Shown: positions 1 through 64,000 of the stretch, piece by piece
Layout of the letters: every line of letters begins with the position of its first letter
How positions within the stretch are numbered: the stretch's first letter is position 1
Virus record (IMG/VR): IMGVR_UViG_3300046170_000148
Coordinates: 62,001 to 126,000 of that record
DNA: 64,000 bases
Source of the DNA: a virus
Direction: 5' to 3' (one strand)
Program-made: the position numbers and the translations under genes
Notes under the pieces: model-generated
Seen by the model: only the letters and a program-made list of their open reading frames with translations
Database searches by the model: none
Told to the model about the DNA's origin: nothing

Positions 1-176
1 TTTGCGGCAAGACCATATTTCTTTTCTTCTAAGTCGCGAGTTCTCGATTCAGGAGTGTCGATACCATACATCCGAATACGTTGCTTACGCATCCACACAC
101 CAAAGCCGAGGTCGATATCAACGTCAACTGTGTCGCCGTCAATAATCTTCACGACATTACATCTATATTCATACAT
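1..176 (-). CDS. Staphylococcal-nuclease-like (SNase/TNase) protein, 3' part outside window
   Basis: Only the first 58 codons are inside the window. The reading frame starts at an ATG that overlaps the upstream glycosyltransferase stop codon (ATGTATGA), the usual arrangement here. The visible N-terminus contains KIIDGDTVDVDI followed by RIRMYGIDTPESRTR, the two conserved strands of the SNase fold. These carry the calcium-binding Asp and the first catalytic Arg region (R-x-x-G-I-D-T-P-E). Family members are calcium-dependent nucleases of about 120-150 residues. In phages they may help degrade host DNA or act in repair, but the role here is not shown. The missing C-terminus prevents a check of the second catalytic Arg. 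Confidence 0.8.
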   Translation of the reverse strand, partial: MYEYRCNVVKIIDGDTVDVDIDLGFGVWMRKQRIRMYGIDTPESRTRDLEEKKYGLAA

Positions 177-819
177 TCATTTGTTTCCTTATTGCTTGAT
201 TACCTTTTTCACCTGTATGGTGAACAATTAGTGGCTTCCTCACTGCGATACCATCTTGATAGTCGATACGCAATGTATTATATGTGTGAGGTAATGGATT
301 TATATATGCAAGTTTTTTCAACTCATCTCCACCCATCATAAAGTAGAGAACCTCTTGGTCACCCTGCACTGGATTACTAACACAGTTACTTGCCCAGTCC
401 CCAAGTATTGTGGGTGTTCCTTCAATCAGAACAACACCAGAATTATACCATTTACCCATCTCATTCCTTCGAGCAGTCCACGGTCTATCCTCTACCATAC
501 CAAGTTTGTTTGGTTCAGACAGGTCAAAGATATGTTCTATATTCCCTTTGATTTCACAATCAGTATCAATCCAACAAACCTTGTCAACATCTCTGAGACG
601 TGAGGTTGTCAGTATCGCACGGGGTTTCTTGAACCAACCCTTTTCCTGCGATTTGATAGGAATGATATGATACATGGATATGTGACTCAACATCTCTTCG
701 GACATACCGAAGTCAGCAATGATGAGGCGACCTTCATTGTGTCGTTCAAAGTTATGAATGAACCACGGGAGTTGCCACTCTGTGTTGATATCACATCCAG
801 TTAGAAATACTTCACGCAT
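169..819 (-). CDS. Glycosyltransferase, GT-A fold, family 8-like
   Basis: Encodes 216 residues. The sequence KVCWIDTDCEIKGNI near residue 80 is a strand followed by a D-x-D motif, as used by GT-A enzymes to bind a metal-nucleotide-sugar. Further on, KWYNSGVVLI matches the conserved N-S-G segment of GT8-like enzymes. HHTGEKG near the C-terminus resembles the final metal-binding His region of that family. The ATG was chosen because it overlaps the preceding stop as ATGCGTGA; an earlier in-frame start would run deep into the neighbour. It is the second-last gene of a chain of sugar-modifying genes and probably acts on a host or phage surface glycan. The donor and acceptor sugars cannot be read from sequence. 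Confidence 0.7.
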   Translation of the reverse strand: MREVFLTGCDINTEWQLPWFIHNFERHNEGRLIIADFGMSEEMLSHISMYHIIPIKSQEKGWFKKPRAILTTSRLRDVDKVCWIDTDCEIKGNIEHIFDLSEPNKLGMVEDRPWTARRNEMGKWYNSGVVLIEGTPTILGDWASNCVSNPVQGDQEVLYFMMGGDELKKLAYINPLPHTYNTLRIDYQDGIAVRKPLIVHHTGEKGNQAIRKQMNV

Positions 820-1459
820 CGATAATCTTATACTCCGTCTTCCAGTTATGTTTTGCAAGACAACCTTCTTCTACCTGAATCGTGGTGAAACTATCTTGTG
901 CCTCTGCACAGAATGGATAGTATTCCTGTAACCACGGAAAAGTATCTAGGTTCAGATACACATCAGTTGGTTTCGCGAACTTAGGTGCAGCCTCTACTAG
1001 CTTCTTCGCGCCTGCGGGCGTGACCATGTATGCGTGTGCGCCTGGGAAGTATCGTTTGGTGGTCAGAGTATTTACACCTAAATTCTGTGGAATATTGAAC
1101 CGACCATATGATGGCGCACCAATGTTCATCGCATACTGAAATGGTTGGGTTGGGAGGGGTGCGGTGATGACCGCATCGTGTTCAAAGATTGCGTAGGTCT
1201 CTTTACCTGATGCACATTCTTTCCACAACGAATAGTGTGACAGGAATGCAGAGATACAATTTAGATTACGAGAGTATCTCTCGTCAAATGCGCTTGGTGG
1301 AATACGTTCACGTTCTAGTAGTTCGAGTGGTTCGTCATTAGGTGTTATGGCACGAAACCATTCTACAGTCACACCGTGTTTTTTACCTGACGCAATACAT
1401 CGTTCTGCGACATCGATACTCGATGAATTGTTGATTAGTGTAATTACTTTTGCTTTCAT
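812..1459 (-). CDS. Glycosyltransferase family 25-like protein
   Basis: Encodes 215 residues beginning MKAKVITL, with an ATGA overlap with the upstream gene. The pattern of an N-terminal strand (VITLINN), a conserved W-F-R-A-I-T segment, SAFLSHYSLWKEC and YAIFEHDAVI is the signature layout of LPS/procollagen-type GT25 enzymes, where E-H-D carries the acidic motif. PGAHAYMVTPAGAKKLVE follows, as in the family. The neighbouring gene is a diverged paralogue with the same motifs in the same order. I infer transfer of a sugar to a lipopolysaccharide or capsule-like acceptor. Specificity is unknown. Confidence 0.75.
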   Translation of the reverse strand: MKAKVITLINNSSSIDVAERCIASGKKHGVTVEWFRAITPNDEPLELLERERIPPSAFDERYSRNLNCISAFLSHYSLWKECASGKETYAIFEHDAVITAPLPTQPFQYAMNIGAPSYGRFNIPQNLGVNTLTTKRYFPGAHAYMVTPAGAKKLVEAAPKFAKPTDVYLNLDTFPWLQEYYPFCAEAQDSFTTIQVEEGCLAKHNWKTEYKIIDA

Positions 1460-2160
1460 GACGTTGTGGTTGAGACCAACCCCCTCTGAATAGTTGTATA
1501 GTAAGGATAGACCACTTGCATCCACGGAAAGAACTGTCTGTTCATGATTGCATCATTGGGCCACATTCCAATACTCTCTGTCATTTTTAATACTTTCTTT
1601 GCACCTTTTGGTGTAATTATATATGCAGAATTTCCAGCGAGTCCGTGAGGATAGTTGTCCTCAAGGTCTGGAACTGGTTGTAACCCCATACGCGAACTGA
1701 CCTTCGAATGAAACAAACTCGCCTTTCGAGTTGCACCACGAGGGTCATTGAGTCCTACTATACCACCTTTGAACCCATCTGTCAAGTCCGAAAATCTAAA
1801 CTTGCGAGTGAAGAGTGCATCATGTTCCAGAACCATAATCGGTTCGTCAAGGTCGATTGACTTCTGCCATAGACGCATGTGACTCACCATACACGCAATA
1901 CGATTCTGTAGGTCTGCGGTCTGATAGTGTTGAAGGTATAGTCCTGTCGCAAAGTCCATACCATCTTGACTTGGTTTGGTTGGATATGTCCAATCAAGTT
2001 TCAACCACATATCTTCTTCGAGAGACTCTGGTGTAGTCGCACGAAAGATTATCGGTTCAAGGTCTGAACCTGTATCATCGATAGACTTGACCACGCGATT
2101 AGATGCATCACGAGAGTCACGGTCATCAAGAAGAGTGATTATGTAGGCTTGCATCAACAT
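1456..2160 (-). CDS. Glycosyltransferase family 25-like protein
   Basis: Encodes 234 residues. AYIITLLDDRDSR at the N-terminus, then ACMVSHMRLWQKSI, PIMVLEHDALF and NSAYIITPKGAKKVLK reproduce the GT25 order of motifs, including the E-H-D acidic site. It resembles the next gene downstream and probably arose by an old duplication. Two ATG codons six bases apart (2160 and 2154) are both possible starts; neither has a clear ribosome-binding site and both lie inside the upstream gene. It belongs to the same overlapping transcription unit of surface-glycan genes. Confidence 0.72.
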   Translation of the reverse strand: MLMQAYIITLLDDRDSRDASNRVVKSIDDTGSDLEPIIFRATTPESLEEDMWLKLDWTYPTKPSQDGMDFATGLYLQHYQTADLQNRIACMVSHMRLWQKSIDLDEPIMVLEHDALFTRKFRFSDLTDGFKGGIVGLNDPRGATRKASLFHSKVSSRMGLQPVPDLEDNYPHGLAGNSAYIITPKGAKKVLKMTESIGMWPNDAIMNRQFFPWMQVVYPYYTTIQRGLVSTTTS

Positions 2161-2854
2161 CTAATACCATTTCCCAATCTTTTGCTGAGTATGCACCACC
2201 ATTATAAGAGGTGTGATAATAATCATACGGTTCAGAGAGAATCTGATACCAACCCTCTTCAGCGCCCCTAAGTTTCTCTTCGTTATATAGTCGTTCTACT
2301 AACTTACAGTCCCATATACGTTGTGGGTGAATAATCATTGCGTCATTTATAAAGAAACTTGAATACTCATTATCATTACAAATACGATGATGTTGTAAGT
2401 TTGTTGCAGCGCTTCTTGTATTGAAACCAAGAGGCATTTCCTCTTCCCAAGACTTTTTTATTAATTCTTCCCAGTCAACTTGGTCAGACACAATCGTTTC
2501 GAAACGAGCCCGAATAACAATATCTGTTTGAATATTCTTCATTATATGATTATGAATCAAAATTTGTTTGTGCCAATGAGGAGAAACTCGTTTCACATAT
2601 TCCACTTGAGGACTACAATGTATATCGGGATGCATTGCGTCCCGTCTACCTTGACTCTCAGCATCAGGGTATGGTTCGATAGTCAATGGATGATAGGTAG
2701 ACTCTGGTTCATCAATATAGAAGTCTGCATCATAGTCTGACTCCGTATATGTAGCCGTATAAAAGTTGTCGTGTGGAATTCTTTCTCTTAGAAGATTGGT
2801 ATAATCTTCACCAGTCCACCTACCTGACACACACAACGAAACATTTATCGACAC
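2126..2854 (-). CDS. Uncharacterised protein of the glycan-modification cluster
   Basis: Encodes 242 residues. I place the start at GTG because GGAGA lies at the right distance upstream and the GTG just overlaps the previous stop (TAA). The longer frame starting at 2893 has no such support. The centre contains DIVIRARFETIVSD and later FFINDAMIIHPQRIWD. This pattern, a basic I-R-x-R strand followed by a strand and a late acidic segment, is reminiscent of polysaccharide-biosynthesis proteins of the WavE type. I cannot assign a family with confidence. Its position between GT25 enzymes and a sugar nucleotidyltransferase suggests a glycosyltransferase-like role. Confidence 0.55.
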   Translation of the reverse strand: MSINVSLCVSGRWTGEDYTNLLRERIPHDNFYTATYTESDYDADFYIDEPESTYHPLTIEPYPDAESQGRRDAMHPDIHCSPQVEYVKRVSPHWHKQILIHNHIMKNIQTDIVIRARFETIVSDQVDWEELIKKSWEEEMPLGFNTRSAATNLQHHRICNDNEYSSFFINDAMIIHPQRIWDCKLVERLYNEEKLRGAEEGWYQILSEPYDYYHTSYNGGAYSAKDWEMVLDVDASLHNHSS

Positions 2855-4167
2855 AGGTAAGTCTCCAAGTCTTCGGGTGTTCCCAGACCCCACATAGTCT
2901 TTGCCTCATATGTGTGTATCTGTTTACCTTCTTTGAGGGCGAGATTATACACAGGACAAACATAGAATTCATTATTCACACGAATATCATGGTAAATCAT
3001 ATCTTCGGCATAGGTTACATAATCCTTACCACGTTTCCAGTAGTAGAACCCAACAGTCGCATTGTCACTGATAGGGTTCTTCTCTGCGACCTCTACAACC
3101 ATTCCCATACCATCAGTCTTTGCGTATGACCACTTGGGGTGGGTTGCCTTGAATGTGACAAGACCACCATCAGCTTCTTTCTCGTTCATTGTATACATGA
3201 AGTCAATCGCGTCCCACTCAACATACTGGTCAGAGTTCGCGATGAACAATGGGTTATCGTTGTCGATATATTCTTTTGCAAGAAGAGTTGTGCAGGCTGC
3301 ACCTTCGGTCACACCATCGACCTCTACAATCTTACAGTTCGGTGCAATCAGGTTCAACATTGAGTCGAGGTTATATTGTTTGCGGTGTTCTTTCTGAACA
3401 ACAAAGATATAGTTTGTATCAAACCCTAGATTATCCACAACGGTCTGAATCATAGGTTTACCCTCGACATCAATCAAAGGTTTGGGAAAGGTATATCCCG
3501 CATCGGCAAAACGACTCCCCGCCCCTGCCATCGGAATCAAGACATTGAGTTTATCATCTTTCCATTTCGGTTTCACGGGTTTGTCTTTTATCTTTTCTAT
3601 TAGGTCAACGTTTACTTCTTCGGGTGAACTCACTCGTATCACATTCGCACCTGAACGATGAGCTGCAAGTAGACCTGTTGGAGAGTCCTCAATAATAACA
3701 GTTTCTTCGGGTAACACTCCACATTGAGACATTGCTTTCCAGTATATCTCTGGATGTGGTTTTGCGTGACCTACATCATCAGCAGTAATAAAAAATGAAC
3801 ATAGATGAATAACACCAATTCTGGATAGGCATTTCTCCACAGTTCTTTTAATCGCATTAGAGCATATTCCAATATCATAACGGTTTTCCTTTAGTCGTAA
3901 GAACAAATCTATAATGTCATCGTTCTGTTGTATCGTATCTAATCTATCATATGTGTTCAGTTGTTTTTCTTCGAATATCTTTTTCGACTCTGATTCAGAG
4001 TAACCCATACGAGATAGTTTGTCTTTGGTGGTCATACCATCATAGACTCTCAGGTGTTCCTCCTGAGTTATTGCACGGTTACCCAATGCTTTGTTTAGTG
4101 CTTCGTAGTGGATATCCTTTGTGTCAACCAGAACACCATCTAGGTCAAAGAGGACAAGTTTAATCAT
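2845..4167 (-). CDS. Bifunctional HAD phosphatase / sugar nucleotidyltransferase fusion
   Basis: Encodes 440 residues with two recognisable domains. Residues 1-200 are a HAD hydrolase of the beta-phosphoglucomutase type: LVLFDLDGVLVDT carries the catalytic D-x-D, ICSNA motif II, and IIEDSPTGLLAA motif IV. Residues 205-440 are a nucleotidyltransferase: VLIPMAGAGSRFADAGY then FPKPLIDVEGKPMI is the classic G-x-G-x-R and P-K-P signature of enzymes that make NDP-sugars, and FIANSDQYV is the later acidic motif. A phosphatase and an NDP-sugar synthase in one chain suggest sequential steps in making an activated sugar or polyol. The start overlaps the upstream stop as ATGA. The exact substrate is unknown. 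Confidence 0.85.
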   Translation of the reverse strand: MIKLVLFDLDGVLVDTKDIHYEALNKALGNRAITQEEHLRVYDGMTTKDKLSRMGYSESESKKIFEEKQLNTYDRLDTIQQNDDIIDLFLRLKENRYDIGICSNAIKRTVEKCLSRIGVIHLCSFFITADDVGHAKPHPEIYWKAMSQCGVLPEETVIIEDSPTGLLAAHRSGANVIRVSSPEEVNVDLIEKIKDKPVKPKWKDDKLNVLIPMAGAGSRFADAGYTFPKPLIDVEGKPMIQTVVDNLGFDTNYIFVVQKEHRKQYNLDSMLNLIAPNCKIVEVDGVTEGAACTTLLAKEYIDNDNPLFIANSDQYVEWDAIDFMYTMNEKEADGGLVTFKATHPKWSYAKTDGMGMVVEVAEKNPISDNATVGFYYWKRGKDYVTYAEDMIYHDIRVNNEFYVCPVYNLALKEGKQIHTYEAKTMWGLGTPEDLETYLCR

Positions 4168-4781
4168 TTGGTCAATGCGATGATATATGTGTCACCACAC
4201 TTTGTTTCTTTGCGTCTATCATATGTCTTATGATTATATTTTTCAAGTGTTGTCATAAAATGATTATGTTTCAATACATCATATAAGTCAAGACGATTTT
4301 GAATCCACGGGTTAGACATTTCGTTTTGACTCATTCTATGTAAAGGCCAGATATCTTCGATGAAATATGTTCCATCCTCTTTTAAAAAAGAAATACAGTT
4401 CTCAAAAGTCAGTCGATTTGCTTCAGGCCAATGTGCGCCATCATCAATAATAAAGTCAAACTTCACATCACCCCATTCACTCTTAATCTTACTTCCAAGA
4501 GACGCATCCATAGAGTCTGCTTTTAACCAGTGAACACGTTCTTCACTCAAAATATCCAACTCCTCTGGTAGAGTCCTCACGAAGATGTCAATCGTATAGA
4601 TGTTCGCATTCGGAAAGTATTCATGAAACGCACGAGTTGATGCACCCTTGAAAGTTCCAATCTCAAGAAGATTAATTTGTTCTTCTCTCACGGGTTCAAA
4701 GTATTTCTCATATTCTTTATAGTAGTGATGTTTTTCTGTTCCTTTATCACACTGATATTTGTCAAATAGTTCTTTAAGCAT
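4164..4781 (-). CDS. Class I SAM-dependent methyltransferase, macrocin/CmcI-like
   Basis: Encodes 205 residues starting MLKELFDKYQCDKG. The start was chosen for its ATGCTTAA overlap with the preceding stop. LLEIGTFKGASTRAF is motif I of the SAM-binding Rossmann fold, IYTIDIF follows as motif II, and FDFIIDDGAHWPEANRLTF is the conserved D-D-G-x-H segment of the Methyltransf_24/CmcI-like group, where the acidic residues bind a metal. Such enzymes methylate sugar hydroxyls or other small molecules. Here it sits between a sulfotransferase-like gene and an NDP-sugar synthase, which fits decoration of a glycan. Confidence 0.75.
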   Translation of the reverse strand: MLKELFDKYQCDKGTEKHHYYKEYEKYFEPVREEQINLLEIGTFKGASTRAFHEYFPNANIYTIDIFVRTLPEELDILSEERVHWLKADSMDASLGSKIKSEWGDVKFDFIIDDGAHWPEANRLTFENCISFLKEDGTYFIEDIWPLHRMSQNEMSNPWIQNRLDLYDVLKHNHFMTTLEKYNHKTYDRRKETKCGDTYIIALTK

Positions 4782-5473
4782 TCCAATAGTTCCTTGTTGG
4801 GCCTGTGTCGAAGTCATAACCCCAGTGGTCGATGTCTTGTTTATACCAATCCGCGACAATCTGTGTTGTCTCTGGTGTATATATGTCTTTGTAATGAATC
4901 CCGTGTCCCGTCTTACCTTTGTCATTAGGCACACGGGTTACGTTTCTTGGTTCAGGATTTGCGAGAGTTCCGAAGTATTGTTTTACATCATCATTATAGT
5001 TCTCAAATCTAAGGATATCACACTTCACATTACCGTTCTCATCGGCTACATGAAAATGCGATGGATACCAGTTACGAACTGCACGATGCCACATATACTC
5101 TTCCCCGCCCCACTTATGTCGTTCCTCAAGGAATGCCTCAAACGAAGAGATGTCTGCATATTCTGGTGGTTGTGTCCCCTCATGCAAGATTACTTTCTTT
5201 GCAAACAGATATCGAGAGACAACTCTATCCCACGGATTACGGCACAATCGCAACCGCACGGAACTGGTCACGAAGGTCTGACCGCCAGTATCTCAGTGGA
5301 GCATGTTCGTAACCCTGATGGTCTTGAGTCTTTTTCATCTTCTCAACCAGACCTTTGGTATATTTCTTATTGATATGATGGTCAGGTTGTGCGAGTAACA
5401 CTTGTTTGCGGATGTCCATATTCTTGCGAATCGTCATACCACCGTTTTTTGGAATGTGAACAAATAGTTTCAT
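4774..5473 (-). CDS. Sulfotransferase family protein (frame interrupted once)
   Basis: The N-terminal part reads MKLFVHIPKNGGMTIRKNM, the 5'-PSB loop of PAPS-dependent sulfotransferases (family 2 type H-I-P-K-x-G/A-G-x-T/S). The downstream frame carries RNPWDRVVSRYLFAKK, the 3'-phosphate-binding R-N-P-x-x-R motif. The two halves lie in different frames. Removing one base from the pair of G at 5241-5242 (CC on the coding strand) joins them as VAIVRNPWD, exactly as expected, giving 232 residues. It probably moves sulfate from PAPS to a sugar or small-molecule hydroxyl. The start makes an ATGA overlap with the methyltransferase upstream. Sequencing error is more likely than a real frameshift. 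Confidence 0.75.
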
Positions 5474-6009
5474 TTTCTTTCCCACTTTACATACATTCTA
5501 TTCTGGTCAGGCATAAACTCCGTGACCTTATAACCCGTTGCTTCTGAAAGCATTATATGATGATTTATATGCCATTCAAAGAAAGGAACTTTGTTCACAT
5601 TCTTATTGTCATGGTCACGATGGCCTGGATTACATCTCCAGTAGATACGCGACTTATCTTTCATACAGAACTTAGTCAAGTTATCGATTTGTTTTGCAAC
5701 ATCCGTAAACTCACCAAAGTTAATACTACCTAAACAAAACGCAACATCAAACTTCTCTTGAGGTTTATAGTCCTCTATTGCCACCTGTTCGTCTGACCCA
5801 ATGTCTGTAATATCGATACCGTGTAAGTTTTTAAGGTGTCTTTTAAAAGGATTAACCCCACAACCCACGTCAAGCACAGATTCTGTATCATTAATTTCAT
5901 CTATCAATCTCCATCCAGTCCAGTAATAACTATCAAGTCCTGCGGTGCGGGAACTCGGCCAATCATATGTGAAATAATCTCTTAACCATTCTCTGTCGTA
6001 GGTAACCAT
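5470..6009 (-). CDS. Class I SAM-dependent methyltransferase
   Basis: Encodes 179 residues. SVLDVGCGVNPFKRHLK is the SAM-binding motif I with the glycine-rich loop. LHGIDITDIGSD is motif II, and KFDVAFCLGSINFGE the post-II segment. The N-terminal DREWLRDYFTYDWPSSRTAGLDSYYW is rich in aromatic residues and common to small marine phage methyltransferases. Substrate unknown. It lies between two P-loop/sulfotransferase-like genes and is translationally coupled to the next one by an ATGA overlap. Confidence 0.72.
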   Translation of the reverse strand: MVTYDREWLRDYFTYDWPSSRTAGLDSYYWTGWRLIDEINDTESVLDVGCGVNPFKRHLKNLHGIDITDIGSDEQVAIEDYKPQEKFDVAFCLGSINFGEFTDVAKQIDNLTKFCMKDKSRIYWRCNPGHRDHDNKNVNKVPFFEWHINHHIMLSEATGYKVTEFMPDQNRMYVKWERK

Positions 6010-6519
6010 ATATAGTAATCTCTTTTTCCATCATTATGTTTTTCAAGTTCATGTTCTTGAACAAATTCCGTGATGAGAAGGTTCTGCATCTGTATCTGTT
6101 CTATCATATTGTCATCATCTCGATACCAATTGTAGTTAGGATACTTGATATTCCAACCACCACATTGATGCCACCAATCGAAACATTCTTGGTTAGTTCT
6201 ATATACCAAATGAATAGGACAACCAAAGTCCATGAGATATGGTAAGTGATATGCAAATGTGTGAGACTTGATTACGCGAATGCCCTCACCACTGAAAGGT
6301 TCGTCCCAGTGTTTCTCTTCGTTTCTAAACTCCATGCCAGGGGTCAAAGTATGCACCCCTATGCATCAAGTCTTTACAACCATCACGACCACGCCAATAC
6401 TCTCGTTCAGGTGACATATCTGTCTTGTCAAGGTCATCACGAGTGTATAGGTGGTCTTCTACATATCCACTCCAACGACTGCCTGGCGCACCTGTTACGA
6501 AGATATACTTACCGTTCAT
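5982..6519 (-). CDS. P-loop sulfotransferase-like marine phage protein (frame interrupted once)
   Basis: The N-terminus KYIFVTGAPGSRWSGYV is a strand followed by a P-loop-like G-A-P-G-S segment, and RGAYFD continues as PGMEFRNEEKHWDEPF only if one C is removed from the four-C run at 6340-6343 (read as G on the plus strand). The join gives 178 residues. Marine T4-like phages carry homologous proteins with the same TGAPGSRWS opening and AYFDPGMEF segment; their function is unproven. I infer a nucleotide- or PAPS-binding fold. The C-terminus (VYRTNQECFDWW) matches the R-x-x-x-x-C/D-W pattern seen in sulfotransferase-like proteins. Confidence 0.65.
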
Positions 6520-7147
6520 TCTTTGGTCTTATCCCATTCCATACTTGTTCATCAAGCCAGTGAGAGTCAACATGCTTTACATACTTCTCATTCTGGTTCT
6601 CACTGATTGTCTTATTTATTCGTTCATCATCATATGCAATCGGGAAGTCTAGAACCTTTGACAACCACTTCAGGTATGCACCGCCATAGAGATAGAGTGA
6701 CTCGTGTGATAGGAAGTGTAGGTCTGCATCTAGATTGTAATAGTATTGTAGTGCAGTCGGCATTGTCACTTCTTTTCGGACTCGTCTCTGTTGCTCTTTA
6801 TTGATATTCTCTTCTCTTACAACGACACATACTTTCACATCGTATCCTGCGTCTTGTGCTTCTTTCACGACTTCTTGTATCTTCGGAACTTGTTTCACTC
6901 CATCATACACAAAAGGCACACTGACGTTTGCGACAATAGCAGAACCTTTCAACATACTCTTTGTCTTTGACGGGTCAACCCAACACTCTGCAAAGGGTTC
7001 TTCATCACTTGGTATCCAATACTTGTCACCAAAGTCCCACCCACTTACATATGGATGATAACCAAGAACTTTACTAAACAGATGATTACCAGACCCTTGT
7101 GGGCCTGTGACTATCAGTAGTCGTTTATACTCGTTGCTGCCCGACAT
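6509..7147 (-). CDS. P-loop NTPase, kinase/sulfotransferase-like
   Basis: Encodes 212 residues. LLIVTGPQGSGNHLFSKVLG is a hydrophobic strand followed by a G-x-x-G-S-G-N-H loop, a P-loop variant in which the usual K is N-H; this form occurs in sulfotransferase-like phage proteins. Later VKVCVVVREENINKEQQRR supplies an R-rich helix in the place of a lid. It overlaps the upstream cupin gene by 23 bases and the next P-loop gene by 11, so it is almost certainly co-translated with them. Substrate unknown. It may belong to the surface-modification pathway encoded around it. Confidence 0.6.
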   Translation of the reverse strand: MSGSNEYKRLLIVTGPQGSGNHLFSKVLGYHPYVSGWDFGDKYWIPSDEEPFAECWVDPSKTKSMLKGSAIVANVSVPFVYDGVKQVPKIQEVVKEAQDAGYDVKVCVVVREENINKEQQRRVRKEVTMPTALQYYYNLDADLHFLSHESLYLYGGAYLKWLSKVLDFPIAYDDERINKTISENQNEKYVKHVDSHWLDEQVWNGIRPKNER

Positions 7148-7805
7148 AGGTTCTCACTTTCAATGGGTTGACTTCATCTGTTGGCCCTGTTGCAGAGTCA
7201 GGACTGAATACAAATAACGTAACATCCTCACCCTTATTACACATAAAATTATGTAAAACATTTCTTTCCATAACCCAACAGTCACCCGCTTTGATAGGGA
7301 ACATCTCACCATTATCAAGTTCAATCTCACCCTTGCCAGACAGAACTAATCCGATGCGTTGACTTGGGTGGGTGTGGAGAGTCTGTTTCATTCCTGCGGG
7401 GAAGTGGACATAGTTGATAACGGGGAGTCCAAGACGGCCTGGGTTTACTGCGGTGGTGTTCGTGCCACCATCCATATATGACAGGTTGCCTTTTGGATTA
7501 TCGTGTGGTATAAACATGCGGTCATCGTTGAGATGTAGACCGTAGAACTTGATGTGAGCAAACACAGATGTCTCGTTGTGTGTCTCAACCGTGAACTCAT
7601 TATCTGTCTGTCCTGCAAAACTGTTTGTCTCAACAGACCATCCATTCTTCATATGGACACTACAATCTTTGCCCATGATATAACTCGTTCCAATAGACTC
7701 GTGATTGTTGAGATAGGTCGTGTTAATACCCCTTACAACTTGGATATCATAATTCCAAATATCAGTAACCTGATAGGTCTCTGTATTCTCAATTTGTTTC
7801 ATCAT
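7125..7805 (-). CDS. Cupin-domain protein
   Basis: Encodes 226 residues. The C-terminal half has a clear cupin barrel: YVHFPAGMKQTLHTHPSQRIGLVL carries the first motif with H-x-H and a spaced acidic/polar site, followed by FPIKAGDCWVMERNVLHNF, the second motif with P-x-G-D and the last metal His. The N-terminal 110 residues may form a second, degenerate barrel (SVHMKNGWSVETN, FAHIKFYG). Cupins bind Fe, Mn or Zn and act as isomerases, epimerases or dioxygenases. Its neighbours are an amidotransferase and glycan enzymes. The start overlaps the preceding stop as ATGA. Confidence 0.7.
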   Translation of the reverse strand: MMKQIENTETYQVTDIWNYDIQVVRGINTTYLNNHESIGTSYIMGKDCSVHMKNGWSVETNSFAGQTDNEFTVETHNETSVFAHIKFYGLHLNDDRMFIPHDNPKGNLSYMDGGTNTTAVNPGRLGLPVINYVHFPAGMKQTLHTHPSQRIGLVLSGKGEIELDNGEMFPIKAGDCWVMERNVLHNFMCNKGEDVTLFVFSPDSATGPTDEVNPLKVRTYVGQQRV

Positions 7806-8353
7806 AATCCTGTCACTTCTCTAATCTCATAAGGTATAAAGGGGTTTGTCATTCTTTCTGGATGCCAGACAATCGCACAGACATTACCCTTTATCCAAGA
7901 CTCTGTGTTACCTTCATCATCAATGTATAATTGTATCACATTTTGGGGTAGTTTGTCAATAGAAATATTATGAAAACTGTTCACATGCCTGTGTGTAGGT
8001 ATGTTACCATAGACGAGATGTTCGGTATCATAGTGACCCTCACAGCCCTTTGTGCTGCCACCAAGCATCTCTGTCAGGAGAAACGCACCATGACAGATAC
8101 CGAGCATGGGTTTACCCAGTCTCGACATTTCGGTTATGAGGGATACTTCTGTGAGGATGCGAATCTCTTCGTTATCCCCACCCGTAATGATGAGTAGGTC
8201 GAGAGACTCCGCAAGGGATTCATAATCTAAGTCTTCACGGTTGGGGATGGGGATGAGTTCATGACCCTTCAACAACCTATACCAGTTGTGGTCTAAAGAG
8301 TCATGAACTTGTCCGTTGTGCGTGAGGACTCGTTGTGTGAGTCCTACTCTCAT
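7802..8353 (-). CDS. Class I glutamine amidotransferase-like protein (peptidase C26 type)
   Basis: Encodes 183 residues. KPMLGICHGAFLLTEMLGG is the nucleophile elbow with the catalytic Cys (G-I-C-H-G), preceded by LLIITGGDNEE, the oxyanion strand. CAIVWHPERM near the C-terminus supplies the catalytic H-P-E pair. The HVNSFHNI segment is conserved in C26/GATase proteins that act as stand-alone gamma-glutamyl hydrolases. No synthetase domain is fused, so it may hydrolyse gamma-glutamyl compounds or supply ammonia to a partner. The ATG follows the upstream stop directly. Its placement next to a di-iron protein and a cupin is unusual. Confidence 0.78.
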   Translation of the reverse strand: MRVGLTQRVLTHNGQVHDSLDHNWYRLLKGHELIPIPNREDLDYESLAESLDLLIITGGDNEEIRILTEVSLITEMSRLGKPMLGICHGAFLLTEMLGGSTKGCEGHYDTEHLVYGNIPTHRHVNSFHNISIDKLPQNVIQLYIDDEGNTESWIKGNVCAIVWHPERMTNPFIPYEIREVTGL

Positions 8354-9052
8354 TTACCAACCGTAGGCTGCGTTTACGAGTTCGCGTGAACCTTTTGCTT
8401 CTACTGTGTTTTCACACGAGATTTCAAACAGGTCTTTACGCATTGCTTCGATGATACCTTGAACACGACTTTGTGTAGACTCATTCGTTGCAAGTTTGCG
8501 TAACATGTATGCGCCGATACCACTGTGAAAACCTTCGTCTTTGGCAATCTCACGATAACGACCAGAGATGAAACTATCTTCGATAGTATCTGCCATCTGA
8601 TTCCAGACTGCTTCTGCACGACCTTCCGCAACCAACTGATATGCGGCGAGGACTGCTTCGTCGTTCTCTGCGTCATACTTCTCAAGCAGTGATGCACCTT
8701 TGGCAGTGTCTGCTTTTCTTTCAGCTTCAAGTGCTTGGGAGACGTTTACTTCTTCACCAGTGATATGTTCAATAACTTCCTTGACCATACGGTAGTGTTT
8801 CGCTTCGTCTGCTGCTTGTTTTGAAAGCAATTCTAATTCTCTTGGGTCTGCATCATCTTCTGCACTTGCGATTTGTGCAGAGATTTCAGACATATTCATA
8901 CGTTCATTGACCATACGACCAATGAAGTGGTCAACCATTTCCTCTTTGGAAAGGTCATTCTCGAAGTATGCCTTGACGTTCATCTTGGATGCTTCGAACA
9001 ATGCTTGGTTTTCTTTGCGAATTTTCTTCACAAACTCATTTGGATTTAACAT
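8354..9052 (-). CDS. Ferritin-like di-iron protein
   Basis: Encodes 232 mostly helical residues. ADEAKHYRMVKEVIEH and KDEGFHSGIGAYML each contain the E-x-x-H motif that binds a di-iron centre in a four-helix bundle, and further Glu residues lie on helices one and three (for example NERMNMSEISAQ, EAVWNQMADTIED). Length and motif spacing fit the ferritin-like superfamily of oxidases and oxygenases. I cannot tell an oxygenase from an iron-storage or ribonucleotide-reductase-like role. It is the first gene after a T4-type late promoter and leads the chain that continues into the amidotransferase, cupin and glycan genes. Confidence 0.72.
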   Translation of the reverse strand: MLNPNEFVKKIRKENQALFEASKMNVKAYFENDLSKEEMVDHFIGRMVNERMNMSEISAQIASAEDDADPRELELLSKQAADEAKHYRMVKEVIEHITGEEVNVSQALEAERKADTAKGASLLEKYDAENDEAVLAAYQLVAEGRAEAVWNQMADTIEDSFISGRYREIAKDEGFHSGIGAYMLRKLATNESTQSRVQGIIEAMRKDLFEISCENTVEAKGSRELVNAAYGW

Positions 9053-9086
9053 GTTAGTTCCTTATTCACTCTATTGACAATAACAG

Positions 9087-9094
9087 TATTTATA
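9087..9094 (-). promoter_or_regulatory. T4-type late promoter TATAAATA
   Basis: The coding strand reads TATAAATA, 35 bases upstream of the di-iron gene ATG, followed by a leader with AAGGA before the start. T4-like phages use this octamer as the late -10 element recognised with gp55. The site overlaps the last bases of the upstream glycosyltransferase. It would drive the long co-directional glycan block to the left. Confidence 0.65.
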
Positions 9095-9880
9095 CAATTT
9101 GTTTCATCAACTCTCCAACATTCTCACCAGCGTTGGGGAGTTTGTCTTTGAGGAAGAAATGAATGAAGTGACAATCCTTCAGATTATCGACTGCACTATA
9201 CAGTCCATTCCATTTACCGTCCATGTGTTTGGTTGGAATGTTGTATCTCTTGAGGAAGTAGTTCAACAACGTCTGGTCAGTAGACCACTTCCATGCACCC
9301 TGTCCATCAACAAAGTCCTTGAACTCCATACGATTGATGAAACTATGTGGGTCTTGGCCCTTGAGATATGGTTTGAAGAGTTCACTGTTCAACAGAATCA
9401 GACCCATGTTGAAGAACTCAAACCCTAGACTATTCGGTTGGAAATCCAATTTATTACTATGGAGAGGATTATATTGCATACGAGAGTAATTGATAATCTT
9501 GTCTTTATACCAATCCTGAATACTCATCTCACGTTCACACACAGCCCCAAAGGGCTTGTTCTGTTCCAAAGTCCTCAAAGATATTTGGTGCGTCTGGTCG
9601 GATATAGATGTCTGCGTCTATGATTGCAATCTGGTCATAGTCATCCAGATAATCAAACGCATTCTCTTTCTCGTAGATAGGTAGATATCCACCATATTTC
9701 ATATAGGACTCTTCACTACGATTTGTCGCAAAGATATCTGGTTTGATACGCAACTTAGGGCTGTGTCAATACAATGTGTTCAATATCATACTTCTTACAA
9801 TATTCAGATACACTTTCAATACAGTGTTTATATAGTTTTGACGGTTTGCCTACCGACACTTGGAAAATCATTCTATTCAT
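9090..9880 (-). CDS. Glycosyltransferase, GT-A fold (frame interrupted twice)
   Basis: Three fragments in different frames join into one 262-residue protein if one base is removed from the three-base run at 9758-9760 and one from 9552-9554. The N-terminus MIFQVSVGKPSKLYKHCIES continues into LRIKPDIFATNRSEES, then QIAIIDADIYIRPDAPNIF with the D-x-D motif, then GAVCERE and an N-M-G-L-I-L-L-N segment similar to the N-S/T-G motif of GT8-like enzymes. HFIHFFLKDKLPN near the end supplies a late His region. The start ATGAATAG overlaps the upstream stop. The two changes are both extra bases, so error is more likely than decay. Confidence 0.68.
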
Positions 9881-10472
9881 GACTAATCGTTGCTCCAACT
9901 TTTTTATCATACACAGGAGTTGTGTAACTCACAATCCTATTCATATCTCTGTCCATGAATTCCCACATATAATCATCAACAGCTTTATCTAATTCTATAT
10001 CTATAAGACTATAATACATGGTCTCTGCGACATCAGGTGTCATATAGTATGCGTGGGTGACAGGACAAATTCTCTGTTGCGTCCCCCAATATGGGTGACC
10101 TCTAAATCTTTCGGTGTAATTTCTGTGACTCTGTTCAGAGTCAAAATCACAGAAGGCAAAGAAATTATCTTTGATAGGCATATAATCTTCGATACACATC
10201 ACATCATGTTCAATGATTGCGATAGGTTCATCTTCTTCAAAACATTTCTTCCATAGTTCTAAATGACTATAGAACCCTGCTTTCTCTGATGAACTAAAGT
10301 CTCTAAATTTCCAAAACTTTCCGAAGTTTAGATAGTTAGGCATATTGTCAGGTGTATACGCATCAAACATATTTACCTCATGATTACTCCATGACGGTAA
10401 TACCTTATTGACATAATACTGGGACACCTCATTATCAGGAATCTGTATCATCCAAATATTATCGGAAGTCAT
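9873..10472 (-). CDS. Glycosyltransferase family 25-like protein
   Basis: Encodes 199 residues starting MTSDNIWMIQIPDNE, the ATG lying inside the end of the radical SAM gene. GFYSHLELWKKCFEEDEPIAIIEHDVMCIED is the GT25 core: a conserved S-H-x-x-L-W helix followed by the E-H-D acidic motif. CPVTHAYYMTPDVAE corresponds to the A-Y-x-I-T-P segment in the paralogues at the left end of the window. It is one of four GT25-like proteins in the window, and very probably a lipopolysaccharide or capsule sugar transferase. Confidence 0.7.
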   Translation of the reverse strand: MTSDNIWMIQIPDNEVSQYYVNKVLPSWSNHEVNMFDAYTPDNMPNYLNFGKFWKFRDFSSSEKAGFYSHLELWKKCFEEDEPIAIIEHDVMCIEDYMPIKDNFFAFCDFDSEQSHRNYTERFRGHPYWGTQQRICPVTHAYYMTPDVAETMYYSLIDIELDKAVDDYMWEFMDRDMNRIVSYTTPVYDKKVGATISHE

Positions 10473-11418
10473 TGAGGTCGAACTCCGTCCCATACATATG
10501 GTGAAGGTCGCGGTTGTGATTTGAGTAAACTAGAACTTCGGGGTCATCAAGAAGAAAGTCGCACCCACGGCAGTAATCAGGATAATTTCCAGTAGTATGG
10601 TCATCACGGAGTTGACTATACTCATCACCGAACCAGATTTCTTCAATTGTGTTTTCAGATGTGTGACCGAGAACCGCTTCCTCGTCTCTGCCCAAGACTT
10701 GGCAACAAGGAGCGACAGCACCTCTTTTACCATCAAGGCCACCAACACGAATAACAACGTCTGGACTAAAAGGTCGCCCACAGGTCTTTACCTCACCTTC
10801 GCGTTTATAAGACGGGTCATACACACCACTCCAGTTGTGTAGTTTCCAAATCTCTGTTTTAACGCCTAGGTCTTCGACCAATGCTTTGTATTCGTCTAGT
10901 TCATTCTGTAGATTGTCATTGTCAGTTATCAGATGATATGTCGCAACTACACACTTTGAGTCGGTCTCATCCACATACGCCTTCATCTCGCGGATGTTCT
11001 GAATAATCTGTTCGTATGTGCCACCGACTTTATTATACATCCACTCGTTGTATTTATCAGAATTCGAACCTATAAAGGAGAATCGATAGAAGTCAAGACC
11101 CGCATCAACACAATCCTTCATGTATTGACCATGCATCTTGAATCCGTTAGAGAAGATAACAGCCTGTGCGTTATACTTCTTGACAATTCTGATATAGTCA
11201 GGTAGGTTGTTGACTGCGGTTGCCTCACCACTACCATCAAGGTTTACGACTCGTAGACCATGTTTCGCACAATCTGCCACGTTCTGTTCAAACTCTTCAA
11301 GAGTCATCTTACCCTTAAATCGTTTATCACGTCCACCTGTTCGCATATCTTGAGGACACATACTACACGAGTAGTTGCACCCACCATATACTTCTATTAC
11401 TGCTCTATCAATCTTCAT
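10459..11418 (-). CDS. Radical SAM enzyme with SPASM-like C-terminal cysteines
   Basis: Encodes 319 residues. YGGCNYSCSMCPQDMRTGG has the C-x3-C-x2-C cluster that binds the 4Fe-4S/SAM centre. VVNLDGSGEATAV matches the conserved G-x-G-E strand. The C-terminal third carries extra cysteines (KTCGRPF, APCCQVLG, DYCRGCDFL) in a pattern typical of SPASM or twitch domains that hold auxiliary clusters. Such enzymes modify peptides, sugars or antibiotics. It is flanked by a GT25-like gene and a GT9-like gene, so a sugar substrate is possible. Start overlaps the preceding stop by 11 bases. Confidence 0.85.
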   Translation of the reverse strand: MKIDRAVIEVYGGCNYSCSMCPQDMRTGGRDKRFKGKMTLEEFEQNVADCAKHGLRVVNLDGSGEATAVNNLPDYIRIVKKYNAQAVIFSNGFKMHGQYMKDCVDAGLDFYRFSFIGSNSDKYNEWMYNKVGGTYEQIIQNIREMKAYVDETDSKCVVATYHLITDNDNLQNELDEYKALVEDLGVKTEIWKLHNWSGVYDPSYKREGEVKTCGRPFSPDVVIRVGGLDGKRGAVAPCCQVLGRDEEAVLGHTSENTIEEIWFGDEYSQLRDDHTTGNYPDYCRGCDFLLDDPEVLVYSNHNRDLHHMYGTEFDLNDFR

Positions 11419-12256
11419 GATATTTTTTAATTTTGTGTAAATATTTTTTAGATTTTATTTTCATTTCATCCATACTTCGTTTAAAATCTTTACCGTCACT
11501 ACCAAACCAATCCATAACTTCTTTTCTTGCTTTTGTTATTAACTGAGGAAGTTTCTCTGGTGGCCATTTTCCCATATTCAGTTGTTGCGGTCTTCTTACA
11601 GCATTTGGCGTATTGTAATGTGTAACACCTTCCCATGATGGAATGAACATTGGTTTACCAAAATTTCTTGCAATATAATGCCACATCCCATCGTAACATA
11701 TTATAAAATCTGCCTCTGCTATTTGTTTAAATGCATCTTTAATAGGAGTTCTATAGGTTAACTCTACAGTATCCCAACCTTCCCAAGAAAGTAGCTTAAT
11801 TATATCATACCAATCATCATTTGTCAAGAACCTTTTCCAAGTTCTTGGTTTTTTCGTATTGTATGTTGGTGTCCATATTACTATTTTTTTCTTCTTTTTA
11901 GTAAAAGATTCGGGTTTAAATATCCAATCATTATAAAGAGGCTCTTTGTGACCAGAGTCAAATATCTGTCTTATCTTATTACTATCACTATTCATGTTTC
12001 CCTTCACAAACAAGTCGGAATTGAAGACATGAGTCAACACAACATCATCTTGTCGATGATACTGTGTGTGAATCCAATCTGTGCGTTGAACGATTGTCTC
12101 AGGGTCTTTGGGAGTCTCTAGGTGATTCTCGTCATGCGACCAGTGCATTTCGAGATTGACCTTTATTCCTTTTGACCATGTATAGTTATGACAAACATTG
12201 AGGGCATTCATGGAGTCACCAATACCCCATGTGCCTCGCCATCTAACTTTTTCCAT
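11408..12256 (-). CDS. GT-B-like protein, ADP-heptose/LPS glycosyltransferase-like
   Basis: Encodes 282 residues. The N-terminus RGTWGIGDSMNALNVCHNY resembles the opening of GT9-type enzymes (G-x-x-G-D-x-x-x). KKIVIWTPTYNTKK and QIAEADFIICYDGMWHYIARNFGKPMFIP resemble the C-terminal nucleotide-sugar-binding half, in which D-S/G-x-x-x-H-x-A precedes the G-K-P loop. A lysine-rich tail follows. The family fit is moderate, as the donor-binding residues are diverged. The ATG shares one base with the preceding stop (TAATG). Confidence 0.55.
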   Translation of the reverse strand: MEKVRWRGTWGIGDSMNALNVCHNYTWSKGIKVNLEMHWSHDENHLETPKDPETIVQRTDWIHTQYHRQDDVVLTHVFNSDLFVKGNMNSDSNKIRQIFDSGHKEPLYNDWIFKPESFTKKKKKIVIWTPTYNTKKPRTWKRFLTNDDWYDIIKLLSWEGWDTVELTYRTPIKDAFKQIAEADFIICYDGMWHYIARNFGKPMFIPSWEGVTHYNTPNAVRRPQQLNMGKWPPEKLPQLITKARKEVMDWFGSDGKDFKRSMDEMKIKSKKYLHKIKKYHED

Positions 12257-12588
12257 TACTTCTTAGTAAGTGCAGATGCCCCAAAGAATGCCGCAACGAT
12301 AGCAGCAACAGATACAAAATAGACCGAAGCAATCTCACCGATAATCACGGCTGCTTTATCTAAACCAAACAGACTGGTCATGAAGATACCCGCAGGGTAT
12401 AACAACATACCCAAGAGGGCAAACCATGCCATCTTGCGTTGTGCATCTGCCTTCTCATCTTCATTCTCAAATCTACGCATCTCTTCCGCTCTCGCGAGTT
12501 CTTCATCAGTCACTACACCATCTCCATCTAAATCATATTTGTCATAAATTGATTGTTCTTGTAATTGTTTGTTCTTTTTTCTAGCCAT
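12256..12588 (-). CDS. Small EF-hand membrane protein
   Basis: Encodes 110 residues. KYDLDGDGVVTDEELARAEE is a single canonical EF-hand loop with Asp at positions 1, 3 and 5 and Glu at 12, so it probably binds calcium. It follows a basic N-terminus and precedes a charged linker. Residues about 52-72 (WFALLGMLLYPAGIFMTSLF) and 82-104 (IGEIASVYFVSVAAIVAAFF) are two transmembrane helices. Similar EF-hand plus two-helix proteins occur in marine T4-like phages without a known function. It lies between the carbamoyltransferase and GT-B-like genes. Confidence 0.7.
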   Translation of the reverse strand: MARKKNKQLQEQSIYDKYDLDGDGVVTDEELARAEEMRRFENEDEKADAQRKMAWFALLGMLLYPAGIFMTSLFGLDKAAVIIGEIASVYFVSVAAIVAAFFGASALTKK

Positions 12589-14019
12589 TAGAATACTCTT
12601 ACGTTATATTTCTGTTCCCATTCTATAGCGTCTTCAATAGTATTGAGCATCGGTTGATGCCGTATGTTCAATGAAGTATTTAGTAACATTGGAACTCCTG
12701 TAAGTTCGTAATACTCCTCTAATATCTGTCTAATCACGGATTCACAATCAGGTTTTACCACTTGCACCCGTGCAGTCCCATCCACATGGGTCACAGAATC
12801 ATAGTCGTGTTTTGCGATTGAAGTATATTGCATGTATTCATTCATTGGGCCATCGAAGTAATCATCCGCAAACTCAGATAGAATCGCAGGCCCGAAGGGT
12901 CTGAATTTATGTCTGCGTTTGATATCATTGACTGTATCCTTGACATCGTAACGAACATCCCCAAGCAGAGACCGATTACCCAATGCACGAGGGCCAAACT
13001 CTGCTCGACCATTTGCAACACCACACACCTTGTTCTCAGAAAGATACTTTGCAACTTCTTTCGGGTTGATATCACGGTCAATATTGTGTCCCAGATATGG
13101 AGACCATTTTAGATGTGTCCCCCCTGTGTCTCGACTCCAACTATGTGCCGCTGCACCTAGAGAAGTTCCATCATCGGCAGGCGCAATACAAATATGCATA
13201 TCATCAAACAATTCTCGTATCTTGGAATTTGCCACAACATTTTGAGCACACCCACCAGAATATACGAGTTTAGAACCGAATCTTCTCGCTGACTTCATTA
13301 TCTTCATAACTTCGTCCTCAAAGAATTGTTGCATAGTGGCGGCGCAATCTGATTTAGTTATTACACTCATTCTTTGTATAATTTTTTGAATGAATTCCTT
13401 ATGTCTGCCTGTATAGGCATTTGCAGGGTCGAAATTTGATTGCAACAAATTATATAACTTTGGTTCTACATTTCCGTATGGAGATAGTCCCATCGTAACA
13501 TATTCATCAAATAAGTTAAATCCTATTTCCTTTGTTGCAACAGTGTATAATGAACCAAGACTTCTTGGCCAATAAACTATATGAATCGGTTCAAAGTTGT
13601 GGTCTAAGATGTTTATAGAGTCGGTTTCGCCTGAACCATCAACCGATACCATTACAGTATCTTCAATACTATCCCACGGCCTTGTATAGAAGGCGGATGC
13701 GTTGTGTGATAAATGATGTCTATGATACTCATCCGCTTTAAGTTCGCTTTTTTGAAGACTAGGATAAATTTTAATATCCTTTAGCGCTTCTTTGAATAAT
13801 ATGTCCCTTGCTTTTGTGTAGGTTCTATAACTTCTATCTTCGTAGAATATAAGTCGGTCATCGTCATTCACATTTTTCCATAGTTCAGGACAGATAGTAG
13901 CTTCATGTTTAAGTTTGGTATATCTTTCAGATGCGCTTAGCAAAAGAAACACTTCCATCAGTTTCTATTATACTGATAGCAGCGTCATGATAACCTTCAG
14001 CATATCCTACATATCTCAT
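12588..14019 (-). CDS. NodU/CmcH-type carbamoyltransferase (frame interrupted once)
   Basis: The main frame contains RHHLSHNASAFY and VMVSVDGSGETDS in the N-terminal kinase-like domain and GRAEFGPRALGNRSLLGDVR in the YrdC-like C-terminal part, both diagnostic. The frame lacks the usual start. Removing one base from the TT at 13937-13938 (AA on the coding strand) joins it to an upstream frame beginning MRYVGYAEGYHDAAISIIE, which holds the expected G-x-x-x-G-Y-H-D-A-A opening; the full length is then 476 residues, normal for the family. The enzyme transfers carbamoyl from carbamoyl phosphate, via ATP, to a hydroxyl of a sugar or small molecule. It fits the surface-modification block. Confidence 0.85.
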
Positions 14020-14030
14020 GTAAGTATATA

Positions 14031-14612
14031 TCAGGTTAGATATTCGTAGATATCTTTCCAGTTTTTCATCAGGGGAAACTCTTCGTTGTCCATGTTGAAC
14101 CCGTGTTCCATCAGGATACTATCGAGACCAAAGGTTGCACCACACTTGGCATTCTCAACCTTGTCCTCAATCCACACATAGTCCTTACCTTCATACTCAC
14201 CCAGTTCGACATCTTTGTCAGCCCCAGTGTCAAGGTAGATGAACTTCTCAAACGCAGTCTCACCGAACAACTTCTGAAGGTTCTGTGTCCGAAGTTTCTG
14301 TGCGTTAGGGTCTTTACTCAAACTCGTGATTGCGTGAAAGACATACCCATGTTCTTCATGAAGTTTCTTGATGTAATGCATTGCATCACGGAGAGGCGGC
14401 AGAAAACCAATCGCAGCACTTTCGTTGAACAACCGAACCATCTTCTTTGACTCAGAACGTTCAATGCCGTAGATTTCACCTACATCATATGCATCAGGGT
14501 TCTTGACTGTGTAACCCTTCTCTTGCATCCATACATCAAATGCATATCCCCAGTTGAGGACAACACCGTCAATGTCGGTTAGAACTACTTTGTGATACTT
14601 TTTCATACTCAT
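14031..14612 (-). CDS. HAD-superfamily phosphatase-like protein
   Basis: Encodes 193 residues. KVVLTDIDGVVLNWGYAFD carries the nucleophile and acid/base aspartates (D-x-D-G-V). FHAITSLSKDPNAQ is motif II with Thr/Ser, and KDYVWIEDKVENAKCG gives motif IV acidic residues. Size and motifs resemble small phage-borne 5'-nucleotidase or polynucleotide-phosphatase-like HAD enzymes, but the substrate is unknown. A strong sigma70-like promoter lies directly upstream, separating this gene from the next glycosyltransferase, so it may start the early transcription of the carbamoyltransferase block. Confidence 0.75.
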   Translation of the reverse strand: MSMKKYHKVVLTDIDGVVLNWGYAFDVWMQEKGYTVKNPDAYDVGEIYGIERSESKKMVRLFNESAAIGFLPPLRDAMHYIKKLHEEHGYVFHAITSLSKDPNAQKLRTQNLQKLFGETAFEKFIYLDTGADKDVELGEYEGKDYVWIEDKVENAKCGATFGLDSILMEHGFNMDNEEFPLMKNWKDIYEYLT

Positions 14613-14632
14613 TCTCCATTTCTTATATTACT

Positions 14633-14661
14633 AATATACAACAGAGAACAGAGTTTGTCAA
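14633..14661 (-). promoter_or_regulatory. Sigma70-like early promoter (TTGACA-17-TATATT)
   Basis: On the coding strand TTGACA is followed by a 17-base spacer and TATATT, 20 bases before the HAD-gene ATG, with GGAG just before that start. The TGA stop codon of the upstream glycosyltransferase lies inside the -35 hexamer (GCTTGACA), a layout repeated five more times in this window. Confidence 0.8.
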
Positions 14662-15497
14662 GCGTTTTTTAGATATTTGAACTTATTATTTTCGTAGTCT
14701 TCGAGCATGACAACCTTGTTGCCTCCGCCCGTGTAGTGTAGGAAATTCATGTCATACCCACGGTCATCTGACCAGTGTGTAGGAGTATCATTCCACTTCT
14801 GGTCGATACTTTTGACTTTGAATCCGTGTTTCATCAGTTGTCCAGAGATAAACGGTTGGTCATTATTTAACCAAAATGGGTCACCGTGTTCCTCGCCATC
14901 TTTCATGTAGTCTAACCAAGAGTCGAAACACTCACGAGCTTTGAGACGTGCCTCTTTTGTCCAGACAAGAACACCCGTATTAAATGTTGTCACATTACTA
15001 GTTCTATTAGGCGGTTTAGTAGGAACGATTGGAATGTTGTTTCTCTTATATTTTTCTTTTAACTGTGTGTATACTTCTTCATTATAATCCCAAGTATTAT
15101 ATCCGCCACCCTTAGAGGTTTGGATATCAGACTCAAAGACGCCAGTCACATCTATACCATCTTCTACCACATCAAAGATATTTTCCTCTGTGTTACAGAT
15201 GATATCGGTATCTACAAACAAAACTTTATCATACTCATCATACAAAGTATCATAGACCATACGGAGACATTCGAATAATAGAACTGTTGAACCCGTATGT
15301 CCCGCAGTAAAAACCTGTTTCGTTGAGTAGTGATGTTGTGCGCCTATCTTATCTGCATAGATGCGAAACGACTCGGCGGAAAGGTCTGCGGTTTTTCGAT
15401 ACAACTCTGCGCGTGTGCCTTGAGGATATTGAGGAACTCTACCACGTTTGTTAGTTTCCTCGTTGGCTATCATATATTGGAAGATTATGTTTTTCAT
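14658..15497 (-). CDS. Glycosyltransferase, GT-A fold (nucleotide-diphospho-sugar transferase type)
   Basis: Encodes 279 residues. KVLFVDTDIICNTEENIFDV contains the D-T-D metal-binding motif after a hydrophobic strand. TFNTGVLVWTKEAR matches the N-T-G segment, and NDQPFISGQLMKHG the acidic D-Q segment of GT8/GT34-like enzymes. NFLHYTGGGNK near the end supplies a late H-x-x-G. The N-terminus (RAELYRKTADLSAESFRIYA) is typical of cytosolic enzymes with no membrane anchor. ATGA overlap with the preceding gene. Donor and acceptor unknown. Confidence 0.72.
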   Translation of the reverse strand: MKNIIFQYMIANEETNKRGRVPQYPQGTRAELYRKTADLSAESFRIYADKIGAQHHYSTKQVFTAGHTGSTVLLFECLRMVYDTLYDEYDKVLFVDTDIICNTEENIFDVVEDGIDVTGVFESDIQTSKGGGYNTWDYNEEVYTQLKEKYKRNNIPIVPTKPPNRTSNVTTFNTGVLVWTKEARLKARECFDSWLDYMKDGEEHGDPFWLNNDQPFISGQLMKHGFKVKSIDQKWNDTPTHWSDDRGYDMNFLHYTGGGNKVVMLEDYENNKFKYLKNA

Positions 15498-15784
15498 ATT
15501 GCTTGTTCGGCCGGTTGTTCTACCATCGGCTCCATGCCAGGCTTCTCAGGGAATCTCTTTGAGATAATATTCTTTTGTTCACATGTGGGGTCATCAAATT
15601 CTACGATGAAGTTGAATGCTTTCGTGAAGTCATCGAGGATTTCTTTTTCCATCATGTCCAGAGTGTCAAGACACTCATCTTGAGTATCATAATATGCAAA
15701 TTGTCCTATAGGTGCGTGATGACTTTCAATCCAGAACTCCTCACCACCCATAGTGAATGCAATAATTATGACCCACTTAATCAT
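15494..15784 (-). CDS. Uncharacterised small protein with N-terminal hydrophobic segment
   Basis: Encodes 96 residues. The first 12 residues (MIKWVIIIAFTM) are hydrophobic and may be a signal or anchor. The rest is acidic with two Cys (DECLDTLD and DPTCEQKN), and the tail is Pro- and Glu-rich. I do not recognise the family. It is coupled by ATGA overlaps to both the M15 peptidase upstream and the glycosyltransferase downstream, so it is expressed with them. It could be a small exported accessory protein. Confidence 0.6.
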   Translation of the reverse strand: MIKWVIIIAFTMGGEEFWIESHHAPIGQFAYYDTQDECLDTLDMMEKEILDDFTKAFNFIVEFDDPTCEQKNIISKRFPEKPGMEPMVEQPAEQAI

Positions 15785-16242
15785 TCGATAAGTCCAGTCT
15801 TATAGACTGTCTTACCATCTTCCCTCATAGCAGTTAGAACAGATTTGCGATTACCTTCAACTTTATACGACACATGAACCCAACCACTGTCAGGAATGCC
15901 AGGCGTATAGAACTCAAGGATGAGTTGGTCAAAGTCTAGATTGTCTTCAATCCACTTTGCAACTTCGTAGTTGGATGTGCCTGGGCATTCAATATCCACT
16001 GCCTCACCCTTACAGTGTTGTGACCGTGACGAACCACCCACTGCTTCATTCAGTGCAGGGCCACGGTATCCAGAGTTGATAGTAGTGACACCGAAGTTAT
16101 CTCGAACAGGTTGAACGACCATCAGGAATAATGCCTGTGCCGCAACCAAGTGTTCTTCATTCGGTGTATTATCGATACCTTGTCGCAGAGCAGTCTGGGA
16201 CTTGGTAAATTCACTCAGGGTGAAGTTTGGTGATAGTCTCAA
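15781..16242 (-). CDS. M15-type peptidase (D-Ala-D-Ala carboxypeptidase/endolysin-like)
   Basis: Encodes 153 residues if translation starts at TTG, which overlaps the PhoH stop as TTGA and has AGAGG at a good distance upstream. The longer frame to 16320 is unsupported. NSGYRGPALNEAVGGSSRSQHCKGEAVDIE is the family core: S-x-H-x-x-G-x-A-x-D gives two zinc ligands, and SGWVHVSYK the third His. The N-terminal NFTLSEFTKSQTALRQGIDN resembles the lead-in of phage peptidase M15_3 proteins. It probably cleaves peptidoglycan stem peptides during lysis or entry. No signal peptide is visible, so it would need a holin or virion placement to reach the wall. Confidence 0.85.
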   Translation of the reverse strand: MRLSPNFTLSEFTKSQTALRQGIDNTPNEEHLVAAQALFLMVVQPVRDNFGVTTINSGYRGPALNEAVGGSSRSQHCKGEAVDIECPGTSNYEVAKWIEDNLDFDQLILEFYTPGIPDSGWVHVSYKVEGNRKSVLTAMREDGKTVYKTGLIE

Positions 16243-16925
16243 TTTAGTTTTCCTCTTTCGACCATTTCTTTGGTCATTATATAATCTCTTACAAAGTCTG
16301 ACCTTACAATATCTGCCCATCCGAATTCTACCGTTGTAAAGTTATTCATGACTTCCATTATGTTTAGAAAGTCTAGAACACCGTTCTTGTCAGTCTCTTT
16401 ATTTAGGTCTGATTGATAGTAGTCACCACTGAAGATAATGCGTGTGTTGCGTCCTACACGGGTGATAATACTATCCAGTTCGTGATATGTAAGGTTCTGC
16501 ATCTCATCAACCAGAATGACCGCATCGTCGATTGTCTGTCCTCTAATGAATGAGGTGGACATAAAAGAGACTGCTCCTTGTGTCTCAAGCGCATCATATG
16601 CCATCTTCTCATTGAACAGTTCGGTTGCGATTGCCCGATATGGCGCTGTATATGCGTCCACCTTCTCCTCGATTGAGCCGGGCAGATAACCCATCTCTCG
16701 TGTCGGAACAACACTCCTTACGATAACAAGTTTGTCTTGTTCATATGACTTGTCGAGAACATCAGAAAGGGCAAGATACATTCCAATGAATGTCTTACCT
16801 GTGCCAGCAGAACCAGCGAGAACCAGATGGTCTCCGTCATCCCAAGAGTCGTATGCTATCTTTTGATTTTGTGTGATTGCATCGTAGTTGAGGAGATGGT
16901 CTATCTTCAGACGTTTCATCGTCAT
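16239..16925 (-). CDS. phoH: PhoH-like ATPase
   Basis: Encodes 228 residues. HLVLAGSAGTGKTFIGMYLA is Walker A and AVILVDEMQNLTYHEL is Walker B with the D-E-M-Q-N form typical of PhoH. VRSVVPTREMGYLPGSIEEKV between them is also characteristic. PhoH proteins are widespread in marine myoviruses and are thought to be P-loop ATPases or helicase-like RNases. The cellular role is unsettled, and a phosphate-stress role is often suggested but unproven. ATGA overlap upstream. Confidence 0.92.
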   Translation of the reverse strand: MTMKRLKIDHLLNYDAITQNQKIAYDSWDDGDHLVLAGSAGTGKTFIGMYLALSDVLDKSYEQDKLVIVRSVVPTREMGYLPGSIEEKVDAYTAPYRAIATELFNEKMAYDALETQGAVSFMSTSFIRGQTIDDAVILVDEMQNLTYHELDSIITRVGRNTRIIFSGDYYQSDLNKETDKNGVLDFLNIMEVMNNFTTVEFGWADIVRSDFVRDYIMTKEMVERGKLN

Positions 16926-17140
16926 GTCTTGATAGTGTTCGACCTACCCGAACCCTTCTTGATATTCTTCATCAGGTCTTTCCAATCGCCCGATGTTTTA
17001 TTGATTACGTTACCTGTCGATGAGACAAAGCCGGGTGTGCCTAAAACCTGTTCCATTGGTTCTTCTGAACCGATTGGATACCACTGGTCGTTGTCAGAGT
17101 CCCAGAAGTAACCGTCTTCTTCAATGCGTTTTTTAGTCAT
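16922..17140 (-). CDS. Uncharacterised small protein
   Basis: Encodes 72 residues, polar, with aromatic residues clustered in the N-terminal half (GYFWDSDNDQWYPIGSEE) and a basic C-terminus. I see no known domain. It is directly coupled to PhoH by an ATGA overlap, which makes it likely to be a real translated gene. The ATG follows a short gap after the methyltransferase stop. Confidence 0.55.
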   Translation of the reverse strand: MTKKRIEEDGYFWDSDNDQWYPIGSEEPMEQVLGTPGFVSSTGNVINKTSGDWKDLMKNIKKGSGRSNTIKT

Positions 17141-17150
17141 AATTAAACTT

Positions 17151-17723
17151 TTATTTTTTCCTATAATAACAAAAATAAGTTGGTTCAGTATTGTAAATCG
17201 TTCCAGCGTAATGGTGATTATATAGTTCTAAATTATTATCTTCAGCCATAGACCCAAAAATCTTTTCATTACTACCAAATGCGCTTTCTATCAGTATAAC
17301 AATACCATCATCTGTCAAATGATTTGAAACTTGATTCAAAAACTTCCTATGAATGTTCCAATTATTATCTACAACCTTTAATGGAGTGATATCCGATTTA
17401 GCGGTCTGATATATGTATGTATATGGCATATTCAAATACCAAGGCGGATTACCAACAATCAAATCATATTTACCATCAACACCATCAAAACAATCACTAA
17501 GATATGACATACTATCGGGATATTCATTTTTACAGTAATTTATAGCTTCAGGGTTGATATCTGCATATGATACTGATGAAACTATGCCTGTCTTAAATAA
17601 ACTATCGCCGATGTAACCATGACCACAGAACATCTCAAGACAATTTTTGTGGTCAGACCAATCTATGTTATCAACAAAAAATTGTTGAGATTGAAACCCA
17701 GCTCCGTCTAATTTGTTGTTCAT
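17151..17723 (-). CDS. SAM-dependent methyltransferase of the NPPY type
   Basis: Encodes 190 residues. NCLEMFCGHGYIGDSLFKT is motif I of the SAM fold, SYADINPEAINYCKNEYP motif II, and YDLIVGNPPWYLNMPY contains the catalytic N-P-P-W tetrad used by enzymes that methylate the planar nitrogen of adenine, cytosine or glutamine. No DNA target-recognition domain is present. HemK/PrmC-like protein methylation or a small-molecule target are alternatives to DNA methylation. It is separated from the upstream small gene by a 27-base hairpin. Confidence 0.75.
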   Translation of the reverse strand: MNNKLDGAGFQSQQFFVDNIDWSDHKNCLEMFCGHGYIGDSLFKTGIVSSVSYADINPEAINYCKNEYPDSMSYLSDCFDGVDGKYDLIVGNPPWYLNMPYTYIYQTAKSDITPLKVVDNNWNIHRKFLNQVSNHLTDDGIVILIESAFGSNEKIFGSMAEDNNLELYNHHYAGTIYNTEPTYFCYYRKK

Positions 17724-17732
17724 TACAAGTAA

Positions 17733-17759
17733 CGTTGAGGGCGACCAGCACCCCCAACG
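17733..17759 (-). promoter_or_regulatory. Hairpin between two genes
   Basis: A nine-pair stem (CGTTGGGGG with CCCTCAACG, one G-U pair) with a nine-base loop lies in the leader of the methyltransferase gene, 10 bases before its ATG. No T tract follows, so a classical terminator is unlikely. It could shelter the start region or stabilise the upstream message. Confidence 0.4.
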
Positions 17760-17779
17760 AGATACTTGACCACCTACCT

Positions 17780-17947
17780 TTATGCTAGAATTGAACTTTC
17801 GTATTCAGAAATAGTCTGATTGAGAAAACTTTGTTTCTTTGATAACTTGTGAGCGAGGTTGTCGCGTCCCTTTTTCTTGAGACGGTGTATATAGTTATCA
17901 AGTTCTCGGCTGTCGTTTTTCAATCTCTCTATTTGTGTTCTTGGCAT
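17780..17947 (-). CDS. Small helical charged protein
   Basis: Encodes 55 residues beginning MPRTQIERLKNDSREL, with AAGGAGC four bases before the ATG, one of the best ribosome-binding sites in the region. The sequence is highly charged and predicted helical throughout (HRLKKKGRDNLAHKLSKKQS), with heptad-like spacing that suggests a coiled coil. No family is recognised. It fills what would otherwise be a gap of about 265 bases. Confidence 0.65.
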   Translation of the reverse strand: MPRTQIERLKNDSRELDNYIHRLKKKGRDNLAHKLSKKQSFLNQTISEYESSILA

Positions 17948-17989
17948 AATTGCTCCTTGTTCTAGAGTTGAAATAAAACATAACGAAAG

Positions 17990-18410
17990 TTAGGATAATA
18001 GGTTCGGGAACGCCTCCTCTACTATCTTCTTAGTCAAACCTTTTACTGGTGCTTTCTTAGCGACCATATTGAGAACGATGATTGCATCTTCAGCGTGGAT
18101 ACTTTCCAATAACTGAATGAACATTGTCTCACGTCTCATGTTTGTAATCTTTTCCGATTGAGGTAAACCCTTTACAAAGTAACCAAAGTTGCGATGTTCC
18201 TTACGCAGGGTCGAGGGAACACTCTCTGGTCTGTTTGGATTGTAGGGTGGTTTACCTTCGGGTAAACTGAATTCCAGAGTCTTGTCATACGCGCCGCGAC
18301 AGACATCTCGAATGGCAGGGATATTGTTTGCTTTTAAGCAATTTAATTTTATCGGCTCTGGTAGTTTGTTGCCCAAACTGTTCCAGAATTTCGAATACTT
18401 CTAATTCCAT
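17990..18410 (-). CDS. DUF6433-like conserved marine phage protein (frame interrupted once)
   Basis: Removing one base from the four-T run at 18332-18335 joins MELEVFEILEQFGQQ and DKIKLLK with ANNIPAIRDVCRGAYD, giving 139 residues. The centre FSLPEGKPPYNPN, then RNFGYFVKGLP, RRETMFIQLLESIHAEDAIIV and a K-G-L-T-K-K-I-V-E-E-A-F end are the conserved landmarks of a small family found in T4-like marine phages. Function is unknown. GAGGA lies before the ATG. The corrected start agrees with the length expected for the family. Confidence 0.72.
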
Positions 18411-18425
18411 TAGAATCCTCTTATA

Positions 18426-18662
18426 TTATATAGGGTTTTCAATCTCTTCATGGTGCGATTTATGCACATAATTCATAAAATATTCACGCACACCAGACGA
18501 ACTATAAGAGAAGCCTGGAATGGTATGAATACTTATATAGTCATCATTTACCACCCGAAAGATTTCAAACCAGTTCTTGTCAAATCCATCTCCGTCAGGA
18601 TAGTCGGAGCGGGTTAAAATGAAGTCGCCTATTCGGGCGACTTCGGTGTCAAAAGGTTTCAT
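18426..18662 (-). CDS. Uncharacterised small protein
   Basis: Encodes 78 residues, acidic and aromatic (GDGFDKNWFEIFRVVNDDYISIH). It has no recognised domain. The ATG overlaps the preceding stop as ATGA, so it is translated together with the upstream conserved gene and belongs to the short early operon started by the promoter near 19.13 kb. Confidence 0.55.
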   Translation of the reverse strand: MKPFDTEVARIGDFILTRSDYPDGDGFDKNWFEIFRVVNDDYISIHTIPGFSYSSSGVREYFMNYVHKSHHEEIENPI

Positions 18663-19087
18663 GCTGCAATGGCCTCCTCGCCGTTGTAGATGTAACCTTT
18701 GTCAAACTTGCCTACATTGACGTTCACATAGTATGCAATGTCAAAGTAGTCAGTCATGATGTCGGTCTTGTTATACCACTCACCACGACTCGTTTCACCT
18801 TTCATGGCGGTAACCAATTCGTTCAGAAAGTCAGCAGTCACTCCGCTATAGAACTTGTCAATGTGATATGTGTTGACTTGACTGTGATGACGACCATCAG
18901 TGGCAGTGTAAAAGATATCATTGCCACGAACATCTACACCTTCGAAGTTCAAAGGGCCTTCTTTCAAGGTTACAACCAAAGAACTGTGGTGATTGATGCT
19001 GATAGAACCTTTCATACCATACTTCTTGAGAACTGCCTTAATGCCAGGCGCTAACTCTTTTTTCATCTCTTGTGATACATAAGCCAT
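18659..19087 (-). CDS. Conserved phage protein of unknown function
   Basis: Encodes 142 residues. The N-terminus MAYVSQEMKKELAPGIKAVL and SISINHHSSLVVTLKEGPL, then DYFDIAYYVNVNVGKFDKGY near the end, match a widespread phage family whose members share the ELAPxIKAVLKKYG opening and an I-x-H-S-S-L-V-V strand. The biochemical role is not known. A canonical sigma70-like promoter lies 30 bases upstream, and AGAGAG precedes the ATG, so it is expected to be expressed early. Confidence 0.7.
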   Translation of the reverse strand: MAYVSQEMKKELAPGIKAVLKKYGMKGSISINHHSSLVVTLKEGPLNFEGVDVRGNDIFYTATDGRHHSQVNTYHIDKFYSGVTADFLNELVTAMKGETSRGEWYNKTDIMTDYFDIAYYVNVNVGKFDKGYIYNGEEAIAA

Positions 19088-19118
19088 AGTTTGTTTCCTC
19101 TCTCTTAACTATACTATT

Positions 19119-19147
19119 ATATTACGACATCCCGCAAAGAATGTCAA
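19119..19147 (-). promoter_or_regulatory. Sigma70-like early promoter (TTGACA-17-TAATAT)
   Basis: TTGACA, 17-base spacer and TAATAT on the coding strand. The upstream gene's TGA stop sits in the -35 hexamer. The leader continues AATAGTATAG and reaches AGAGAG before the next ATG. Confidence 0.82.
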
Positions 19148-19386
19148 GCAAAAAGTGCCAAATATTCAGGATTATTTGTTTCTAAAGTAACAAACGGCCC
19201 GAAGTATGATTCGAAGGCAACCAACAGGTGATTGTAGTCACCCGCCTGTAAGTCTTCCATGACTTCATCTTTATTGTAATCAAGTTCCCGACACAGATTA
19301 GATGCAGCACCTAGAAGGACAAACGCATTGCCTTCGGGGCCATCTAGGTTGAGAACATATCCAGTATCATTGTTTTGACGTATCAT
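19144..19386 (-). CDS. Uncharacterised small acidic protein
   Basis: Encodes 80 residues beginning MIRQNNDTGYVLNLDGPEGN. The start directly follows the upstream stop with one base between. GNAFVLLGAASNLCRELDYN and FESYFGPFVTLET are the more ordered parts. I do not recognise a family with certainty. The last codon is followed by a TGA that lies within the next promoter's -35 element. Confidence 0.6.
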   Translation of the reverse strand: MIRQNNDTGYVLNLDGPEGNAFVLLGAASNLCRELDYNKDEVMEDLQAGDYNHLLVAFESYFGPFVTLETNNPEYLALFA

Positions 19387-19387
19387 A

Positions 19388-19664
19388 TTAAGCCTCTGCT
19401 TTCCAATTGTAAAGATTGATATCAAACTCTTCCATAAGAATACCAGCGATAATCTCACGGTCAACGGTGTCACCACCGCCCCACCGATGTTCGCCATCGA
19501 TAAAGAACTCTTCATCGCCGCGCATCAGATAGATGTTGATGGCTTCCATGATTTGTTCACGATTCGCATGACCACTCTCACCATACAGCTTGACCTTCAC
19601 CGTAGAACATCTCACAGTAGTCTGCGAAGTTCTGTTTCTCTTTAAAAGTAATTTCCGTAATCAT
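19388..19664 (-). CDS. Uncharacterised small protein (frame interrupted once)
   Basis: An ATG with AAGGA upstream begins MITEITFKEKQNFADYCEMF. The frame stops after YGEGQAVW, but removal of one base from the TT at 19590-19591 continues it as YGEGQLYGESGHANREQIME and on to the end of the downstream frame, 91 residues in all. EEFFIDGEHRWGGGDTVDRE near the C-terminus is Gly- and Asp-rich. The family is unknown. A strong early promoter precedes it by 32 bases. Confidence 0.6.
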
Positions 19665-19695
19665 TTCTAGTTCCTTTCAACTCAACTTATACTTT

Positions 19696-19724
19696 ATATT
19701 ACAACAAGTATCAGGAATTGTCAA
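19696..19724 (-). promoter_or_regulatory. Sigma70-like early promoter (TTGACA-17-TAATAT)
   Basis: TTGACA, 17 bases, TAATAT, then AAAGTATAAG and a leader of about 30 bases to the ATG at 19664. The stop codon of the upstream adenylate-forming protein is inside the -35 box. Confidence 0.82.
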
Positions 19725-20683
19725 GCACTATTTTCAAATAAAATGTTTTTTTCTGCTTCCCAATAATCGTGGAAATCTCCCCGTTCTTCGGGTGTCATAA
19801 TCCTTACGGTCTCAAGAAAGTCATCATCACCCATCAATTCAAACAGATTACTCATACTATCAGGGCCATCTGTATACATTGCATTGACCTCATATCGTTT
19901 CATCTTGCGTATCGTTCTACGAACAAGCACCTTTACTCTATCACCATATAGTTTAGGTGACGGCGTTAAGAGATAAACCAATCTCTTTGAGTTCATCAGT
20001 GCGGGTAGGATACCTTTTTGTAGAATGTCACGGTGGTGGAGTGATGTGCTGAACCCAAACACCTCATCCTTTGGAAAGTCTTTCAGTCCAGACAGAAGTT
20101 CTTGATGGGTGACATCTCCGAATTTAGGTTCGTCGGAATCCAGATTATAGTTCACTACGATTGCAATGTCCTCTTTATCGACCCGCCACGGTTGGATATC
20201 ATCTGTCGGCATACCCCTGACACCCTCATACGATGAAGTGAACCCAGTCTTTCCAAGAGCCTCAAATGCTTTTCTCCAATACGGAAACAACTCATAATTT
20301 ATGTCCTCATCATATATCGTATGTTGGACAAAGTGACGATTGGTGTTGAACTTGGTTGTCCAGTTGGTGATATTGTCAATGACCCTATCACTTCTCTTTA
20401 CAAAATCATCTGCGCCATCATGCATGTATTCATCATTTGTAATATCCCAGAGAAAGTTGTCCCATATGAATAACGGTAGTCCCAGTTCAAGACATGCGAT
20501 ATAGGATGCGATATACGATATACCATCAGCCGGAAGGTTGAGACATACGACATCACCCTTCTCCATACCCTTTGATAAAAAGAAACGTTTGTGTTGGTTG
20601 ATAACAAGACACAGGTTCTCATAATCGACATCATCGATTAGAAGGTCTTTTCGAATAATCTCACGACTTATTATTGCGTTCAT
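19721..20683 (-). CDS. Degenerate adenylate-forming-enzyme-like protein
   Basis: Encodes 320 residues. The segment GMEKGDVVCLNLPADGISYI followed by ASYIACLELGLPLFI is the N-terminal fold of acyl/aminoacyl-adenylating enzymes. FGFSTSLHHRDILQKGILPALM parallels the same stretch in the neighbouring intact homologue (IGHSRNLHHASSMLTSLIPSLM). The ATP-binding loop (S-x-S-G-T-T) is replaced by NYNLDSDEPKFGDVTHQE, and the C-terminal domain is shorter, so catalysis by the usual mechanism is doubtful. It may be an inactive partner or have a changed role. It overlaps the upstream paralogue by 23 bases. Confidence 0.6.
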   Translation of the reverse strand: MNAIISREIIRKDLLIDDVDYENLCLVINQHKRFFLSKGMEKGDVVCLNLPADGISYIASYIACLELGLPLFIWDNFLWDITNDEYMHDGADDFVKRSDRVIDNITNWTTKFNTNRHFVQHTIYDEDINYELFPYWRKAFEALGKTGFTSSYEGVRGMPTDDIQPWRVDKEDIAIVVNYNLDSDEPKFGDVTHQELLSGLKDFPKDEVFGFSTSLHHRDILQKGILPALMNSKRLVYLLTPSPKLYGDRVKVLVRRTIRKMKRYEVNAMYTDGPDSMSNLFELMGDDDFLETVRIMTPEERGDFHDYWEAEKNILFENSA

Positions 20684-21900
20684 TTAGATATCCGCGAAGT
20701 TGTTCAAAATTTATCTTTGTATCTTGAAAGAAAGGTTCGAGGTCAACATCATCTGGGACTTCAGGCAAGTCTCGTGGTTCGATAAAGAACTGACCATCGA
20801 ATGTCAAATCGTCCTCGATATATCTTGGTTCGTCCCAGAGTTCACACCGAACTTCTTTACCATCAAACTGATAAAAGTCATCTGCCAATACACCTAGACC
20901 ATTCTCTTTGACTACACTGTCCTTATCAACAAAATTTATCAATAGTGGGATTGCAGTATCGATAGACCCGTAGTGTGAATGAAACTTCACATTATATTCT
21001 CGTGCGAAGTCTACAAACTGCTTCATCAAGGGCGAACCCACACATATTGATATTCAACGTTCTTGTAAAAGGTTCACTAAACATCTGTAAAAATAGTTCT
21101 AAGGATTCTTTATTAGGAATCATAATATGAGAGGGGTTTGTCCACACAAATGTCGAAAACTGAATATAATGTATATACTCAGACTTCATCTCACCTAATG
21201 CAAACGTAGTGTGATACTTTGCAATCATCAATGAGGGAATTAGAGATGTCAACATTGAGGATGCATGATGTAAGTTTCTGCTATGACCGATAGCTGAAGT
21301 TTCGTCGAAATCGAAAACATTTACGTTTCTTTTCGATATTTCCATAACCTCTCTATGTGAGAACACGATAGGTCTCGATGGTTTTGTAGTCCCACTTGTA
21401 GAACTTAGTAATAGTGGGTCGGTATCTTCCACTGTCCACCATGAGGGTTGAGTATCTACTACAACATTAACGTCCATATCAAGGATATCAATTTGTTGAC
21501 CACAGTATCGGTCTAGTAATTTTCCGTGTAACCCATCATAAGTTATTCTACCAGAATCTCCTTGAGAGATATACCACTGTGTTGGGCCATGTAATGCGAC
21601 CTTCGTATATGGGAGAGACTCTTCTGTGGCGGGAGAATCCAATAGGAATAGAACAAGTCCAAGTTCCGCACATGCAATGATTGACGCGACATGTAAATCA
21701 TCAACTTGCATGAGGGAGATTGTAATCTTGTCTCCCTTTTCCACACCACTTTTGATAAGTTTGTTCTTTATGCGATTAACCTGTCTCACAAGATAGTCTT
21801 TATCGTGTGTTCGATTTGGGTCAGTAACCCACTCTAGGCCATCTCTCAGAACATCACGATTTAAGATGTTTGGAATGGATTTTACAGCCGATGAACTCAT
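20661..21900 (-). CDS. Adenylate-forming enzyme (acyl-CoA synthetase/NRPS A-domain superfamily; frame interrupted once)
   Basis: Encodes 412 residues after removing one base from the CCC run at 21037-21039. GVEKGDKITISLMQVDDLHV then ASIIACAELGLVLFL is the N-terminal fold. DPLLLSSTSGTTKPSRPIVFSH is the ATP-binding loop (motif A3), and NMCGSPLMKQFVDFAREYN leads into SHYGSIDTAIPLL, in the place of the A5 Y-G-x-T-E motif. The second, small domain seems short. Substrate unknown. Enzymes of this fold activate carboxylates as adenylates, and no carrier protein is seen nearby. The adjacent degenerate copy suggests an old duplication. Confidence 0.72.
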
Positions 21901-22260
21901 TGTAATAATCGTCTCTCAATAACACATCGTGTTCGAACTGGAGTTTTCGCCTCGTAGTAGGAACACTCACCTTTGGTATAACACAGGCGGAGTATCTCAC
22001 GCTCAAAGGTTACACCCTTCTTCAATCAACAGTTGCACCTCTTTGGATGAACCGTAGTAGTCTCTCCAATCAGACTGAACGCGAGTTCTCACTCTGCGTT
22101 TTCTTGTTTTGGTAACAGGAAGAATCTTCGGTTTCCAGAAGAATTTCTTACCGATATACTTCTTCCCGTTCTTCAAATTCACAATGCAGTAGACGAACCC
22201 CTGATATTCTTCGAGGAGTTCGTCTTCTGGTTCAAATGGTTTACCTTGATACGTCCACAT
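21854..22260 (-). CDS. GIY-YIG-like nuclease family protein (frame interrupted twice)
   Basis: The N-terminal QGFVYCIVNLKNGKKYIGKK matches the GIY-YIG core (here V-Y-C-I and K-Y-I-G-K). It continues through RTRVQSDWRDYYGSSKE. Removing one base at 22008-22009 gives NFEREILRLCYTKGECSYYE, and one from the four-T run at 21944-21947 gives AKLQFEHDVLLRDDYYNEF; both are the conserved C-terminal landmarks of a family common in marine T4-like phages. The corrected protein has 134 residues. Such proteins may be homing endonucleases or domesticated nucleases. It lies next to the ribonucleotide reductase genes, a frequent homing location. Confidence 0.68.
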
Positions 22261-22274
22261 GGATGTATATAGGG

Positions 22275-22391
22275 TTAAGATAAAGCAGACCCACACATGG
22301 GGCAGAACGAAGGTTCTTCTTCACTGTCGAAGACTAGAACTTCGGTTCGATGGTCACATACTTCACATTCAAGGTCATATGTCTCATCCAC
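22275..22391 (-). CDS. Small zinc-ribbon protein
   Basis: Encodes 38 residues from a GTG that shares one base with the NrdB stop (TAGTG). ECEVCDHRTEV and FCPMCGSAL give two C-x-x-C pairs separated by about 20 residues, a minimal zinc ribbon. Comparable short zinc-ribbon proteins occur in marine T4-like phages. The function is not known; a transcription- or DNA-binding role is possible. It was recognised from the reading frame and the Cys spacing. Confidence 0.7.
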   Translation of the reverse strand: MDETYDLECEVCDHRTEVLVFDSEEEPSFCPMCGSALS

Positions 22392-23351
22392 TATGCTACT
22401 TCGTCCCAGCCCCAGTCACCTTCCATACCATTCACGGAATATTCGGTAACACGTTTCTCGAAGAAGTTGTCATGTGATGCGCCATTTAGAACCCAGTCCA
22501 ACCACGGCAGTGGATTGTCCTTGACACCAAACTTTGCTTTCATACCAAGTTGTAACAGACGGCGGTCTGCAATGTGACGGATGTATTGTTTCACATCTTC
22601 TTCGGTCAGACCTTCCATCTCCATACCATCAAATGCAAGTTTGATGAAACGGTCTTCAAGTTTGACCACATCTTTTGCCATTTGATAGATTTTAGATTTC
22701 AGTTCGTCATTGACGATACGAGGGTGTTCTTCACAGAACTCACGGAACAGTTTTGCATTACCTTGAACGTGTAGAGTCTCGTCACGAATAGACCACTCAA
22801 CGATTGTTCCCATACCCTTCATCTTACCATAGCGTTGGAAGTTCAACAGCATCACAAACGATGCGAACACTGACAGACCTTCGTTGAATACAGACTGTGC
22901 GAGGGCCCAATGCCAGACCCGTATGACTATTGATGTCACCCTGTTTCATGAAGTCAATCTTGTCGGACATCTCTTTGTATTCGAGGAACATATGAAAGTC
23001 CTCATCAGGCAGACCGAGCGTGTCATTCAACAATGCATATGCACGTTGGTGAACGGCTTCACGTCCTGCAAACGATGATAACATGTTACGGACTTCATTG
23101 TTCTTGAACTTTGGAATCAGAAGTTCGTGGTAGTTCTCACCAACCTGAACATCCGATTGTGTAAACAGACGGAGAACCTGTGTGATAAAGTTCTTCTCTG
23201 GTTCACTTAGTTTGGTTTTCCAGTCCTGAACGTCTTCGCTCAGTTCTGCTTCATCTTCTACCCAGTGAATTTCTTCATGTTTCTTTGACAGGTCTACTGC
23301 CCACGGGTAGAGAAATGGTCGATATGTTTTTGAAAAATCTAGTAGTGACAT
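22391..23351 (-). CDS. nrdB: Ribonucleotide reductase class I beta subunit (frame interrupted once)
   Basis: Encodes 319 residues after removal of one base from the GGGCCC stretch at 22913-22918. WVEDEAELSEDVQDWK near the N-terminus gives the first iron ligand region. FAGREAVHQRAYALL carries E-x-x-H. After the repair, TGLALALAQSVFNEGLSVFASF supplies the next conserved helix, and IVEWSIRDETLHVQG the last E-x-x-H. The protein holds the di-iron/tyrosyl radical cofactor and pairs with NrdA to make deoxyribonucleotides for phage DNA. The gene starts three bases after the nrdA stop, so the two are co-expressed. Confidence 0.92.
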
Positions 23352-23354
23352 TTG

Positions 23355-25343
23355 TTATCCTTCGCAAGCACGACATTCATCATCGTCTTCATTTGTTTCT
23401 AGTGGTTGATTTAGGTGTTCCATAAGTTCATCATAACCCCCAATATATTCACCTTCGATGTAAATCTGTGGGACAGTTTTAACGTCTCGACCAGTCACTT
23501 CACGGGCAGTCTTGCCAATTTCCTTTAGGTCGATGTAGTCAAAAGGAATACCACGCAAGCGGAGTTCTTCCTTTGCCATAGAACAGAATGGACAGTCTGA
23601 TTTACCATACACGATAGTTCTCATGTCACCAGCAAGGGCAACACGTTCTACTTTCTCAGAGACGTTCTCTGCGCGTTGTTTGGCTTCGGTGCGTAGGTAG
23701 TAGAGACCTTTCAATCCTTTCGCCCATGCACTATAGTGAACCCTGTTTACATAAGACTTCTCCGCACCAGACGGGAAGAACAGGTTCACAGACTGACCTT
23801 GACAGATAAACTCTTGACGTTCTGCGGCGTGTTGAACCACCCACATCTGGTCGAGTTCGTCTGCGGTCTTGTAGATTGCCTTCTCACCTTCGGTAAGGAA
23901 AGGCAAATGTTGAACAGAACCCTTCTTGGTAATAATAGATGTCCAAGTTGATTCGTTGTTCTCACCCTTCTCAGTCAGAAGTTCATCGAGGTATTTGTTC
24001 TTTACCAAGAATGAACCCGCACGAGTTCGATGGGTGTATGCGTTTGCCTTCAATGGTTCGATAGAAGGACTTGTTGATAGAATTATTCCGCTGGAAGCGT
24101 TGGGCGCGATGGCAAGCAAGTGCGAGTTGCGTCTTCCAGACCCAATACCATCAGGATATTCGCCACGCTCTTCGGCAAGGAGTTCAGTCTCTGCAACTGC
24201 TTCTGACTTAATGTGGTCGAACACTGTTCGATTAATTTCTCTGGCTGCTTCTGATTCCCAGGCGACTCCGTGTTTTTGGAGGAGGCTGTGGAATCCCATT
24301 GCTCCGAGTCCGATTGAGCGTTCTCGTTCTGCACTGTATTTGGCCCGTGAGATTGTGTCTGGTGCTTCGTCGATAAAGAACTGCAAGACATTATCAAGCA
24401 TCCGCACAATGTCACGAACAATAGTCGTATCTTTCCATTCATCGTAGTATTCTAAATTCAGAGATGATAAGCAACACACCGCAGTTCTGTCTGCGTCTGT
24501 TGGTAGATGAATCTCATTACACAGGTTTGACCCGTGAATCTTTAGTCCTTTATCTTTTAACGGTTGTGGCAACGCACTGTTTGCCGTATCTATAAAGTTA
24601 AGATAAGGTTCACCTGTTCGGAAACGAATCTCAAGGAGACGTTCCCATAACTTACGGGCGTTGACCGTATCTTTTACTTCATTGTTTTTTGGGTCACGAA
24701 GGTCAAAGTCTTTGTCTTCTCTGACACACTCCATGAACTCATCAGTTATATTTATAGCGTTATGAAGGTTCAATGCCTTTCTTTGCACATCACCTGTAGG
24801 AATTCTCATGTTCATAAATTCTACAACGTCAGGATGTGAAATGTCCATGTATGCTGCATACGAACCCTTGCGTGTCTTACCCTGACGGTAAGCAATCATA
24901 TCCGCATCTACAGTATGCAGAAATGGGATAGGGCCTGGAGCGATGTCACTGACCGTTCGCACACTAGACCAATGTCCGCCAACACCGCCACCGTAAACAG
25001 AAAGCCAACGAAGCTCAGAAGAGTGGCTAATAAGACCCTCAAGAGTATCGGGGACATATGTAAGGAAACAAGAGATAGGCATCCCTTTGTCTTTTTTCTC
25101 TCCGTTGGGAGCGTTAGATAATACTGGAGAAGCAAACATAAAATACTTGTTGCTAACATAATCATAAAGACGTTGTGCGAGTGCATCGTCCATGTCCTCT
25201 CTATAACGTGACCATGCTTTGGCAGCACGGGCAAATCCTTCTTGGGGGGTCTTCTCATAATCTAGTAGGTAGAAATCTTTAAGCATACCTACTGCATATT
25301 CGGCGAGTAGGTCATCTTTCTTACGGTCAATTTTAACGGGCAT
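23355..25343 (-). CDS. nrdA: Ribonucleotide reductase class I alpha subunit with inserted glutaredoxin domain
   Basis: Encodes 662 residues. The catalytic barrel shows GMPISCFLTYVP (redox Cys), SNLCNEIHLP (thiyl-radical Cys with Asn and Glu), AVCCLSSLNL (partner Cys) and GLYYLRTEA (the Tyr pair of the radical path). No N-terminal ATP cone is present. From about residue 568, MRTIVYGKSDCPFCSMAKEEL then TVPQIYIEGEYIGGYDELME form a complete glutaredoxin with a C-P-F-C site. After it the chain ends ECRACEG, the C-terminal Cys pair that normally reduces the active site. A reductant fused before the shuttle tail would let the enzyme recycle itself. An early promoter precedes it. Confidence 0.93.
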   Translation of the reverse strand: MPVKIDRKKDDLLAEYAVGMLKDFYLLDYEKTPQEGFARAAKAWSRYREDMDDALAQRLYDYVSNKYFMFASPVLSNAPNGEKKDKGMPISCFLTYVPDTLEGLISHSSELRWLSVYGGGVGGHWSSVRTVSDIAPGPIPFLHTVDADMIAYRQGKTRKGSYAAYMDISHPDVVEFMNMRIPTGDVQRKALNLHNAINITDEFMECVREDKDFDLRDPKNNEVKDTVNARKLWERLLEIRFRTGEPYLNFIDTANSALPQPLKDKGLKIHGSNLCNEIHLPTDADRTAVCCLSSLNLEYYDEWKDTTIVRDIVRMLDNVLQFFIDEAPDTISRAKYSAERERSIGLGAMGFHSLLQKHGVAWESEAAREINRTVFDHIKSEAVAETELLAEERGEYPDGIGSGRRNSHLLAIAPNASSGIILSTSPSIEPLKANAYTHRTRAGSFLVKNKYLDELLTEKGENNESTWTSIITKKGSVQHLPFLTEGEKAIYKTADELDQMWVVQHAAERQEFICQGQSVNLFFPSGAEKSYVNRVHYSAWAKGLKGLYYLRTEAKQRAENVSEKVERVALAGDMRTIVYGKSDCPFCSMAKEELRLRGIPFDYIDLKEIGKTAREVTGRDVKTVPQIYIEGEYIGGYDELMEHLNQPLETNEDDDECRACEG

Positions 25344-25417
25344 AGGGGGTCTTCCATAGACGATTGTTTTTCTGGGGGTAGTTATATCTATACCCAGAAG
25401 AGTTTTCAGATTGTAGT

Positions 25418-25446
25418 ATTATACCCCATTTAGGGGGTAATGTCAA
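25418..25446 (-). promoter_or_regulatory. Sigma70-like early promoter with palindromic spacer (nrdA)
   Basis: TTGACA, 17-base spacer, TATAAT. The spacer and -10 edge hold an inverted repeat, TACCCC-CTAAAT-GGGGTA (25422-25439), that could be an operator. The leader to nrdA contains a second inverted repeat (TCTGGG ... CCCAGA, 25371-25398). Confidence 0.85.
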
Positions 25447-25457
25447 TCACTTTTTTA

Positions 25458-26141
25458 TTAAAAATTGTAACCTAATGAAACATAGGTGACGCTGTATTCT
25501 TCCTCGGCATCATCACTGATATAGAGGTCATTGAGTGAGAACATCAGGTTCTTGCTGACATGGTAATCGATACTGAATTGGTTCTTACTCAACTCATGAT
25601 AGTCACCATTCTCCCACAGATACTTGTTGGTGATGCTGACAGGGGAGTCAGGATGCTTGTATCGAATCCAAGTAGAGTTACGCCAGACGAGTTCTGTGTA
25701 GTCCTCAGTCCCCATCTGTGTGACAGTGAACTCATGGGACATCTTCCATCTATCGTTACGGAAGAACTTCCAACCCCAGCCAACACCAGTGTGTGGACGG
25801 AATTCACCAATGAAACGATTGGCATTATAATTGAATCCAAAGTTTGCAATACCATAAACGGTTGGTGTGAAGTTGAGAATAAACTCATACTCACCATCTG
25901 CACGGTCAGTCAAGTCTACACCAGAAACTTGTGTCTTATAGACATTCGTTTCGGTCTCAACCTGAAAGTCTTTATCTTCAGGCTCCCACACAAACTTTTG
26001 ATGAAGATTAAAACTCTTGGTGTTACTGTCTTCTACTTTGTAACCGAGTTTGACGTAGTTAGCACCTTGTGCATTTAGAGGAAATGATACAACACATGCC
26101 GACAATAATCCTGCCAACATTAATACAACTAATTTATTCAT
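25458..26141 (-). CDS. DUF481-like outer-membrane beta-barrel protein with signal peptide
   Basis: Encodes 227 residues. The first about 26 residues (MNKLVVLMLAGLLSACVVS and on to NAQGA) are a signal peptide; a lipobox-like L-S-A-C lies within it, but cleavage after AQG/A also looks possible. The rest alternates hydrophobic and polar residues in strands with many Tyr, Trp and Phe (YEFILNFTPTVYGIANFGFN, GEFRPHTGVGWGWKFFRND), and the chain ends in SLGYNF with a terminal Phe, the outer-membrane assembly signal. The layout fits DUF481/YdiY-like barrels. A phage-coded outer-membrane protein may block superinfection or alter permeability; this is inference. Confidence 0.72.
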   Translation of the reverse strand: MNKLVVLMLAGLLSACVVSFPLNAQGANYVKLGYKVEDSNTKSFNLHQKFVWEPEDKDFQVETETNVYKTQVSGVDLTDRADGEYEFILNFTPTVYGIANFGFNYNANRFIGEFRPHTGVGWGWKFFRNDRWKMSHEFTVTQMGTEDYTELVWRNSTWIRYKHPDSPVSITNKYLWENGDYHELSKNQFSIDYHVSKNLMFSLNDLYISDDAEEEYSVTYVSLGYNF

Positions 26142-26599
26142 TTTTTACGACCCTTATCAATAGCGCGAGAACCAAACCAGAATGAGATGATTGCAGCAAA
26201 GATTGCCTTTGTATCATCGTCCCAGAGAATGTTGATTGCTTCAGAGAAGTCAGTTCCCTTCTCCATCGCTTCCATCAGAAGGGTAATTTCAATAACAGCG
26301 AACAGTCCAAAGAATGCGTAAGTAATGACTGGTCGAACACTCTTCTGCAAACTGGCGACAAATCCAGTTCCCTTATTGATTGAAATATCATGTTCAACCA
26401 GTCTAGAATGTTCTGCGTCATCCGCTTTGGTCTCATACATTCGATACTCTTGGTCGAATCCAGCAGCCCTTAGTTCTGCCATCTTCTCCATTTTCGCGAG
26501 TTCAAATTTCTGTTCGTTCTTTGCTTTGAAATGGTCTGTGATTGCGGGAACGACTGAACCGCTAAATCCTAAGACACTACCTAATAATCCACTTAACAT
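26138..26599 (-). CDS. Holin candidate, GTA-type three-helix family
   Basis: Encodes 153 residues. A hydrophobic N-terminus (MLSGLLGSVLGFSGSVVPAI) is followed by a charged helical segment (KMEKMAELRAAGFDQEYRMY) and then by ASLQKSVRPVITYAFFGLFA and AIFAAIISFWFGSRAIDKG. The V-R-P-V-x-T-Y-A-F-F and F-W-F-G-x-R-A segments are hallmarks of the holin family with three transmembrane segments found in gene-transfer agents and alphaproteobacterial phages. It would make holes in the inner membrane at lysis. The ATG shares a base with the upstream stop (TAATG). Confidence 0.72.
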   Translation of the reverse strand: MLSGLLGSVLGFSGSVVPAITDHFKAKNEQKFELAKMEKMAELRAAGFDQEYRMYETKADDAEHSRLVEHDISINKGTGFVASLQKSVRPVITYAFFGLFAVIEITLLMEAMEKGTDFSEAINILWDDDTKAIFAAIISFWFGSRAIDKGRKK

Positions 26600-26784
26600 T
26601 ATCTACTCCACTTTTTTTGACTGTCCTCACGTTTATCTATAAATCGTTTAAGGACTTCGATATCTTTCTTGCGCTTCTTCTTCATGTGAACAGGGACAAT
26701 CTTTTCAGGATTATCCCCTGCGCCTGCCACTGAAGCTGTTGATGTGCTTGGCACATCTTCCATGAATTTCTTAAAGTTCTTCAT
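26599..26784 (-). CDS. Small conserved marine phage protein
   Basis: Encodes 61 residues: MKNFKKFMEDVPSTSTASVA, a short Gly/Ala stretch, VPVHMKKKRKK, then a basic helix. Marine T4-like phages have short proteins with the same plan (MKxFKEF, Ser/Thr/Gly-rich middle, KKKK). The role is unknown; virion assembly has been suggested by gene neighbourhood only. ATGA overlap with the upstream gene fixes the start. Confidence 0.6.
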   Translation of the reverse strand: MKNFKKFMEDVPSTSTASVAGAGDNPEKIVPVHMKKKRKKDIEVLKRFIDKREDSQKKWSR

Positions 26785-27380
26785 CGGGTAATCTCCCCTG
26801 TGGTGAAATACACCCATTGTTTTGAATTCATGTGAATACCTTTGTATATATCGATACCAAGAATAGAATCAATAGGTTTGGCATCGGTCTCCACAACTCT
26901 GATTTGGTCGCCCTTTCGAACAATCTCTTCACACTGAACGGTCATTCCATCATTCTTAATACGATAGACACCAGCGCCCAACTCCTTATCATCAAGGACA
27001 AACCACTGTGAGTCTTCTGCAAGAACATCAAGGATGTCAATACCTGTTGCATCGTGTATCTGCATCATTTGTTTATCAGACAGTTCACCGTGTTCACGAA
27101 TAAGTGCCAGTGCTGAACCATACCTTGCGATTGCAGATTGTCCGCCTGGCACTTTTGCCATGATTCTTTTTATATTCACAACAAGTCTAATGAACGGTGT
27201 GTAGTGTGTTCTCAATGCATCACGGTTGTCTGCAACGTTCTTGTCGAAGTCTTTGACTTTCTTACCATCTGCATCGATAATGCCAGCCTTATACGCCCCT
27301 AACTTGTCGAATGGTGTGACGAGAAGTTTAAGGAATCGAATCGTAAATACGAGGTCGGCTGCTGATTTTAAAATACCCAT
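26781..27380 (-). CDS. Conserved marine T4-like phage protein of unknown function
   Basis: Encodes 199 residues. The N-terminus MGILKSAADLVFTIRFLKLL and TPFDKLGAYKAGIIDADGKK, followed by VVNIKRIMAKVPGGQSAIAR, match a family common in marine T4-like phages that lacks a known function. A hydrophobic helix is possible near residues 6-24. A late-promoter octamer ends only five bases before the ATG, so the message would have almost no leader. Confidence 0.68.
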   Translation of the reverse strand: MGILKSAADLVFTIRFLKLLVTPFDKLGAYKAGIIDADGKKVKDFDKNVADNRDALRTHYTPFIRLVVNIKRIMAKVPGGQSAIARYGSALALIREHGELSDKQMMQIHDATGIDILDVLAEDSQWFVLDDKELGAGVYRIKNDGMTVQCEEIVRKGDQIRVVETDAKPIDSILGIDIYKGIHMNSKQWVYFTTGEITR

Positions 27381-27385
27381 AGTTC

Positions 27386-27393
27386 TATTTATA
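27386..27393 (-). promoter_or_regulatory. T4-type late promoter TATAAATA, leaderless configuration
   Basis: TATAAATAGAACTATG: the octamer is followed by five bases and the next gene's ATG. The 15 bases TATAAATAGAACTAT are identical to those at the late site at 29426-29433. The stop codon of the upstream gene overlaps the octamer. Confidence 0.6.
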
Positions 27394-27746
27394 TCTTTCT
27401 GAGTCTCTCAACGACTAATTTATCCATCTCAATGTTAGGTATATTCGGTATTTTTTATGGTCTTTAGAAAGATAAGGAACGGTTTGAGTGTTGACCAATG
27501 GTCGAGTTCGACTTTGAGTTCGAGGATATCTAGTCCTGCCTCATTTCCAAATACATTAAAAATTACTATGAGATGGTTCAGTATGAGTCTCTCAGATAAC
27601 TCACCTGAAGTTTTGTATCGATTGAGGAGTCTCTTGATATACTTAAATCTCTTTAAGTCTTCAAAAAACTCCTCGCTATCAATACACTTTGGATTGTAGT
27701 AATGCTTTGCTGCAAATACTATTAAGTTGTCTTTGGTCAGTTGCAT
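27389..27746 (-). CDS. Conserved phage protein (DUF7207-like; frame interrupted once)
   Basis: Removing one base from the six-T run at 27451-27456 extends FLIFLKTIK into IPNIPNIEMDKLVVERLRKI, giving 118 residues and a stop that overlaps the late promoter. KHYYNPKCIDSEEFFEDLKR, FKYIKRLLNRYKTSGELSER and LILNHLIVIFNVFGNEAGL are landmarks of a short helical family in T4-like phages; homologues have a C-terminal tail of the kind restored here. The function is unknown. Confidence 0.7.
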
Positions 27747-27748
27747 TA

Positions 27749-27784
27749 TAAAAAATCCAGATAAAGAGTAATATACCCTTATCT
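27749..27784 (-). terminator. Rho-independent terminator
   Basis: On the coding strand AGATAAGGGTATATTACTCT-TTATCT folds into a stem of about nine pairs including G-U pairs, followed by GGA and a run of six T. It begins immediately at the stop codon of the upstream gene and ends just before the next ATG. Confidence 0.6.
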
Positions 27785-28109
27785 AGTCTTTTAATAGACC
27801 TGTCATTTTCTCCACAAGAGTAGACTTTTTCTTTCTACGGTCAAGTTCTACGCCATGTTGGCGACCCAGTGCTTCGAGTTCTACCTTTGACATCTCATCA
27901 AGTGACTTATCACCAACAGGTGCTTCGGTCAATGTTTGGACATTAACAGGAACTTCGACTTGTTCTACAACTGGTTTGACACCAAAGAACTCATCGATTT
28001 GTTCTTGGGTGAAACCACCAGATGCATACAACTCACCAGTGTTAGGGTCTTCCCATCCACGGGCAGTAGGAATGGCGTTATCACACCATGCAGGGGCTTT
28101 GATAGACAT
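27783..28109 (-). CDS. Conserved phage protein with C-terminal SAP/HeH-like motif
   Basis: Encodes 108 residues. KAPAWCDNAIPTARGWEDPN and TGELYASGGFTQEQIDEFFG open the protein. The end, SKVELEALGRQHGVELDRR then KKKSTLVEKMTGLL, forms a helix-extended-loop-helix motif like SAP/HeH domains that bind nucleic acid. The start shares one base with the preceding stop (TAATG). It is probably co-expressed with the acidic/lysine-rich protein upstream. Confidence 0.62.
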   Translation of the reverse strand: MSIKAPAWCDNAIPTARGWEDPNTGELYASGGFTQEQIDEFFGVKPVVEQVEVPVNVQTLTEAPVGDKSLDEMSKVELEALGRQHGVELDRRKKKSTLVEKMTGLLKD

Positions 28110-29074
28110 TAGCAATCATCCTTTTTATCATATCCACGGCGTTTCGCCATGCGTTCCAGAAACTTCTTGGCTTCTGTAGTTCTTGCATCATGTGGGTTCT
28201 TTTCTTTTTGACCCAGTTCTTGTCTCAACTCACTCATTGTCTTACCAGACAAAACGTCACGAGCCATGTCAACCAGAGAGACTGAACCCGCTCTTGCATC
28301 CATATCAACATCTTCTTTGACAGGTGCTTCGGTTGACTTGACAACCTGTGTGTCACCAGTAGAATTGTCCTGTGGGCGTTTACCAGATTTTGCTTTGGTT
28401 GCTTGACCAGCTTTGGTAGTCTTGTCTTTAGCATCCTCAACATTGTCTTCGATTTTCTTGTCAGACTTCTTGTGAGCGTTTGCAAACTCTTTGGACTTAG
28501 GAGATTCCTTGTCCATGATTTCTTCTGGTTTGGTTGCATTTGATTTCTGTTGCTTCGCAGCAGTCTCAATCATGTTCAACAACTCATCTGTTGCTTCACC
28601 GATTTTGGAAATCTCTGCTGTTTTCTCACCGTCATTACCGACAACTTTTTTCTTTTTCTTATCGTCTTTTGCTGGCGCTTCTCCACCTTCTTCATCGTCC
28701 ATTGCTTTACCGATTGCTTTACGGCGTTTGTGCAGGAACTTGTCAGATGAATCAACATCACCATCGTTGTCGATGTCTTTGTCTTTACGGTCTTTGAATT
28801 TCTTCTTAGCGGCTTTAGGGTCTGCTTTGTCAAGACCTTCGCCGTCATCTTCTTGGTCGTTAGAAGCATCTTCCTTTGCAAGTTTTGCTTCTTCTGTTTT
28901 CACATCATATTTTTTACCGGCAACAACGAATGCTGTTTCGCCTTTATCTTTGGCGGCTTGCAACGCTTTAGTAAACGCATTACCTTCTTCGGTCTTGGCT
29001 TCTTCTAGTTCTTCTTCTTTGGATGTTACGGATGCCCACGCTTCACCCAACTTTTTGATGTCTGATGTTTTCAT
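28109..29074 (-). CDS. Low-complexity Lys/Glu/Asp-rich protein, scaffold-like
   Basis: Encodes 321 residues, almost all charged or Ala. In the middle, KDKDIDNDGDVDSSDKFLHK resembles a calcium-binding dockerin/EF-type loop, then RRKAIGKAM. The C-terminus (DMARDVLSGKTMSELRQELG) is more ordered. Similar charged proteins with a D-x-D-x-D-G-D-V-D motif are common in marine T4-like phages near virion genes, where a prohead-core or internal role has been suggested. I cannot confirm this. The long frame antisense to it is a by-product of its codon composition. Confidence 0.62.
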   Translation of the reverse strand: MKTSDIKKLGEAWASVTSKEEELEEAKTEEGNAFTKALQAAKDKGETAFVVAGKKYDVKTEEAKLAKEDASNDQEDDGEGLDKADPKAAKKKFKDRKDKDIDNDGDVDSSDKFLHKRRKAIGKAMDDEEGGEAPAKDDKKKKKVVGNDGEKTAEISKIGEATDELLNMIETAAKQQKSNATKPEEIMDKESPKSKEFANAHKKSDKKIEDNVEDAKDKTTKAGQATKAKSGKRPQDNSTGDTQVVKSTEAPVKEDVDMDARAGSVSLVDMARDVLSGKTMSELRQELGQKEKNPHDARTTEAKKFLERMAKRRGYDKKDDC

Positions 29075-29086
29075 TGTATTTCTCCG

Positions 29087-29401
29087 TTACATCCACATAA
29101 ATTTGACCAGTCCAGCAATCATTGCGGCACTGATAAGGTATACTACTTTGTTAATGATTGCGACAGTGTGGGCGTTCTCGTCCACCTTCTTCTCAATCTC
29201 GTCTAGTTTTTTAGAAAATTTATTCATACGCTCGAAATTATTTTGGTTATTACGTTCAACTGAAATGAGTTTTTCTTCTACACGGGCAACAGCAATCATC
29301 GCGTCAGCAAGTTTGTCAATCTTTTGTTCAAGACGGTCAAACCTTACTGCGGAATCTGCTTCAATCCGAGAAAGTCTCTCTAGTTGTGTTTCTTTAGCCA
29401 T
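29087..29401 (-). CDS. Coiled-coil protein with C-terminal transmembrane helix
   Basis: Encodes 104 residues. Residues 1-80 show strong heptad spacing (LERLSRIEADSAVRFDRLEQ and KFSKKLDEIEKKVDENAHTV). Residues about 84-102 (INKVVYLISAAMIAGLVKF) are a single membrane-spanning helix. A tail-anchored coiled coil is seen in several phage membrane proteins linked to lysis, but no specific family is recognised. GGGA precedes the ATG, and a late promoter lies 25 bases upstream. Confidence 0.65.
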   Translation of the reverse strand: MAKETQLERLSRIEADSAVRFDRLEQKIDKLADAMIAVARVEEKLISVERNNQNNFERMNKFSKKLDEIEKKVDENAHTVAIINKVVYLISAAMIAGLVKFMWM

Positions 29402-29411
29402 GTTTTTCCCA

Positions 29412-30122
29412 TTAAACTATAGTTCTATTTATAAGTTTTTTGTTGTTGACTCGATACTTATCGATTTTTAATATCCATTCATCTATCATGTAATCGTCAA
29501 ATTTTAAGTAATCTATCATGGTATAGAGAGTATTCTCCGACAATTCCTCATCACTATGGAACAAATCATGTGGGTCAATCTCAATATAACTGTGTCCCTC
29601 TGGAATAATATCCTTATATAGTTCGGTCAGTTCTTTACACGATTCCCACTGGTCGTTCCAAAAACTGTGAATATCAAACCCATTATTTATTAACCAGTGT
29701 CCTTCTTGGTTACTAGGCCCCAAATTAAGTTTTGCGGCCGCTAGTTGGTCTATATACTTAACACTTTTTTCTGACTGTGGTTGTAGTAAAATTGTTTTTG
29801 TTTCATCCCAGTCATTCCAAAGATAGTTTTTATAATACTCCTCATTAGAACTATCAAAAGTATCGGCACTATCATTAACATAAAAACCATATCCGTGGTC
29901 TAGTCGTATATTCCAAAGAGCGTCATCCCAGTCCGTAGCAGATACGGGTTCACTACCATCTATATAATGTTGAGATAGTTCATCACTTCTTTCTAAGAAC
30001 CATCTCTCAACCGACTCATCATATTCAACCTCCTTCGTAACAACATCACTGTGTTTCGTCAGAAGACTTCCCAGAAACTCACCTCCACCGCCACCGCGAT
30101 AGAGAACATTAATTAACTTCAT
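29412..30122 (-). CDS. Uncharacterised protein, possible P-loop/sulfotransferase-like
   Basis: Encodes 236 acidic, aromatic residues. The N-terminus KLINVLYRGGGGGEFLGSLL is a strand, a glycine-rich loop and a helix, which resembles the nucleotide-binding start of sulfotransferase-like phage proteins, though the Lys/Arg of a true P-loop is missing. The rest is Asp/Trp-rich without known motifs. The gene overlaps the small cupin-like gene upstream by 14 bases. Confidence 0.5.
   Translation of the reverse strand: MKLINVLYRGGGGGEFLGSLLTKHSDVVTKEVEYDESVERWFLERSDELSQHYIDGSEPVSATDWDDALWNIRLDHGYGFYVNDSADTFDSSNEEYYKNYLWNDWDETKTILLQPQSEKSVKYIDQLAAAKLNLGPSNQEGHWLINNGFDIHSFWNDQWESCKELTELYKDIIPEGHSYIEIDPHDLFHSDEELSENTLYTMIDYLKFDDYMIDEWILKIDKYRVNNKKLINRTIV
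29426..29433 (-). promoter_or_regulatory. T4-type late promoter TATAAATA
   Basis: TATAAATAGAACTATAG lies 25 bases upstream of the coiled-coil membrane protein gene, inside the 3' end of the gene upstream. The sequence around the expected start site is the same as at 27386-27393, which strengthens both calls. Confidence 0.65.
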
Positions 30123-30387
30123 CCCAAATCTTCAGTCTCAAGTCTCCCTCACCTTTGATGATTCTATGATAGACCATCTTAGGTATGCGATACAATTGAC
30201 CTTTCTCCATAATCATAGGCAACTGATTATCTAGTTGCAGTTTCCAGTTATCACCATCGAGAACAGTAACCTCACGATTACAGGAGTCACGATGCCATAT
30301 CAAATCCATTTCACTAACATCTTCTCCAAAGGTTCTGACTCGTTCTGTTTTGTCAGGACTGAAGATGTCCTTATAGGGGTTTACCAA
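30109..30387 (-). CDS. Small cupin-like protein
   Basis: Encodes 92 residues. WHRDSCNREVTVLDGDNWKL then MIMEKGQLYRIPKMVYHRII is a compact single barrel with an N-terminal H-x-D-like site and the second-motif G-x-x-x-x-I-P-x-x-x-x-H. The start is taken as TTG, which overlaps the upstream stop (TTGGTAA); there is no ATG in a sensible position. Function unknown. Several other cupin or oxygenase-like genes are in the window. Confidence 0.55.
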   Translation of the reverse strand: MVNPYKDIFSPDKTERVRTFGEDVSEMDLIWHRDSCNREVTVLDGDNWKLQLDNQLPMIMEKGQLYRIPKMVYHRIIKGEGDLRLKIWDEVN

Positions 30388-30914
30388 AAGAAGCTTCCGC
30401 CTCCAGACAGACCAAGTTGTTTCGCATATCTAGGCAAACGACATGCCCAGTATCCGGCCTTTGTCTTATCTGTTTTGTTTGCACAGTCGTGACGGGCAGC
30501 GAATGACTTACGCGCCTTCGGGTCATTGAGTTTAACTTTCAGACCTGTTGTGTCACCCCAAGATACTTTCTTGATGTTACCACTTGATGGGTCTTTGACA
30601 TACACATAGTATTTCTTTGGCCCACCAGCTTTTGGTTTATTGAGTTCTGGTTGTTTCTTCTCTTCTTCAAAGATGCAGTCCAGTGCAACATTCTCACCAC
30701 GCCATTGTGCAAACTCACCAAGATTAGACTCGATGATATCCAAGTCTGCGGCATCCACTTCGAGATTACCAGCATGATATTGTTCCCGTGCCTCACGGAA
30801 GTATTCGTAATATCTTTCCGACCCGACACGATAAATGTTGTTTTCAATAAGAGACGAACAAGTGCCACAACACTCGTCAGTTCCGCAGTTTGTATGTTCG
30901 TCAAATCTTTTCAT
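30381..30914 (-). CDS. Conserved marine phage protein (DUF5872-like C-terminus)
   Basis: Encodes 177 residues. The N-terminus is Cys-rich (NCGTDECCGTCSSLIENN). The C-terminal half, YYVYVKDPSSGNIKKVSWGD then RKSFAARHDCANKTDKTKAG and YWACRLPRYAKQLG, is a motif set conserved in marine T4-like phages. Its function is unknown; the C-x(n)-C pairs around HDCANK and YWACRLP could bind zinc. The chain ends SGGGSFFW, close to the end of homologues. Confidence 0.65.
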   Translation of the reverse strand: MKRFDEHTNCGTDECCGTCSSLIENNIYRVGSERYYEYFREAREQYHAGNLEVDAADLDIIESNLGEFAQWRGENVALDCIFEEEKKQPELNKPKAGGPKKYYVYVKDPSSGNIKKVSWGDTTGLKVKLNDPKARKSFAARHDCANKTDKTKAGYWACRLPRYAKQLGLSGGGSFFW

Positions 30915-31280
30915 TTATCTACCTAATATTTTCTTGATGTCCGAAAGAGACCTGATGGACTTTTGGAATTTCTCTTTGTCATTAGGCCTTGCCAATGCAT
31001 TAAAACGCGCCAGTGCTGCTTGCGCTTGAGCGCGAGAGACTTTTCCTTTTCCTCGTTCAAATTCAACTTCTGCTCCCGTTGGTAAGTCAGCCGCTTTACG
31101 CAACTGCATGATAATGTTTTTATTCGCTGCCTTACGGTCATCGTCCGTAGCAGATACATCTTTGTCTTTCTTGGTCGTTGCCATACCACGAGTTGCACTG
31201 CGAGACTTCATGCCTTTCATTGCATCACGATATGCACGAGACTCTTCGACAGACTCACCAAGAACACTAATCTTCTTCAT
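30915..31280 (-). CDS. Conserved basic phage protein
   Basis: Encodes 121 residues starting MKKISVLGESVEESRAYRDA. Its ATG is 14 bases inside the preceding gene; the alternative upstream start would run through that gene. DRKAANKNIIMQLRKAADLP then GKGKVSRAQAQAALARFNAL form a conserved helical core. It may bind DNA or be an internal virion protein, but this is only suggested by charge and neighbourhood. Confidence 0.6.
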   Translation of the reverse strand: MKKISVLGESVEESRAYRDAMKGMKSRSATRGMATTKKDKDVSATDDDRKAANKNIIMQLRKAADLPTGAEVEFERGKGKVSRAQAQAALARFNALARPNDKEKFQKSIRSLSDIKKILGR

Positions 31281-32524
31281 GAAACTTCTGTCCTTTGCAA
31301 AAGCGGTTAGCAATGCCAAGTTGTTTCATTACTTTTGCGATTGCTTCTTTCTCGCTTCTTGCTTGAACAGTAGCACCGCCTTCGCCTTTGATGTTGACTT
31401 TATATTTACCTTCTTTGATTTCAGGTTTCTCATGAGTATAACCCATCTTCTTCATACGTTCATGGTCTTCGGGTTTCTCTGCTTTGTAACCTTTACCAGT
31501 CTTCGGGTCATACATCATGTGTGGTTCAAAGTCATCCTCTTTCATCTTCTCTTTCTTTGAGATAGCGATAGCGGCTTGTTGTGCTGGAGAGACTGCTTCT
31601 TTCAGAGGAGCGTATTGTTTCTTTGCTTTAACCTTTAACTTACTATCTTTATCGGTGAAGTTCAAAGTATAAACATTCCCACCTCTCAATCGATTGACAC
31701 TAACCCTTGCTCGTAATGCTTTTTACAATATCCCCTACAGGTCTATTGTAATGTTTCGACATTTTTTTAACATCTGGGTGCTTTTCCATTCCTTTCAAGA
31801 AGTCATCCATTTGAGCATCTGAGGCATATTTACCCTTTGCTTCTTTCACCAATAGTTTAGCATCAACAGACTTATCATTATTACCACCAAAGTTTACTTT
31901 GACATCACCATCACCGTAGTCCTTCACAACCTTGCCAGACTTCCTTATTGCGTCTCCATAACTTCTAGCAGTCTTTGGGTCGATGCCTTTCTTGAACTTG
32001 ACCTTATCCCCAACCTTTACTGCTTCAACTTGCATCTTGTTTCTCTGGATTTTAGACATTGCAATGACGCCATCGGCATCATACTTGTCGAGAACTCTGT
32101 CTAACTCTTTACCTTTTGGCATCGCTCTAAGATGTGCGACTTGCTTGATTTTACCAATACCTGATTTTTTATAGACAACATATTTCGCAAGACTTTTCGG
32201 AACAGTAAGGGGTTGACGAACCTCTTCGACTGATTCATTCACACCCAGTTCTCTACGATACTGGTCAATCTGTTTCTTCAGTGCCTTCTGCTTCGGTGAG
32301 CCTGGCATTGCTTTCATCGCTTTGGAATACAGACTTGCGAGTTTCGCCATGTCCTGTCGGCGAACTATCGCCTGATTTATCTTACCTTCTTCCATGTCTT
32401 CGCCTTTTGCTCTTTTTATTTGGTCTGGAGTCGGTGCGCCCTTGTCACCCTTTTTTCTCATCTTCTCACCTGAACCCTGTTTGATTCGTTGTCTCTTCTT
32501 ATTGATGTTATCCCAGAGTGACAT
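31267..32524 (-). CDS. Large conserved phage protein with KOW-like segment (frame probably interrupted once)
   Basis: Two adjacent frames join into 418 residues if one base is removed from the CCC run at 31704-31706: DIVKSITSK continues as VSVNRLRGGNVYTLNFTDKD. The downstream frame has no credible start or ribosome-binding site of its own, which supports the join. The first part is basic and helical. VEAVKVGDKVKFKKGIDPKT and KDYGDGDVKVNFGG resemble a small beta-barrel of the KOW/SH3 type. The last part (HMMYDPKTGKGYKAEKPEDH, GEGGATVQARSEKEAIAKVM) is a family seen in marine myoviruses. Function unknown. An alternative is two separate genes split at about 31.69 kb. Confidence 0.58.
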
Positions 32525-32757
32525 TATGCTAAATCCTTATCGTGGTTCAATCCACCTTTTTTCTTCTTCACGATGAATGCATTGACCCGTGCGTATCCCC
32601 ACTGTGATGGAGTAGTGCCTGGCCTGTGTCCAGTTCTCCATGCGGCAACACCACGGTCATAGACCTTCTTTAGTGTTCCGTATGAGATACCAGACTTCTC
32701 TGCTTTCTTTGTGAGTGCTTTATCTGCCTCAGTGATGAATTGACTAAACTTAATCAT
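32524..32757 (-). CDS. DUF5824-like small conserved phage protein
   Basis: Encodes 77 residues: MIKFSQFITEADKALTKKAE, then YGTLKKVYDRGVAAWRTGHR and PGTTPSQWGYARVNAFI. The V-Y-x-R-G-x-A-A-W-x-x-G-H-R-P-G-x-T-x-x-Q-W core is a signature of this short family in T4-like and other large phages. Function unknown; a nucleic-acid-binding helical fold is plausible. ATGA overlap with the upstream gene. Confidence 0.75.
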   Translation of the reverse strand: MIKFSQFITEADKALTKKAEKSGISYGTLKKVYDRGVAAWRTGHRPGTTPSQWGYARVNAFIVKKKKGGLNHDKDLA

Positions 32758-34377
32758 TTTGTCTCTCTATTCTTTGCTTTTGCACGGGCGATTCTTGCAC
32801 GGTCGAGCATCGCATCATGTTTCTTTTTATCTTGTTCTTTTTCTCTATCAATGGCTGTTTTTGCCTGTTTGACAGCATCTTCTTTCTGAGCCCGAACACC
32901 ACGAAAGTCTTGATTAGGGAAGACTGTTTTTGATTTACCTGTTCGTGGTTTATCAAGACCCAAATGTTTTGGTAATTTACCTTTTTTGATGAGGTCTTGC
33001 ATGAAGTCGATAACGAGACGAGGACGTTCAACACCCGATACCACGCAAGAAATCAAATGCACCAGTTGAACCAGCCTTTGGATTCTTGCGTCTCCAGTTC
33101 AAATAACCTCGAACTGCTTTCTCGTATTTCTTTTTGTTATAGACCTTCTTGTCCATCCACTGGTCAAACGCTGGCATCAAAGTTCCACCATAGCCTTTGT
33201 CACCGAATGCACCAGTCTTACCAAAGAACTTCTCGTCTACACCTTCCATTGGTGTATCCTTCTTATACTTCTTGACGAGTTTGTCTGTGCCTTCTTCGCC
33301 AGCACCAGACTCACCATACATTGCCTTGAATGACCTAGTATACTTGGACGGTTTGGTTTTCGCACCCTTGTCGCCTGGCGCTGGTTTGTATGCAGACGGG
33401 TCATCATCGTCCTTTGCAGTGCCTTTCTTGAAGTGCGCGGCGCGTTTCTTCTTGGTCGCGACAGACATATCGTCACCTTCAGCGTCTTTCGCATAATACT
33501 TCTTAGGTTGTGTCCCCTTGACATCCTTACCAATCTCAGAGTCTTGAGGTGCTTTCTTCTCAACCAGTTCTACTGCGTCCAACCACTTACGAAGTTTCTT
33601 GTCACCACATTCAACGATGACATAGTTCGCACCCAACACGGATACGATACCAACTTCATCGCTTTCTTTGACAACAACAGTATCACCAATTTCAAACAAC
33701 TCACCAGAGACATATGCCTCACGAGTGTCATCCAGTTTACCTAAGTCGATGTGTCGTTTGAATGAACGTTCCTCTTTCAGACCCATGCCCTTGCGAACAT
33801 CGTTGAAGAGTCTACGAGTGTCCTTGTCGGACATGGACTTTGGAATACCCTGTGAGAATACTTGATAGTCATTGTCTGACACAGCTTGACGCATCTTACT
33901 TGCAGACATACCCTCAACACCTTCTGCATCAGGGTCGCGTCTACCAGCAGATACAACATCAATTGATTCGAAGTTATAGAATCCGTGACGCGCCTTCTTA
34001 CCGTTGTATTTGTTCAACAGGACTTCAAAGGTTCTTAACTGGTCGCCACCGACAACCATTGTGATTCTCTTATAACCCATGTCATACAGTTTGGTGGCAA
34101 TGTCGATTGCGTTTCTTGCAGTCTTATCTACGATGATGTTACGACCATTCTTTGGGAACATCTTGCGTAGGTGTTTAATTTTATCTGAGTATGACAGGGG
34201 GTTTTTCTTTGCGTCTTGGGACTGCGACACATAAATCTTATAGTCAGCACCCTTAGACTTCTTGACCAAAGCGTCAATCAGTTTGCCATGACCAATCGTT
34301 GGTGGATTCATCCGACCAAATGTAAAGAAGACTTCACGTTCTTCTTCTACCAAATATTGACTGAAATTCTTAATCAC
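32754..34377 (-). CDS. Nucleotidyltransferase (NMNAT-like) with long phage-specific C-terminus (frame interrupted once)
   Basis: Encodes 540 residues. The GTG start gives VIKNFSQYLVEEEREVFFTF, like the opening of related phage proteins, and overlaps the preceding stop. FGRMNPPTIGHGKLIDALVK carries the H-x-G-H-type motif (T-I-G-H), YKRITMVVGGDQLRTFEVLL the central strand, and EGMSASKMRQAV the S-x-S-K-x-R-x motif of cytidylyl/nicotinamide-mononucleotide adenylyltransferases, so an NAD-related or other nucleotidyl transfer is likely. Residues beyond 230 add an SH3-like part and a lysine-rich tail. Removing one base from the CCC run at 33034-33036 joins FDFLRGIG to VERPRLVIDFMQDLIKK. Confidence 0.75.
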
Positions 34378-34852
34378 TCTTCTTTGCGCCTCTTTTTCTT
34401 GCGAGCTCTGACTTACGAACCGTTGGAAGAAGTTTCTTCGCGATTCTGTCAATGCGTGAACCCATTTTACTTACACGCTTCTCAATCTCTGCGCGGCGAG
34501 CTACTGACAACTCAGACTTATCTATACCCTTAGTAATCTTCTTGACGATTGCTCCACGGGCCTGACGGCGAGCGCGTTTCTTTAACGTATCCATATTCGC
34601 AACACGGCGTGCTGCAATCTTACGTCCTCGCGCAATCTTCGCTTTATTCTTCTTGAGATTTCTTGCCAGTTTACGGCGTTGTTGGACAGTGAGTGCTTCT
34701 GTCTCTATAGGCGCGTGGGTGGAAGAATACTCTGCATCCGTTCCTGCACCGATATCACGCTTACGTTTCTTTGCGTTATATGCCTGTTGAGGGTCACCCG
34801 TTTGGGTGTAGTCAACGTTGATAAAAGTCTTCAGGCTCATTGGTTTAGCCAT
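34370..34852 (-). CDS. Conserved highly basic phage protein
   Basis: Encodes 160 residues, rich in Arg and Lys throughout (QQRRKLARNLKKNKAKIARG, KKRARRQARGAIVKKITKGI). The N-terminus MAKPMSLKTFINVDYTQTGD and the Q-Q-R-R-K-x-A-R core are shared by small basic proteins of marine T4-like phages found beside the nucleotidyltransferase gene. Probably nucleic-acid binding. A hairpin lies 29 bases upstream of the start. Confidence 0.62.
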   Translation of the reverse strand: MAKPMSLKTFINVDYTQTGDPQQAYNAKKRKRDIGAGTDAEYSSTHAPIETEALTVQQRRKLARNLKKNKAKIARGRKIAARRVANMDTLKKRARRQARGAIVKKITKGIDKSELSVARRAEIEKRVSKMGSRIDRIAKKLLPTVRKSELARKRGAKKSD

Positions 34853-34880
34853 TTTATTACCTCTTCGGTTTATCCCATCC

Positions 34881-34902
34881 CTTCAGTATGTCAGGACTGA
34901 AG
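34881..34902 (-). promoter_or_regulatory. Leader hairpin before basic protein gene
   Basis: CTTCAGT-CCTGACAT-ACTGAAG, a perfect seven-pair stem with an eight-base loop, lies just after the upstream stop codon and before the next gene. No T tract follows. A TATAAT-like sequence sits on its upstream side (GTATAATAAC), but no -35 partner is visible. Confidence 0.45.
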
Positions 34903-34905
34903 TTA

Positions 34906-36093
34906 TTATACGAAAATTCTAAAGCGGTCAACCAACTTGACCGCATCACCACCTAATTTATCAATAGCAACAAAACCCTCTGCGCCAGTGCGAACCTTAT
35001 AACCTTTTTTGGTTTGCACAAATGCATCATAGTTTGCAATACTATTAAGTTTATTTATAAGTTTTAGTTTCGCTAATACAATATTTTTCTGTAAATCAAA
35101 CATGTTTACAAGAGATTTTTTGTTCCGTGTAGAGAAGAACTTCATGATTTCATCCAACTTTGCTTGTTGAACCATGCGACCCTTCTCTGATTTACGTTTC
35201 TCCATCTCTTTTACAAACTTATTGTCAATCCATTTGATAAGACCTGTAACATGTTTGTTACTATTCGGAATGACCTGACCCTCACGCACGAAGGTGTTAT
35301 TGTATTGTTCAATCAATCGTGCGAGTTCTTGGTTCTTTTCCAGTTCACGCAAGGTCGAACCCGCAATACTGTTGAAGAGTTTACCAGCCGTTGACAGATG
35401 CTTGGTCACCTCGGCGGTCTCTTTCTTGTTCATTGTCGCACCACCGACATCACGCAACATTGCGTCAGCAGAGTATACATTCTTAGAGGTCTTAAACTTT
35501 GATACATCAACACCGTAGGATGCCTTCATGCTTTCAAAGTCACTCCCTTTGTAGGTTGTGTGCCAGACGATTCCGATTTGCGCTTTGCGAACTGATTCTG
35601 CCTGTTCGTATGGAACTGCGTATATGATTGTATTGGGGTGGAAGGTTGTATACTTCTGACCATCAATCGTTTCATTCTTTAGGTCTGCTTTTGAAAACAA
35701 GAAGTCACCCTGAACGACACCCTTGATGCCCAGTTCAGGTAGGTAACGAAGTGCAGCCTTCATCTTGTCTGCAAGGTCACCTGACATCTCTGCGTCAATC
35801 TCTGCGGCAGACTTATAGATTTTAGGATTCTTCGCAAAGATACCTTTCTTCGCAACAAAGAAGTTCCCGTCTGACGGGTCTTGTCCTGCGAAGATTGCAG
35901 GCGCACCATCCCACTTGACCGATAGTTTAGAACTGGTCTCACCCGCAAGCATGTCACGAAGTTCACGCAATGCATTGATTGCCTGACGAGTTCCGTTCAC
36001 ACCACCATAGAGAACCTTGTCCTCGATATGAGTCATGTGAGTATTCTTTTGCTCACGGAGAAAATCTGGGAAGTGAAGTATCGTGGTGGTCAT
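34906..36093 (-). CDS. DUF6267-like, ligase-type nucleotidyltransferase-like protein
   Basis: Encodes 395 residues. SSKLSVKWDGAPAIFAGQDP contains K-x-D-G, the adenylation motif of DNA/RNA ligases and capping enzymes, here K-W-D-G-A-P-A. KGVVQGDFLFSKADL and TTFHPNTIIYAVPYEQAE follow as possible motifs III and IIIa, and GAEGFVAI with a downstream K resembles motif IV/V. The family is known from T4-like marine phages as a domain of unknown function. Ligase activity is not proven. It lies directly behind another conserved gene with a one-base overlap. Confidence 0.68.
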   Translation of the reverse strand: MTTTILHFPDFLREQKNTHMTHIEDKVLYGGVNGTRQAINALRELRDMLAGETSSKLSVKWDGAPAIFAGQDPSDGNFFVAKKGIFAKNPKIYKSAAEIDAEMSGDLADKMKAALRYLPELGIKGVVQGDFLFSKADLKNETIDGQKYTTFHPNTIIYAVPYEQAESVRKAQIGIVWHTTYKGSDFESMKASYGVDVSKFKTSKNVYSADAMLRDVGGATMNKKETAEVTKHLSTAGKLFNSIAGSTLRELEKNQELARLIEQYNNTFVREGQVIPNSNKHVTGLIKWIDNKFVKEMEKRKSEKGRMVQQAKLDEIMKFFSTRNKKSLVNMFDLQKNIVLAKLKLINKLNSIANYDAFVQTKKGYKVRTGAEGFVAIDKLGGDAVKLVDRFRIFV

Positions 36094-37392
36094 TACATTA
36101 CCTTCAAATGGACTGCGGAGTCTTTGGTTTGGGATTTAGCAATACGGTAAAGATATTCGATTACCTGTTGTTCTCTACCTTCGATTGCGGTAAACAGTTC
36201 GGTTACCATATACTTAGACATCAACCAATCAACCTGTTTTCCCTCTAGTTTTTTGATGAACTGTTCTTTGGTCATCTTTGGATTATTGCTCATCGAATAG
36301 TTCTGATAGAACTGAGTGTAGAACTTATCAGGACTTGATTTGAAAAGACGTTCAATCACCTTCTTATCAGTCAGAGGTCTACCGACTGCGAGTTTCATTG
36401 CCTCACTGATACCACCGTATGATACCTTACCATGCTTTGCTTTAGTAGCGACAATCTCACATTGGAAGGTTGGGAAGGTTCGGAACTGAATCTGACCTTT
36501 ACCAGCAAAGTATAGATAACCATCTTTGGCAGCAAAGAACTCTCTCTTACCGTATGTCTTGGTTGTAAACTTCGGCGCTTTGAACGGCTTCTTATAGTTC
36601 ACCTGAACCAGTTTCGGTTTCTTACCAATTTTCTTGAGAGAGATGCCCTATGATATCTCTCTCCGCATATGCCTTCAACAACTCGTTATTGAGTTCTGAG
36701 ATACTCGATGCGTTGAGAATATTGTATTTGTTCTCTGCGCCTCTCGCAACTGCCCAGATATCTGCGGGAGTCCACTTGTTTACGTTCTTAAATATTTTCT
36801 CTTGTCGATTAAGTTCTTTGAATTTGTTCTCAAGTGCATCAACCCACGAAGAACCACGATGCCATGTATACTGTTTGCGTTTGAGTGCCTTGTGTAATAG
36901 TCTTGCACCGTTGATAGATGATGCAATCCAACCGTCATCTGACAGAAGGATTTCATCTATCTTCGCGTCACTGTTTACCTTTGCGTATGCAGCCTTCAAG
37001 TCATCAGGGGAGAACTTTGTATTTGGATTGTCCCAGATTACTTGTGCATATACACATTGTGCGGATTCGGTTGCACGGGTCTGGTCTGCACCACCACCCG
37101 AACCACGAGTTCCGCCACCGAACTCCTGAGACTTCTTGAGTTTACCGAATCCAAACTCTTCACCATCAGCCGTCACCAATGGTTTCGTAGACAGACCTTT
37201 CTTATTTCCTGTGCGGATTGCTTTTTCAATGTCTGCGCTGTATTGAATAACAACCTTGTCACCACTCGTAAGTTCGAATGGTTCACCCATTTTCATCTTT
37301 TTGATGAAGAGGTCTGCCCGATATTCTCTGTCTGGACGGATTATTTCCGCAAACGAGAGAACACTTTCACTGAGTTCGTTAAGAGATAACAT
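36093..37392 (-). CDS. Conserved T4-like marine phage protein (frame interrupted once)
   Basis: Two frames join into 432 residues if one base is removed from the CCC run at 36646-36648: AYAERDIIGISLKKIGKKPK then runs into LVQVNYKKPFKAPKFTTKTY. The L/I-I-G-I-S-L-K-K segment is a strongly conserved landmark in related phage proteins, which supports the repair. The N-terminal part has RTGNKKGLSTKPLVTADG and GGGTRGSGGGADQTRATESA, a glycine-rich loop. KWTPADIWAVARG is also conserved. Its function is unknown. The fold is possibly PD-(D/E)XK-like given the D-I-W and G-x-S-x-K-K spacing, but this is uncertain. Confidence 0.68.
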
Positions 37393-37426
37393 CGATTTCC
37401 CATTTATACAAATAGTATTATACCAC

Positions 37427-37434
37427 TATTTATA
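37427..37434 (-). promoter_or_regulatory. T4-type late promoter TATAAATA
   Basis: TATAAATAGTGG lies 35 bases before the ATG of the next gene and overlaps the TAA stop of the nuclease gene. A second related box, TATAAATG, occurs closer to the start near 37.40 kb. The octamer position fits late expression of the genes to the left. Confidence 0.6.
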
Positions 37435-38110
37435 ATAAAATGGAAGTCGAATCTTGCTCTTCGTTATACTTTTTGATGGTGTCACGCAAAGAATTTATCC
37501 AGTTATCACGATGTTCGACAAAGATTTGTGGTTTATCCATACCATCAACACTGATGATAGTCACCAACTGTGTGATAGGTTGTCCCGTGCGTTCTTCCCA
37601 CATAATAGCATATGCGGCTTCCTGCATGAAGTAGTTGTTAATCCAACTCTTCTGTTTCTTCTTCATTGCAGTCTTGAAGTCGATGATAGACAGTTTACCA
37701 TCAAACTCAGCAACACAGTCAACACGACCAGCAACACCCAAGTGTGTAGAGTAGAGCGGTGCTTCCTGTGCGTAGACAGTTCCAATCAAACCATCAAGAA
37801 TTGGTTTCATAACATTGAATGAGTGAATGATGTCTGGAGTATAACCGTCTTTGTAGTTCGGGTCATTGTCAATATACTTCTCAGTGATTTCGTGAACACG
37901 AGTTCCGCGACCTGATGCACGACCAGAGATTTTGTTTGCCTCTGCTTCACCAACACGTTTACGCCACTTTGCGATAGAGTCACGAGATAGAATAGACAGG
38001 ACAGTTGTGATAGATGGAAGGTCGATTCCTTCGGGGGTCTTATACTTACGTCCAGAGTCGGTTGTCACCGCATTCATTTCAGTTAGTTCTACTTGTTCAT
38101 GATTAAACAT
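37430..38110 (-). CDS. PD-(D/E)XK-superfamily nuclease (Cas4/RecB-like)
   Basis: Encodes 226 residues. LPSITTVLSILSRDSIAKWR is the common N-terminal helix. GRGTRVHEITEKYID supplies the early G-x-x-x-H-E motif. HLGVAGRVDCVAEFDGKLSI and IDFKTAMKKK give the catalytic G-R-V-D ... D-F-K-T, and FMQEAAYAIMWEER the downstream Q-x-x-x-Y helix. These are the RecB-type exonuclease motifs in order. Such phage nucleases act in recombination or host DNA degradation. No Cys cluster of true Cas4 is visible. ATGTTTAA overlap with the upstream gene. Confidence 0.85.
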   Translation of the reverse strand: MFNHEQVELTEMNAVTTDSGRKYKTPEGIDLPSITTVLSILSRDSIAKWRKRVGEAEANKISGRASGRGTRVHEITEKYIDNDPNYKDGYTPDIIHSFNVMKPILDGLIGTVYAQEAPLYSTHLGVAGRVDCVAEFDGKLSIIDFKTAMKKKQKSWINNYFMQEAAYAIMWEERTGQPITQLVTIISVDGMDKPQIFVEHRDNWINSLRDTIKKYNEEQDSTSILL

Positions 38111-38696
38111 TTCGTATATTTTCCATTTTATTTCGTGCTGCTTTCCACTGAGTATATGTCAATGGTTGACGAGCCTTACCACATTTGAGTTTGCGTTTGG
38201 CGAACTCTTCCTTGAGTATCTTCTTGGCATCTGCACCGATGAATGCACCGACCAGTTCCAACAAGGCACGGCGGAAAGAACGACCATGATGCATGTGACC
38301 CAAACAATGTGTCAACTCATGCAACAGAGTGTATTCGTCCAACCCTGCTTTACTATCTAGGACTACCGACCAACCGTCAGTCCAACCAGCAGTGCCACGA
38401 CCCGTGTTGCGTTCTTTGAGAACAACTGCGGGTTGCTTCATGAGGTTACGGTCTGTGCGACCTTCTAGTTTCCAGACCTTCTGCCACTTCTTGGTCGCAT
38501 AGATTTGCTTTGCACGTTTCTGTGCTTCTTTCAGATTTTCGAACTCTTTGACTTTGTATCGTCTCTGAAAGGCAAACTCTGCTTGATAGGTCTTAGACTT
38601 CTCTGAGTCCACTCGACCAGCAGCACCACGGTTTTGTTTGTGACTATGCTTTCGTTTATATTCAGCATACAACATTTTCAACGCATCTAGTTCCAT
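38103..38696 (-). CDS. SprT-like zinc metallopeptidase
   Basis: Encodes 197 residues. YTLLHELTHCLGHMHHGRSF contains H-E-L-T-H with a third His 6-7 residues on, a zincin active site as in SprT/Spartan-like proteins. Upstream, VWKLEGRTDRNLMKQPAVVL and WSVVLDSKAGLDEY fit the beta-hairpin before the helix. A lysine-rich tail (CGKARQPLTYTQWKAAR) follows. SprT-like proteases can digest protein crosslinked to DNA; the phage role is unknown. A second metallopeptidase gene lies directly upstream. Confidence 0.75.
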   Translation of the reverse strand: MELDALKMLYAEYKRKHSHKQNRGAAGRVDSEKSKTYQAEFAFQRRYKVKEFENLKEAQKRAKQIYATKKWQKVWKLEGRTDRNLMKQPAVVLKERNTGRGTAGWTDGWSVVLDSKAGLDEYTLLHELTHCLGHMHHGRSFRRALLELVGAFIGADAKKILKEEFAKRKLKCGKARQPLTYTQWKAARNKMENIRNV

Positions 38697-39133
38697 TGTG
38701 CTAACATGTCCTTTGCTTCTTGTGATACCTGTGCTTCACGACCATACGCATCGATTTCCCACGGTTGGTCTTCATACTTTGTATTCGTATGATACTCACC
38801 ATCCCACTCGGCAACTTTAACCAGACAGTCGTTGACAATCTGAATACCGTGGTCATTCAACCGACCACTGGCAATCTGTTGAGCATGAATCATCTCATGA
38901 GCAATGTTGACTTTGATAGTCTCAATATCAAGAGCCTCACCTTGAACGTGTGTAGCAATCTCGATATCGATGTCTTCGGCATCACCGTAACAATAACCAC
39001 CAGCATCACCATCACACTTCTTCATCAAGTCAATGCGAAGGTCACCCTCATGACTGTCAAGATTGAGAATCACAGCAACTGCGTTGATGTAATCCTCAAC
39101 CTCATAACCATTGTCTTCCAAATAAATATTCAT
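38687..39133 (-). CDS. Putative zinc metallopeptidase with HExxH motif
   Basis: Encodes 148 residues from MNIYLEDNGYEVEDY; the GAGG before this ATG supports it over an earlier start. TIKVNIAHEMIHAQQIASGR holds the H-E-M-I-H zinc site, and the acidic C-terminal half (PWEIDAYGREAQVSQEAKD) could give the third Glu ligand. The N-terminal part is acidic, with two Cys (KKCDGDAGGYCYGD). Small cryptic zincins of this type are found in large phages. A sigma70-like promoter is 30 bases upstream. Confidence 0.68.
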   Translation of the reverse strand: MNIYLEDNGYEVEDYINAVAVILNLDSHEGDLRIDLMKKCDGDAGGYCYGDAEDIDIEIATHVQGEALDIETIKVNIAHEMIHAQQIASGRLNDHGIQIVNDCLVKVAEWDGEYHTNTKYEDQPWEIDAYGREAQVSQEAKDMLAQWN

Positions 39134-39160
39134 AACAACCTCTCTTCTCACTATACCTTT

Positions 39161-39189
39161 ATAGTATCAGCTTGGGCAGAAATTGTCAA
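39161..39189 (-). promoter_or_regulatory. Sigma70-like early promoter (TTGACA-17-TACTAT)
   Basis: TTGACA, 17-base spacer, TACTAT, followed by AAAGGTATAG and a GAGAGG ribosome-binding site before the metallopeptidase ATG. It would drive the peptidase pair and the nuclease gene. Confidence 0.8.
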
Positions 39190-39218
39190 GAACTTTCTTT
39201 CATAACAATATCAATGGC

Positions 39219-39788
39219 TTAGACAGGAGCTCCAGTCACTTCGAGACTTTCCAGAACTTTTAGGACATTCTGTGGAGATGATTCGCCATATGGGTCTTCA
39301 CCATGATTGTCCCCAAAGTCTGGTTCTGGTAAGAATGCCTCGACCACACCATTATCAACAATCATTGCATAACGCCATGAACGATACCCGAAACCAAGAT
39401 TTGCTTTGTCAACCAACATACCCATCTTGCGAGTAAACTCACCCGAACCATCAGGAACAACTTTCACATGTTCGAGGTTCTGGTCTTTTGCCCAACAGTT
39501 CATTACGAAACTGTCATTGACTGATACACAATAGACATCATCGATACCATACTTTGCAAACTCACCTTCAGCCATCAGACGCTCAAAGTCAGGCAACTGA
39601 TATGTTGAACACGTTGGAGTAAATGCGCCTGGCAGTGAGAACACCACCACACGTTTATGTAAGTCTTTACCACCGAATAGAAACGAACTATTTACTTGTC
39701 GCCATTCAAATGGATTGTCTCCACCCAGTTCATCATTACGAACACGGGTTGGAAATGTTACTTGAGGTAATACAACACCTTTATTCAT
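39219..39788 (-). CDS. Peroxiredoxin (Prx5-like)
   Basis: Encodes 189 residues. RVVVFSLPGAFTPTCSTYQL contains the peroxidatic Cys in P-G-A-F-T-P-T-C-S, the exact Prx5-family form. NDSFVMNCWAKDQ holds a second conserved Cys, and FGYRSWRYAMIVDNGVVEAF the Arg that activates the peroxide. No glutaredoxin domain is fused. It reduces hydrogen or alkyl peroxides and may protect the infected cell from photo-oxidative stress. The gene is coupled to a 45-residue gene upstream by an ATGAATAA overlap. Confidence 0.9.
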   Translation of the reverse strand: MNKGVVLPQVTFPTRVRNDELGGDNPFEWRQVNSSFLFGGKDLHKRVVVFSLPGAFTPTCSTYQLPDFERLMAEGEFAKYGIDDVYCVSVNDSFVMNCWAKDQNLEHVKVVPDGSGEFTRKMGMLVDKANLGFGYRSWRYAMIVDNGVVEAFLPEPDFGDNHGEDPYGESSPQNVLKVLESLEVTGAPV

Positions 39789-39918
39789 CGTCTTTATTTT
39801 CCCTTATACGCCACGGACGAACATCTTCGCCCAGCGAATCTTCATAGTTTATATTGTAGTAGGCAGGATAAAAAATCCTACCCACCAGATTTCCAATCCA
39901 ATCAAGAAGCGAGAGCAT
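39781..39918 (-). CDS. Small conserved protein between DUF932 gene and peroxiredoxin
   Basis: Encodes 45 residues starting MLSLLDWIGNLVGRIFYPAY; the ATG lies within the end of the DUF932 gene, and the stop overlaps the peroxiredoxin start. The second half, YEDSLGEDVRPWRIRENKDD, is charged; an E-D-V-R-P-W-x-I core is seen in other short phage proteins. The double overlap and coding periodicity argue for a real gene filling the gap. An amphipathic N-terminal helix may bind the membrane. Confidence 0.65.
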   Translation of the reverse strand: MLSLLDWIGNLVGRIFYPAYYNINYEDSLGEDVRPWRIRENKDDE

Positions 39919-40852
39919 ATTCTACTGCTTTCTCGACTGCTTTGACTTTGCGTGATTGGTTTGCACCAAACCATGCAGAAGTCAAACGTGTGTCTGCCTC
40001 ACGACCCATCTTGTGGTCAGTCAGGTAGGTCACGCTATTTAGTGCTTGCCACCATGTGCCTTCACCAAACTCTGCGCCAGGCTGAGTTTCCAGAACCTCA
40101 TATGCTTTCTTCGCATTGGTGGTCAGGTCTTCGACAGACTGGACATTAACTTCACTCTTACCTTGATAGGTGCGAGGGAATACTTCGTTGTAATACTCAA
40201 CCAGTGAACCAACCGTGAAACGTTTGGACGAAAGAAACTCTGCGGTCTCTTTATACTGTTGGAACTTCTCATGAGCAATACCCAGAGTTTCTTTCACGGA
40301 GTCAGGATTGAATGCAGTGCGGTGGTTCAGAGATACCGAATTTGCAACCTTCTGACCAAGCGACAGTGACAGTGTGTTGTTGCACACTACACGAATCGGA
40401 GTGAACCGAACATCGATGGACTTACCATACTGATGCGGGTTAGAGAACAAAAGGTATGAGTCAACTTGGTCACCACCAAGAATGTCAAAGGTGTCTTTTA
40501 CTTTCGCAAGACCCCACACCATGTTACCATCTTTGAGTGAACCAGCGGTGTGCATTTCCATATCACCCGCAAGAACATACTCAGAGAAGAACTCAAACGC
40601 TTCGCTGTTCTGAACTGGATTCCATCCTTTACCGATGACATCCAGAACTTTGTTGTCAGAGGAACGGACAAGCGCTTGTTTACCTTCTACTGTTGCACCA
40701 GACGATGTTACGAGGTCTTCCTTCTCAACTGTCCAGTCCAGACCAGCCTTCTCCATCATCTGACGGGGAGTCAGGTCATTTGATACAGGAACACCGAGAC
40801 CGTGCCACGGAACTTCTCCTGCGTATGCCATTGTTTCTACTGCATGTGCCAT
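39902..40852 (-). CDS. DUF932 phage/plasmid-like protein
   Basis: Encodes 316 residues. MAHAVETMAYAGEVPWHGLG, LDWTVEKEDLVTS and FTPIRVVCNNTLSLSLG are the standard landmarks of the DUF932 family (length about 300-330). Members occur widely in phages and plasmids; the function is unknown. A strong ribosome-binding site (AAGGAG) and a canonical early promoter precede it. The later start chosen here matches family N-termini. Confidence 0.88.
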   Translation of the reverse strand: MAHAVETMAYAGEVPWHGLGVPVSNDLTPRQMMEKAGLDWTVEKEDLVTSSGATVEGKQALVRSSDNKVLDVIGKGWNPVQNSEAFEFFSEYVLAGDMEMHTAGSLKDGNMVWGLAKVKDTFDILGGDQVDSYLLFSNPHQYGKSIDVRFTPIRVVCNNTLSLSLGQKVANSVSLNHRTAFNPDSVKETLGIAHEKFQQYKETAEFLSSKRFTVGSLVEYYNEVFPRTYQGKSEVNVQSVEDLTTNAKKAYEVLETQPGAEFGEGTWWQALNSVTYLTDHKMGREADTRLTSAWFGANQSRKVKAVEKAVEYALAS

Positions 40853-40886
40853 AATCAATCTCCTTCTATTTCTCGATTATGTTCTT

Positions 40887-40915
40887 ATAATAACACAAAC
40901 TTATAATAAAGTCAA
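40887..40915 (-). promoter_or_regulatory. Sigma70-like early promoter (TTGACT-17-TATTAT)
   Basis: TTGACT, 17 bases, TATTAT on the coding strand, 35 bases before the DUF932 ATG. It lies right after the cyclase stop codon and so divides the late curli-cyclase unit from the early gene. Confidence 0.8.
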
Positions 40916-40923
40916 GCGTTTTT

Positions 40924-42742
40924 TTACGCTCTAGGAGAAAAAATTTCAATCAATTCATCTTTACCCTTCACCTTGATATCACCAATCTTCTTGGTTGGCA
41001 TATCAATCTGGTCATTCGTATAAGATGATATGATAGTCTTGTAATCTATGTAGTCGCCTCGTGCGGCAGTGGCTTCTAGTCTTGCTGCAAGGTTGACCGC
41101 ATCTCCAATAACTGAGTAATCAAATCTGGATTCAGAACCCATGTTGCCAACAATACAGTCCCCAGTGTTAATTCCAGTCCCCACGTTGATAGGAGGGAGA
41201 CCAGCTTCTTCATATTTTTTTCTAAGTTCATTGGTCTTTTCCTCAATCTGAATAGCAGACTTCACTGCCATCTCTGCGTGGTTAGGGCAAGGTAACGGTG
41301 CGTTCCAGAATGCCATGATACAATCACCCATATACTTATCTATAGTGCCGCCATTGTCTTGAATGATTTTAGTCATCTGATTCAGATAATCATTGATAAG
41401 ATGCACGAGCCCTTCAGGGGTCATCGTTGTTTTTGTAGTGTTCTGATATCGGGGTGAACCCACAGATATCCATAAACAGGAATGTCATCTCTTTGCGTTC
41501 ACCACCCAACTTCATGAGACTTGGGTCTTTGGCAAGCATGTCAACCATGTCGGGTGATAGGTATGTCCCGAACTGACCCTTAATCATTTGTTTCGCCTTG
41601 AACTGCGTATAGAACTGCACAAACGAACCGTGTGCGAAGATTATAACAAATGTTATAACAGGGAAGATAGGGTCAAGGAGCATAAAGGTATTGTCGAATA
41701 TCAGTGACGCACCATTCACGAAACTTGAACTGATGATGAGGAAAACTACCCCCGAAATCACGATAGAGAGTTTAGATAACATGAATAGTATCACTATCGA
41801 TACCACTATCGTTGCGAAAAGTTCATAAAACTTAAACTCTGGCATTCGTGTGATAGTCACACCGTCAATCATCGTCTTCAACAGGTTTGCCTGAATGTCG
41901 TGGGGATACATCGCACCAACAGGAGTTGATACAACAGATGTTCCCTTGAAGGTCGCACCCAGTATCGCAATGCTTCCTGCGGGTATCTGGTCTATCTCTG
42001 TGAAGGAATATCTCTTGAACTCGTTCCAGAATGCGATACGCACATTACTATTATCGTCTGTCTGCACCACATCAAACTTCGGTATGCGAACAAATCGTAT
42101 TCCATAATCGTCTGTCTTGACTTGATAGGATACATCACCCGCAGCCACACGAAGGATATCCAATGCAAAGGCAGGATACATGCGACCCTCAAAATTCTCA
42201 ATCAAGGGGACTCTGCGTGTGATACCATCAGTGTCTTGTGTAGATGACATTGTTCCATAACCGATTGCAGCGTCCATGATTTCAGGTCGCGCAAATAACA
42301 TACCCTCAAGTTCAGGTCGGAACTCTACTGCGTCTCTTTCACCGAATGTTGCTACACCTACAGGTTTTGGTCGGGAGTCTATGTTCGTCTTATCGTTTGG
42401 TGCAATGGATACTACTGCGTTCATATCAAACAACGCATCAGCAAGTGCGTCATCACCACCGAACCTGTCTGGTTCTGACAACAAGATATTGATACCCAGT
42501 ATCGAGTTATTGAGTTTTACCAACTCATCTGCCATCGTTTCGCGGGGAATAGGATACTGACCGAACTCCTCTAGAGTCAGCTCGTCAATATCAATAAGGA
42601 CAATCTGTTCTGATTGTTTAGCGTCCTGTCCTCTTTGCATCGAGTCAAAGAAAGACAGTCTTGCACTTTCGAGTAGAAAGGGGTCAAGCAGTCTCAGGGT
42701 TACCATCAACCCCAGAGTAATAAGGACGTGCCACGTTTTCAT
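40924..42742 (-). CDS. CHASE2-domain class III adenylate/guanylate cyclase (frame interrupted once)
   Basis: Encodes 605 residues after removing one base from the GGGG run at 41417-41420. Residues 1-20 form a membrane anchor; residues about 40-310 are a periplasmic CHASE2 sensor (IVLIDIDELTLEEFGQYPIP near its start, AILGATFKGTSVVSTPVGAM near its end); two or three helices follow. The cyclase domain begins at MTFLFMDICGFTPIS, with metal-binding Asp, then DKYMGDCIMAFWNAP with the second Asp, and GINTGDCIVGNMGSESRFDY followed by SVIGDAVNLAARLE with the transition-state Asn and Arg. All catalytic residues look present, so cAMP or cGMP synthesis is expected. It is the last gene of the csgF-csgG unit. 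Confidence 0.9.
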
Positions 42743-43846
42743 TGTTTGATATTTATAGTAGAACTACCACCACCGTTTACGGTGATAGGGTCAAACTCTC
42801 GGCCTTCGGTATCGAGGTTTATTGTTGTCTCTTCGTTATTCGATACAGATATCTCTACGATGTTCTGCACATTTCGAATCAAAGTGACTTTCTCACCATC
42901 GACAATCGTGTTGATTTGTGTATCTCCGTCAAACCCTTCTAGTGTCCCTTCTACAAGCGTTTCGCCTTTGTCTTCCTTTTCTTTCAACAACTCTGCGTCT
43001 AGGTCAGAGTATGTGTCAAGTAGATTTGTCAGGAAGTCCACATCCAGATAGTCAATGTCTAGTTCTGTAAACTCCAGATAATCACGTTCTAGTTCATCAT
43101 CTTCGAGTAGTTGCTCATCGAGAAAATCGATATCAAGAGGATTGATATTCTGCCGACTATTTACTGACGTATAGAACTCTTGTTCTGTCATTCTCTCTTT
43201 AGGTGGATTGATAATCAAAATGTTATCCAGCATATCTAGAGTCAAGTCTAGAATAGCAGGATTGCTGGGAGGCATTTCACTCACAGAGGTTGTAGTGGAT
43301 TGAAACGGTTTATTCAATACCACCTCACCAGTCATAGTTGCAACAATAATTTCACCCGATGATATCCCATTCACATCGGGTAACAGCACTACAAGTGTGC
43401 GACCAAACTCGTCTACGGTCACAGTAAAGTCTGTGCCGCGAATACCGATTGAGGCAGTCGGTGTTCTCAATCTAATATTCTCTTTTTCAATCGTCCCAAG
43501 TTTGCCTGTAATGAAACGAGCAGTTCCCTGCGCGAATGTCATTGCAAGGTCAGACTTGCTTGGGTCATCATCAAACACCACATTGTCAATCACAATGCGT
43601 GTGTGTTCGGTCATGCGAAGTTTCGAATCATCGACAAACTTCACCTGCATACGCCCCTCGCCTGTGCGAAGGTCGTCTTTTGATATTATATCGAACCCTT
43701 TTTCAGGTTCGAGTTCATTGGTATCTCTTACAACTTGTCTCCAGCCGACTGCGTCGGTCAATGAGACCTACATCCTTACTGACAGCCGGTAGCGGTGCCA
43801 GAATCAGACTGAGCGATGCATAGAGTATTATCCGTGGTAGCGTCAC
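42739..43846 (-). CDS. Periplasmic FecR-domain protein (frame interrupted once)
   Basis: A GTG at 43846 gives a clear signal peptide, VTLPRIILYASLSLILAPLP followed by AVS. Removing one base from the GG at 43756-43757 links KDVGLID to DAVGWRQVVRDTNELEPEKG, giving 368 residues. GFDIISKDDLRTGEGRMQVK and FVDDSKLRMTEHTRIVID form the FecR beta-domain, and RTPTASIGIRGTDFTVTVDE its second conserved block. The C-terminal part is strongly acidic (ELERDYLEFTELDIDYLDVD) with leucine spacing. FecR domains in such gene sets are thought to bind or sense in the periplasm. ATGA overlap with the CHASE2 cyclase and 71-base overlap with the curlin-like gene tie the three together. Confidence 0.85.
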
Positions 43847-44513
43847 CTGAGCCCTCAATTTGTATGTCTAATGTATCAGACTGCAACGTTGACTCTTGTT
43901 TGATATCAATGTCCCAGTAGTTTGTTGTTCCAACGCCATCGATTGTCATAGAGTGACCATCATATCCGTCACCATCATAATCGATTGTTACATTACTTCC
44001 TAAGAAGTCAATGCTGTTTGTTGCGTTGTTGATGTCAATATCAGCAGTTACGCTGTTATAGTCACCGTCAACAATCCAGTCAACATCTGCGCCCGTGGCT
44101 TGGTCGTTATTACCAACGCTCAAGTCCAGTGTGTTATTACCACCATCCAAATCGATTACTACATTACCGCTACCAGCACCATAGGTGTCAGTTCCGTCAA
44201 TGTCGATTGTGACTGTGTTGGTGTCGCCATCGATGTCTAAATCAACATCGGTGTTGTCACCTATAATATCACCAAGAACTTTGTTGGTATCACCAACGGT
44301 ATCGATACTCAGATTGATGTTATCACCATCAACCTTCATTTTGGTTGTGTCACTAGCGTTATTACTAACTCTGTTGCCACTACCATCTTGAGTAACGTCA
44401 ATATCTGCACCAGACCCTACTTGGTCGATGTAGACCGCATTATCAGCCCATGCGAGCGATGTCCCTGCGTTTACTAGGAACAACATCACAAATATTCTTT
44501 GCAAAGTGTTCAT
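43776..44513 (-). CDS. Secreted curlin-like repeat protein, candidate curli subunit
   Basis: Encodes 245 residues. MNTLQRIFVMLFLVNAGTSL followed by AWADNA is a signal peptide with an A-x-A site. The mature chain begins YIDQVGSGADIDVTQDGSGN, matching the curlin pattern (Q-x-G-x-x-N-x-x-x-x-Q), then repeats of about 20-23 residues follow with D-G-D-x-N-x-V-x-I-D-I-D spacing. Asp, Asn, Gly, Thr and Val dominate, with almost no Lys. A Cys pair lies near the C-terminus. Location right after csgG supports export through the CsgG pore to form an amyloid-like fibre. Asp content is higher than in typical CsgA, so calcium binding is possible. Confidence 0.75.
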   Translation of the reverse strand: MNTLQRIFVMLFLVNAGTSLAWADNAVYIDQVGSGADIDVTQDGSGNRVSNNASDTTKMKVDGDNINLSIDTVGDTNKVLGDIIGDNTDVDLDIDGDTNTVTIDIDGTDTYGAGSGNVVIDLDGGNNTLDLSVGNNDQATGADVDWIVDGDYNSVTADIDINNATNSIDFLGSNVTIDYDGDGYDGHSMTIDGVGTTNYWDIDIKQESTLQSDTLDIQIEGSGDATTDNTLCIAQSDSGTATGCQ

Positions 44514-44514
44514 T

Positions 44515-45327
44515 TTACTCTCCTGTGAATGTCCAGAACTGTTTTCTGTTTCCAAGTTCTATCAGTTCTAAGACACCTGTTTCAATTGCACGTTGAGTGG
44601 CAATCGAAACGCTTTCGTTACGGGCAGTTCCAGACTCAATCTCAACGAGTCTAGTTCCCTGTTCTACATACCGAAATACATCTCCGCCAAATGCGACAGA
44701 TAGTATGGTCTTACTTGTTATGACATCAAGCAATACCTCACCAGTCGCAACACTTATCAACCTCATGTTGATTGTCACCGTGTCACGACTAAACTCTCGT
44801 GAAGAACCGATGCCAAGATATCTTGCGCCCGAGCCTCCACTTTCGGTAGAGTGGTCATATCCCACAATACCGCCTGCAATAATCATACCAGCGAATGTCA
44901 ACGCTGGTAGTTTCTTTGCGCCATCTCCGTCATAAGAACTTCGTGTCTGTCTTATGAGTTGTCTTTCTTTTGTCAACCAGTCCAATGCAGTCCTATCGAC
45001 TACCTTGAAGAACCTGCCATTAGACGCACGAGTCAAAGCACGAATCAGATATACATCTGGTGCTTGAGTGACTGCGGTGCTGAATGATGTCCCACCGCTT
45101 GCGTTCTGTCTTTTCTGCCCTGTTTGGTCGGTGAACGAATAAATCGCTACCGTTGGCTTTCTTATCGGAGGTTCAATGTTCTGTAATTGTTCTGTAAGAA
45201 GATTTGATTGAACTTTGACTGGTTCTGGTTTCGCTGGTATATCCCAACTCGTTCCACCTAGAGTGGTGCAACTAGAAACCAAAATCGCCGATAGGAATAA
45301 CAATGACAGTTTGGCTACCATCTTCAT
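44515..45327 (-). CDS. csgG: CsgG-type curli secretion lipoprotein
   Basis: Encodes 270 residues. MKMVAKLSLLFLSAILVSSC ends in a lipobox (L-V-S-S-C) for outer-membrane lipoprotein sorting. VAIYSFTDQTGQKRQNASGG then TSFSTAVTQAPDVYLIRALT, IIAGGIVGYDHSTESGGSGA, RYLGIGSSREFSRDTVTINM and SVATGEVLLDVITSKTILSV match the CsgG family in order. Known CsgG forms a nonameric outer-membrane channel that exports curli subunits. It overlaps csgF by 56 bases and precedes the curlin-like gene by one base. Confidence 0.93.
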   Translation of the reverse strand: MKMVAKLSLLFLSAILVSSCTTLGGTSWDIPAKPEPVKVQSNLLTEQLQNIEPPIRKPTVAIYSFTDQTGQKRQNASGGTSFSTAVTQAPDVYLIRALTRASNGRFFKVVDRTALDWLTKERQLIRQTRSSYDGDGAKKLPALTFAGMIIAGGIVGYDHSTESGGSGARYLGIGSSREFSRDTVTINMRLISVATGEVLLDVITSKTILSVAFGGDVFRYVEQGTRLVEIESGTARNESVSIATQRAIETGVLELIELGNRKQFWTFTGE

Positions 45328-45805
45328 CAGTTACCGTTAACTCCACTTTGTTTTCTACATCATCTTTCACATATGAGATACCCGCACCTTCAATTTCAAA
45401 TTCACCTTGATTGGTTGGGTTCTCACCGAACATCTCTTCGACGAGTTGTCTGGACAGTGTAGAGTAAATTCGACTTTCTACGTTTCGTATAAACTTAGCA
45501 AGTGTCGTATTCTTTGCGTCTCGTTCTAATTGTTTTTGTAAGTCTTCTAATTCTTGTTTTAATGCTTGTTTGCGTGATGTCTCTTGATTCTCAATCGTCA
45601 GATAGTGTGATGATTGATTGACACCATTGAATGATGGCGACTTGAAGTTGTGTTCGATTGGCGCGCCTATCGCATGACTTATAGCCAGACCCCAACAGAT
45701 ACCAACTGAAAACCACAATACTGGACTAAAGATTAACTCTGATTTAGTCTTTCCTGACTTGGCCAGCATCTCCCATGCAGTTTGTTCTCTACTCGTTCTC
45801 TTCAT
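45272..45805 (-). CDS. csgF: CsgF-like curli assembly factor
   Basis: Encodes 177 residues. A longer cytoplasmic-looking N-terminus precedes a hydrophobic segment (SPVLWFSVGICWGLAISHAI) that ends in G-A, then NFKSPSFNGVNQSSHYL, the N-x-x-F-x-x-P-S-F-N-G motif that binds CsgG in the known family. RNVESRIYSTLSRQLVEEMF and SYVKDDVENKVELTVTDEDG follow as the conserved helix and the beta-hairpin domain. CsgF caps the CsgG pore and nucleates the fibre. GAGG lies before the ATG. The position immediately upstream of csgG is as in bacterial curli operons. Confidence 0.85.
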   Translation of the reverse strand: MKRTSREQTAWEMLAKSGKTKSELIFSPVLWFSVGICWGLAISHAIGAPIEHNFKSPSFNGVNQSSHYLTIENQETSRKQALKQELEDLQKQLERDAKNTTLAKFIRNVESRIYSTLSRQLVEEMFGENPTNQGEFEIEGAGISYVKDDVENKVELTVTDEDGSQTVIVIPIGDFGF

Positions 45806-46037
45806 CGTCCTGCCTCTTCATCTCGATTGCAGTGTCTAACTTCTGCTGCAATCGTATAATGTCATTGTCAAGCATACGAATACGGTCAATCAGACCGATA
45901 AGAGTTGTATGGGTTTCACCCAGATACGCCTCAACCTTCTCCGTAATGGTCTTCCATACGAAGTAAATCATATACAGCATACCAACTGCTGCAACGATAG
46001 GGAATCCGAAATCTTTAATTGCTGTTACTATATCCAT
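45789..46037 (-). CDS. Small membrane protein with coiled coil, tandem copy 2
   Basis: Encodes 82 residues. MDIVTAIKDFGFPIVAAVGM then LYMIYFVWKTI is a single transmembrane helix, followed by a heptad-repeat region (LIDRIRMLDNDIIRLQQKLD) and an acidic tail. The upstream gene has the same plan and related sequence (LxFPIxAA), so they are diverged tandem copies. The function is unknown; both precede csgF in one late transcript, and such short anchored coiled coils also occur near lysis genes. TGATG links it to its twin. Confidence 0.65.
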   Translation of the reverse strand: MDIVTAIKDFGFPIVAAVGMLYMIYFVWKTITEKVEAYLGETHTTLIGLIDRIRMLDNDIIRLQQKLDTAIEMKRQDDEENE

Positions 46038-46318
46038 CAATCACGTCTCGCATCGTTCTTACCATCTGCTCTGGATATGCGACCTAAGTCAGGCCGAATA
46101 CCCAGAACAACACACATGGTAGTGTCGATGCGAATCATATCGTGATTCATAGTTTTAACCCTATTGTCCAAAGCACTTACAATTCCGTGGATTGATTGAA
46201 CCTGACCGATTACACCTTCCATAATGTATCGTAGTGTCAGGAACATAAAGAACCCACCGATGAGTGCTGCGGCAATAGGAAATCCCAGTTCTGCAATCAA
46301 ACTGAATATTTCATTCAT
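46037..46318 (-). CDS. Small membrane protein with coiled coil, tandem copy 1
   Basis: Encodes 93 residues beginning MNEIFSLIAELGFPIAAALI, with GAGG 12 bases before the ATG. A GTG in frame nine bases earlier is an alternative. GGFFMFLTLRYIMEG completes the membrane helix, and ALDNRVKTMNHDMIRIDTTM the coiled coil. It is the first gene after the late promoter that starts the curli-FecR-cyclase unit. No family is recognised. Confidence 0.62.
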   Translation of the reverse strand: MNEIFSLIAELGFPIAAALIGGFFMFLTLRYIMEGVIGQVQSIHGIVSALDNRVKTMNHDMIRIDTTMCVVLGIRPDLGRISRADGKNDARRD

Positions 46319-46347
46319 ATCGCACACTTACCTCTTTATCTCATTCC

Positions 46348-46355
46348 TATTTATA
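46348..46355 (-). promoter_or_regulatory. T4-type late promoter TATAAATA for the curli-FecR-cyclase unit
   Basis: TATAAATAGGAATGAG lies 30 bases upstream of the first small membrane protein gene, just past a strong terminator, so the seven genes to the left would form one late transcript of about 5.4 kb. Confidence 0.72.
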
Positions 46356-46376
46356 AGGAAAAAGGTCTCTATGAAC

Positions 46377-46407
46377 AAAAAAATGAGACGCTAACCGTGG
46401 GCGTCTC
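46377..46407 (-). terminator. Rho-independent terminator
   Basis: GAGACGC-CCACGGTTA-GCGTCTC forms a perfect seven-pair stem followed by A and seven T. It ends the transcript of the oxygenase/tRNA region. The remaining 70 bases between it and the next gene (46408-46477) hold no gene; a ten-base direct repeat AATAGACCCG occurs twice there. Confidence 0.85.
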
Positions 46408-46477
46408 GCGGGTCTATTGCGCGACCAACCGTTGGGGATTACTCCGACCAGAGCAGAGTTTTGAGACATCATCGGGT

Positions 46478-46936
46478 CTATTCGACTATGTGAAGTAGAA
46501 CTCTCTCCTCGTCGGTAAAGTTATACCCCGCATATAGTCTTTGAGATTGATAGGAGATACTTTCTCCAACAGCCCATTTCTTTATCTCACCGTCTTCAAA
46601 TACCATTCCTGTCTCACCATTCGGCACTATCAGAGGAATGTGATGAACAATCGAGTCCGAATAGTATTTGATATGTGTATTCGGTGGGACAAATGATTTT
46701 GGATATAGAACAATGAAATGAGCTGCTCGTATCCTATCATCTGAAATCAATTCTTGAGTTTCTGGTATTAGTTGACTGGCTTTCGAGTATCTTCCATATT
46801 TTAGAATTACTGTTCCCCAACCTTTACCAAAAGGATTCTGTTCTTTATGTGGTATTCTCCTCACATATTTCTTTACTGTTTGATAATCTCTTTCAAGAAT
46901 ATCAACATTAGATAGCAACTTTTCGACCAGACTCAT
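46478..46936 (-). CDS. Aspartyl/asparaginyl beta-hydroxylase-like protein
   Basis: Encodes 152 residues from MSLVEKLLSNVDILERD; GAAGAGAAG precedes this ATG. THIKYYSDSIVHHIPLIVPN, TGMVFEDGEIKKWAVGESIS and YNFTDEERVLLHIVE follow the Asp_Arg_Hydrox fold: an H-x(n)-H/R barrel with a late D-x-x-R-V-L-L-H strand. These are Fe(II)/2-oxoglutarate oxygenases that hydroxylate Asp/Asn or small molecules. A second member of this type is at 58.5-59.1 kb. It overlaps the TauD-like gene by 29 bases. Confidence 0.7.
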   Translation of the reverse strand: MSLVEKLLSNVDILERDYQTVKKYVRRIPHKEQNPFGKGWGTVILKYGRYSKASQLIPETQELISDDRIRAAHFIVLYPKSFVPPNTHIKYYSDSIVHHIPLIVPNGETGMVFEDGEIKKWAVGESISYQSQRLYAGYNFTDEERVLLHIVE

Positions 46937-47936
46937 ATTCTTCTCTTCGAATATTGTCAACCAACGCTAAGAATTCAGAACCATCCATCACGTTACCATC
47001 CACTGTATATTCGTCTTTGTGACCCTTGCCTGGATATAGTTTGTCCATATACGAGATATTACGCCACAACTTACGCATGTTACCATCCATTATATCAGTT
47101 GGACGAGCGTGTAGAGTGATGTTCTGTTCCATATAAACAACCTGACCATCCTTCCAATCATGGGTGTAGATATATTCAGGACGATTGATTTTCTCCCACA
47201 GATAGTCCTTGAACTTCAGACTTTCTTCTTCGGTCATACCATCAAACTTATGGAAGAGTGTGCCAGGGAAGTGAATACCCTTTACACCAGACGGTGTTGA
47301 CTGTTGTAGTTTACACATCATACCATCAACAGGAACTTGATTGTATCTAACCATCTGTTTCTGTTCGTCAATCAGATTACCTGTAAAGTTTTCTCTGTTC
47401 CAACGATATACACTCTGGAGTTCATCAACCATCGTTCTGTCTTCGTGGTTCAGTTTGTTATATGCTTCTTTGGTGCATAGGAATGCGGTCTGTGACCCTT
47501 CGGTATGTTCAACCGACACTAGACCGATGATGCGGTCTCCGTCATTGAGAGCAACTTGGTCACTATGCCAGCCCAGTATACCATTTGCAAAAACGCCCTT
47601 CGGTCTACCCTTTTTGTTTCTTTGATAGGTAACAACCGACATAGTGTTTCGATAGTCTGGTTCAATCTCTGATGAACCGTTGAGAATATTCAATCGAAGA
47701 CTATTCCAATGAATACCCTTCATTGTCCCTACGGATGTTGCAAGATGAACAATTGAGTGTGCGGGATTACCCCACTGCATCTGAACATCATATGTTCGCT
47801 TCTGGTCTAGTTTCTGGTCTACCAGAACAACAGACTCATTCGCAACAAGTCTACCCAAATCTGCGATATGTTCGTCAGAATAGATATCAAAGTCATACGC
47901 TTCTACTGCGTTATTCTTTAGAGTTCTTACTTTCAT
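46908..47936 (-). CDS. TauD-type Fe(II)/2-oxoglutarate dioxygenase
   Basis: Encodes 342 residues. GILGWHSDQVALND carries the H-x-D iron site, and QNITLHARPTDIM the distal His; an Arg follows for 2-oxoglutarate. SVGTMKGIHWNSLRLNI and QQSTPSGVKGIHFPGTLFHK are conserved in related proteins. The length suits TauD/TfdA and clavaminate-synthase-like enzymes. Substrate unknown; taurine or another small molecule, or a hydroxylation in glycan or peptide modification, are all possible. Begins the operon leading to the terminator. Confidence 0.78.
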   Translation of the reverse strand: MKVRTLKNNAVEAYDFDIYSDEHIADLGRLVANESVVLVDQKLDQKRTYDVQMQWGNPAHSIVHLATSVGTMKGIHWNSLRLNILNGSSEIEPDYRNTMSVVTYQRNKKGRPKGVFANGILGWHSDQVALNDGDRIIGLVSVEHTEGSQTAFLCTKEAYNKLNHEDRTMVDELQSVYRWNRENFTGNLIDEQKQMVRYNQVPVDGMMCKLQQSTPSGVKGIHFPGTLFHKFDGMTEEESLKFKDYLWEKINRPEYIYTHDWKDGQVVYMEQNITLHARPTDIMDGNMRKLWRNISYMDKLYPGKGHKDEYTVDGNVMDGSEFLALVDNIRREEYESGRKVAI

Positions 47937-47957
47937 ACAACTATATATCCAATTTAT

Positions 47958-48035
47958 TGGTCGGGGTTGGAAGATTCGAACTTCCGACCTCTCGCTCCCA
48001 AAGCGAGCGCACTACCAGGGCTGTGCTAAACCCCG
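47958..48035 (-). tRNA. tRNA-Pro (anticodon TGG)
   Basis: The cloverleaf reads cleanly: acceptor CGGGGTT/AACCCCG with C1-G72 as usual for bacterial tRNA-Pro, D arm GCAC...GTGC, anticodon stem CTCGC/GCGAG with loop TTTGGGA (anticodon TGG), and T arm GGAAG-TTCGAAT-CTTCC. The discriminator is A, and CCA is encoded. The first ten bases overlap the end of the upstream 64-residue gene (its TAG stop is in the acceptor/D junction). UGG can decode all Pro codons. Confidence 0.95.
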
Positions 48036-48220
48036 TCGAAATATTTCTTAATAGTTTCAATCTTCTCATCAGCGGCTGCCATTTTCTCGACTTCTTTTTC
48101 GATAGTCTCGATAATATCGATGTGTTCCCCAATACCAACAGACTGGTTTAGATATACATCAACATTTGCTTTTGCCACGGCGATATCGCCTTCAAGTTTT
48201 TTAATCAGTGCTTCTAACAT
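48026..48220 (-). CDS. Small coiled-coil protein
   Basis: Encodes 64 residues, helical and charged: MLEALIKKLEGDIAVAKANV and IETIEKEVEKMAAADEKIET. AGGAG lies seven bases before the ATG. The stop codon lies within the first bases of tRNA-Pro, so processing of the tRNA would cut the end of the message. The family is unknown; a phage-wide small helical protein of this sort is often near the tRNA genes. Confidence 0.65.
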   Translation of the reverse strand: MLEALIKKLEGDIAVAKANVDVYLNQSVGIGEHIDIIETIEKEVEKMAAADEKIETIKKYFDGV

Positions 48221-48239
48221 TTCATACTCCTAATAATTA

Positions 48240-48585
48240 GTGGGGACTTCTGTTGCTAGGCGTCCCCTGACCCCGAAAACTATGCGGCTAGCGCATAATC
48301 CTCATGTGCGTAATTATCGTTTGCACTTACGAGTTTGTTGCGCTCTTGCGGATGGGATTGCCCGTCCGTCTCACAGGTGGCTTCCGCACCTATTCTCCAC
48401 ATTCCTAATCAATACCTGTCGAACCTGTTTCGCCCCCGAAACTTTAGTGTGAGGGGTTTCTGCTCCTCTGCTACAACCCCTCACGGAACTCACAGATTGG
48501 GCCTCTCCTTGAGAGAGATTGGTGGAGGCGGTGGGTATCGCACCCACGTCCAGTATACCTTTTGGTTTGCTTCAACGAATACCCT
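48240..48585 (-). ncRNA. ssrA: Permuted (two-piece) tmRNA
   Basis: The acceptor piece comes first on the coding strand: GGAC, T arm GTGGG-TGCGATA-CCCAC, then CGCCTCC and an encoded ACCA ending at 48520. An intervening segment (48438-48519) with a ten-pair hairpin (GTGAGGGGTT/AACCCCTCAC) follows. The coding piece starts at 48437 with GGGGGCG, which pairs with CGCCTCC to form the seven-pair acceptor stem, then AAACAGGTTCGACAGG, the diagnostic D-loop-like segment. The tag frame (48324-48280) encodes ANDNYAHEDYALAA and stop. A GGGGAC/GTCCCC hairpin (48242-48267) closes the piece. Order and tag match alphaproteobacterial tmRNA. The T loop has G in place of the invariant U55. The 5' limit of the acceptor piece is approximate. 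Confidence 0.93.
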
Positions 48586-48593
48586 TATTTATA
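48586..48593 (-). promoter_or_regulatory. T4-type late promoter TATAAATA at the tmRNA
   Basis: TATAAATAAGGG overlaps the stop codon of the upstream gene and lies directly before the acceptor piece of the tmRNA, so a start at about 48580 would produce its precursor. This predicts late transcription of the tmRNA, the coiled-coil gene and tRNA-Pro. Confidence 0.65.
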
Positions 48594-48789
48594 CTCCAAG
48601 AATATTTCCTGCTTTTCCAATATCAAGAGTGCCACCATTCCGCATGTGTTCCTCTACTTGTTCAAAGTAGAATGCAGCGTCTTCGTGACCATACTCCTGA
48701 AGAACGTCCTTACACGCCTTGAAGAATAACATTGTCTTCATCAGATTACCGTCACCCATAGGTTTAGATTTTTTGCCAGACCGTTGCAT
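48589..48789 (-). CDS. Small conserved helical protein
   Basis: Encodes 66 residues: MQRSGKKSKPMGDGNLMKTM then LFFKACKDVLQEYGHEDAAF and FEQVEEHMRNGG. No family assigned. The ATG shares a base with the upstream stop (TAATG), and the stop overlaps the tmRNA promoter. It belongs to the two-gene early unit started near 49.2 kb. Confidence 0.6.
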   Translation of the reverse strand: MQRSGKKSKPMGDGNLMKTMLFFKACKDVLQEYGHEDAAFYFEQVEEHMRNGGTLDIGKAGNILGV

Positions 48790-49076
48790 TAGATAACCTC
48801 GTCAACAACATTCATGACAGCAGCTTCTGAATGACCACCGATATTCCATGTGGTTACACTCTCAGGTGTTTGACCCTCTACCTTCCAGTCGTAGATAGTA
48901 GCAAGAGTTCCATCATTGAATTTGATTGTCCATTCTACTTGAATTTTACCATCAGTCTGTTCTGGTGTGAACCGAACAGGTTCTCCAAAGGTCTCTACAA
49001 GACGGTCATAGGAAGTGTCAATATGACCTTGAAGACAAGTTCCAATGACATCAAAATTTCCAGTTACATAATTCAT
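48789..49076 (-). CDS. Small conserved phage protein
   Basis: Encodes 95 residues from MNYVTGNFDVIGTCLQGHID; AAGGAAAG is well placed before this ATG. YDRLVETFGEPVRFTPEQTD and KIQVEWTIKFNDGTLATIYD then WKVEGQTPESVTTWNIGGHS form a predicted alpha-beta fold seen in several phages as an uncharacterised short protein. The first about 125 bases of its transcript are an untranslated leader containing a TGGGAA/TTCCCA inverted repeat. Confidence 0.65.
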   Translation of the reverse strand: MNYVTGNFDVIGTCLQGHIDTSYDRLVETFGEPVRFTPEQTDGKIQVEWTIKFNDGTLATIYDWKVEGQTPESVTTWNIGGHSEAAVMNVVDEVI

Positions 49077-49209
49077 AAGCTTTCCTTTCTTATAACGCAT
49101 ATTGTTAATAACATGCCAATACAAATACATCATGGGAAACACGAACCTCTACACTCTAATTCGAGAACTTTAACGTAGACCAACCAACCTCAATTCCCAT
49201 CATGTTTAT

Positions 49210-49238
49210 ACTATAACACAAGAAAACTAAGATGTCAA
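49210..49238 (-). promoter_or_regulatory. Sigma70-like early promoter (TTGACA-17-TATAGT) with long leader
   Basis: TTGACA, 17 bases, TATAGT. The upstream gene's TGA stop lies inside the -35 box. The leader to the next ATG at 49076 is about 125 bases, longer than after any other early promoter here. It holds ATGATG with a 15-codon frame, of doubtful significance, and an inverted repeat. Confidence 0.82.
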
Positions 49239-49471
49239 GAACTTTTTTCCATTTCAAGCATCTTTTTTTCGATGTCGTTTAGAGGTTCTTTCTCATTCTG
49301 CATATCAACCGCAACCTTACGGGCTTCGACAAGACGTGTGACCCTGCGTTTCACAGACTTAGGAACTGCACCACCATTAGAGTATTTTTCACCCCACATA
49401 GCGAGTTCACCATCAATGTAGTTGACACCCTTGATTGCAGCGTCTGTTGTGCGTTGTAGTTTTCTATTCAT
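49235..49471 (-). CDS. Small charged phage protein
   Basis: Encodes 78 residues: MNRKLQRTTDAAIKGVNYID, then GGAVPKSVKRRVTRLVEARK and an acidic C-terminal helix. No domain recognised. It shares one base with the stop of the upstream DUF3310-like gene and ends at a stop embedded in the next promoter. Confidence 0.58.
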   Translation of the reverse strand: MNRKLQRTTDAAIKGVNYIDGELAMWGEKYSNGGAVPKSVKRRVTRLVEARKVAVDMQNEKEPLNDIEKKMLEMEKSS

Positions 49472-49743
49472 TAGTCTCTTCCTTCTTTATCATGAACATG
49501 TAATTGAATGAGTGCGTAGTGCAACACTTTGAGAATGTCTTTGCGATTGTAACCATCTTTGTTACCATATCGTTGTGCATACTTCATAATATTACCAATA
49601 CAGAAACCATCACCATGACCACCGTCGATAATAAACTCAGTTGCTTGAAACTTATTCTTAGAATAGTGTTCATCATATGTTGCATCAACATATTCAGTCA
49701 ACTCTTCGAGAGACAAGTTTTCATCATATTTGTATTCAATCAT
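49471..49743 (-). CDS. DUF3310-like small protein
   Basis: Encodes 90 residues from MIEYKYDENLSLEELTEYVD. FCIGNIMKYAQRYGNKDGYN then RKDILKVLHYALIQLHVHD is the conserved helical core of DUF3310 (G-N-x-x-K-Y-x-x-R-x-x-x-K), sometimes labelled nucleotide-kinase-like, though the kinase role is unproven. The ATG shares a base with the upstream stop (TAATG). Confidence 0.7.
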   Translation of the reverse strand: MIEYKYDENLSLEELTEYVDATYDEHYSKNKFQATEFIIDGGHGDGFCIGNIMKYAQRYGNKDGYNRKDILKVLHYALIQLHVHDKEGRD

Positions 49744-50339
49744 TACTTCCACCTATAAAATATATGTTCACCAATCTGACCTACCATGTGCATACCCTTT
49801 GCAGTTGCCCAACGAGGACTTACATAGGTTGCATGGTAGTGTGTCGCACCTTCTGTTATACCACGAAACTCATCGTGTGTCAAGAACATTTTTGCGATAT
49901 ACTTAGATTTCTCCCACGCCTGGCCTGGCCGAGGGTCATCACTGCGTCCATCACAATACCACGAGAACTGACAACGATTGCGGCGTGGGTATTGTTTACC
50001 ATCACTACCTGTATATGTCTTTGCCTCGTAGACCACATCACAAACAGTATTCGGCCATCGAGGGTCGTTGACACGGTTCTGCGTCACATCTGCGACTGCA
50101 TACAACCCTGCGTCAAGTTCATTCCTTGCCTCATGATACAGGTTCAGTGCCATACATAACATGTCTTCTTCTGTGTAAGACAGTTCTTCAATAAGTAGTG
50201 TTTCGGGTGATTCTGATATGTGTTGGACAACAACTTCCTTGTCCTTCAACAACACCTCAACACCAAGATTAAAAACAGAGATGATGGATAACGCCAGTAA
50301 CAATACTAGGGCAATCCGTGTGATATTTTGATTTTCCAT
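49743..50339 (-). CDS. SleB-type cell-wall hydrolase with N-terminal membrane anchor
   Basis: Encodes 198 residues from MENQNITRIALVLLLALSII, a membrane anchor or signal-arrest segment. The catalytic part, MALNLYHEARNELDAGLYAV then ADVTQNRVNDPRWPNTVCDV and RNRCQFSWYCDGRSDDPRPG, is the Hydrolase_2/SleB lytic transglycosylase-like domain with catalytic Glu in Y-H-E-A-R. THYHATYVSPRWATAKG completes it. A signal-arrest-release endolysin is a likely role. The -10 box of the upstream promoter is only six bases before this ATG, so the message may be leaderless. Confidence 0.85.
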   Translation of the reverse strand: MENQNITRIALVLLLALSIISVFNLGVEVLLKDKEVVVQHISESPETLLIEELSYTEEDMLCMALNLYHEARNELDAGLYAVADVTQNRVNDPRWPNTVCDVVYEAKTYTGSDGKQYPRRNRCQFSWYCDGRSDDPRPGQAWEKSKYIAKMFLTHDEFRGITEGATHYHATYVSPRWATAKGMHMVGQIGEHIFYRWK

Positions 50340-50345
50340 TCTAGT

Positions 50346-50374
50346 ATTATACCAAAAGACCTTAAATTTGTCAA
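50346..50374 (-). promoter_or_regulatory. Sigma70-like promoter, leaderless (TTGACA-17-TATAAT)
   Basis: TTGACA, 17 bases, TATAAT, six bases, ATG. The usual start site would fall at or next to the A of the initiation codon. The upstream stop TGA lies inside the -35 hexamer. Confidence 0.85.
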
Positions 50375-51033
50375 GCACTTTCTATCTCAAATATTAGGTC
50401 TTGTATCGCGTCATACGCTTGGTCATGTTTTTCTGTGAGGTCTCCATAGGGAAACTTAAACGCAAGAGTGAAACGGGGACATTCAGTCCACGCAGCGTGC
50501 CAACAGTGGTGTTCTTCTTCGTCTTTACGACCAAACCGATACCACCGAGCCTGCCATCCTTTGACATCTTCGTGTTTGACAAACTCATCATTCTTCTTAT
50601 CATAATAAGTAAAGTATCCATCACCACTCTCACTCCATGTGAGAATGAGTTGATATCCAAAAGCATTCCAGTTTGTATGCCAACCGACAAATCCTTTGGA
50701 TGGATAGTATGATGTCAGAGAGTTATTGTTTGCACCGAAGATACGAACCAGTTCATTCTTAGTCCATAGTTTGAGTGGTTCGAATATTTCGGGTCTTTCC
50801 TTTGCACCATGTGACACCTGAAACCCGTATCCCTCTTCAGGAAATCCAATGTGGTCTCGTTCCATAACTTCCCACAGATGGTCGGGTTTACAATACTGTT
50901 CACCCTCTCCGATTGGAGCAGGGCCAAGGTGCGAACTTAGTTCTACCATCGCATCGGTATGTGGTAGAAACTTATCAAGTGTGTCATCCAGAGTTTTGAG
51001 AAACTCTTTGTTACGGATTACAATCTCAGTCAT
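50371..51033 (-). CDS. Fe(II)/2-oxoglutarate oxygenase-like protein
   Basis: Encodes 220 residues. LTSYYPSKGFVGWHTNWNAF then GYQLILTWSESGDGYFTYYD is a double-stranded-helix core with an H-x-N in place of H-x-D and the next strand. CWHAAWTECPRFTLAFKF supplies the distal His and the Arg for 2-oxoglutarate. The fold assignment is moderate because Asp is replaced by Asn. It is translationally coupled to thyX by an ATGACTGA overlap. Function unknown. Confidence 0.65.
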   Translation of the reverse strand: MTEIVIRNKEFLKTLDDTLDKFLPHTDAMVELSSHLGPAPIGEGEQYCKPDHLWEVMERDHIGFPEEGYGFQVSHGAKERPEIFEPLKLWTKNELVRIFGANNNSLTSYYPSKGFVGWHTNWNAFGYQLILTWSESGDGYFTYYDKKNDEFVKHEDVKGWQARWYRFGRKDEEEHHCWHAAWTECPRFTLAFKFPYGDLTEKHDQAYDAIQDLIFEIESA

Positions 51034-51679
51034 TCAATGCTTCTACGATGTCGGGAAAGTGAACACCGATAATCTCCCAACACTTGTCGGCAATCAGTGC
51101 GTGTTCCTTCTGCGTTCCGTTACCACGGCGAAGTTCACAATAGTGAACCCAACTACGCAATGTGCCTGACATATACAATGTCGATTGGGTTAGTCCTTCG
51201 GGTAACAAGGCACGAGCCTGTTCCTTCGCAATACCCTTTGCAAGTGCGTCTTGATATGCGAGGTCTGCCTGACCCTGCACCTTCTTCTGTTGCATCTGCC
51301 ACCACTCGTTCAGGTCACGGTCATCAGTCTCTACAGAGTTCTGACGGTTCTTCTCATCCTGTAGTCGTGCCTCACGAGTCTCAAACTCAGTCGCTACAGC
51401 ATACCGTTGAGAGAACTCTTGGAACGAGAATGAACGGTGACGCAAAATCTGACGTGCGATGTCGCGTGTCGTTTTGATTTCCATAGTCATATGCACCATC
51501 TCAAATGGTGACCAGTGTTGTTCTCGAATCAAGTAACGTAATAACTTAGGTGCGGTCTCAGTGTTATTCTGATTGGCAGGATTACTGACCCGTGCGGTAT
51601 ATGCAATCAGGTCAGCAGCAGTCTTACAATCTGTGATTGCAGACGGTTTACTCAATGCGATAAGATTAACTTCGCTCAT
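51026..51679 (-). CDS. thyX: Flavin-dependent thymidylate synthase
   Basis: Encodes 217 residues. QILRHRSFSFQEFSQRYAVA contains the ThyX motif R-H-R-x7-S (here R-H-R-S-F-S-F-Q-E-F-S). HWSPFEMVHMTMEIKTTRDI before it and TLYMSGTLRSWVHYCELRRG after it are the other conserved parts. It makes dTMP from dUMP using FAD, NADPH and methylene-tetrahydrofolate, and is common in marine T4-like phages. It is in the same overlapping unit as the helicase and the oxygenase. Confidence 0.95.
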   Translation of the reverse strand: MSEVNLIALSKPSAITDCKTAADLIAYTARVSNPANQNNTETAPKLLRYLIREQHWSPFEMVHMTMEIKTTRDIARQILRHRSFSFQEFSQRYAVATEFETREARLQDEKNRQNSVETDDRDLNEWWQMQQKKVQGQADLAYQDALAKGIAKEQARALLPEGLTQSTLYMSGTLRSWVHYCELRRGNGTQKEHALIADKCWEIIGVHFPDIVEALND

Positions 51680-51890
51680 TTCTTAGATACTCCGATGCTT
51701 CGTTGATATCATAGTCTGTGATATGTATATCGTGTTTACTACGCATATATTCCAGCGTTTGTTTCAATGCGATTGCAGAACCCTCCGCGAGTCCCTCGTC
51801 CAGTCCTCGTTGAAAACCACGAAAGAGACCGAACCAGAAAGAAAAGAATACTGTCGCAAGGACAATGATTGTGTGTAATAAGGCTTCCAC
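51666..51890 (-). CDS. Small membrane protein
   Basis: Encodes 74 residues. MEALLHTIIVLATVFFSFWF then GLFRGFQRG is a transmembrane helix and short cytoplasmic stretch; LEYMRSKHDIHITDYDINEA is polar. No family recognised. It is located between helicase and thyX with a 14-base overlap into thyX. The start follows the helicase stop directly. Confidence 0.6.
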   Translation of the reverse strand: MEALLHTIIVLATVFFSFWFGLFRGFQRGLDEGLAEGSAIALKQTLEYMRSKHDIHITDYDINEASEYLRNERS

Positions 51891-51892
51891 GT

Positions 51893-53263
51893 CTACTCCA
51901 TCTTAAAATCTTTGAATCGTTCTGCGGCTTCTGACTTATCAAATGCAGGACGGTCATCGACCACGGGGTCATCTGCATCATCGTCATCAGTGAGTCGCAT
52001 CTTAGCACGGTCAACCTTCAGAGTAAACCGTTGGTATTTGGTCGGGTCGTTATATCTATTCTTCAACTGTTTGACCATAATCTTACCCATCGCATTCAGT
52101 TCGTCGTTTGAGACGAGAGCGAACATGAGGTCTGCGGTAGCGGGTAGTCCAAAAGATTCGGACGTGTCTTCAAGCCCAACATCGTCATTAGAATAACCAG
52201 AACGAGTCGTTTGCGTTGCAGACATAATCGGAACGTTGAACTCGACTGCGAGTCCTCTAAGTTCCTCTGCAATACTTTTAATGTATGAATATGAGTTGAT
52301 AGCACCGCCCATTCCTTTCATTCGTGATGACGCACAGATATTTAGATAGTCAATAAAGATGAGTTCAGGAACAAAGTTCTTCTTCAGTTTCAGTTCATTC
52401 AGCAACGCACGGAAGTGAGATGTGTTTGCCTGTCCCGTAGGATATTCTTTGATAATAAGTTTACCATTGGTCTTGGCAGATAGTGTAGACACCTTGTCAG
52501 TGAACATATCCTTTGACAGGTTCTCCAACTGGTCAATCGGAACATTCAACAGGTTCGCATCAATACGTTCTGCGATACGTTCCTCTGCCATCTCCATAGT
52601 GATATACAATACATTACGACCCTGCGACAATGCAGATGCACCCACATGACACATGAACAATGACTTACCGACACCCGTTCCTGCGAGTGCAATGTTCAGT
52701 GTCTTGTTGGGTAGACCACCTTTGGTAATCCTGTTGAACAAGTCAAGGTCAAACGGAACACGTTCTTCCTGTTGGTGATAGAAATCAAACCGTTCATCTA
52801 CATTCTCCAGATAGTCGTGACCGATGTTGGTATCAAAGGTCACACCCAGAGCCTTACTCAGAACATCAGGTATTGCGTTCTTCTGTAGGTTTGCATGTTT
52901 GCCATCAATGATAGAGATACTCTCCATCACTGCGTTGAACACTGCACGGTCTTGACACCACTTCTCAGTGCGTTCAATCAACCACTCAAGGTTCTCAGGT
53001 TCGTGTGTAAAGATGTTAGGGAGCAGTTCAACTGCGATGCGATAGTCTTCTTCACTCAGACGGTTGTTCTGGTCTATCTCAATCTTGAATGCTTCGAGAG
53101 TCGGAAGTTTATTGTAATCCGAAACAAATTTCGCAATCTCTTTGAACAGACCTTTGTAAACACCTTCGAAATAATCCGGCGCAATGAACGGAAGAACTTT
53201 ACGCATGTATTCTTCATTAGTCAGTAAATTCCTCAGAACTGTCTGTTCCAAATTGATGTTCAT
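51893..53263 (-). CDS. 41: Replicative DNA helicase, T4 gp41/DnaB-like
   Basis: Encodes 456 residues. LNIALAGTGVGKSLFMCHVG is Walker A, PELIFIDYLNICAS is Walker B, and VPIMSATQTTRSGYSNDDVG holds the Gln/Arg finger region typical of gp41 and DnaB. The N-terminal third (EQTVLRNLLTNEEYMRKVLP) is the helical domain of the hexamer. The acidic tail (DDDDADDPVVDDRPAFDKSE) is common in marine phages. It unwinds the replication fork with the primase and polymerase. It overlaps the upstream gene by 47 bases; an internal early promoter lies about 110 bases before its start. Confidence 0.93.
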   Translation of the reverse strand: MNINLEQTVLRNLLTNEEYMRKVLPFIAPDYFEGVYKGLFKEIAKFVSDYNKLPTLEAFKIEIDQNNRLSEEDYRIAVELLPNIFTHEPENLEWLIERTEKWCQDRAVFNAVMESISIIDGKHANLQKNAIPDVLSKALGVTFDTNIGHDYLENVDERFDFYHQQEERVPFDLDLFNRITKGGLPNKTLNIALAGTGVGKSLFMCHVGASALSQGRNVLYITMEMAEERIAERIDANLLNVPIDQLENLSKDMFTDKVSTLSAKTNGKLIIKEYPTGQANTSHFRALLNELKLKKNFVPELIFIDYLNICASSRMKGMGGAINSYSYIKSIAEELRGLAVEFNVPIMSATQTTRSGYSNDDVGLEDTSESFGLPATADLMFALVSNDELNAMGKIMVKQLKNRYNDPTKYQRFTLKVDRAKMRLTDDDDADDPVVDDRPAFDKSEAAERFKDFKME

Positions 53264-53624
53264 TCTCTAGTTCCTCTAACATATCTTCATGGACAAGCAC
53301 TTCGCCTGTCTTATCATCACGAGCAATCATACTACCATCAGTAAGAGATGTCTCGATTATTGAATTTAGTATTCTACCACAATATTCCTGTAATGTCAAG
53401 TCTTCCATTGTCAGGTCAGGGTCAGGACTGAATACAACCTCAGAGTTGAAACTCAGATATCCGTTCTCATCTTCGGGGCCTTCACCCTCGAACTTGATGT
53501 TCCCGAAACGAATAATCGTCTCAGGAAACTCTTCAAGTATGCGAACATCCCAGTTCTTCTCATCATCTTCCTGTGGAATAATCTGATAGTGAATATCTTC
53601 ACTCAGTTTGTCTAGGTCAATCAT
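53217..53624 (-). CDS. Conserved acidic phage protein next to the helicase
   Basis: Encodes 135 residues from MIDLDKLSEDIHYQIIPQED; GGAGA stands before this ATG. WDVRILEEFPETIIRFGNIK then ENGYLSFNSEVVFSPDPDL and LQEYCGRILNSIIETSL resemble small conserved proteins located between uvsX and gp41 in marine T4-like phages. Function unknown. Its stop overlaps the helicase gene, and it contains a promoter within its coding sequence. Confidence 0.68.
   Translation of the reverse strand: MIDLDKLSEDIHYQIIPQEDDEKNWDVRILEEFPETIIRFGNIKFEGEGPEDENGYLSFNSEVVFSPDPDLTMEDLTLQEYCGRILNSIIETSLTDGSMIARDDKTGEVLVHEDMLEELENEHQFGTDSSEEFTD
53371..53399 (-). promoter_or_regulatory. Intragenic sigma70-like promoter for the helicase
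   Basis: TTGACA, 17 bases, TAGAAT, embedded in the coding sequence of the acidic protein. The spacing and the -35 exactly match the other early promoters of the window; the -10 is weaker. It would produce a separate transcript for the helicase and thyX. Confidence 0.6.
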
Positions 53625-53701
53625 CGTCTCTCCAACCATACTGATACAACAATCACGAGACCGACAATGAAAACCAAACCTAAGAAATCATTCAACGGCA
53701 T
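53621..53701 (-). CDS. Tiny membrane protein between uvsX and the acidic protein
   Basis: Encodes 26 residues: MPLNDFLGLVFIVGLVIVVS then VWLERR, a single transmembrane helix with a basic end. The ATG is in the end of uvsX, and the TGA stop overlaps the next ATG (ATGA). This two-sided overlap is the strongest sign that it is translated. No function can be given. Confidence 0.6.
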   Translation of the reverse strand: MPLNDFLGLVFIVGLVIVVSVWLERR

Positions 53702-54723
53702 CGACAATCTCATCCATGTCTACTTTTTGCGCCAGTCCGATTGAGTATTGTGACTTGATGAACTCTGCGAAGTCTGTGTTCTCGAAGATGGGTGTCCAAA
53801 ATTCCTTCGTGAGTGTTTCCTTCTGACGAACTTTCGCCTCGTCACCAGCGACACTATACCAACCATTAGATGGTTTAACAACATAACCGCCAGCCAAAGC
53901 AACATCAAGGAGACCACTAAACTGCTGGACGCCACCTTCCCAAGAAACAGAGATAGGGATTTTACTTTTCTCTTTAACATAGCGAGACTTCTCTACATTG
54001 ATTACAAAGTGATAACCTTTGATTTCTGTGCCAACCTTGTCTTGTTGGCGACCCAGAATCCAGATGTTGTCAGCACTGTAGTAGATACCTGTGCCACCAC
54101 CTACGATGTCTTTCGGGAAGAGACCAATCTCTTTGTATGTGTGGTTGACGGCCAGCATTGGAATGTTCTTCATAGTCAGGTATGGGGTTATCATACGAAA
54201 CAAACCTTTCAATGCTTTTAGCACGAGACATATCTGCAACCGACTTTTCATTGATTGCATCTTCGAGTTCTTTCTTAGATGCAAGGTTACCAATGGAGTC
54301 GATGACAACGATGACATTATCTTCTCGTGTCAGTTCCTCAAGTTGACCAATAATGTCAAACTTGAGTTCCTCTACATTCGCAATCGGCGTATGCAGAACT
54401 CGGCTAGTGTCAATCCCGAACTGCTCGAAGTAAGATTGGGGTGAACCAAACTCACTATCATAGAAAAGCAGAACTGCATCTTTCTTCTCTCTCAGATATG
54501 CACCTGCCATAAGCAGGGCAAAAGAGGTCTTAAAGTGCTTACTTGGGCCTGCAAGGACTGTAAGTCCTGGCGTGACACCACCGTCAATACTACCAGATAG
54601 GGCAACGTTCACCATTGGAACATCTGTTTGCACCATATCTTTTTCAGTAAAGAATTTACTCTCAGACAGAATCTCCGTCGTTTTGATTTTCGAGTTCTTC
54701 TTCAGTTTGTCCATAATCGACAT
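53688..54723 (-). CDS. uvsX: UvsX recombinase, RecA-like (frame interrupted once)
   Basis: Encodes 344 residues after removing one base from the four-T run at 54216-54219, which links SVADMSRAK with ALKGLFRMITPYLTMKNIPM. LTVLAGPSKHFKTSFALLMA is Walker A in the form of T4 UvsX (G-P-S-K-x-F-K-T/S), EDNVIVVIDSIGNLASKKEL is Walker B, and MLAVNHTYKEIGLFPKD the conserved later motif. UvsX catalyses strand exchange for recombination-dependent replication. GAGGAA precedes the ATG, and an early promoter lies inside the gene upstream. Confidence 0.93.
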
Positions 54724-55591
54724 TGTTTGATTCCTCACGTTCATCTAATTCATATTGTTTACGATATTGATTGTTAATACTAACACATTTGTCAAGTAAT
54801 GTCAAGCCCTTATCAAACATTGTAAAAGCTTTTGTATCTTTGGGGAAACATGCGCCCCCGAATCCACGTTTACCATCATAGCCTGGCACACGAGTGTGTC
54901 CAACACCGATACGTTCATCTCTACCAATAGCGTTTGCAACTGTTGGGAAGTTGCAACCAAATTCTTGGATTGCATCATAAAGTTGATTGAAGAAGGTAAC
55001 CTTCGTTGCGAGGAATGAGTTTACACCATACTTCACGAATGCAGCTTCAGGCCCAGACATCATAATAAATTCTTTGTTTGTGCATAGACTATACACATCA
55101 TATAGATTAGCAATATTTCTAACCGATTCTGGATGTCCACCCAGAACATGATATTCTGCTTGAATGAACTGTTCCTTCGCATTTGATTCTGTCAGGAACT
55201 CTGGATTGATTACAAGACGTTTATAATCTTCATCAAACAAAGAGTTTAGAATACGAAGAACGATATCGGGAGTAATAGTCGATTTAATAATAACAGAACC
55301 TTCTGTATGTTCCAGAAGTTTTAATGTCGCATCTTCAACTATACTCGCGTCTACAAGACCTTTACTGGTCATGGGAGTGGGCGCACAAATAAAACTCACA
55401 TGTGGTTGCCAGTCTAATAGGTCATCGATAGTTGTATTATGTTTGGGGTCAACATAAAACTTCTCGATAAGTGGATGGGTAAAGGCATAATCAACCGCAC
55501 CACCCACAAAACCATGGCCGACAATACCAATTTTCAAAGGATTATTGGTTGAGACCATATCCTCTTCACGCATTTCATTTTCTTCACTCAT
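54662..55591 (-). CDS. UDP-glucose/GDP-mannose dehydrogenase-like protein
   Basis: Encodes 309 residues. KIGIVGHGFVGGAVDYAF is the NAD-binding Rossmann motif, and RLVINPEFLTESNAKEQFIQ contains the N-P-E-F-x-x-E-x substrate/catalytic segment. KYGVNSFLATKVTFFNQL supplies the catalytic Lys region, and GFGGACFPKDTKAF the catalytic Cys (G-G-x-C-F-P-K-D). It is shorter than the usual 400-450, lacking most of the C-terminal domain, as in other phage homologues. It should oxidise a UDP- or GDP-sugar to its uronic acid. The next gene is a matching epimerase. Confidence 0.85.
   Translation of the reverse strand: MSEENEMREEDMVSTNNPLKIGIVGHGFVGGAVDYAFTHPLIEKFYVDPKHNTTIDDLLDWQPHVSFICAPTPMTSKGLVDASIVEDATLKLLEHTEGSVIIKSTITPDIVLRILNSLFDEDYKRLVINPEFLTESNAKEQFIQAEYHVLGGHPESVRNIANLYDVYSLCTNKEFIMMSGPEAAFVKYGVNSFLATKVTFFNQLYDAIQEFGCNFPTVANAIGRDERIGVGHTRVPGYDGKRGFGGACFPKDTKAFTMFDKGLTLLDKCVSINNQYRKQYELDEREESNNVDYGQTEEELENQNDGDSV
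54777..54805 (-). promoter_or_regulatory. Sigma70-like early promoter for uvsX (TTGACA-17-TAGTAT)
   Basis: TTGACA, 17 bases, TAGTAT within the last part of the sugar dehydrogenase gene. A second TTGACA occurs ten bases downstream within the spacer, giving an overlapping direct repeat (CTTGACAttaCTTGACA). Confidence 0.72.
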
Positions 55592-56529
55592 TAATTCACT
55601 CCGTAATATTCTTTATACCAACGAACAAATGCCTCGACACCTTGTTCGATATTCACAACGGGTTCGTAACCCAACTTTTTTAATTTACCCGTATCACTCC
55701 AAGTCTCTAGAGTGTCGGCGGGATGACGAGGCGCAAGTTTGATATCCGCCTCTCTTCCCAATTCTTTACTTATACACTTGATAAAGTGCATCAGTTCTAC
55801 CTGTTTACCGCGACCAATGTTATAGATTTCATTAGTTGGTGTATCACCAAACAAGATTGTTTTAATACCACTCACGATATCACCGACATAGGTGAAGTCG
55901 CGTTTCATGTCACCATAGTTAAAAGCCTGAATCGTTTTACCCTTCACAATACTATCGGTGAACTGAAACAATGCCATGTCTGGGCGACCCCACGGGCCAT
56001 ATACGGTAAAGAACCGAAGACCCACATTGTTCAAACCAGAAATTTTGAACTGACATTCGTTGGTATACTTAGTATATGCATATGGATTCAACTGATGACC
56101 AGTCACTTGGTCTTCTACCCAACCTGTAGGTGGTATAGGTGTTCCCCCATATACAGAACTAGTTGAAGCATAGATGACCTTCTGCACATTATATAGTTTA
56201 CACACCTCAATTAGGTTTTGTGTTCCGTCAATGTTATCTGCATGATACAAACGTTCTTTACCAACCGAATCTCTCACTCCAGCCCGTGCGGCAAGGTGGA
56301 TAACGATATGAGGTTTGATTACATTAAACGCTTGGTCAAGGTCATCAAAGTCCTTGAGGTCACAATCATATACTTCGTGTCCAAAGTATTCCACACGGTT
56401 CTTCTTGAGTGCAGGGTCATAGTATGTGTTATAGTTATCGAGTCCGACAACATCGAACCCGTCCTCCAAAAGGGAATCCGCAAGGTGACTCGCGATGAAC
56501 CCAGCACCCCCTGTTATTAGTATTCTCAT
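55591..56529 (-). CDS. NAD-dependent sugar epimerase, UDP-glucuronate 4-epimerase-like
   Basis: Encodes 312 residues. RILITGGAGFIASHLADSLL is the short-chain dehydrogenase NAD motif; DNYNTYYDPALKKNRVEYFG has the Y-Y-D-x-x-L-K-x-x-R pattern typical of UDP-glucuronate 4-epimerases; YASTSSVYGGTPIPP and NPYAYTKYTNE give Ser/Tyr/Lys of the active site. Together with the dehydrogenase it would make UDP-galacturonate from UDP-glucose. The two genes share one base (stop/start overlap) and lie in the replication region, away from the main glycan block. Confidence 0.87.
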   Translation of the reverse strand: MRILITGGAGFIASHLADSLLEDGFDVVGLDNYNTYYDPALKKNRVEYFGHEVYDCDLKDFDDLDQAFNVIKPHIVIHLAARAGVRDSVGKERLYHADNIDGTQNLIEVCKLYNVQKVIYASTSSVYGGTPIPPTGWVEDQVTGHQLNPYAYTKYTNECQFKISGLNNVGLRFFTVYGPWGRPDMALFQFTDSIVKGKTIQAFNYGDMKRDFTYVGDIVSGIKTILFGDTPTNEIYNIGRGKQVELMHFIKCISKELGREADIKLAPRHPADTLETWSDTGKLKKLGYEPVVNIEQGVEAFVRWYKEYYGVN

Positions 56530-57461
56530 TATCCGTTCCTATAAATGTATTCGAGAGCTCTGTCTGCTTCTTTATCTAGTGGTCGGTTTTCATACCAGTT
56601 GCCAGTCTCACGGTCTAACTCACCACACATCTCAGATATCTGTGAGGCAGTGATAGGATAACCTTTGGATACTGCGTTACCCGCAACCGCAACCATAATC
56701 TGATACATCTTGTGATACCAACCAGTCCCAGCAATAGACCGATACTCCTGTTCTAACTTCTTAGGAAAGAACGGACAGTCGCGATATGATGTCCAACTAT
56801 AGTCGGTGTTATCTAGGGAGTTCTTACGATGCTCCATAACTGCCTTCTGTAGTGCGGGTGGTAGTCTGTCCATAAAGGTCTTACCCTGCGTCTCAACATA
56901 CGAGTGTTTGTCCATCAACATATCAGGGTCGAGTTTGACACCATCGTTGGTGAAGATGAAACTATGTGCGTTAGGATACTGGGCGGGAACATAATACATA
57001 CGCGACAGGTCTTTGGTCTGTTCGTCACCCAGACCTTTGAACTGTTTGTTCATTGCGAACCAGAAATGAGATAAGTCCTTTGACTCTACACATCGAGTGA
57101 GGGGGAAGACGAGTCGAAACTTGGGGTGGGACTCTGTGGAAGATGCGGTTGAATAACATACATAATAATATTGTCCAAACATTCCTCTAAGGTCGGACTC
57201 CAAGTCCTGTCGAGGAATGTAAGCGTCAACATCAAGACAAGCCCAACCACCCCAATACTCAACGTTCTTATTAGACCTTGTTCCCTCAGTAACATAACGA
57301 GCAGGACTAATGAGAGGAGAACTGTTACTACCACCTTTCTCACCTTTCTGATTTGACAAAGAATACAGTAATGACTCAAACTCATCCCATGTGTCGAACT
57401 CTTGGACACGATGAGTCTTGTTGTCAAACGTATTCTTGAATATAGTTAGAGAGTATTTCAT
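56529..57461 (-). CDS. Primase-polymerase-like (archaeo-eukaryotic primase-type) replication protein
   Basis: Encodes 310 residues. YWGGWACLDVDAYIPRQDLE has the D-x-D-like acidic motif after a strand, and YYVCYSTASSTESHPKFRLV the S-x-x-H motif followed by a strand and R, typical of small AEP domains in phage primases. EQTKDLSRMYYVPAQYPNAH is a further conserved part; the C-terminal helical part (SIAGTGWYHKMYQIMVAVAG) resembles PriCT-type modules. Marine T4-like phages have such proteins near the polymerase gene. A role in priming is likely but not proven. The -10 box lies six bases before the ATG (leaderless). Confidence 0.72.
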   Translation of the reverse strand: MKYSLTIFKNTFDNKTHRVQEFDTWDEFESLLYSLSNQKGEKGGSNSSPLISPARYVTEGTRSNKNVEYWGGWACLDVDAYIPRQDLESDLRGMFGQYYYVCYSTASSTESHPKFRLVFPLTRCVESKDLSHFWFAMNKQFKGLGDEQTKDLSRMYYVPAQYPNAHSFIFTNDGVKLDPDMLMDKHSYVETQGKTFMDRLPPALQKAVMEHRKNSLDNTDYSWTSYRDCPFFPKKLEQEYRSIAGTGWYHKMYQIMVAVAGNAVSKGYPITASQISEMCGELDRETGNWYENRPLDKEADRALEYIYRNG

Positions 57462-57467
57462 TATGTA

Positions 57468-57496
57468 ATAATACCACAATCAAGCAATTTTGTCAA
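57468..57496 (-). promoter_or_regulatory. Sigma70-like promoter, leaderless (TTGACA-17-TATTAT)
   Basis: TTGACA, 17 bases, TATTAT, six bases, ATG, the same geometry as at 50346-50374. The -35 lies inside the last codons of the upstream oxygenase-like gene. Confidence 0.85.
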
Positions 57497-57959
57497 GCAT
57501 GAATACAACAATCACACAACGGTCTTGGTCAGTCAAGTCTGGCATATGTAACTCTTGACCATTATACCAGACAAATCGATTTTCTTTGAACTCCACAAGT
57601 TCACCGTTGTAATATGTCCCAGTGTTGCCCCATAGGTAAATGACACCGGCCCACGGATATGTATCCCTGTGTGGTGTCAGTGCCTGTTCTGCATTTTGTT
57701 GTAACCACTCTTTCTCTTTTCCGTCTATACGATAGAAGTGGAGTCGGTCAACTATCTTGTCCGTTGTCTCTTCAATCTTGCGAGTCACTTCAGGATAATT
57801 TGTTTTGATATCAAGAGTGCGGAGACCTGTCCATCCCTCTTCAATATTCATCAAGAAGTTTGAAGAACTTAATGTCTGATATTGTAATTGTTCGGCTTGT
57901 CTACGGATATACCAGAAATTATCAAGAAAGTCATCGTGTATATTCAAATCATCAGTCAT
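57480..57959 (-). CDS. Fe(II)/2-oxoglutarate oxygenase-like protein (DUF6445-like)
   Basis: Encodes 159 residues from MTDDLNIHDDFLDNFWYIRR. EQALTPHRDTYPWAGVIYLW gives the H-x-D site, GTYYNGELVEFKENRFVWYN the next strand with a conserved F-x-x-N-R-x-V-x-Y pattern, and HMPDLTDQDRCVIVVFML a late Arg strand. The pattern resembles DUF6445/2OG-type proteins in phages. The distal His is in L-H-M-P. Substrate unknown. ATGACTGA overlap with the sulfotransferase gene. Confidence 0.65.
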   Translation of the reverse strand: MTDDLNIHDDFLDNFWYIRRQAEQLQYQTLSSSNFLMNIEEGWTGLRTLDIKTNYPEVTRKIEETTDKIVDRLHFYRIDGKEKEWLQQNAEQALTPHRDTYPWAGVIYLWGNTGTYYNGELVEFKENRFVWYNGQELHMPDLTDQDRCVIVVFMLDKIA

Positions 57960-58479
57960 TATAGAATAATTCAAAGTCCCTTGCATATGCTTGTTCTACT
58001 AACGATTTTTCTGTGGTGGTCAGTTCTCTGGGGTGATACTTACCGACCATGTTTCGGCCTAGTTCCATACCAAAGTCCTTCTCCATCTCACTCAGGTTCT
58101 CAAATCGATATATCTTATCGACATCTATCTTACCGTTGCGAGTCACATAGTGTGCTTGGTCGTAGATTATGTATGGTGTTTTCTTTTTCTTAAAACCATA
58201 CCCCTTCGGTTCGATGACGGTTCTCAGAAAGTCTTCGAGTGACTCAAACTTCTGTCCCTGTCTCTGTGCGTGATAGTAATAACTCTGTGCGCGAGAGTAT
58301 GGATTACGAACCACCGCGAAACTGTGGGCATCTGATATGTCATTGAGATACCTCAGTTCATTGATTGACTCATGATGCAGACCCGACAGTCGATTCCAGT
58401 TCTCATGTCCGTTTTCAACTAACCAGTTCCACACACTTGTTCCTGCTGTCTTGGGAATGTGAACAAACAGCAACTTCAT
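57952..58479 (-). CDS. Sulfotransferase family protein
   Basis: Encodes 175 residues. LLFVHIPKTAGTSVWNWLVE is the 5'-PSB loop (H-I-P-K-T-A-G-T-S), and SFAVVRNPYSRAQSYYYHAQ the 3'-PB motif (V-R-N-P-Y-x-R), both intact. The protein is shorter than most, like other phage forms. It should transfer sulfate from PAPS to a carbohydrate or other hydroxyl. ATGA overlap joins it to the hydroxylase-like gene upstream. Confidence 0.82.
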   Translation of the reverse strand: MKLLFVHIPKTAGTSVWNWLVENGHENWNRLSGLHHESINELRYLNDISDAHSFAVVRNPYSRAQSYYYHAQRQGQKFESLEDFLRTVIEPKGYGFKKKKTPYIIYDQAHYVTRNGKIDVDKIYRFENLSEMEKDFGMELGRNMVGKYHPRELTTTEKSLVEQAYARDFELFYND

Positions 58480-59054
58480 AGAGGATACCTGTCAGTCAGT
58501 ATGTGAACCCTATCAACAGGACTTGCGTTTCTCACACCGTGTCTACCCACGATGTTATTGAGTTCGTATATCTTACCCTTTTCCAGATTCCATGTTTCAC
58601 CGCTGTGTCTGAACTTCACGTCAGGATGTGTAATCAAAGGAATGTGATACCTCTTGGTGCGTTGAAAGATTTTGAAGTCTGGTTTGTCGATGTGGTCTGG
58701 TATGATTTTACCTGACGGTAGGTTTACCAAGATACCTGTCACCATCTTGGCAGGGCCTTCTATCTCATCGAGGTATGCATATATTCTATCCAGTTCCTCT
58801 TTGTATTCTTCGTAAGGAGGAAATACTTTTATGTCATTGAACTCATCATCTTTGTCAGGGTCATACCCACTGATGTTATGACACCACTGAAACGGGACAG
58901 CACGAGCATCTTTGTGAACACTCTTCTGTCGTTGTTTCCATTCATCCCACTCTTCGGGTGTAATGCGAGAGACCCGTTCTGCAAGTGCATCAACGTTTAT
59001 CTCACCCACTACACGGAGTGTCCAATCAGGTTTGGTTCTGTAAAGTTTAGGCAA
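58476..59054 (-). CDS. Aspartyl/asparaginyl beta-hydroxylase-like protein
   Basis: Encodes 192 residues if it starts at TTG, which overlaps the polymerase stop as TTGCCTAA. No ATG is available near that point, and the frame open to 59159 lies within gp43. [40 protein letters not shown] and [20 protein letters not shown] then LTD reproduce the family's H-x-D, Arg and distal H-x-x-x-N segments. It is a probable Fe(II)/2-oxoglutarate hydroxylase of proteins or small molecules and is related in plan to the gene at 46.5 kb. Confidence 0.75.
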
Positions 59055-61507
59055 AGAACATATCCAACTGTGCTTTAGGTTCGGCAGACCAACCAACCGC
59101 ATCGAGGATTGGTTCGAGTGGGTCAAGGAAGGTCTTCTCGAACATTGTCTTATAGTCAATGTATTTATCCAGTGACAGTTCGCGAGGCAAGTTCACAGGA
59201 TAAGAGATGACATTCTCCTTGATAGGATTGGGAGTCTTGAGATAGACGAACTTAATCTTCTCACCATTCTTGATAGTCTCATACCGCATACCTTTGGTGT
59301 GGTGATTGAACAACAACGCACCCCGCACATGGATAGGTGTCCCCTTCATGTAGATAGAGTCACGGTCTTTCCACTTGTTAACCGCACTGACCCCACGAGG
59401 GAACGATACATCCTCGGCGGGTAAGGCTGTTGAACTCACTGCGGAAGTTAGAGATAAACTTCTGTGTATCAACCTCAGTCCCCTCGATAATCACACGGAA
59501 GATTTCTTTGAACTTATCGCGCACGACCATCGGGGTCGATGACTTGACCGCTTCGATACCCATCATCTTGAGTTTGGGTTGTGCATACTGCACACCCTCA
59601 GAGTTGTGAACATTGAGAATGTATCGTTTCTTTGCAACCCAGATAGCACGGTCAGCAATCACCTCACGACCCATCTCCATACGATTGATGTATGCGTTGG
59701 TATACTGTGCGAGTTCATCATAAGACTTCTCAAGAACCTTCTCAAAATGTTCACGACAAATCTTGTCAAGAAACTTCACAGGTTCTTTGGGGTCAAACTT
59801 CTTGACCAGTTTAGACATATTGATATAGAGCGAGTCAGTGTCAATGGCAATTACATAGTCATCATCGGTAGAAAGGAGATTATTCATTTCCGTGTTGACT
59901 GCGCGTTCTGCCCATTTGATTGACAACTGACCCGCAAGTGTGATGGACTCCGCGACCCTTTGGTCAAAGTAACGAAACCATCGATTACCCAACGCACCAT
60001 AGAGACTGTTCATGAGGATTTTAATAGCCATCTGTTGGTTGTCGAGTTGAGAGATTTTATTGGAGAGAGACTTGGTAGGTGTCTGTTCGTATTCCTGTTG
60101 TGCCTCAAGCATCTCCTTCTTGATGACACGGCGTTCACTGTAATACTGACGAATGATACTAGGGATGACACCTTCCTTGTCGTGACGGAAACGCACACCC
60201 GAAGGGGCAAGTGCATAGTTCTGGTCACGGGGAGTCTGTTGACGCAACATGCGTTCAACCGATGTGTCAGACAGACCATCAACCACAGTCTCAGGTGACA
60301 TGTTGTATTGCACAATGATGTTCGGATACAGAGAGTTCAGGTCAAAGGATGTGACCCACTCGTGCGACCCGACTTGGGGGTCTTTTACATACCCACCTTC
60401 ATAGTCACCTTTGGACTTCTCAACCTTCGGGGGAACTGCGACCTTCTGTTGGTTCAACAGACGATACAGGATTGTATCCCAGATAGTTGTAGTCCCAAGC
60501 ACGTCCTCATAGTTCACACCACCACGATAGGCCATCGTGAATGCGAGAGTGATGATACCCAACTTCTCTTCCAACTTGTCCACCAGTTCAACGTCCTTGA
60601 TGTTGTAGTCAATAAACTTCTGGTGGTCTTGCTTATAGAGAGTGTGGAGATTACCATACTCTTCATACGATAGTTTGCTCTCACCCAGAACAACATTCGC
60701 AATGTGGTCGAGTCGATAGGACTCTTGTTGTCCAAGCGTGTTGTAGGTGAACTTACGAAACAAATCAAAGTAGTCAAGTTGTGCGATACCCATCAAGTCA
60801 TAAGTGTCAACATCATTCATGCCAAACTTGTTTGCACGAATTTTACGAGGCGATACCACACCCCACGGAGAGAACTTCTTGACCGACTCCTCACCAATCA
60901 CCTTGCGTGTGCGGTTGACCAGATACGGAATATCAAACTGTTTACTGTTCCAACCAGTCACAACATCAGGTGTCCCGTGGTTAGACCAGTAGTTCAGGAA
61001 TGTGAGAAACAAGTCGAGTTCAGACTCACACTTGTTGTAGATAGTATCCTCACGAGGCTCATAGTCACCCAGACCCCACACACGATAGAAGTCTTCCTTA
61101 GATGACTTGGTGCAGATAGAGATGACAGGATAGTCTGCCTTGTCAGGTTCGGGGAATCCCTCATCAGATGCAACCTCGATATCGATTGTGGTAATCACAA
61201 TCTGGTTCTGGTCAAACTTGATGTCAGACGGGAAAGTCTCGGCAATGAACTGCGAGACGAAGTTGTTCATCCCATACACATTCACAGTGGGGACATGTTG
61301 ATATTGTTTGATGAAGTCTGTCGCATCGCGCATCGAGTCAAAGGTCATAGGCGCAACAGGTTTACCTTCGAGTGTTCTCCATTCACTCTGACCGTTGACA
61401 AACAATGTAGGTTTGAAAGGGATGCGTTTCTTGATGCGTTCTGCACCATCGTAACCGCGATACAGAATAGAGTTGCCGTATCGTTCTACGGATGTATAAA
61501 ATTTCAT
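59047..61507 (-). CDS. 43: DNA polymerase, family B, T4 gp43-like (frame interrupted once)
   Basis: Encodes 819 residues after removing one base from the AA at 59423-59424, which joins FRSEFNSL to [18 protein letters not shown]. Exonuclease motifs: [20 protein letters not shown] (Exo I) and [17 protein letters not shown] (Exo II). Polymerase motifs: [20 protein letters not shown] (A), [20 protein letters not shown] (B) and [13 protein letters not shown] (C). WVAKKRYIL is the later K-K-R-Y motif. Length and order fit T4-like phages. It is driven by an early promoter 25 bases upstream. The C-terminal QLDMFF resembles the clamp-binding tail found in this family. Confidence 0.96.
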
Positions 61508-61532
61508 ATTGTAGTCCTCATGATATAATTAC

Positions 61533-61561
61533 ATTATACACGAGTGAACGGCATTTGTCAA
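61533..61561 (-). promoter_or_regulatory. Sigma70-like early promoter for DNA polymerase (TTGACA-17-TATAAT)
   Basis: TTGACA, 17 bases, perfect TATAAT, about 25 bases before the gp43 ATG with GAGGAC as ribosome-binding site. The TGA stop of the upstream gene lies inside the -35 hexamer. Confidence 0.88.
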
Positions 61562-62343
61562 TCAATAATTTTGAAATAAGGACTTCTATGCCAAGGTTTT
61601 TTGTAGAGCGTCTTAGATTTTGAACCATAGGTATGTTCTTGTGTAATACCAACCGACTTACTAATAACTTGCGTTGACGGAATTGTAAAACCACTTCTGT
61701 GTTTCCACACTTTACCTATTCGGTGGTCAGGTCTAAGACTATTGTATATCAAATTTAAGTCACGCGAAGTTGTCCCATAATCAACATTATTAGAGTGGCC
61801 ATGTGTCATGAATCGATATCGTTTATCAGAGGGATATCTATCCATATATGTCTTAACCAATCTCTCAACACAACCGAAAGGCCCACCATTGAGAGGAAAC
61901 CCTTTGTTCGTTAGTAGGTCATATATTCCTAACGATGCTTCTTTTGAAAACGAGTAACATGACATGAATAGACCAAGATTAGAATAATCTAAATCATGTT
62001 CTATCGTAAAGTCTAACATCTCTTTGAATCGGTCTTCGTCTAAGAGATATGCATCATGTTCCATTACAAAGAAACGCTCATCGGACTCTGCACGTTTTCG
62101 TATCATTTCCCAATGAGAGATATCACCAGCTCTTTCAGATGAGGTAGATTCACTACCTACTTGCATCATTGTAAGAAGGGATTTCCAATTAAACTTTGAT
62201 TCTAGTTCACCTATCGTATCAGGTGTATAACACTGAACAAGTTCAATATCAAAGATATTTGTATTTTCCCAAGACTCTAGTGCAATCTCTGTATAATTCA
62301 TAGAAACAGGATTGTTGAAGTCACATAACATATACGCTTTCAT
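61558..62343 (-). CDS. Glycosyltransferase family 25-like protein
   Basis: Encodes 261 residues. GDISHWEMIRKRAESDERFF then VMEHDAYLLDEDRFKEM is the GT25 core with E-H-D. GGPFGCVERLVKTYMDRYPS and RYRFMTHGHSNNVDYGTTSR are specific to this form and occur in related phage proteins. It is the only glycosyltransferase in the right-hand third of the window. A strong hairpin lies just upstream, so it may be transcribed weakly by read-through or from an unseen promoter. Confidence 0.68.
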   Translation of the reverse strand: MKAYMLCDFNNPVSMNYTEIALESWENTNIFDIELVQCYTPDTIGELESKFNWKSLLTMMQVGSESTSSERAGDISHWEMIRKRAESDERFFVMEHDAYLLDEDRFKEMLDFTIEHDLDYSNLGLFMSCYSFSKEASLGIYDLLTNKGFPLNGGPFGCVERLVKTYMDRYPSDKRYRFMTHGHSNNVDYGTTSRDLNLIYNSLRPDHRIGKVWKHRSGFTIPSTQVISKSVGITQEHTYGSKSKTLYKKPWHRSPYFKIID

Positions 62344-62353
62344 ACAAATATAT

Positions 62354-62375
62354 AGGGGGCAGTTTCCCGCCCCCT
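62354..62375 (-). terminator. Hairpin terminator
   Basis: AGGGGGC-GGGAAACT-GCCCCCT forms a perfect seven-pair GC-rich stem, followed by ATATATTTGT on the coding strand. It closes the hsp20 transcript; the T-rich tail is short. Confidence 0.7.
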
Positions 62376-62414
62376 ACCTGATTTTATAACCACGCAATAG
62401 TGATTTGTAGCTGA

Positions 62415-62495
62415 TTAGACCAACGCTGAAAGAACGATGCCCATCTCAGCAAACGCCACGGCAAGAATGCCGTAGAGAAAGTTTGAATGTGTCAT
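62415..62495 (-). CDS. Tiny membrane protein downstream of hsp20
   Basis: Encodes 26 residues: MTHSNFLYGILAVAFAEMGI then VLSALV, a single hydrophobic helix. GAGGAA lies seven bases before the ATG, a good ribosome-binding site. It sits alone between hsp20 and the terminator, and would share the hsp20 transcript. No homologue recognised, but size and placement match the tiny gene beside uvsX. Confidence 0.5.
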   Translation of the reverse strand: MTHSNFLYGILAVAFAEMGIVLSALV

Positions 62496-62510
62496 TTTGA
62501 TTTCCTCGTA

Positions 62511-62927
62511 TTAATCGATATTGATTTGACGAGGCTGCTTCTCTTTAGGGATTTCTAGCTTCAGATTTACTGCGAGAATACCATCCGTAAGAGAGGCTCC
62601 AGTTACTTCGACATACTCTGAGAGACGGAACTGACGTTTGAAGTTACGGGTGGAAATACCACGATGAATAACTTCTCGTCCTTTACTCTCATACTCACCT
62701 GTGATAGTGAGAGAACGTTCCTTCTGTTCTACATGGATATGGTCTTGAGTGAATCCTGCAACAGCAACTTCAATAGTGAACTCGTCATCCGACTCTTTAA
62801 TAATATTATGAGGTGGATAGTGGTCATTAGCGTGTTTTGTTGCATACTCTAGTTCATTGAACAAGTGGTCAAAACCAATGAATGCAGATTTAGGGAATAG
62901 TTGTTTACCTACTTTTAAATTAGTCAT
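62511..62927 (-). CDS. hsp20: Small heat-shock protein Hsp20 (alpha-crystallin type)
   Basis: Encodes 138 residues. FPKSAFIGFDHLFNELEYAT is the usual N-terminal arm, and YPPHNIIKESDDEFTIEVAV the start of the alpha-crystallin domain. RSLTITGEYESKGREVIHRG then STRNFKRQFRLSEYVEVTGA and SLTDGILAVNLKLEIPKEKQ include the conserved F-x-R-x-F-x-L and A-x-x-x-x-G-x-L motifs. Hsp20 genes are a core trait of marine T4-like phages. It should protect unfolded proteins during infection. An early-type promoter lies about 70 bases upstream. Confidence 0.94.
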   Translation of the reverse strand: MTNLKVGKQLFPKSAFIGFDHLFNELEYATKHANDHYPPHNIIKESDDEFTIEVAVAGFTQDHIHVEQKERSLTITGEYESKGREVIHRGISTRNFKRQFRLSEYVEVTGASLTDGILAVNLKLEIPKEKQPRQINID

Positions 62928-62993
62928 GTCTGTTATCTCCTATTTAATTAGCAAGACATATAAGAAGACCCGTTATCGGCATCTTCATTACTA

Positions 62994-63022
62994 TATATAA
63001 GAACTCTGTCCCTGAATGTCAA
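62994..63022 (-). promoter_or_regulatory. Sigma70-like early promoter for hsp20 (TTGACA-17-TATATA)
   Basis: TTGACA, 17-base spacer, TATATA, then a leader of about 65 bases to the hsp20 ATG with AGGAGAT as ribosome-binding site. The region between 62928 and 63031 otherwise holds no gene. Confidence 0.75.
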
Positions 63023-63031
63023 GGGGTAGTC

Positions 63032-63622
63032 TTAAATAAATGTTGAGGGGTTGCAATCGGAGTCACTCTCAAAGCCAAATGAGAATGTGACTCGTGAAGC
63101 GACAGGTGTGAGTTGATGCCAAGTGTTTCTAGGAATCCAAACGGCATCGCCAGGTTTCATTATTCTGTCTTCATCATTTTCTGTTCGTTTTTCGGTATAT
63201 CCAATGCGAATAGGTGTATCACCTATCACCTGAACAAGGAATACGTCCATACTATCCTTATGACGAGGATATGACCCTGTGTATTGACCAAACCCACAGA
63301 AGGCAATGTTAGTAATCTGCGGCGGGCCTTTTTCATATTCAGATTGACTTTTGGTGGGCGCTCTAGATACGAAGAAGTCTTCCATATCCTTAAAAATATC
63401 TTTAGCGAATTGTGGCGCAGACGGTCTTCTATGAAACGAGTTCATACCAAGACGTTGTTTATCCCTGTTCCAATCATACTCATCATTAGGGTGAGTATCA
63501 ACTAGGTGCATAATATCATTCCAAGAATACCTTTCGGTATCAACAGTTGTCCACCAATGACGTTTGTCACGAATTTTTTCAATGTGAGACTCGAAGTCTA
63601 TTTGTTTCCATTGTTGTGTCAT
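63032..63622 (-). CDS. JmjC/cupin-type oxygenase-like protein
   Basis: Encodes 196 residues. GSYPRHKDSMDVFLVQVIGD has H-x-D at the start of the barrel; IGYTEKRTENDEDRIMKPGD then A-V-W-I-P-R-N-T-W-H-Q-L is the second motif with P-G-D and the distal His. SRVTFSFGFESDSD follows as the last strands. This is the JmjC-like cupin layout of Fe(II)/2-oxoglutarate hydroxylases. Substrate unknown; the neighbour upstream is another cupin. Confidence 0.72.
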   Translation of the reverse strand: MTQQWKQIDFESHIEKIRDKRHWWTTVDTERYSWNDIMHLVDTHPNDEYDWNRDKQRLGMNSFHRRPSAPQFAKDIFKDMEDFFVSRAPTKSQSEYEKGPPQITNIAFCGFGQYTGSYPRHKDSMDVFLVQVIGDTPIRIGYTEKRTENDEDRIMKPGDAVWIPRNTWHQLTPVASRVTFSFGFESDSDCNPSTFI

Positions 63623-63631
63623 TTTATTTAA

Positions 63632-64000
63632 TCAGTGGTTACTCCTCAGAAACACGTTATCAGACCGATAGAAACTCATAGATAGTCTCTCATCTGTTAG
63701 AGGATTTACTTTATGTGTTTTGAAAGCTGGAACATATAAAACATCACCAACATCAAGTTCGAATCGATTATTGCCTTCGATAATCCATTCAGTTTTTCCT
63801 ACGAGATTAACACAACAAATTTCCATCGGGTCTGCATGTTCATGTAAACCAGTTCGGGTATAGTCATCCATTGATATGAAGACTGTCGCTTCTTCCATAT
63901 TATAACGGTTCATCAATTCGTCAACTATATCAGGTCTATCTTCAGTCAGATTATACAAATAAGCAGAAATAACTTTTACCTTTCTATTGCCAGCAACATT
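63632..64000 (-). CDS. Cupin-domain protein, 5' part outside window
   Basis: The frame is open to the window edge, so at least 122 residues are present and the true start is outside. RTGLHEHADPMEICCVNLVG is the first cupin motif (H-x-H with a later Glu), and FELDVGDVLYVPAFKTHKVN the second (G-D ... P-x-x-x-x-H). The gene leads into the JmjC-like gene nine bases downstream. Function unknown; both may act on the same substrate. Confidence 0.65.
   Translation of the reverse strand, partial: NVAGNRKVKVISAYLYNLTEDRPDIVDELMNRYNMEEATVFISMDDYTRTGLHEHADPMEICCVNLVGKTEWIIEGNNRFELDVGDVLYVPAFKTHKVNPLTDERLSMSFYRSDNVFLRSNH

Follow-up and report, generated by a model that had tools for sequence, protein, structure and literature searches.

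A permuted two-piece tmRNA gene behind a putative late promoter in a T4-like phage genome

The locus and its phage

The window analyzed here is a 64,000-nucleotide stretch comprising bases 62001–126000 of a 144,192-bp virus record. The genome is apparently circular and complete, since the major capsid gene spans both ends of the record. Two Rfam covariance models and ARAGORN agree on a complete permuted tmRNA gene, as an earlier note on this DNA had claimed without stating the strand; the whole gene lies on the minus strand at 48581–48239. RF04321 (tmRNA_permuted) matches 48581–48280 (−) at 105.3 bits against a cut-off of 47, and RF01849 (alpha_tmRNA) matches 48630–48239 (−) at 101.5 bits against a cut-off of 50. 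The covariance-model check proposed in that note therefore came out above both curated cut-offs, at about twice the respective values, and the RF01849 match upholds the assignment to the alphaproteobacterial two-piece type. ARAGORN called a permuted tmRNA with the tag ANDNYAHEDYALAA*. The locus contains the following features:

49210–49238 (−): sigma70-like promoter match TTGACA-17-TATAGT, 11/12, two ORFs upstream of the tmRNA (consensus match only)
48586–48593 (−): TATAAATA, T4-type late promoter box (exact motif match), overlapping the TAA stop of ORF 48589–48789
48520–48581 (−): tmRNA acceptor piece, the tRNA-like 3' half with encoded CCA (covariance models)
48438–48519 (−): spacer of 82 nt, predicted to be removed in maturation, with two predicted hairpins inside
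48239–48437 (−): tmRNA coding piece (covariance models)
48280–48324 (−): tag reading frame ANDNYAHEDYALAA with stop TAG (ARAGORN)
48274–48304 (−): predicted tag-end hairpin, kept in relatives with synonymous codon changes
48242–48267 (−): 3'-terminal hairpin of the coding piece (GGGGAC...GTCCCC)
48026–48220 (−): small ORF (phrog_1811, unknown function), just 3' of the tmRNA
47961–48035 (−): tRNA-Pro(TGG), downstream of the tmRNA in the same direction (ARAGORN and Rfam)

The acceptor half with its CCA precedes the coding half, and the seven-pair acceptor stem described from the letters alone does form between them, including the G3-U70 pair, an AlaRS identity element. The tag frame, likewise read correctly as ending in a stop (ANDNYAHEDYALAA*, 48324–48280 (−)), carries a resume codon and a C-terminal degradation signal.

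Searches with the proteins of Melnitz, a Methylophilales phage (MZ577097), showed that most T4-like core genes have homologues in the record, as does a CsgF-CsgG-curlin-FecR-cyclase cluster, with identities of 57–71% for capsid, 52% for portal, 46% for terminase, 58% for gp41 and 41% for CsgG. ThyX, CsgG and CsgF were also matched by Pfam in the record. We provisionally assign the phage to the Melnitz-like, or pelagimyophage, group from these shared genes: a T4-like core together with CsgF, CsgG, curlin-repeat, FecR and cyclase genes. The record also encodes gp55 (a phrog_234 match), gp33 (a phrog_254 match) and gp45, which with the core homologues bears out the description of the phage as T4-like. 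The absence of smpB noted for the window holds over the entire 144-kb record, and no SmpB was found in 36 other records examined; host SmpB would therefore be needed.

The curli-type genes form a row at 41414–45805 (−) that encodes CsgF, CsgG, curlin-repeat-like, FecR-like and cyclase-like proteins, as in Melnitz and HTVC008M. Its curlin-like ORF (43776–44555) resembles Melnitz gene 101 and has no match in Pfam or PHROGs. Just downstream of the tRNA-Pro lies an oxygenase-type gene pair at 46478–47936 (−), of the TauD family (46908–47936) and the aspartyl/asparaginyl hydroxylase family (46478–46960). When the whole region was used in a distant DNA search of phage records, the matches listed covered only the tRNA-Pro and a neighbouring ORF.

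The novelty implied for a phage two-piece tmRNA was not sustained, the class having been published in 2022. That report (PMC9004378) describes a two-piece ssrA in Melnitz; it counts 17 contigs with permuted tmRNA among 47 related ones, and 53 tmRNAs of the two-piece kind in phage genomes, of which 50 come from marine or aquatic samples. The tmRNA in the window is one more case of this class, known earlier in related marine phages. Melnitz resembles our phage in its T4-like relationship, permuted alpha-type tmRNA, ThyX and CsgF-CsgG genes, lack of SmpB, and a TATAAATA before the acceptor piece. It differs in its tag, ANDNYVPVDYALAA, in its TATAAATA, which a TTGACA −35 box overlaps and which was described only as an early promoter, and in a glutamine riboswitch reported there (PMC9004378), for which neither the window nor the remaining record gave a match above cut-off.

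A late promoter motif in front of viral tmRNA genes

The late site that had been placed directly before the tmRNA is there: the T4-type box TATAAATA at 48593–48586 lies 4 nt 5' of the model acceptor start, and no −35 box can be recognised before it at a suitable spacing. In a T4-type late promoter the box sits roughly one helical turn ahead of the start, and a −35 element is absent (PMC2988020). The phage sequence has the exact box, no −35 element, and genes for gp55, gp33 and gp45; the start site is predicted. In the window TATAAATA occurs nine times, always on the minus strand, whereas 2.3 copies are expected by chance and shuffles never reached nine. The full record holds 18 copies on the main coding strand and four on the other, each of the latter 6–96 nt before a same-strand ORF. 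In Melnitz, copies of the motif stand before virion genes, among them those for sheath, core and capsid. Because of this strand distribution before ORFs and the placement at Melnitz virion genes, TATAAATA is very probably the late promoter of this phage group.

Viral permuted tmRNAs were gathered with a pattern for the coding piece, which yielded at least 111 unique upstream regions. Among the matches listed, TATAAATA is present in 73 of these 111, nearly always 73–82 nt before the CCA end. Clustering at 85% identity gave at least 73 clusters; a single representative of each was typed with simple patterns. Among the matches listed, 45 of 73 clusters contain the exact motif and 28 lack it; in 43 it falls within a 10-nt zone, where the null gives 0.32 clusters on average and 3 at most. 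The 45 motif-bearing clusters among these matches divide into 30 in which TATAAATA overlaps with a sigma70 −35 box, three with a separate sigma70 promoter, and 12 that are late-only, the window belonging to the last type.

TATAAATA stood before none of 115 alphaproteobacterial ssrA genes retrieved with the same search pattern. It was also missing from the zone of 24 further bacterial ssrA genes (small genomes, mostly AT-rich), and no copy lay within 40 nt upstream of any of 61 phage tRNAs. The permuted tmRNA genes of six named non-T4-like phages, roseophages and others (DSS3P8, RcXuper, EliS-L02, Cp1R7A-A1, CcrBL9 and RcRudolph), are complete by ARAGORN and encode other tags; none has the motif in front. 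We rejected three further accounts of the motif on these counts: a trait shared by every RNA gene that these phages carry (0/61 tRNAs), inheritance from AT-rich bacterial ssrA (0/24), and an effect of base composition (a null mean of 0.32 against 43 clusters, and 0/24 in the AT-rich bacterial controls). Of ten long viral records that have both a tmRNA and gp55, the exact motif is present in eight and a close variant of it in the other two. The association with gp55 is not perfect: L061, a 183-kb viral record, has TATAAATA before its permuted tmRNA and no gp55 match. Its late sigma factor is perhaps divergent.

A functional tmRNA could instead act mainly early, transcribed from a host sigma70 promoter or by read-through and serving host-protein tagging or amino acid recycling, with TATAAATA being just a sigma70 −10 box. 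This has been proposed for Melnitz, whose ssrA is placed behind an early promoter, with early action argued (PMC9004378); that study sought late promoters with TATAAAT, and its accessible text does not report an early/late overlap at ssrA. A −35 box at the right spacing in 30 of 73 viral clusters among the matches listed agrees with such a reading, as does the sigma70-like match upstream in the window (49210–49238). However, the window and 11 other clusters among these matches have the motif without a −35 box. Where a TTGAC box is present, the −10 octamer among the matches listed is TATAAATA 25 times and never begins with TATAAT, the sigma70 consensus; a few contigs have a separate TATAAT followed by TATAAATA, and in Melnitz the motif marks virion genes. 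We therefore regard a mainly early role as unlikely. Our search of the literature, which took in few subscription journals and preprints, returned no report of a late promoter before a phage ssrA, an arrangement that may thus be new.

Conservation and lineage

The 14-residue tag peptide is identical in the window and in three viral contigs from IMG/VR (L007, L052 and L089), and only synonymous third positions and the stop, TAG for TAA, differ. All three share TATAAATA without a −35 box and have very similar mature parts; their spacers are 12–30 nt long as opposed to 82 nt in the window, and in L089 the motif lies further upstream. Centroid structures predict the tag-end hairpin in both codon versions, with one pair switched from C-G to G-C through changes in two codons. 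In 115 viral sequences among the matches listed, G3-U70 never varies, the two sides of the acceptor stem can pair, and covariation is seen at T-stem positions 1–2 (C-G, G-C, U-A, A-U); positions fixed by the search pattern are no independent evidence in this comparison, and U70 was left free by the pattern. With the same tag encoded by synonymous codons and its hairpin kept, the tmRNA looks to be under selection, and this is what a tmRNA in use should look like. Its RF01849 score, far under the 277–302 bits of bacterial ssrA, counts against our preferred explanation.

Two other kinds of tag were seen among viral permuted tmRNAs. Five contigs (L004, L032, L033, L055 and L081) have very short tags (ANYNNFALAA, ANFNEYALAA, ANNNNFALAA) and no TATAAATA, and three of the five form a separate, well-supported tree branch. 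In L105 and L121 the predicted tag, ANDNALSNVTFVDFSAPVTAVNEDFALAA, is unusually long.

It is highly improbable that the RNA is a tmRNA-like competitor for SmpB or AlaRS, hindering host trans-translation rather than rescuing ribosomes. The phage lacks smpB, and the tag-less tmRNA of phage DS6A inhibits the endogenous tmRNA in E. coli (PMC11915505), but a competitor would need none of the tag frame, stop and LAA end that are conserved here under synonymous change. It is equally improbable that the gene is a mere passenger, either copied from a host ssrA or left over from an integration site: temperate phages do integrate at ssrA (PMC9004378, PMC12656738), but the selection pattern of this complete gene, with tag and structure conserved, largely refutes such an origin. 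A lineage separate from bacterial ssrA and a phage-type promoter at a fixed position also count against it.

Alphaproteobacterial ssrA (RF01849) resembles the phage gene in permuted order, the G3-U70 acceptor stem, the resume-codon region and the 3' hairpin of the coding piece. In contrast, a 5' leader hairpin separates its promoter from its acceptor, and TATAAATA is missing there. None of 385 alphaproteobacterial genomes held a close relative of the window tmRNA, only short conserved patches being matched. In a tree built on only 124 columns, with weak inner forks, bacterial ssrA forms one supported branch (100/98) holding 59 of 60 sequences, with the viral sequences outside. The permuted ssrA of Methylobacterium sp. 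BTF04 (L201; 39-nt spacer) sits among the viral sequences and is possibly a prophage copy. Because of the tree separation and the lack of a close relative in the 385 genomes, the evidence argues for long residence of the tmRNA in phages. The suggestion that the gene hints at the donor or host group did not survive these two results, nor the account of Melnitz, which has an alpha-type tmRNA and yet a gammaproteobacterial host (PMC9004378); donor and host are not nameable from the gene. The split between phage and bacterial ssrA is a warning against inferring hosts, or recent host switches, from such genes.

Predicted expression and use

The best reading of these sequences is a working phage tmRNA with predicted expression at least late in infection. 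We consider it probable that the phage maintains a functional, host-SmpB-dependent two-piece tmRNA, expressed late from TATAAATA and aiding late ribosome recycling. RNA polymerase directed by gp55, gp33 and gp45 would start downstream of the box at 48593–48586, so that the 5' end of the primary transcript would fall at, or a few bases from, the acceptor 5' end. Host RNA-processing enzymes would cut out the spacer, leaving two mature pieces held together by acceptor stem pairing. Once charged by host AlaRS, the tmRNA would be delivered by host SmpB to ribosomes stalled on broken mRNA, where ANDNYAHEDYALAA would be added to the stalled products, its LAA end marking them for ClpXP-type proteases. 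The likely benefit would be that ribosomes stay available for the heavy synthesis late in infection, at a time when mRNAs are being cleaved.

The genes upstream of the tmRNA run in the same direction, which together with the sigma70-like match at 49210–49238 counts against a purely late reading; early read-through from that match is possible. The data agree with each of the roles proposed earlier, whether ribosome rescue, tagging of proteins for ClpXP or a preference for phage messages, and late timing would favour ribosome recycling. A start right behind the late promoter suggests that the tmRNA in the window, and in most relatives, is used late, while virus particles are made.

More broadly, we lean towards the view that T4-like phages with a permuted tmRNA have placed the gene under a late promoter of the gp55 type, in many cases fused with a sigma70 promoter to give one early-plus-late element, at a spacing that would let the promoter set the acceptor 5' end and make the bacterial 5' leader hairpin dispensable. 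If true, the tmRNA would be a late phage function and not solely a tool of early takeover, as published. Going by the promoter pattern, phage tmRNA is predicted to be made either late or both early and late, where an early role had been expected; this would favour ribosome recycling in virion production over an early attack on host proteins.
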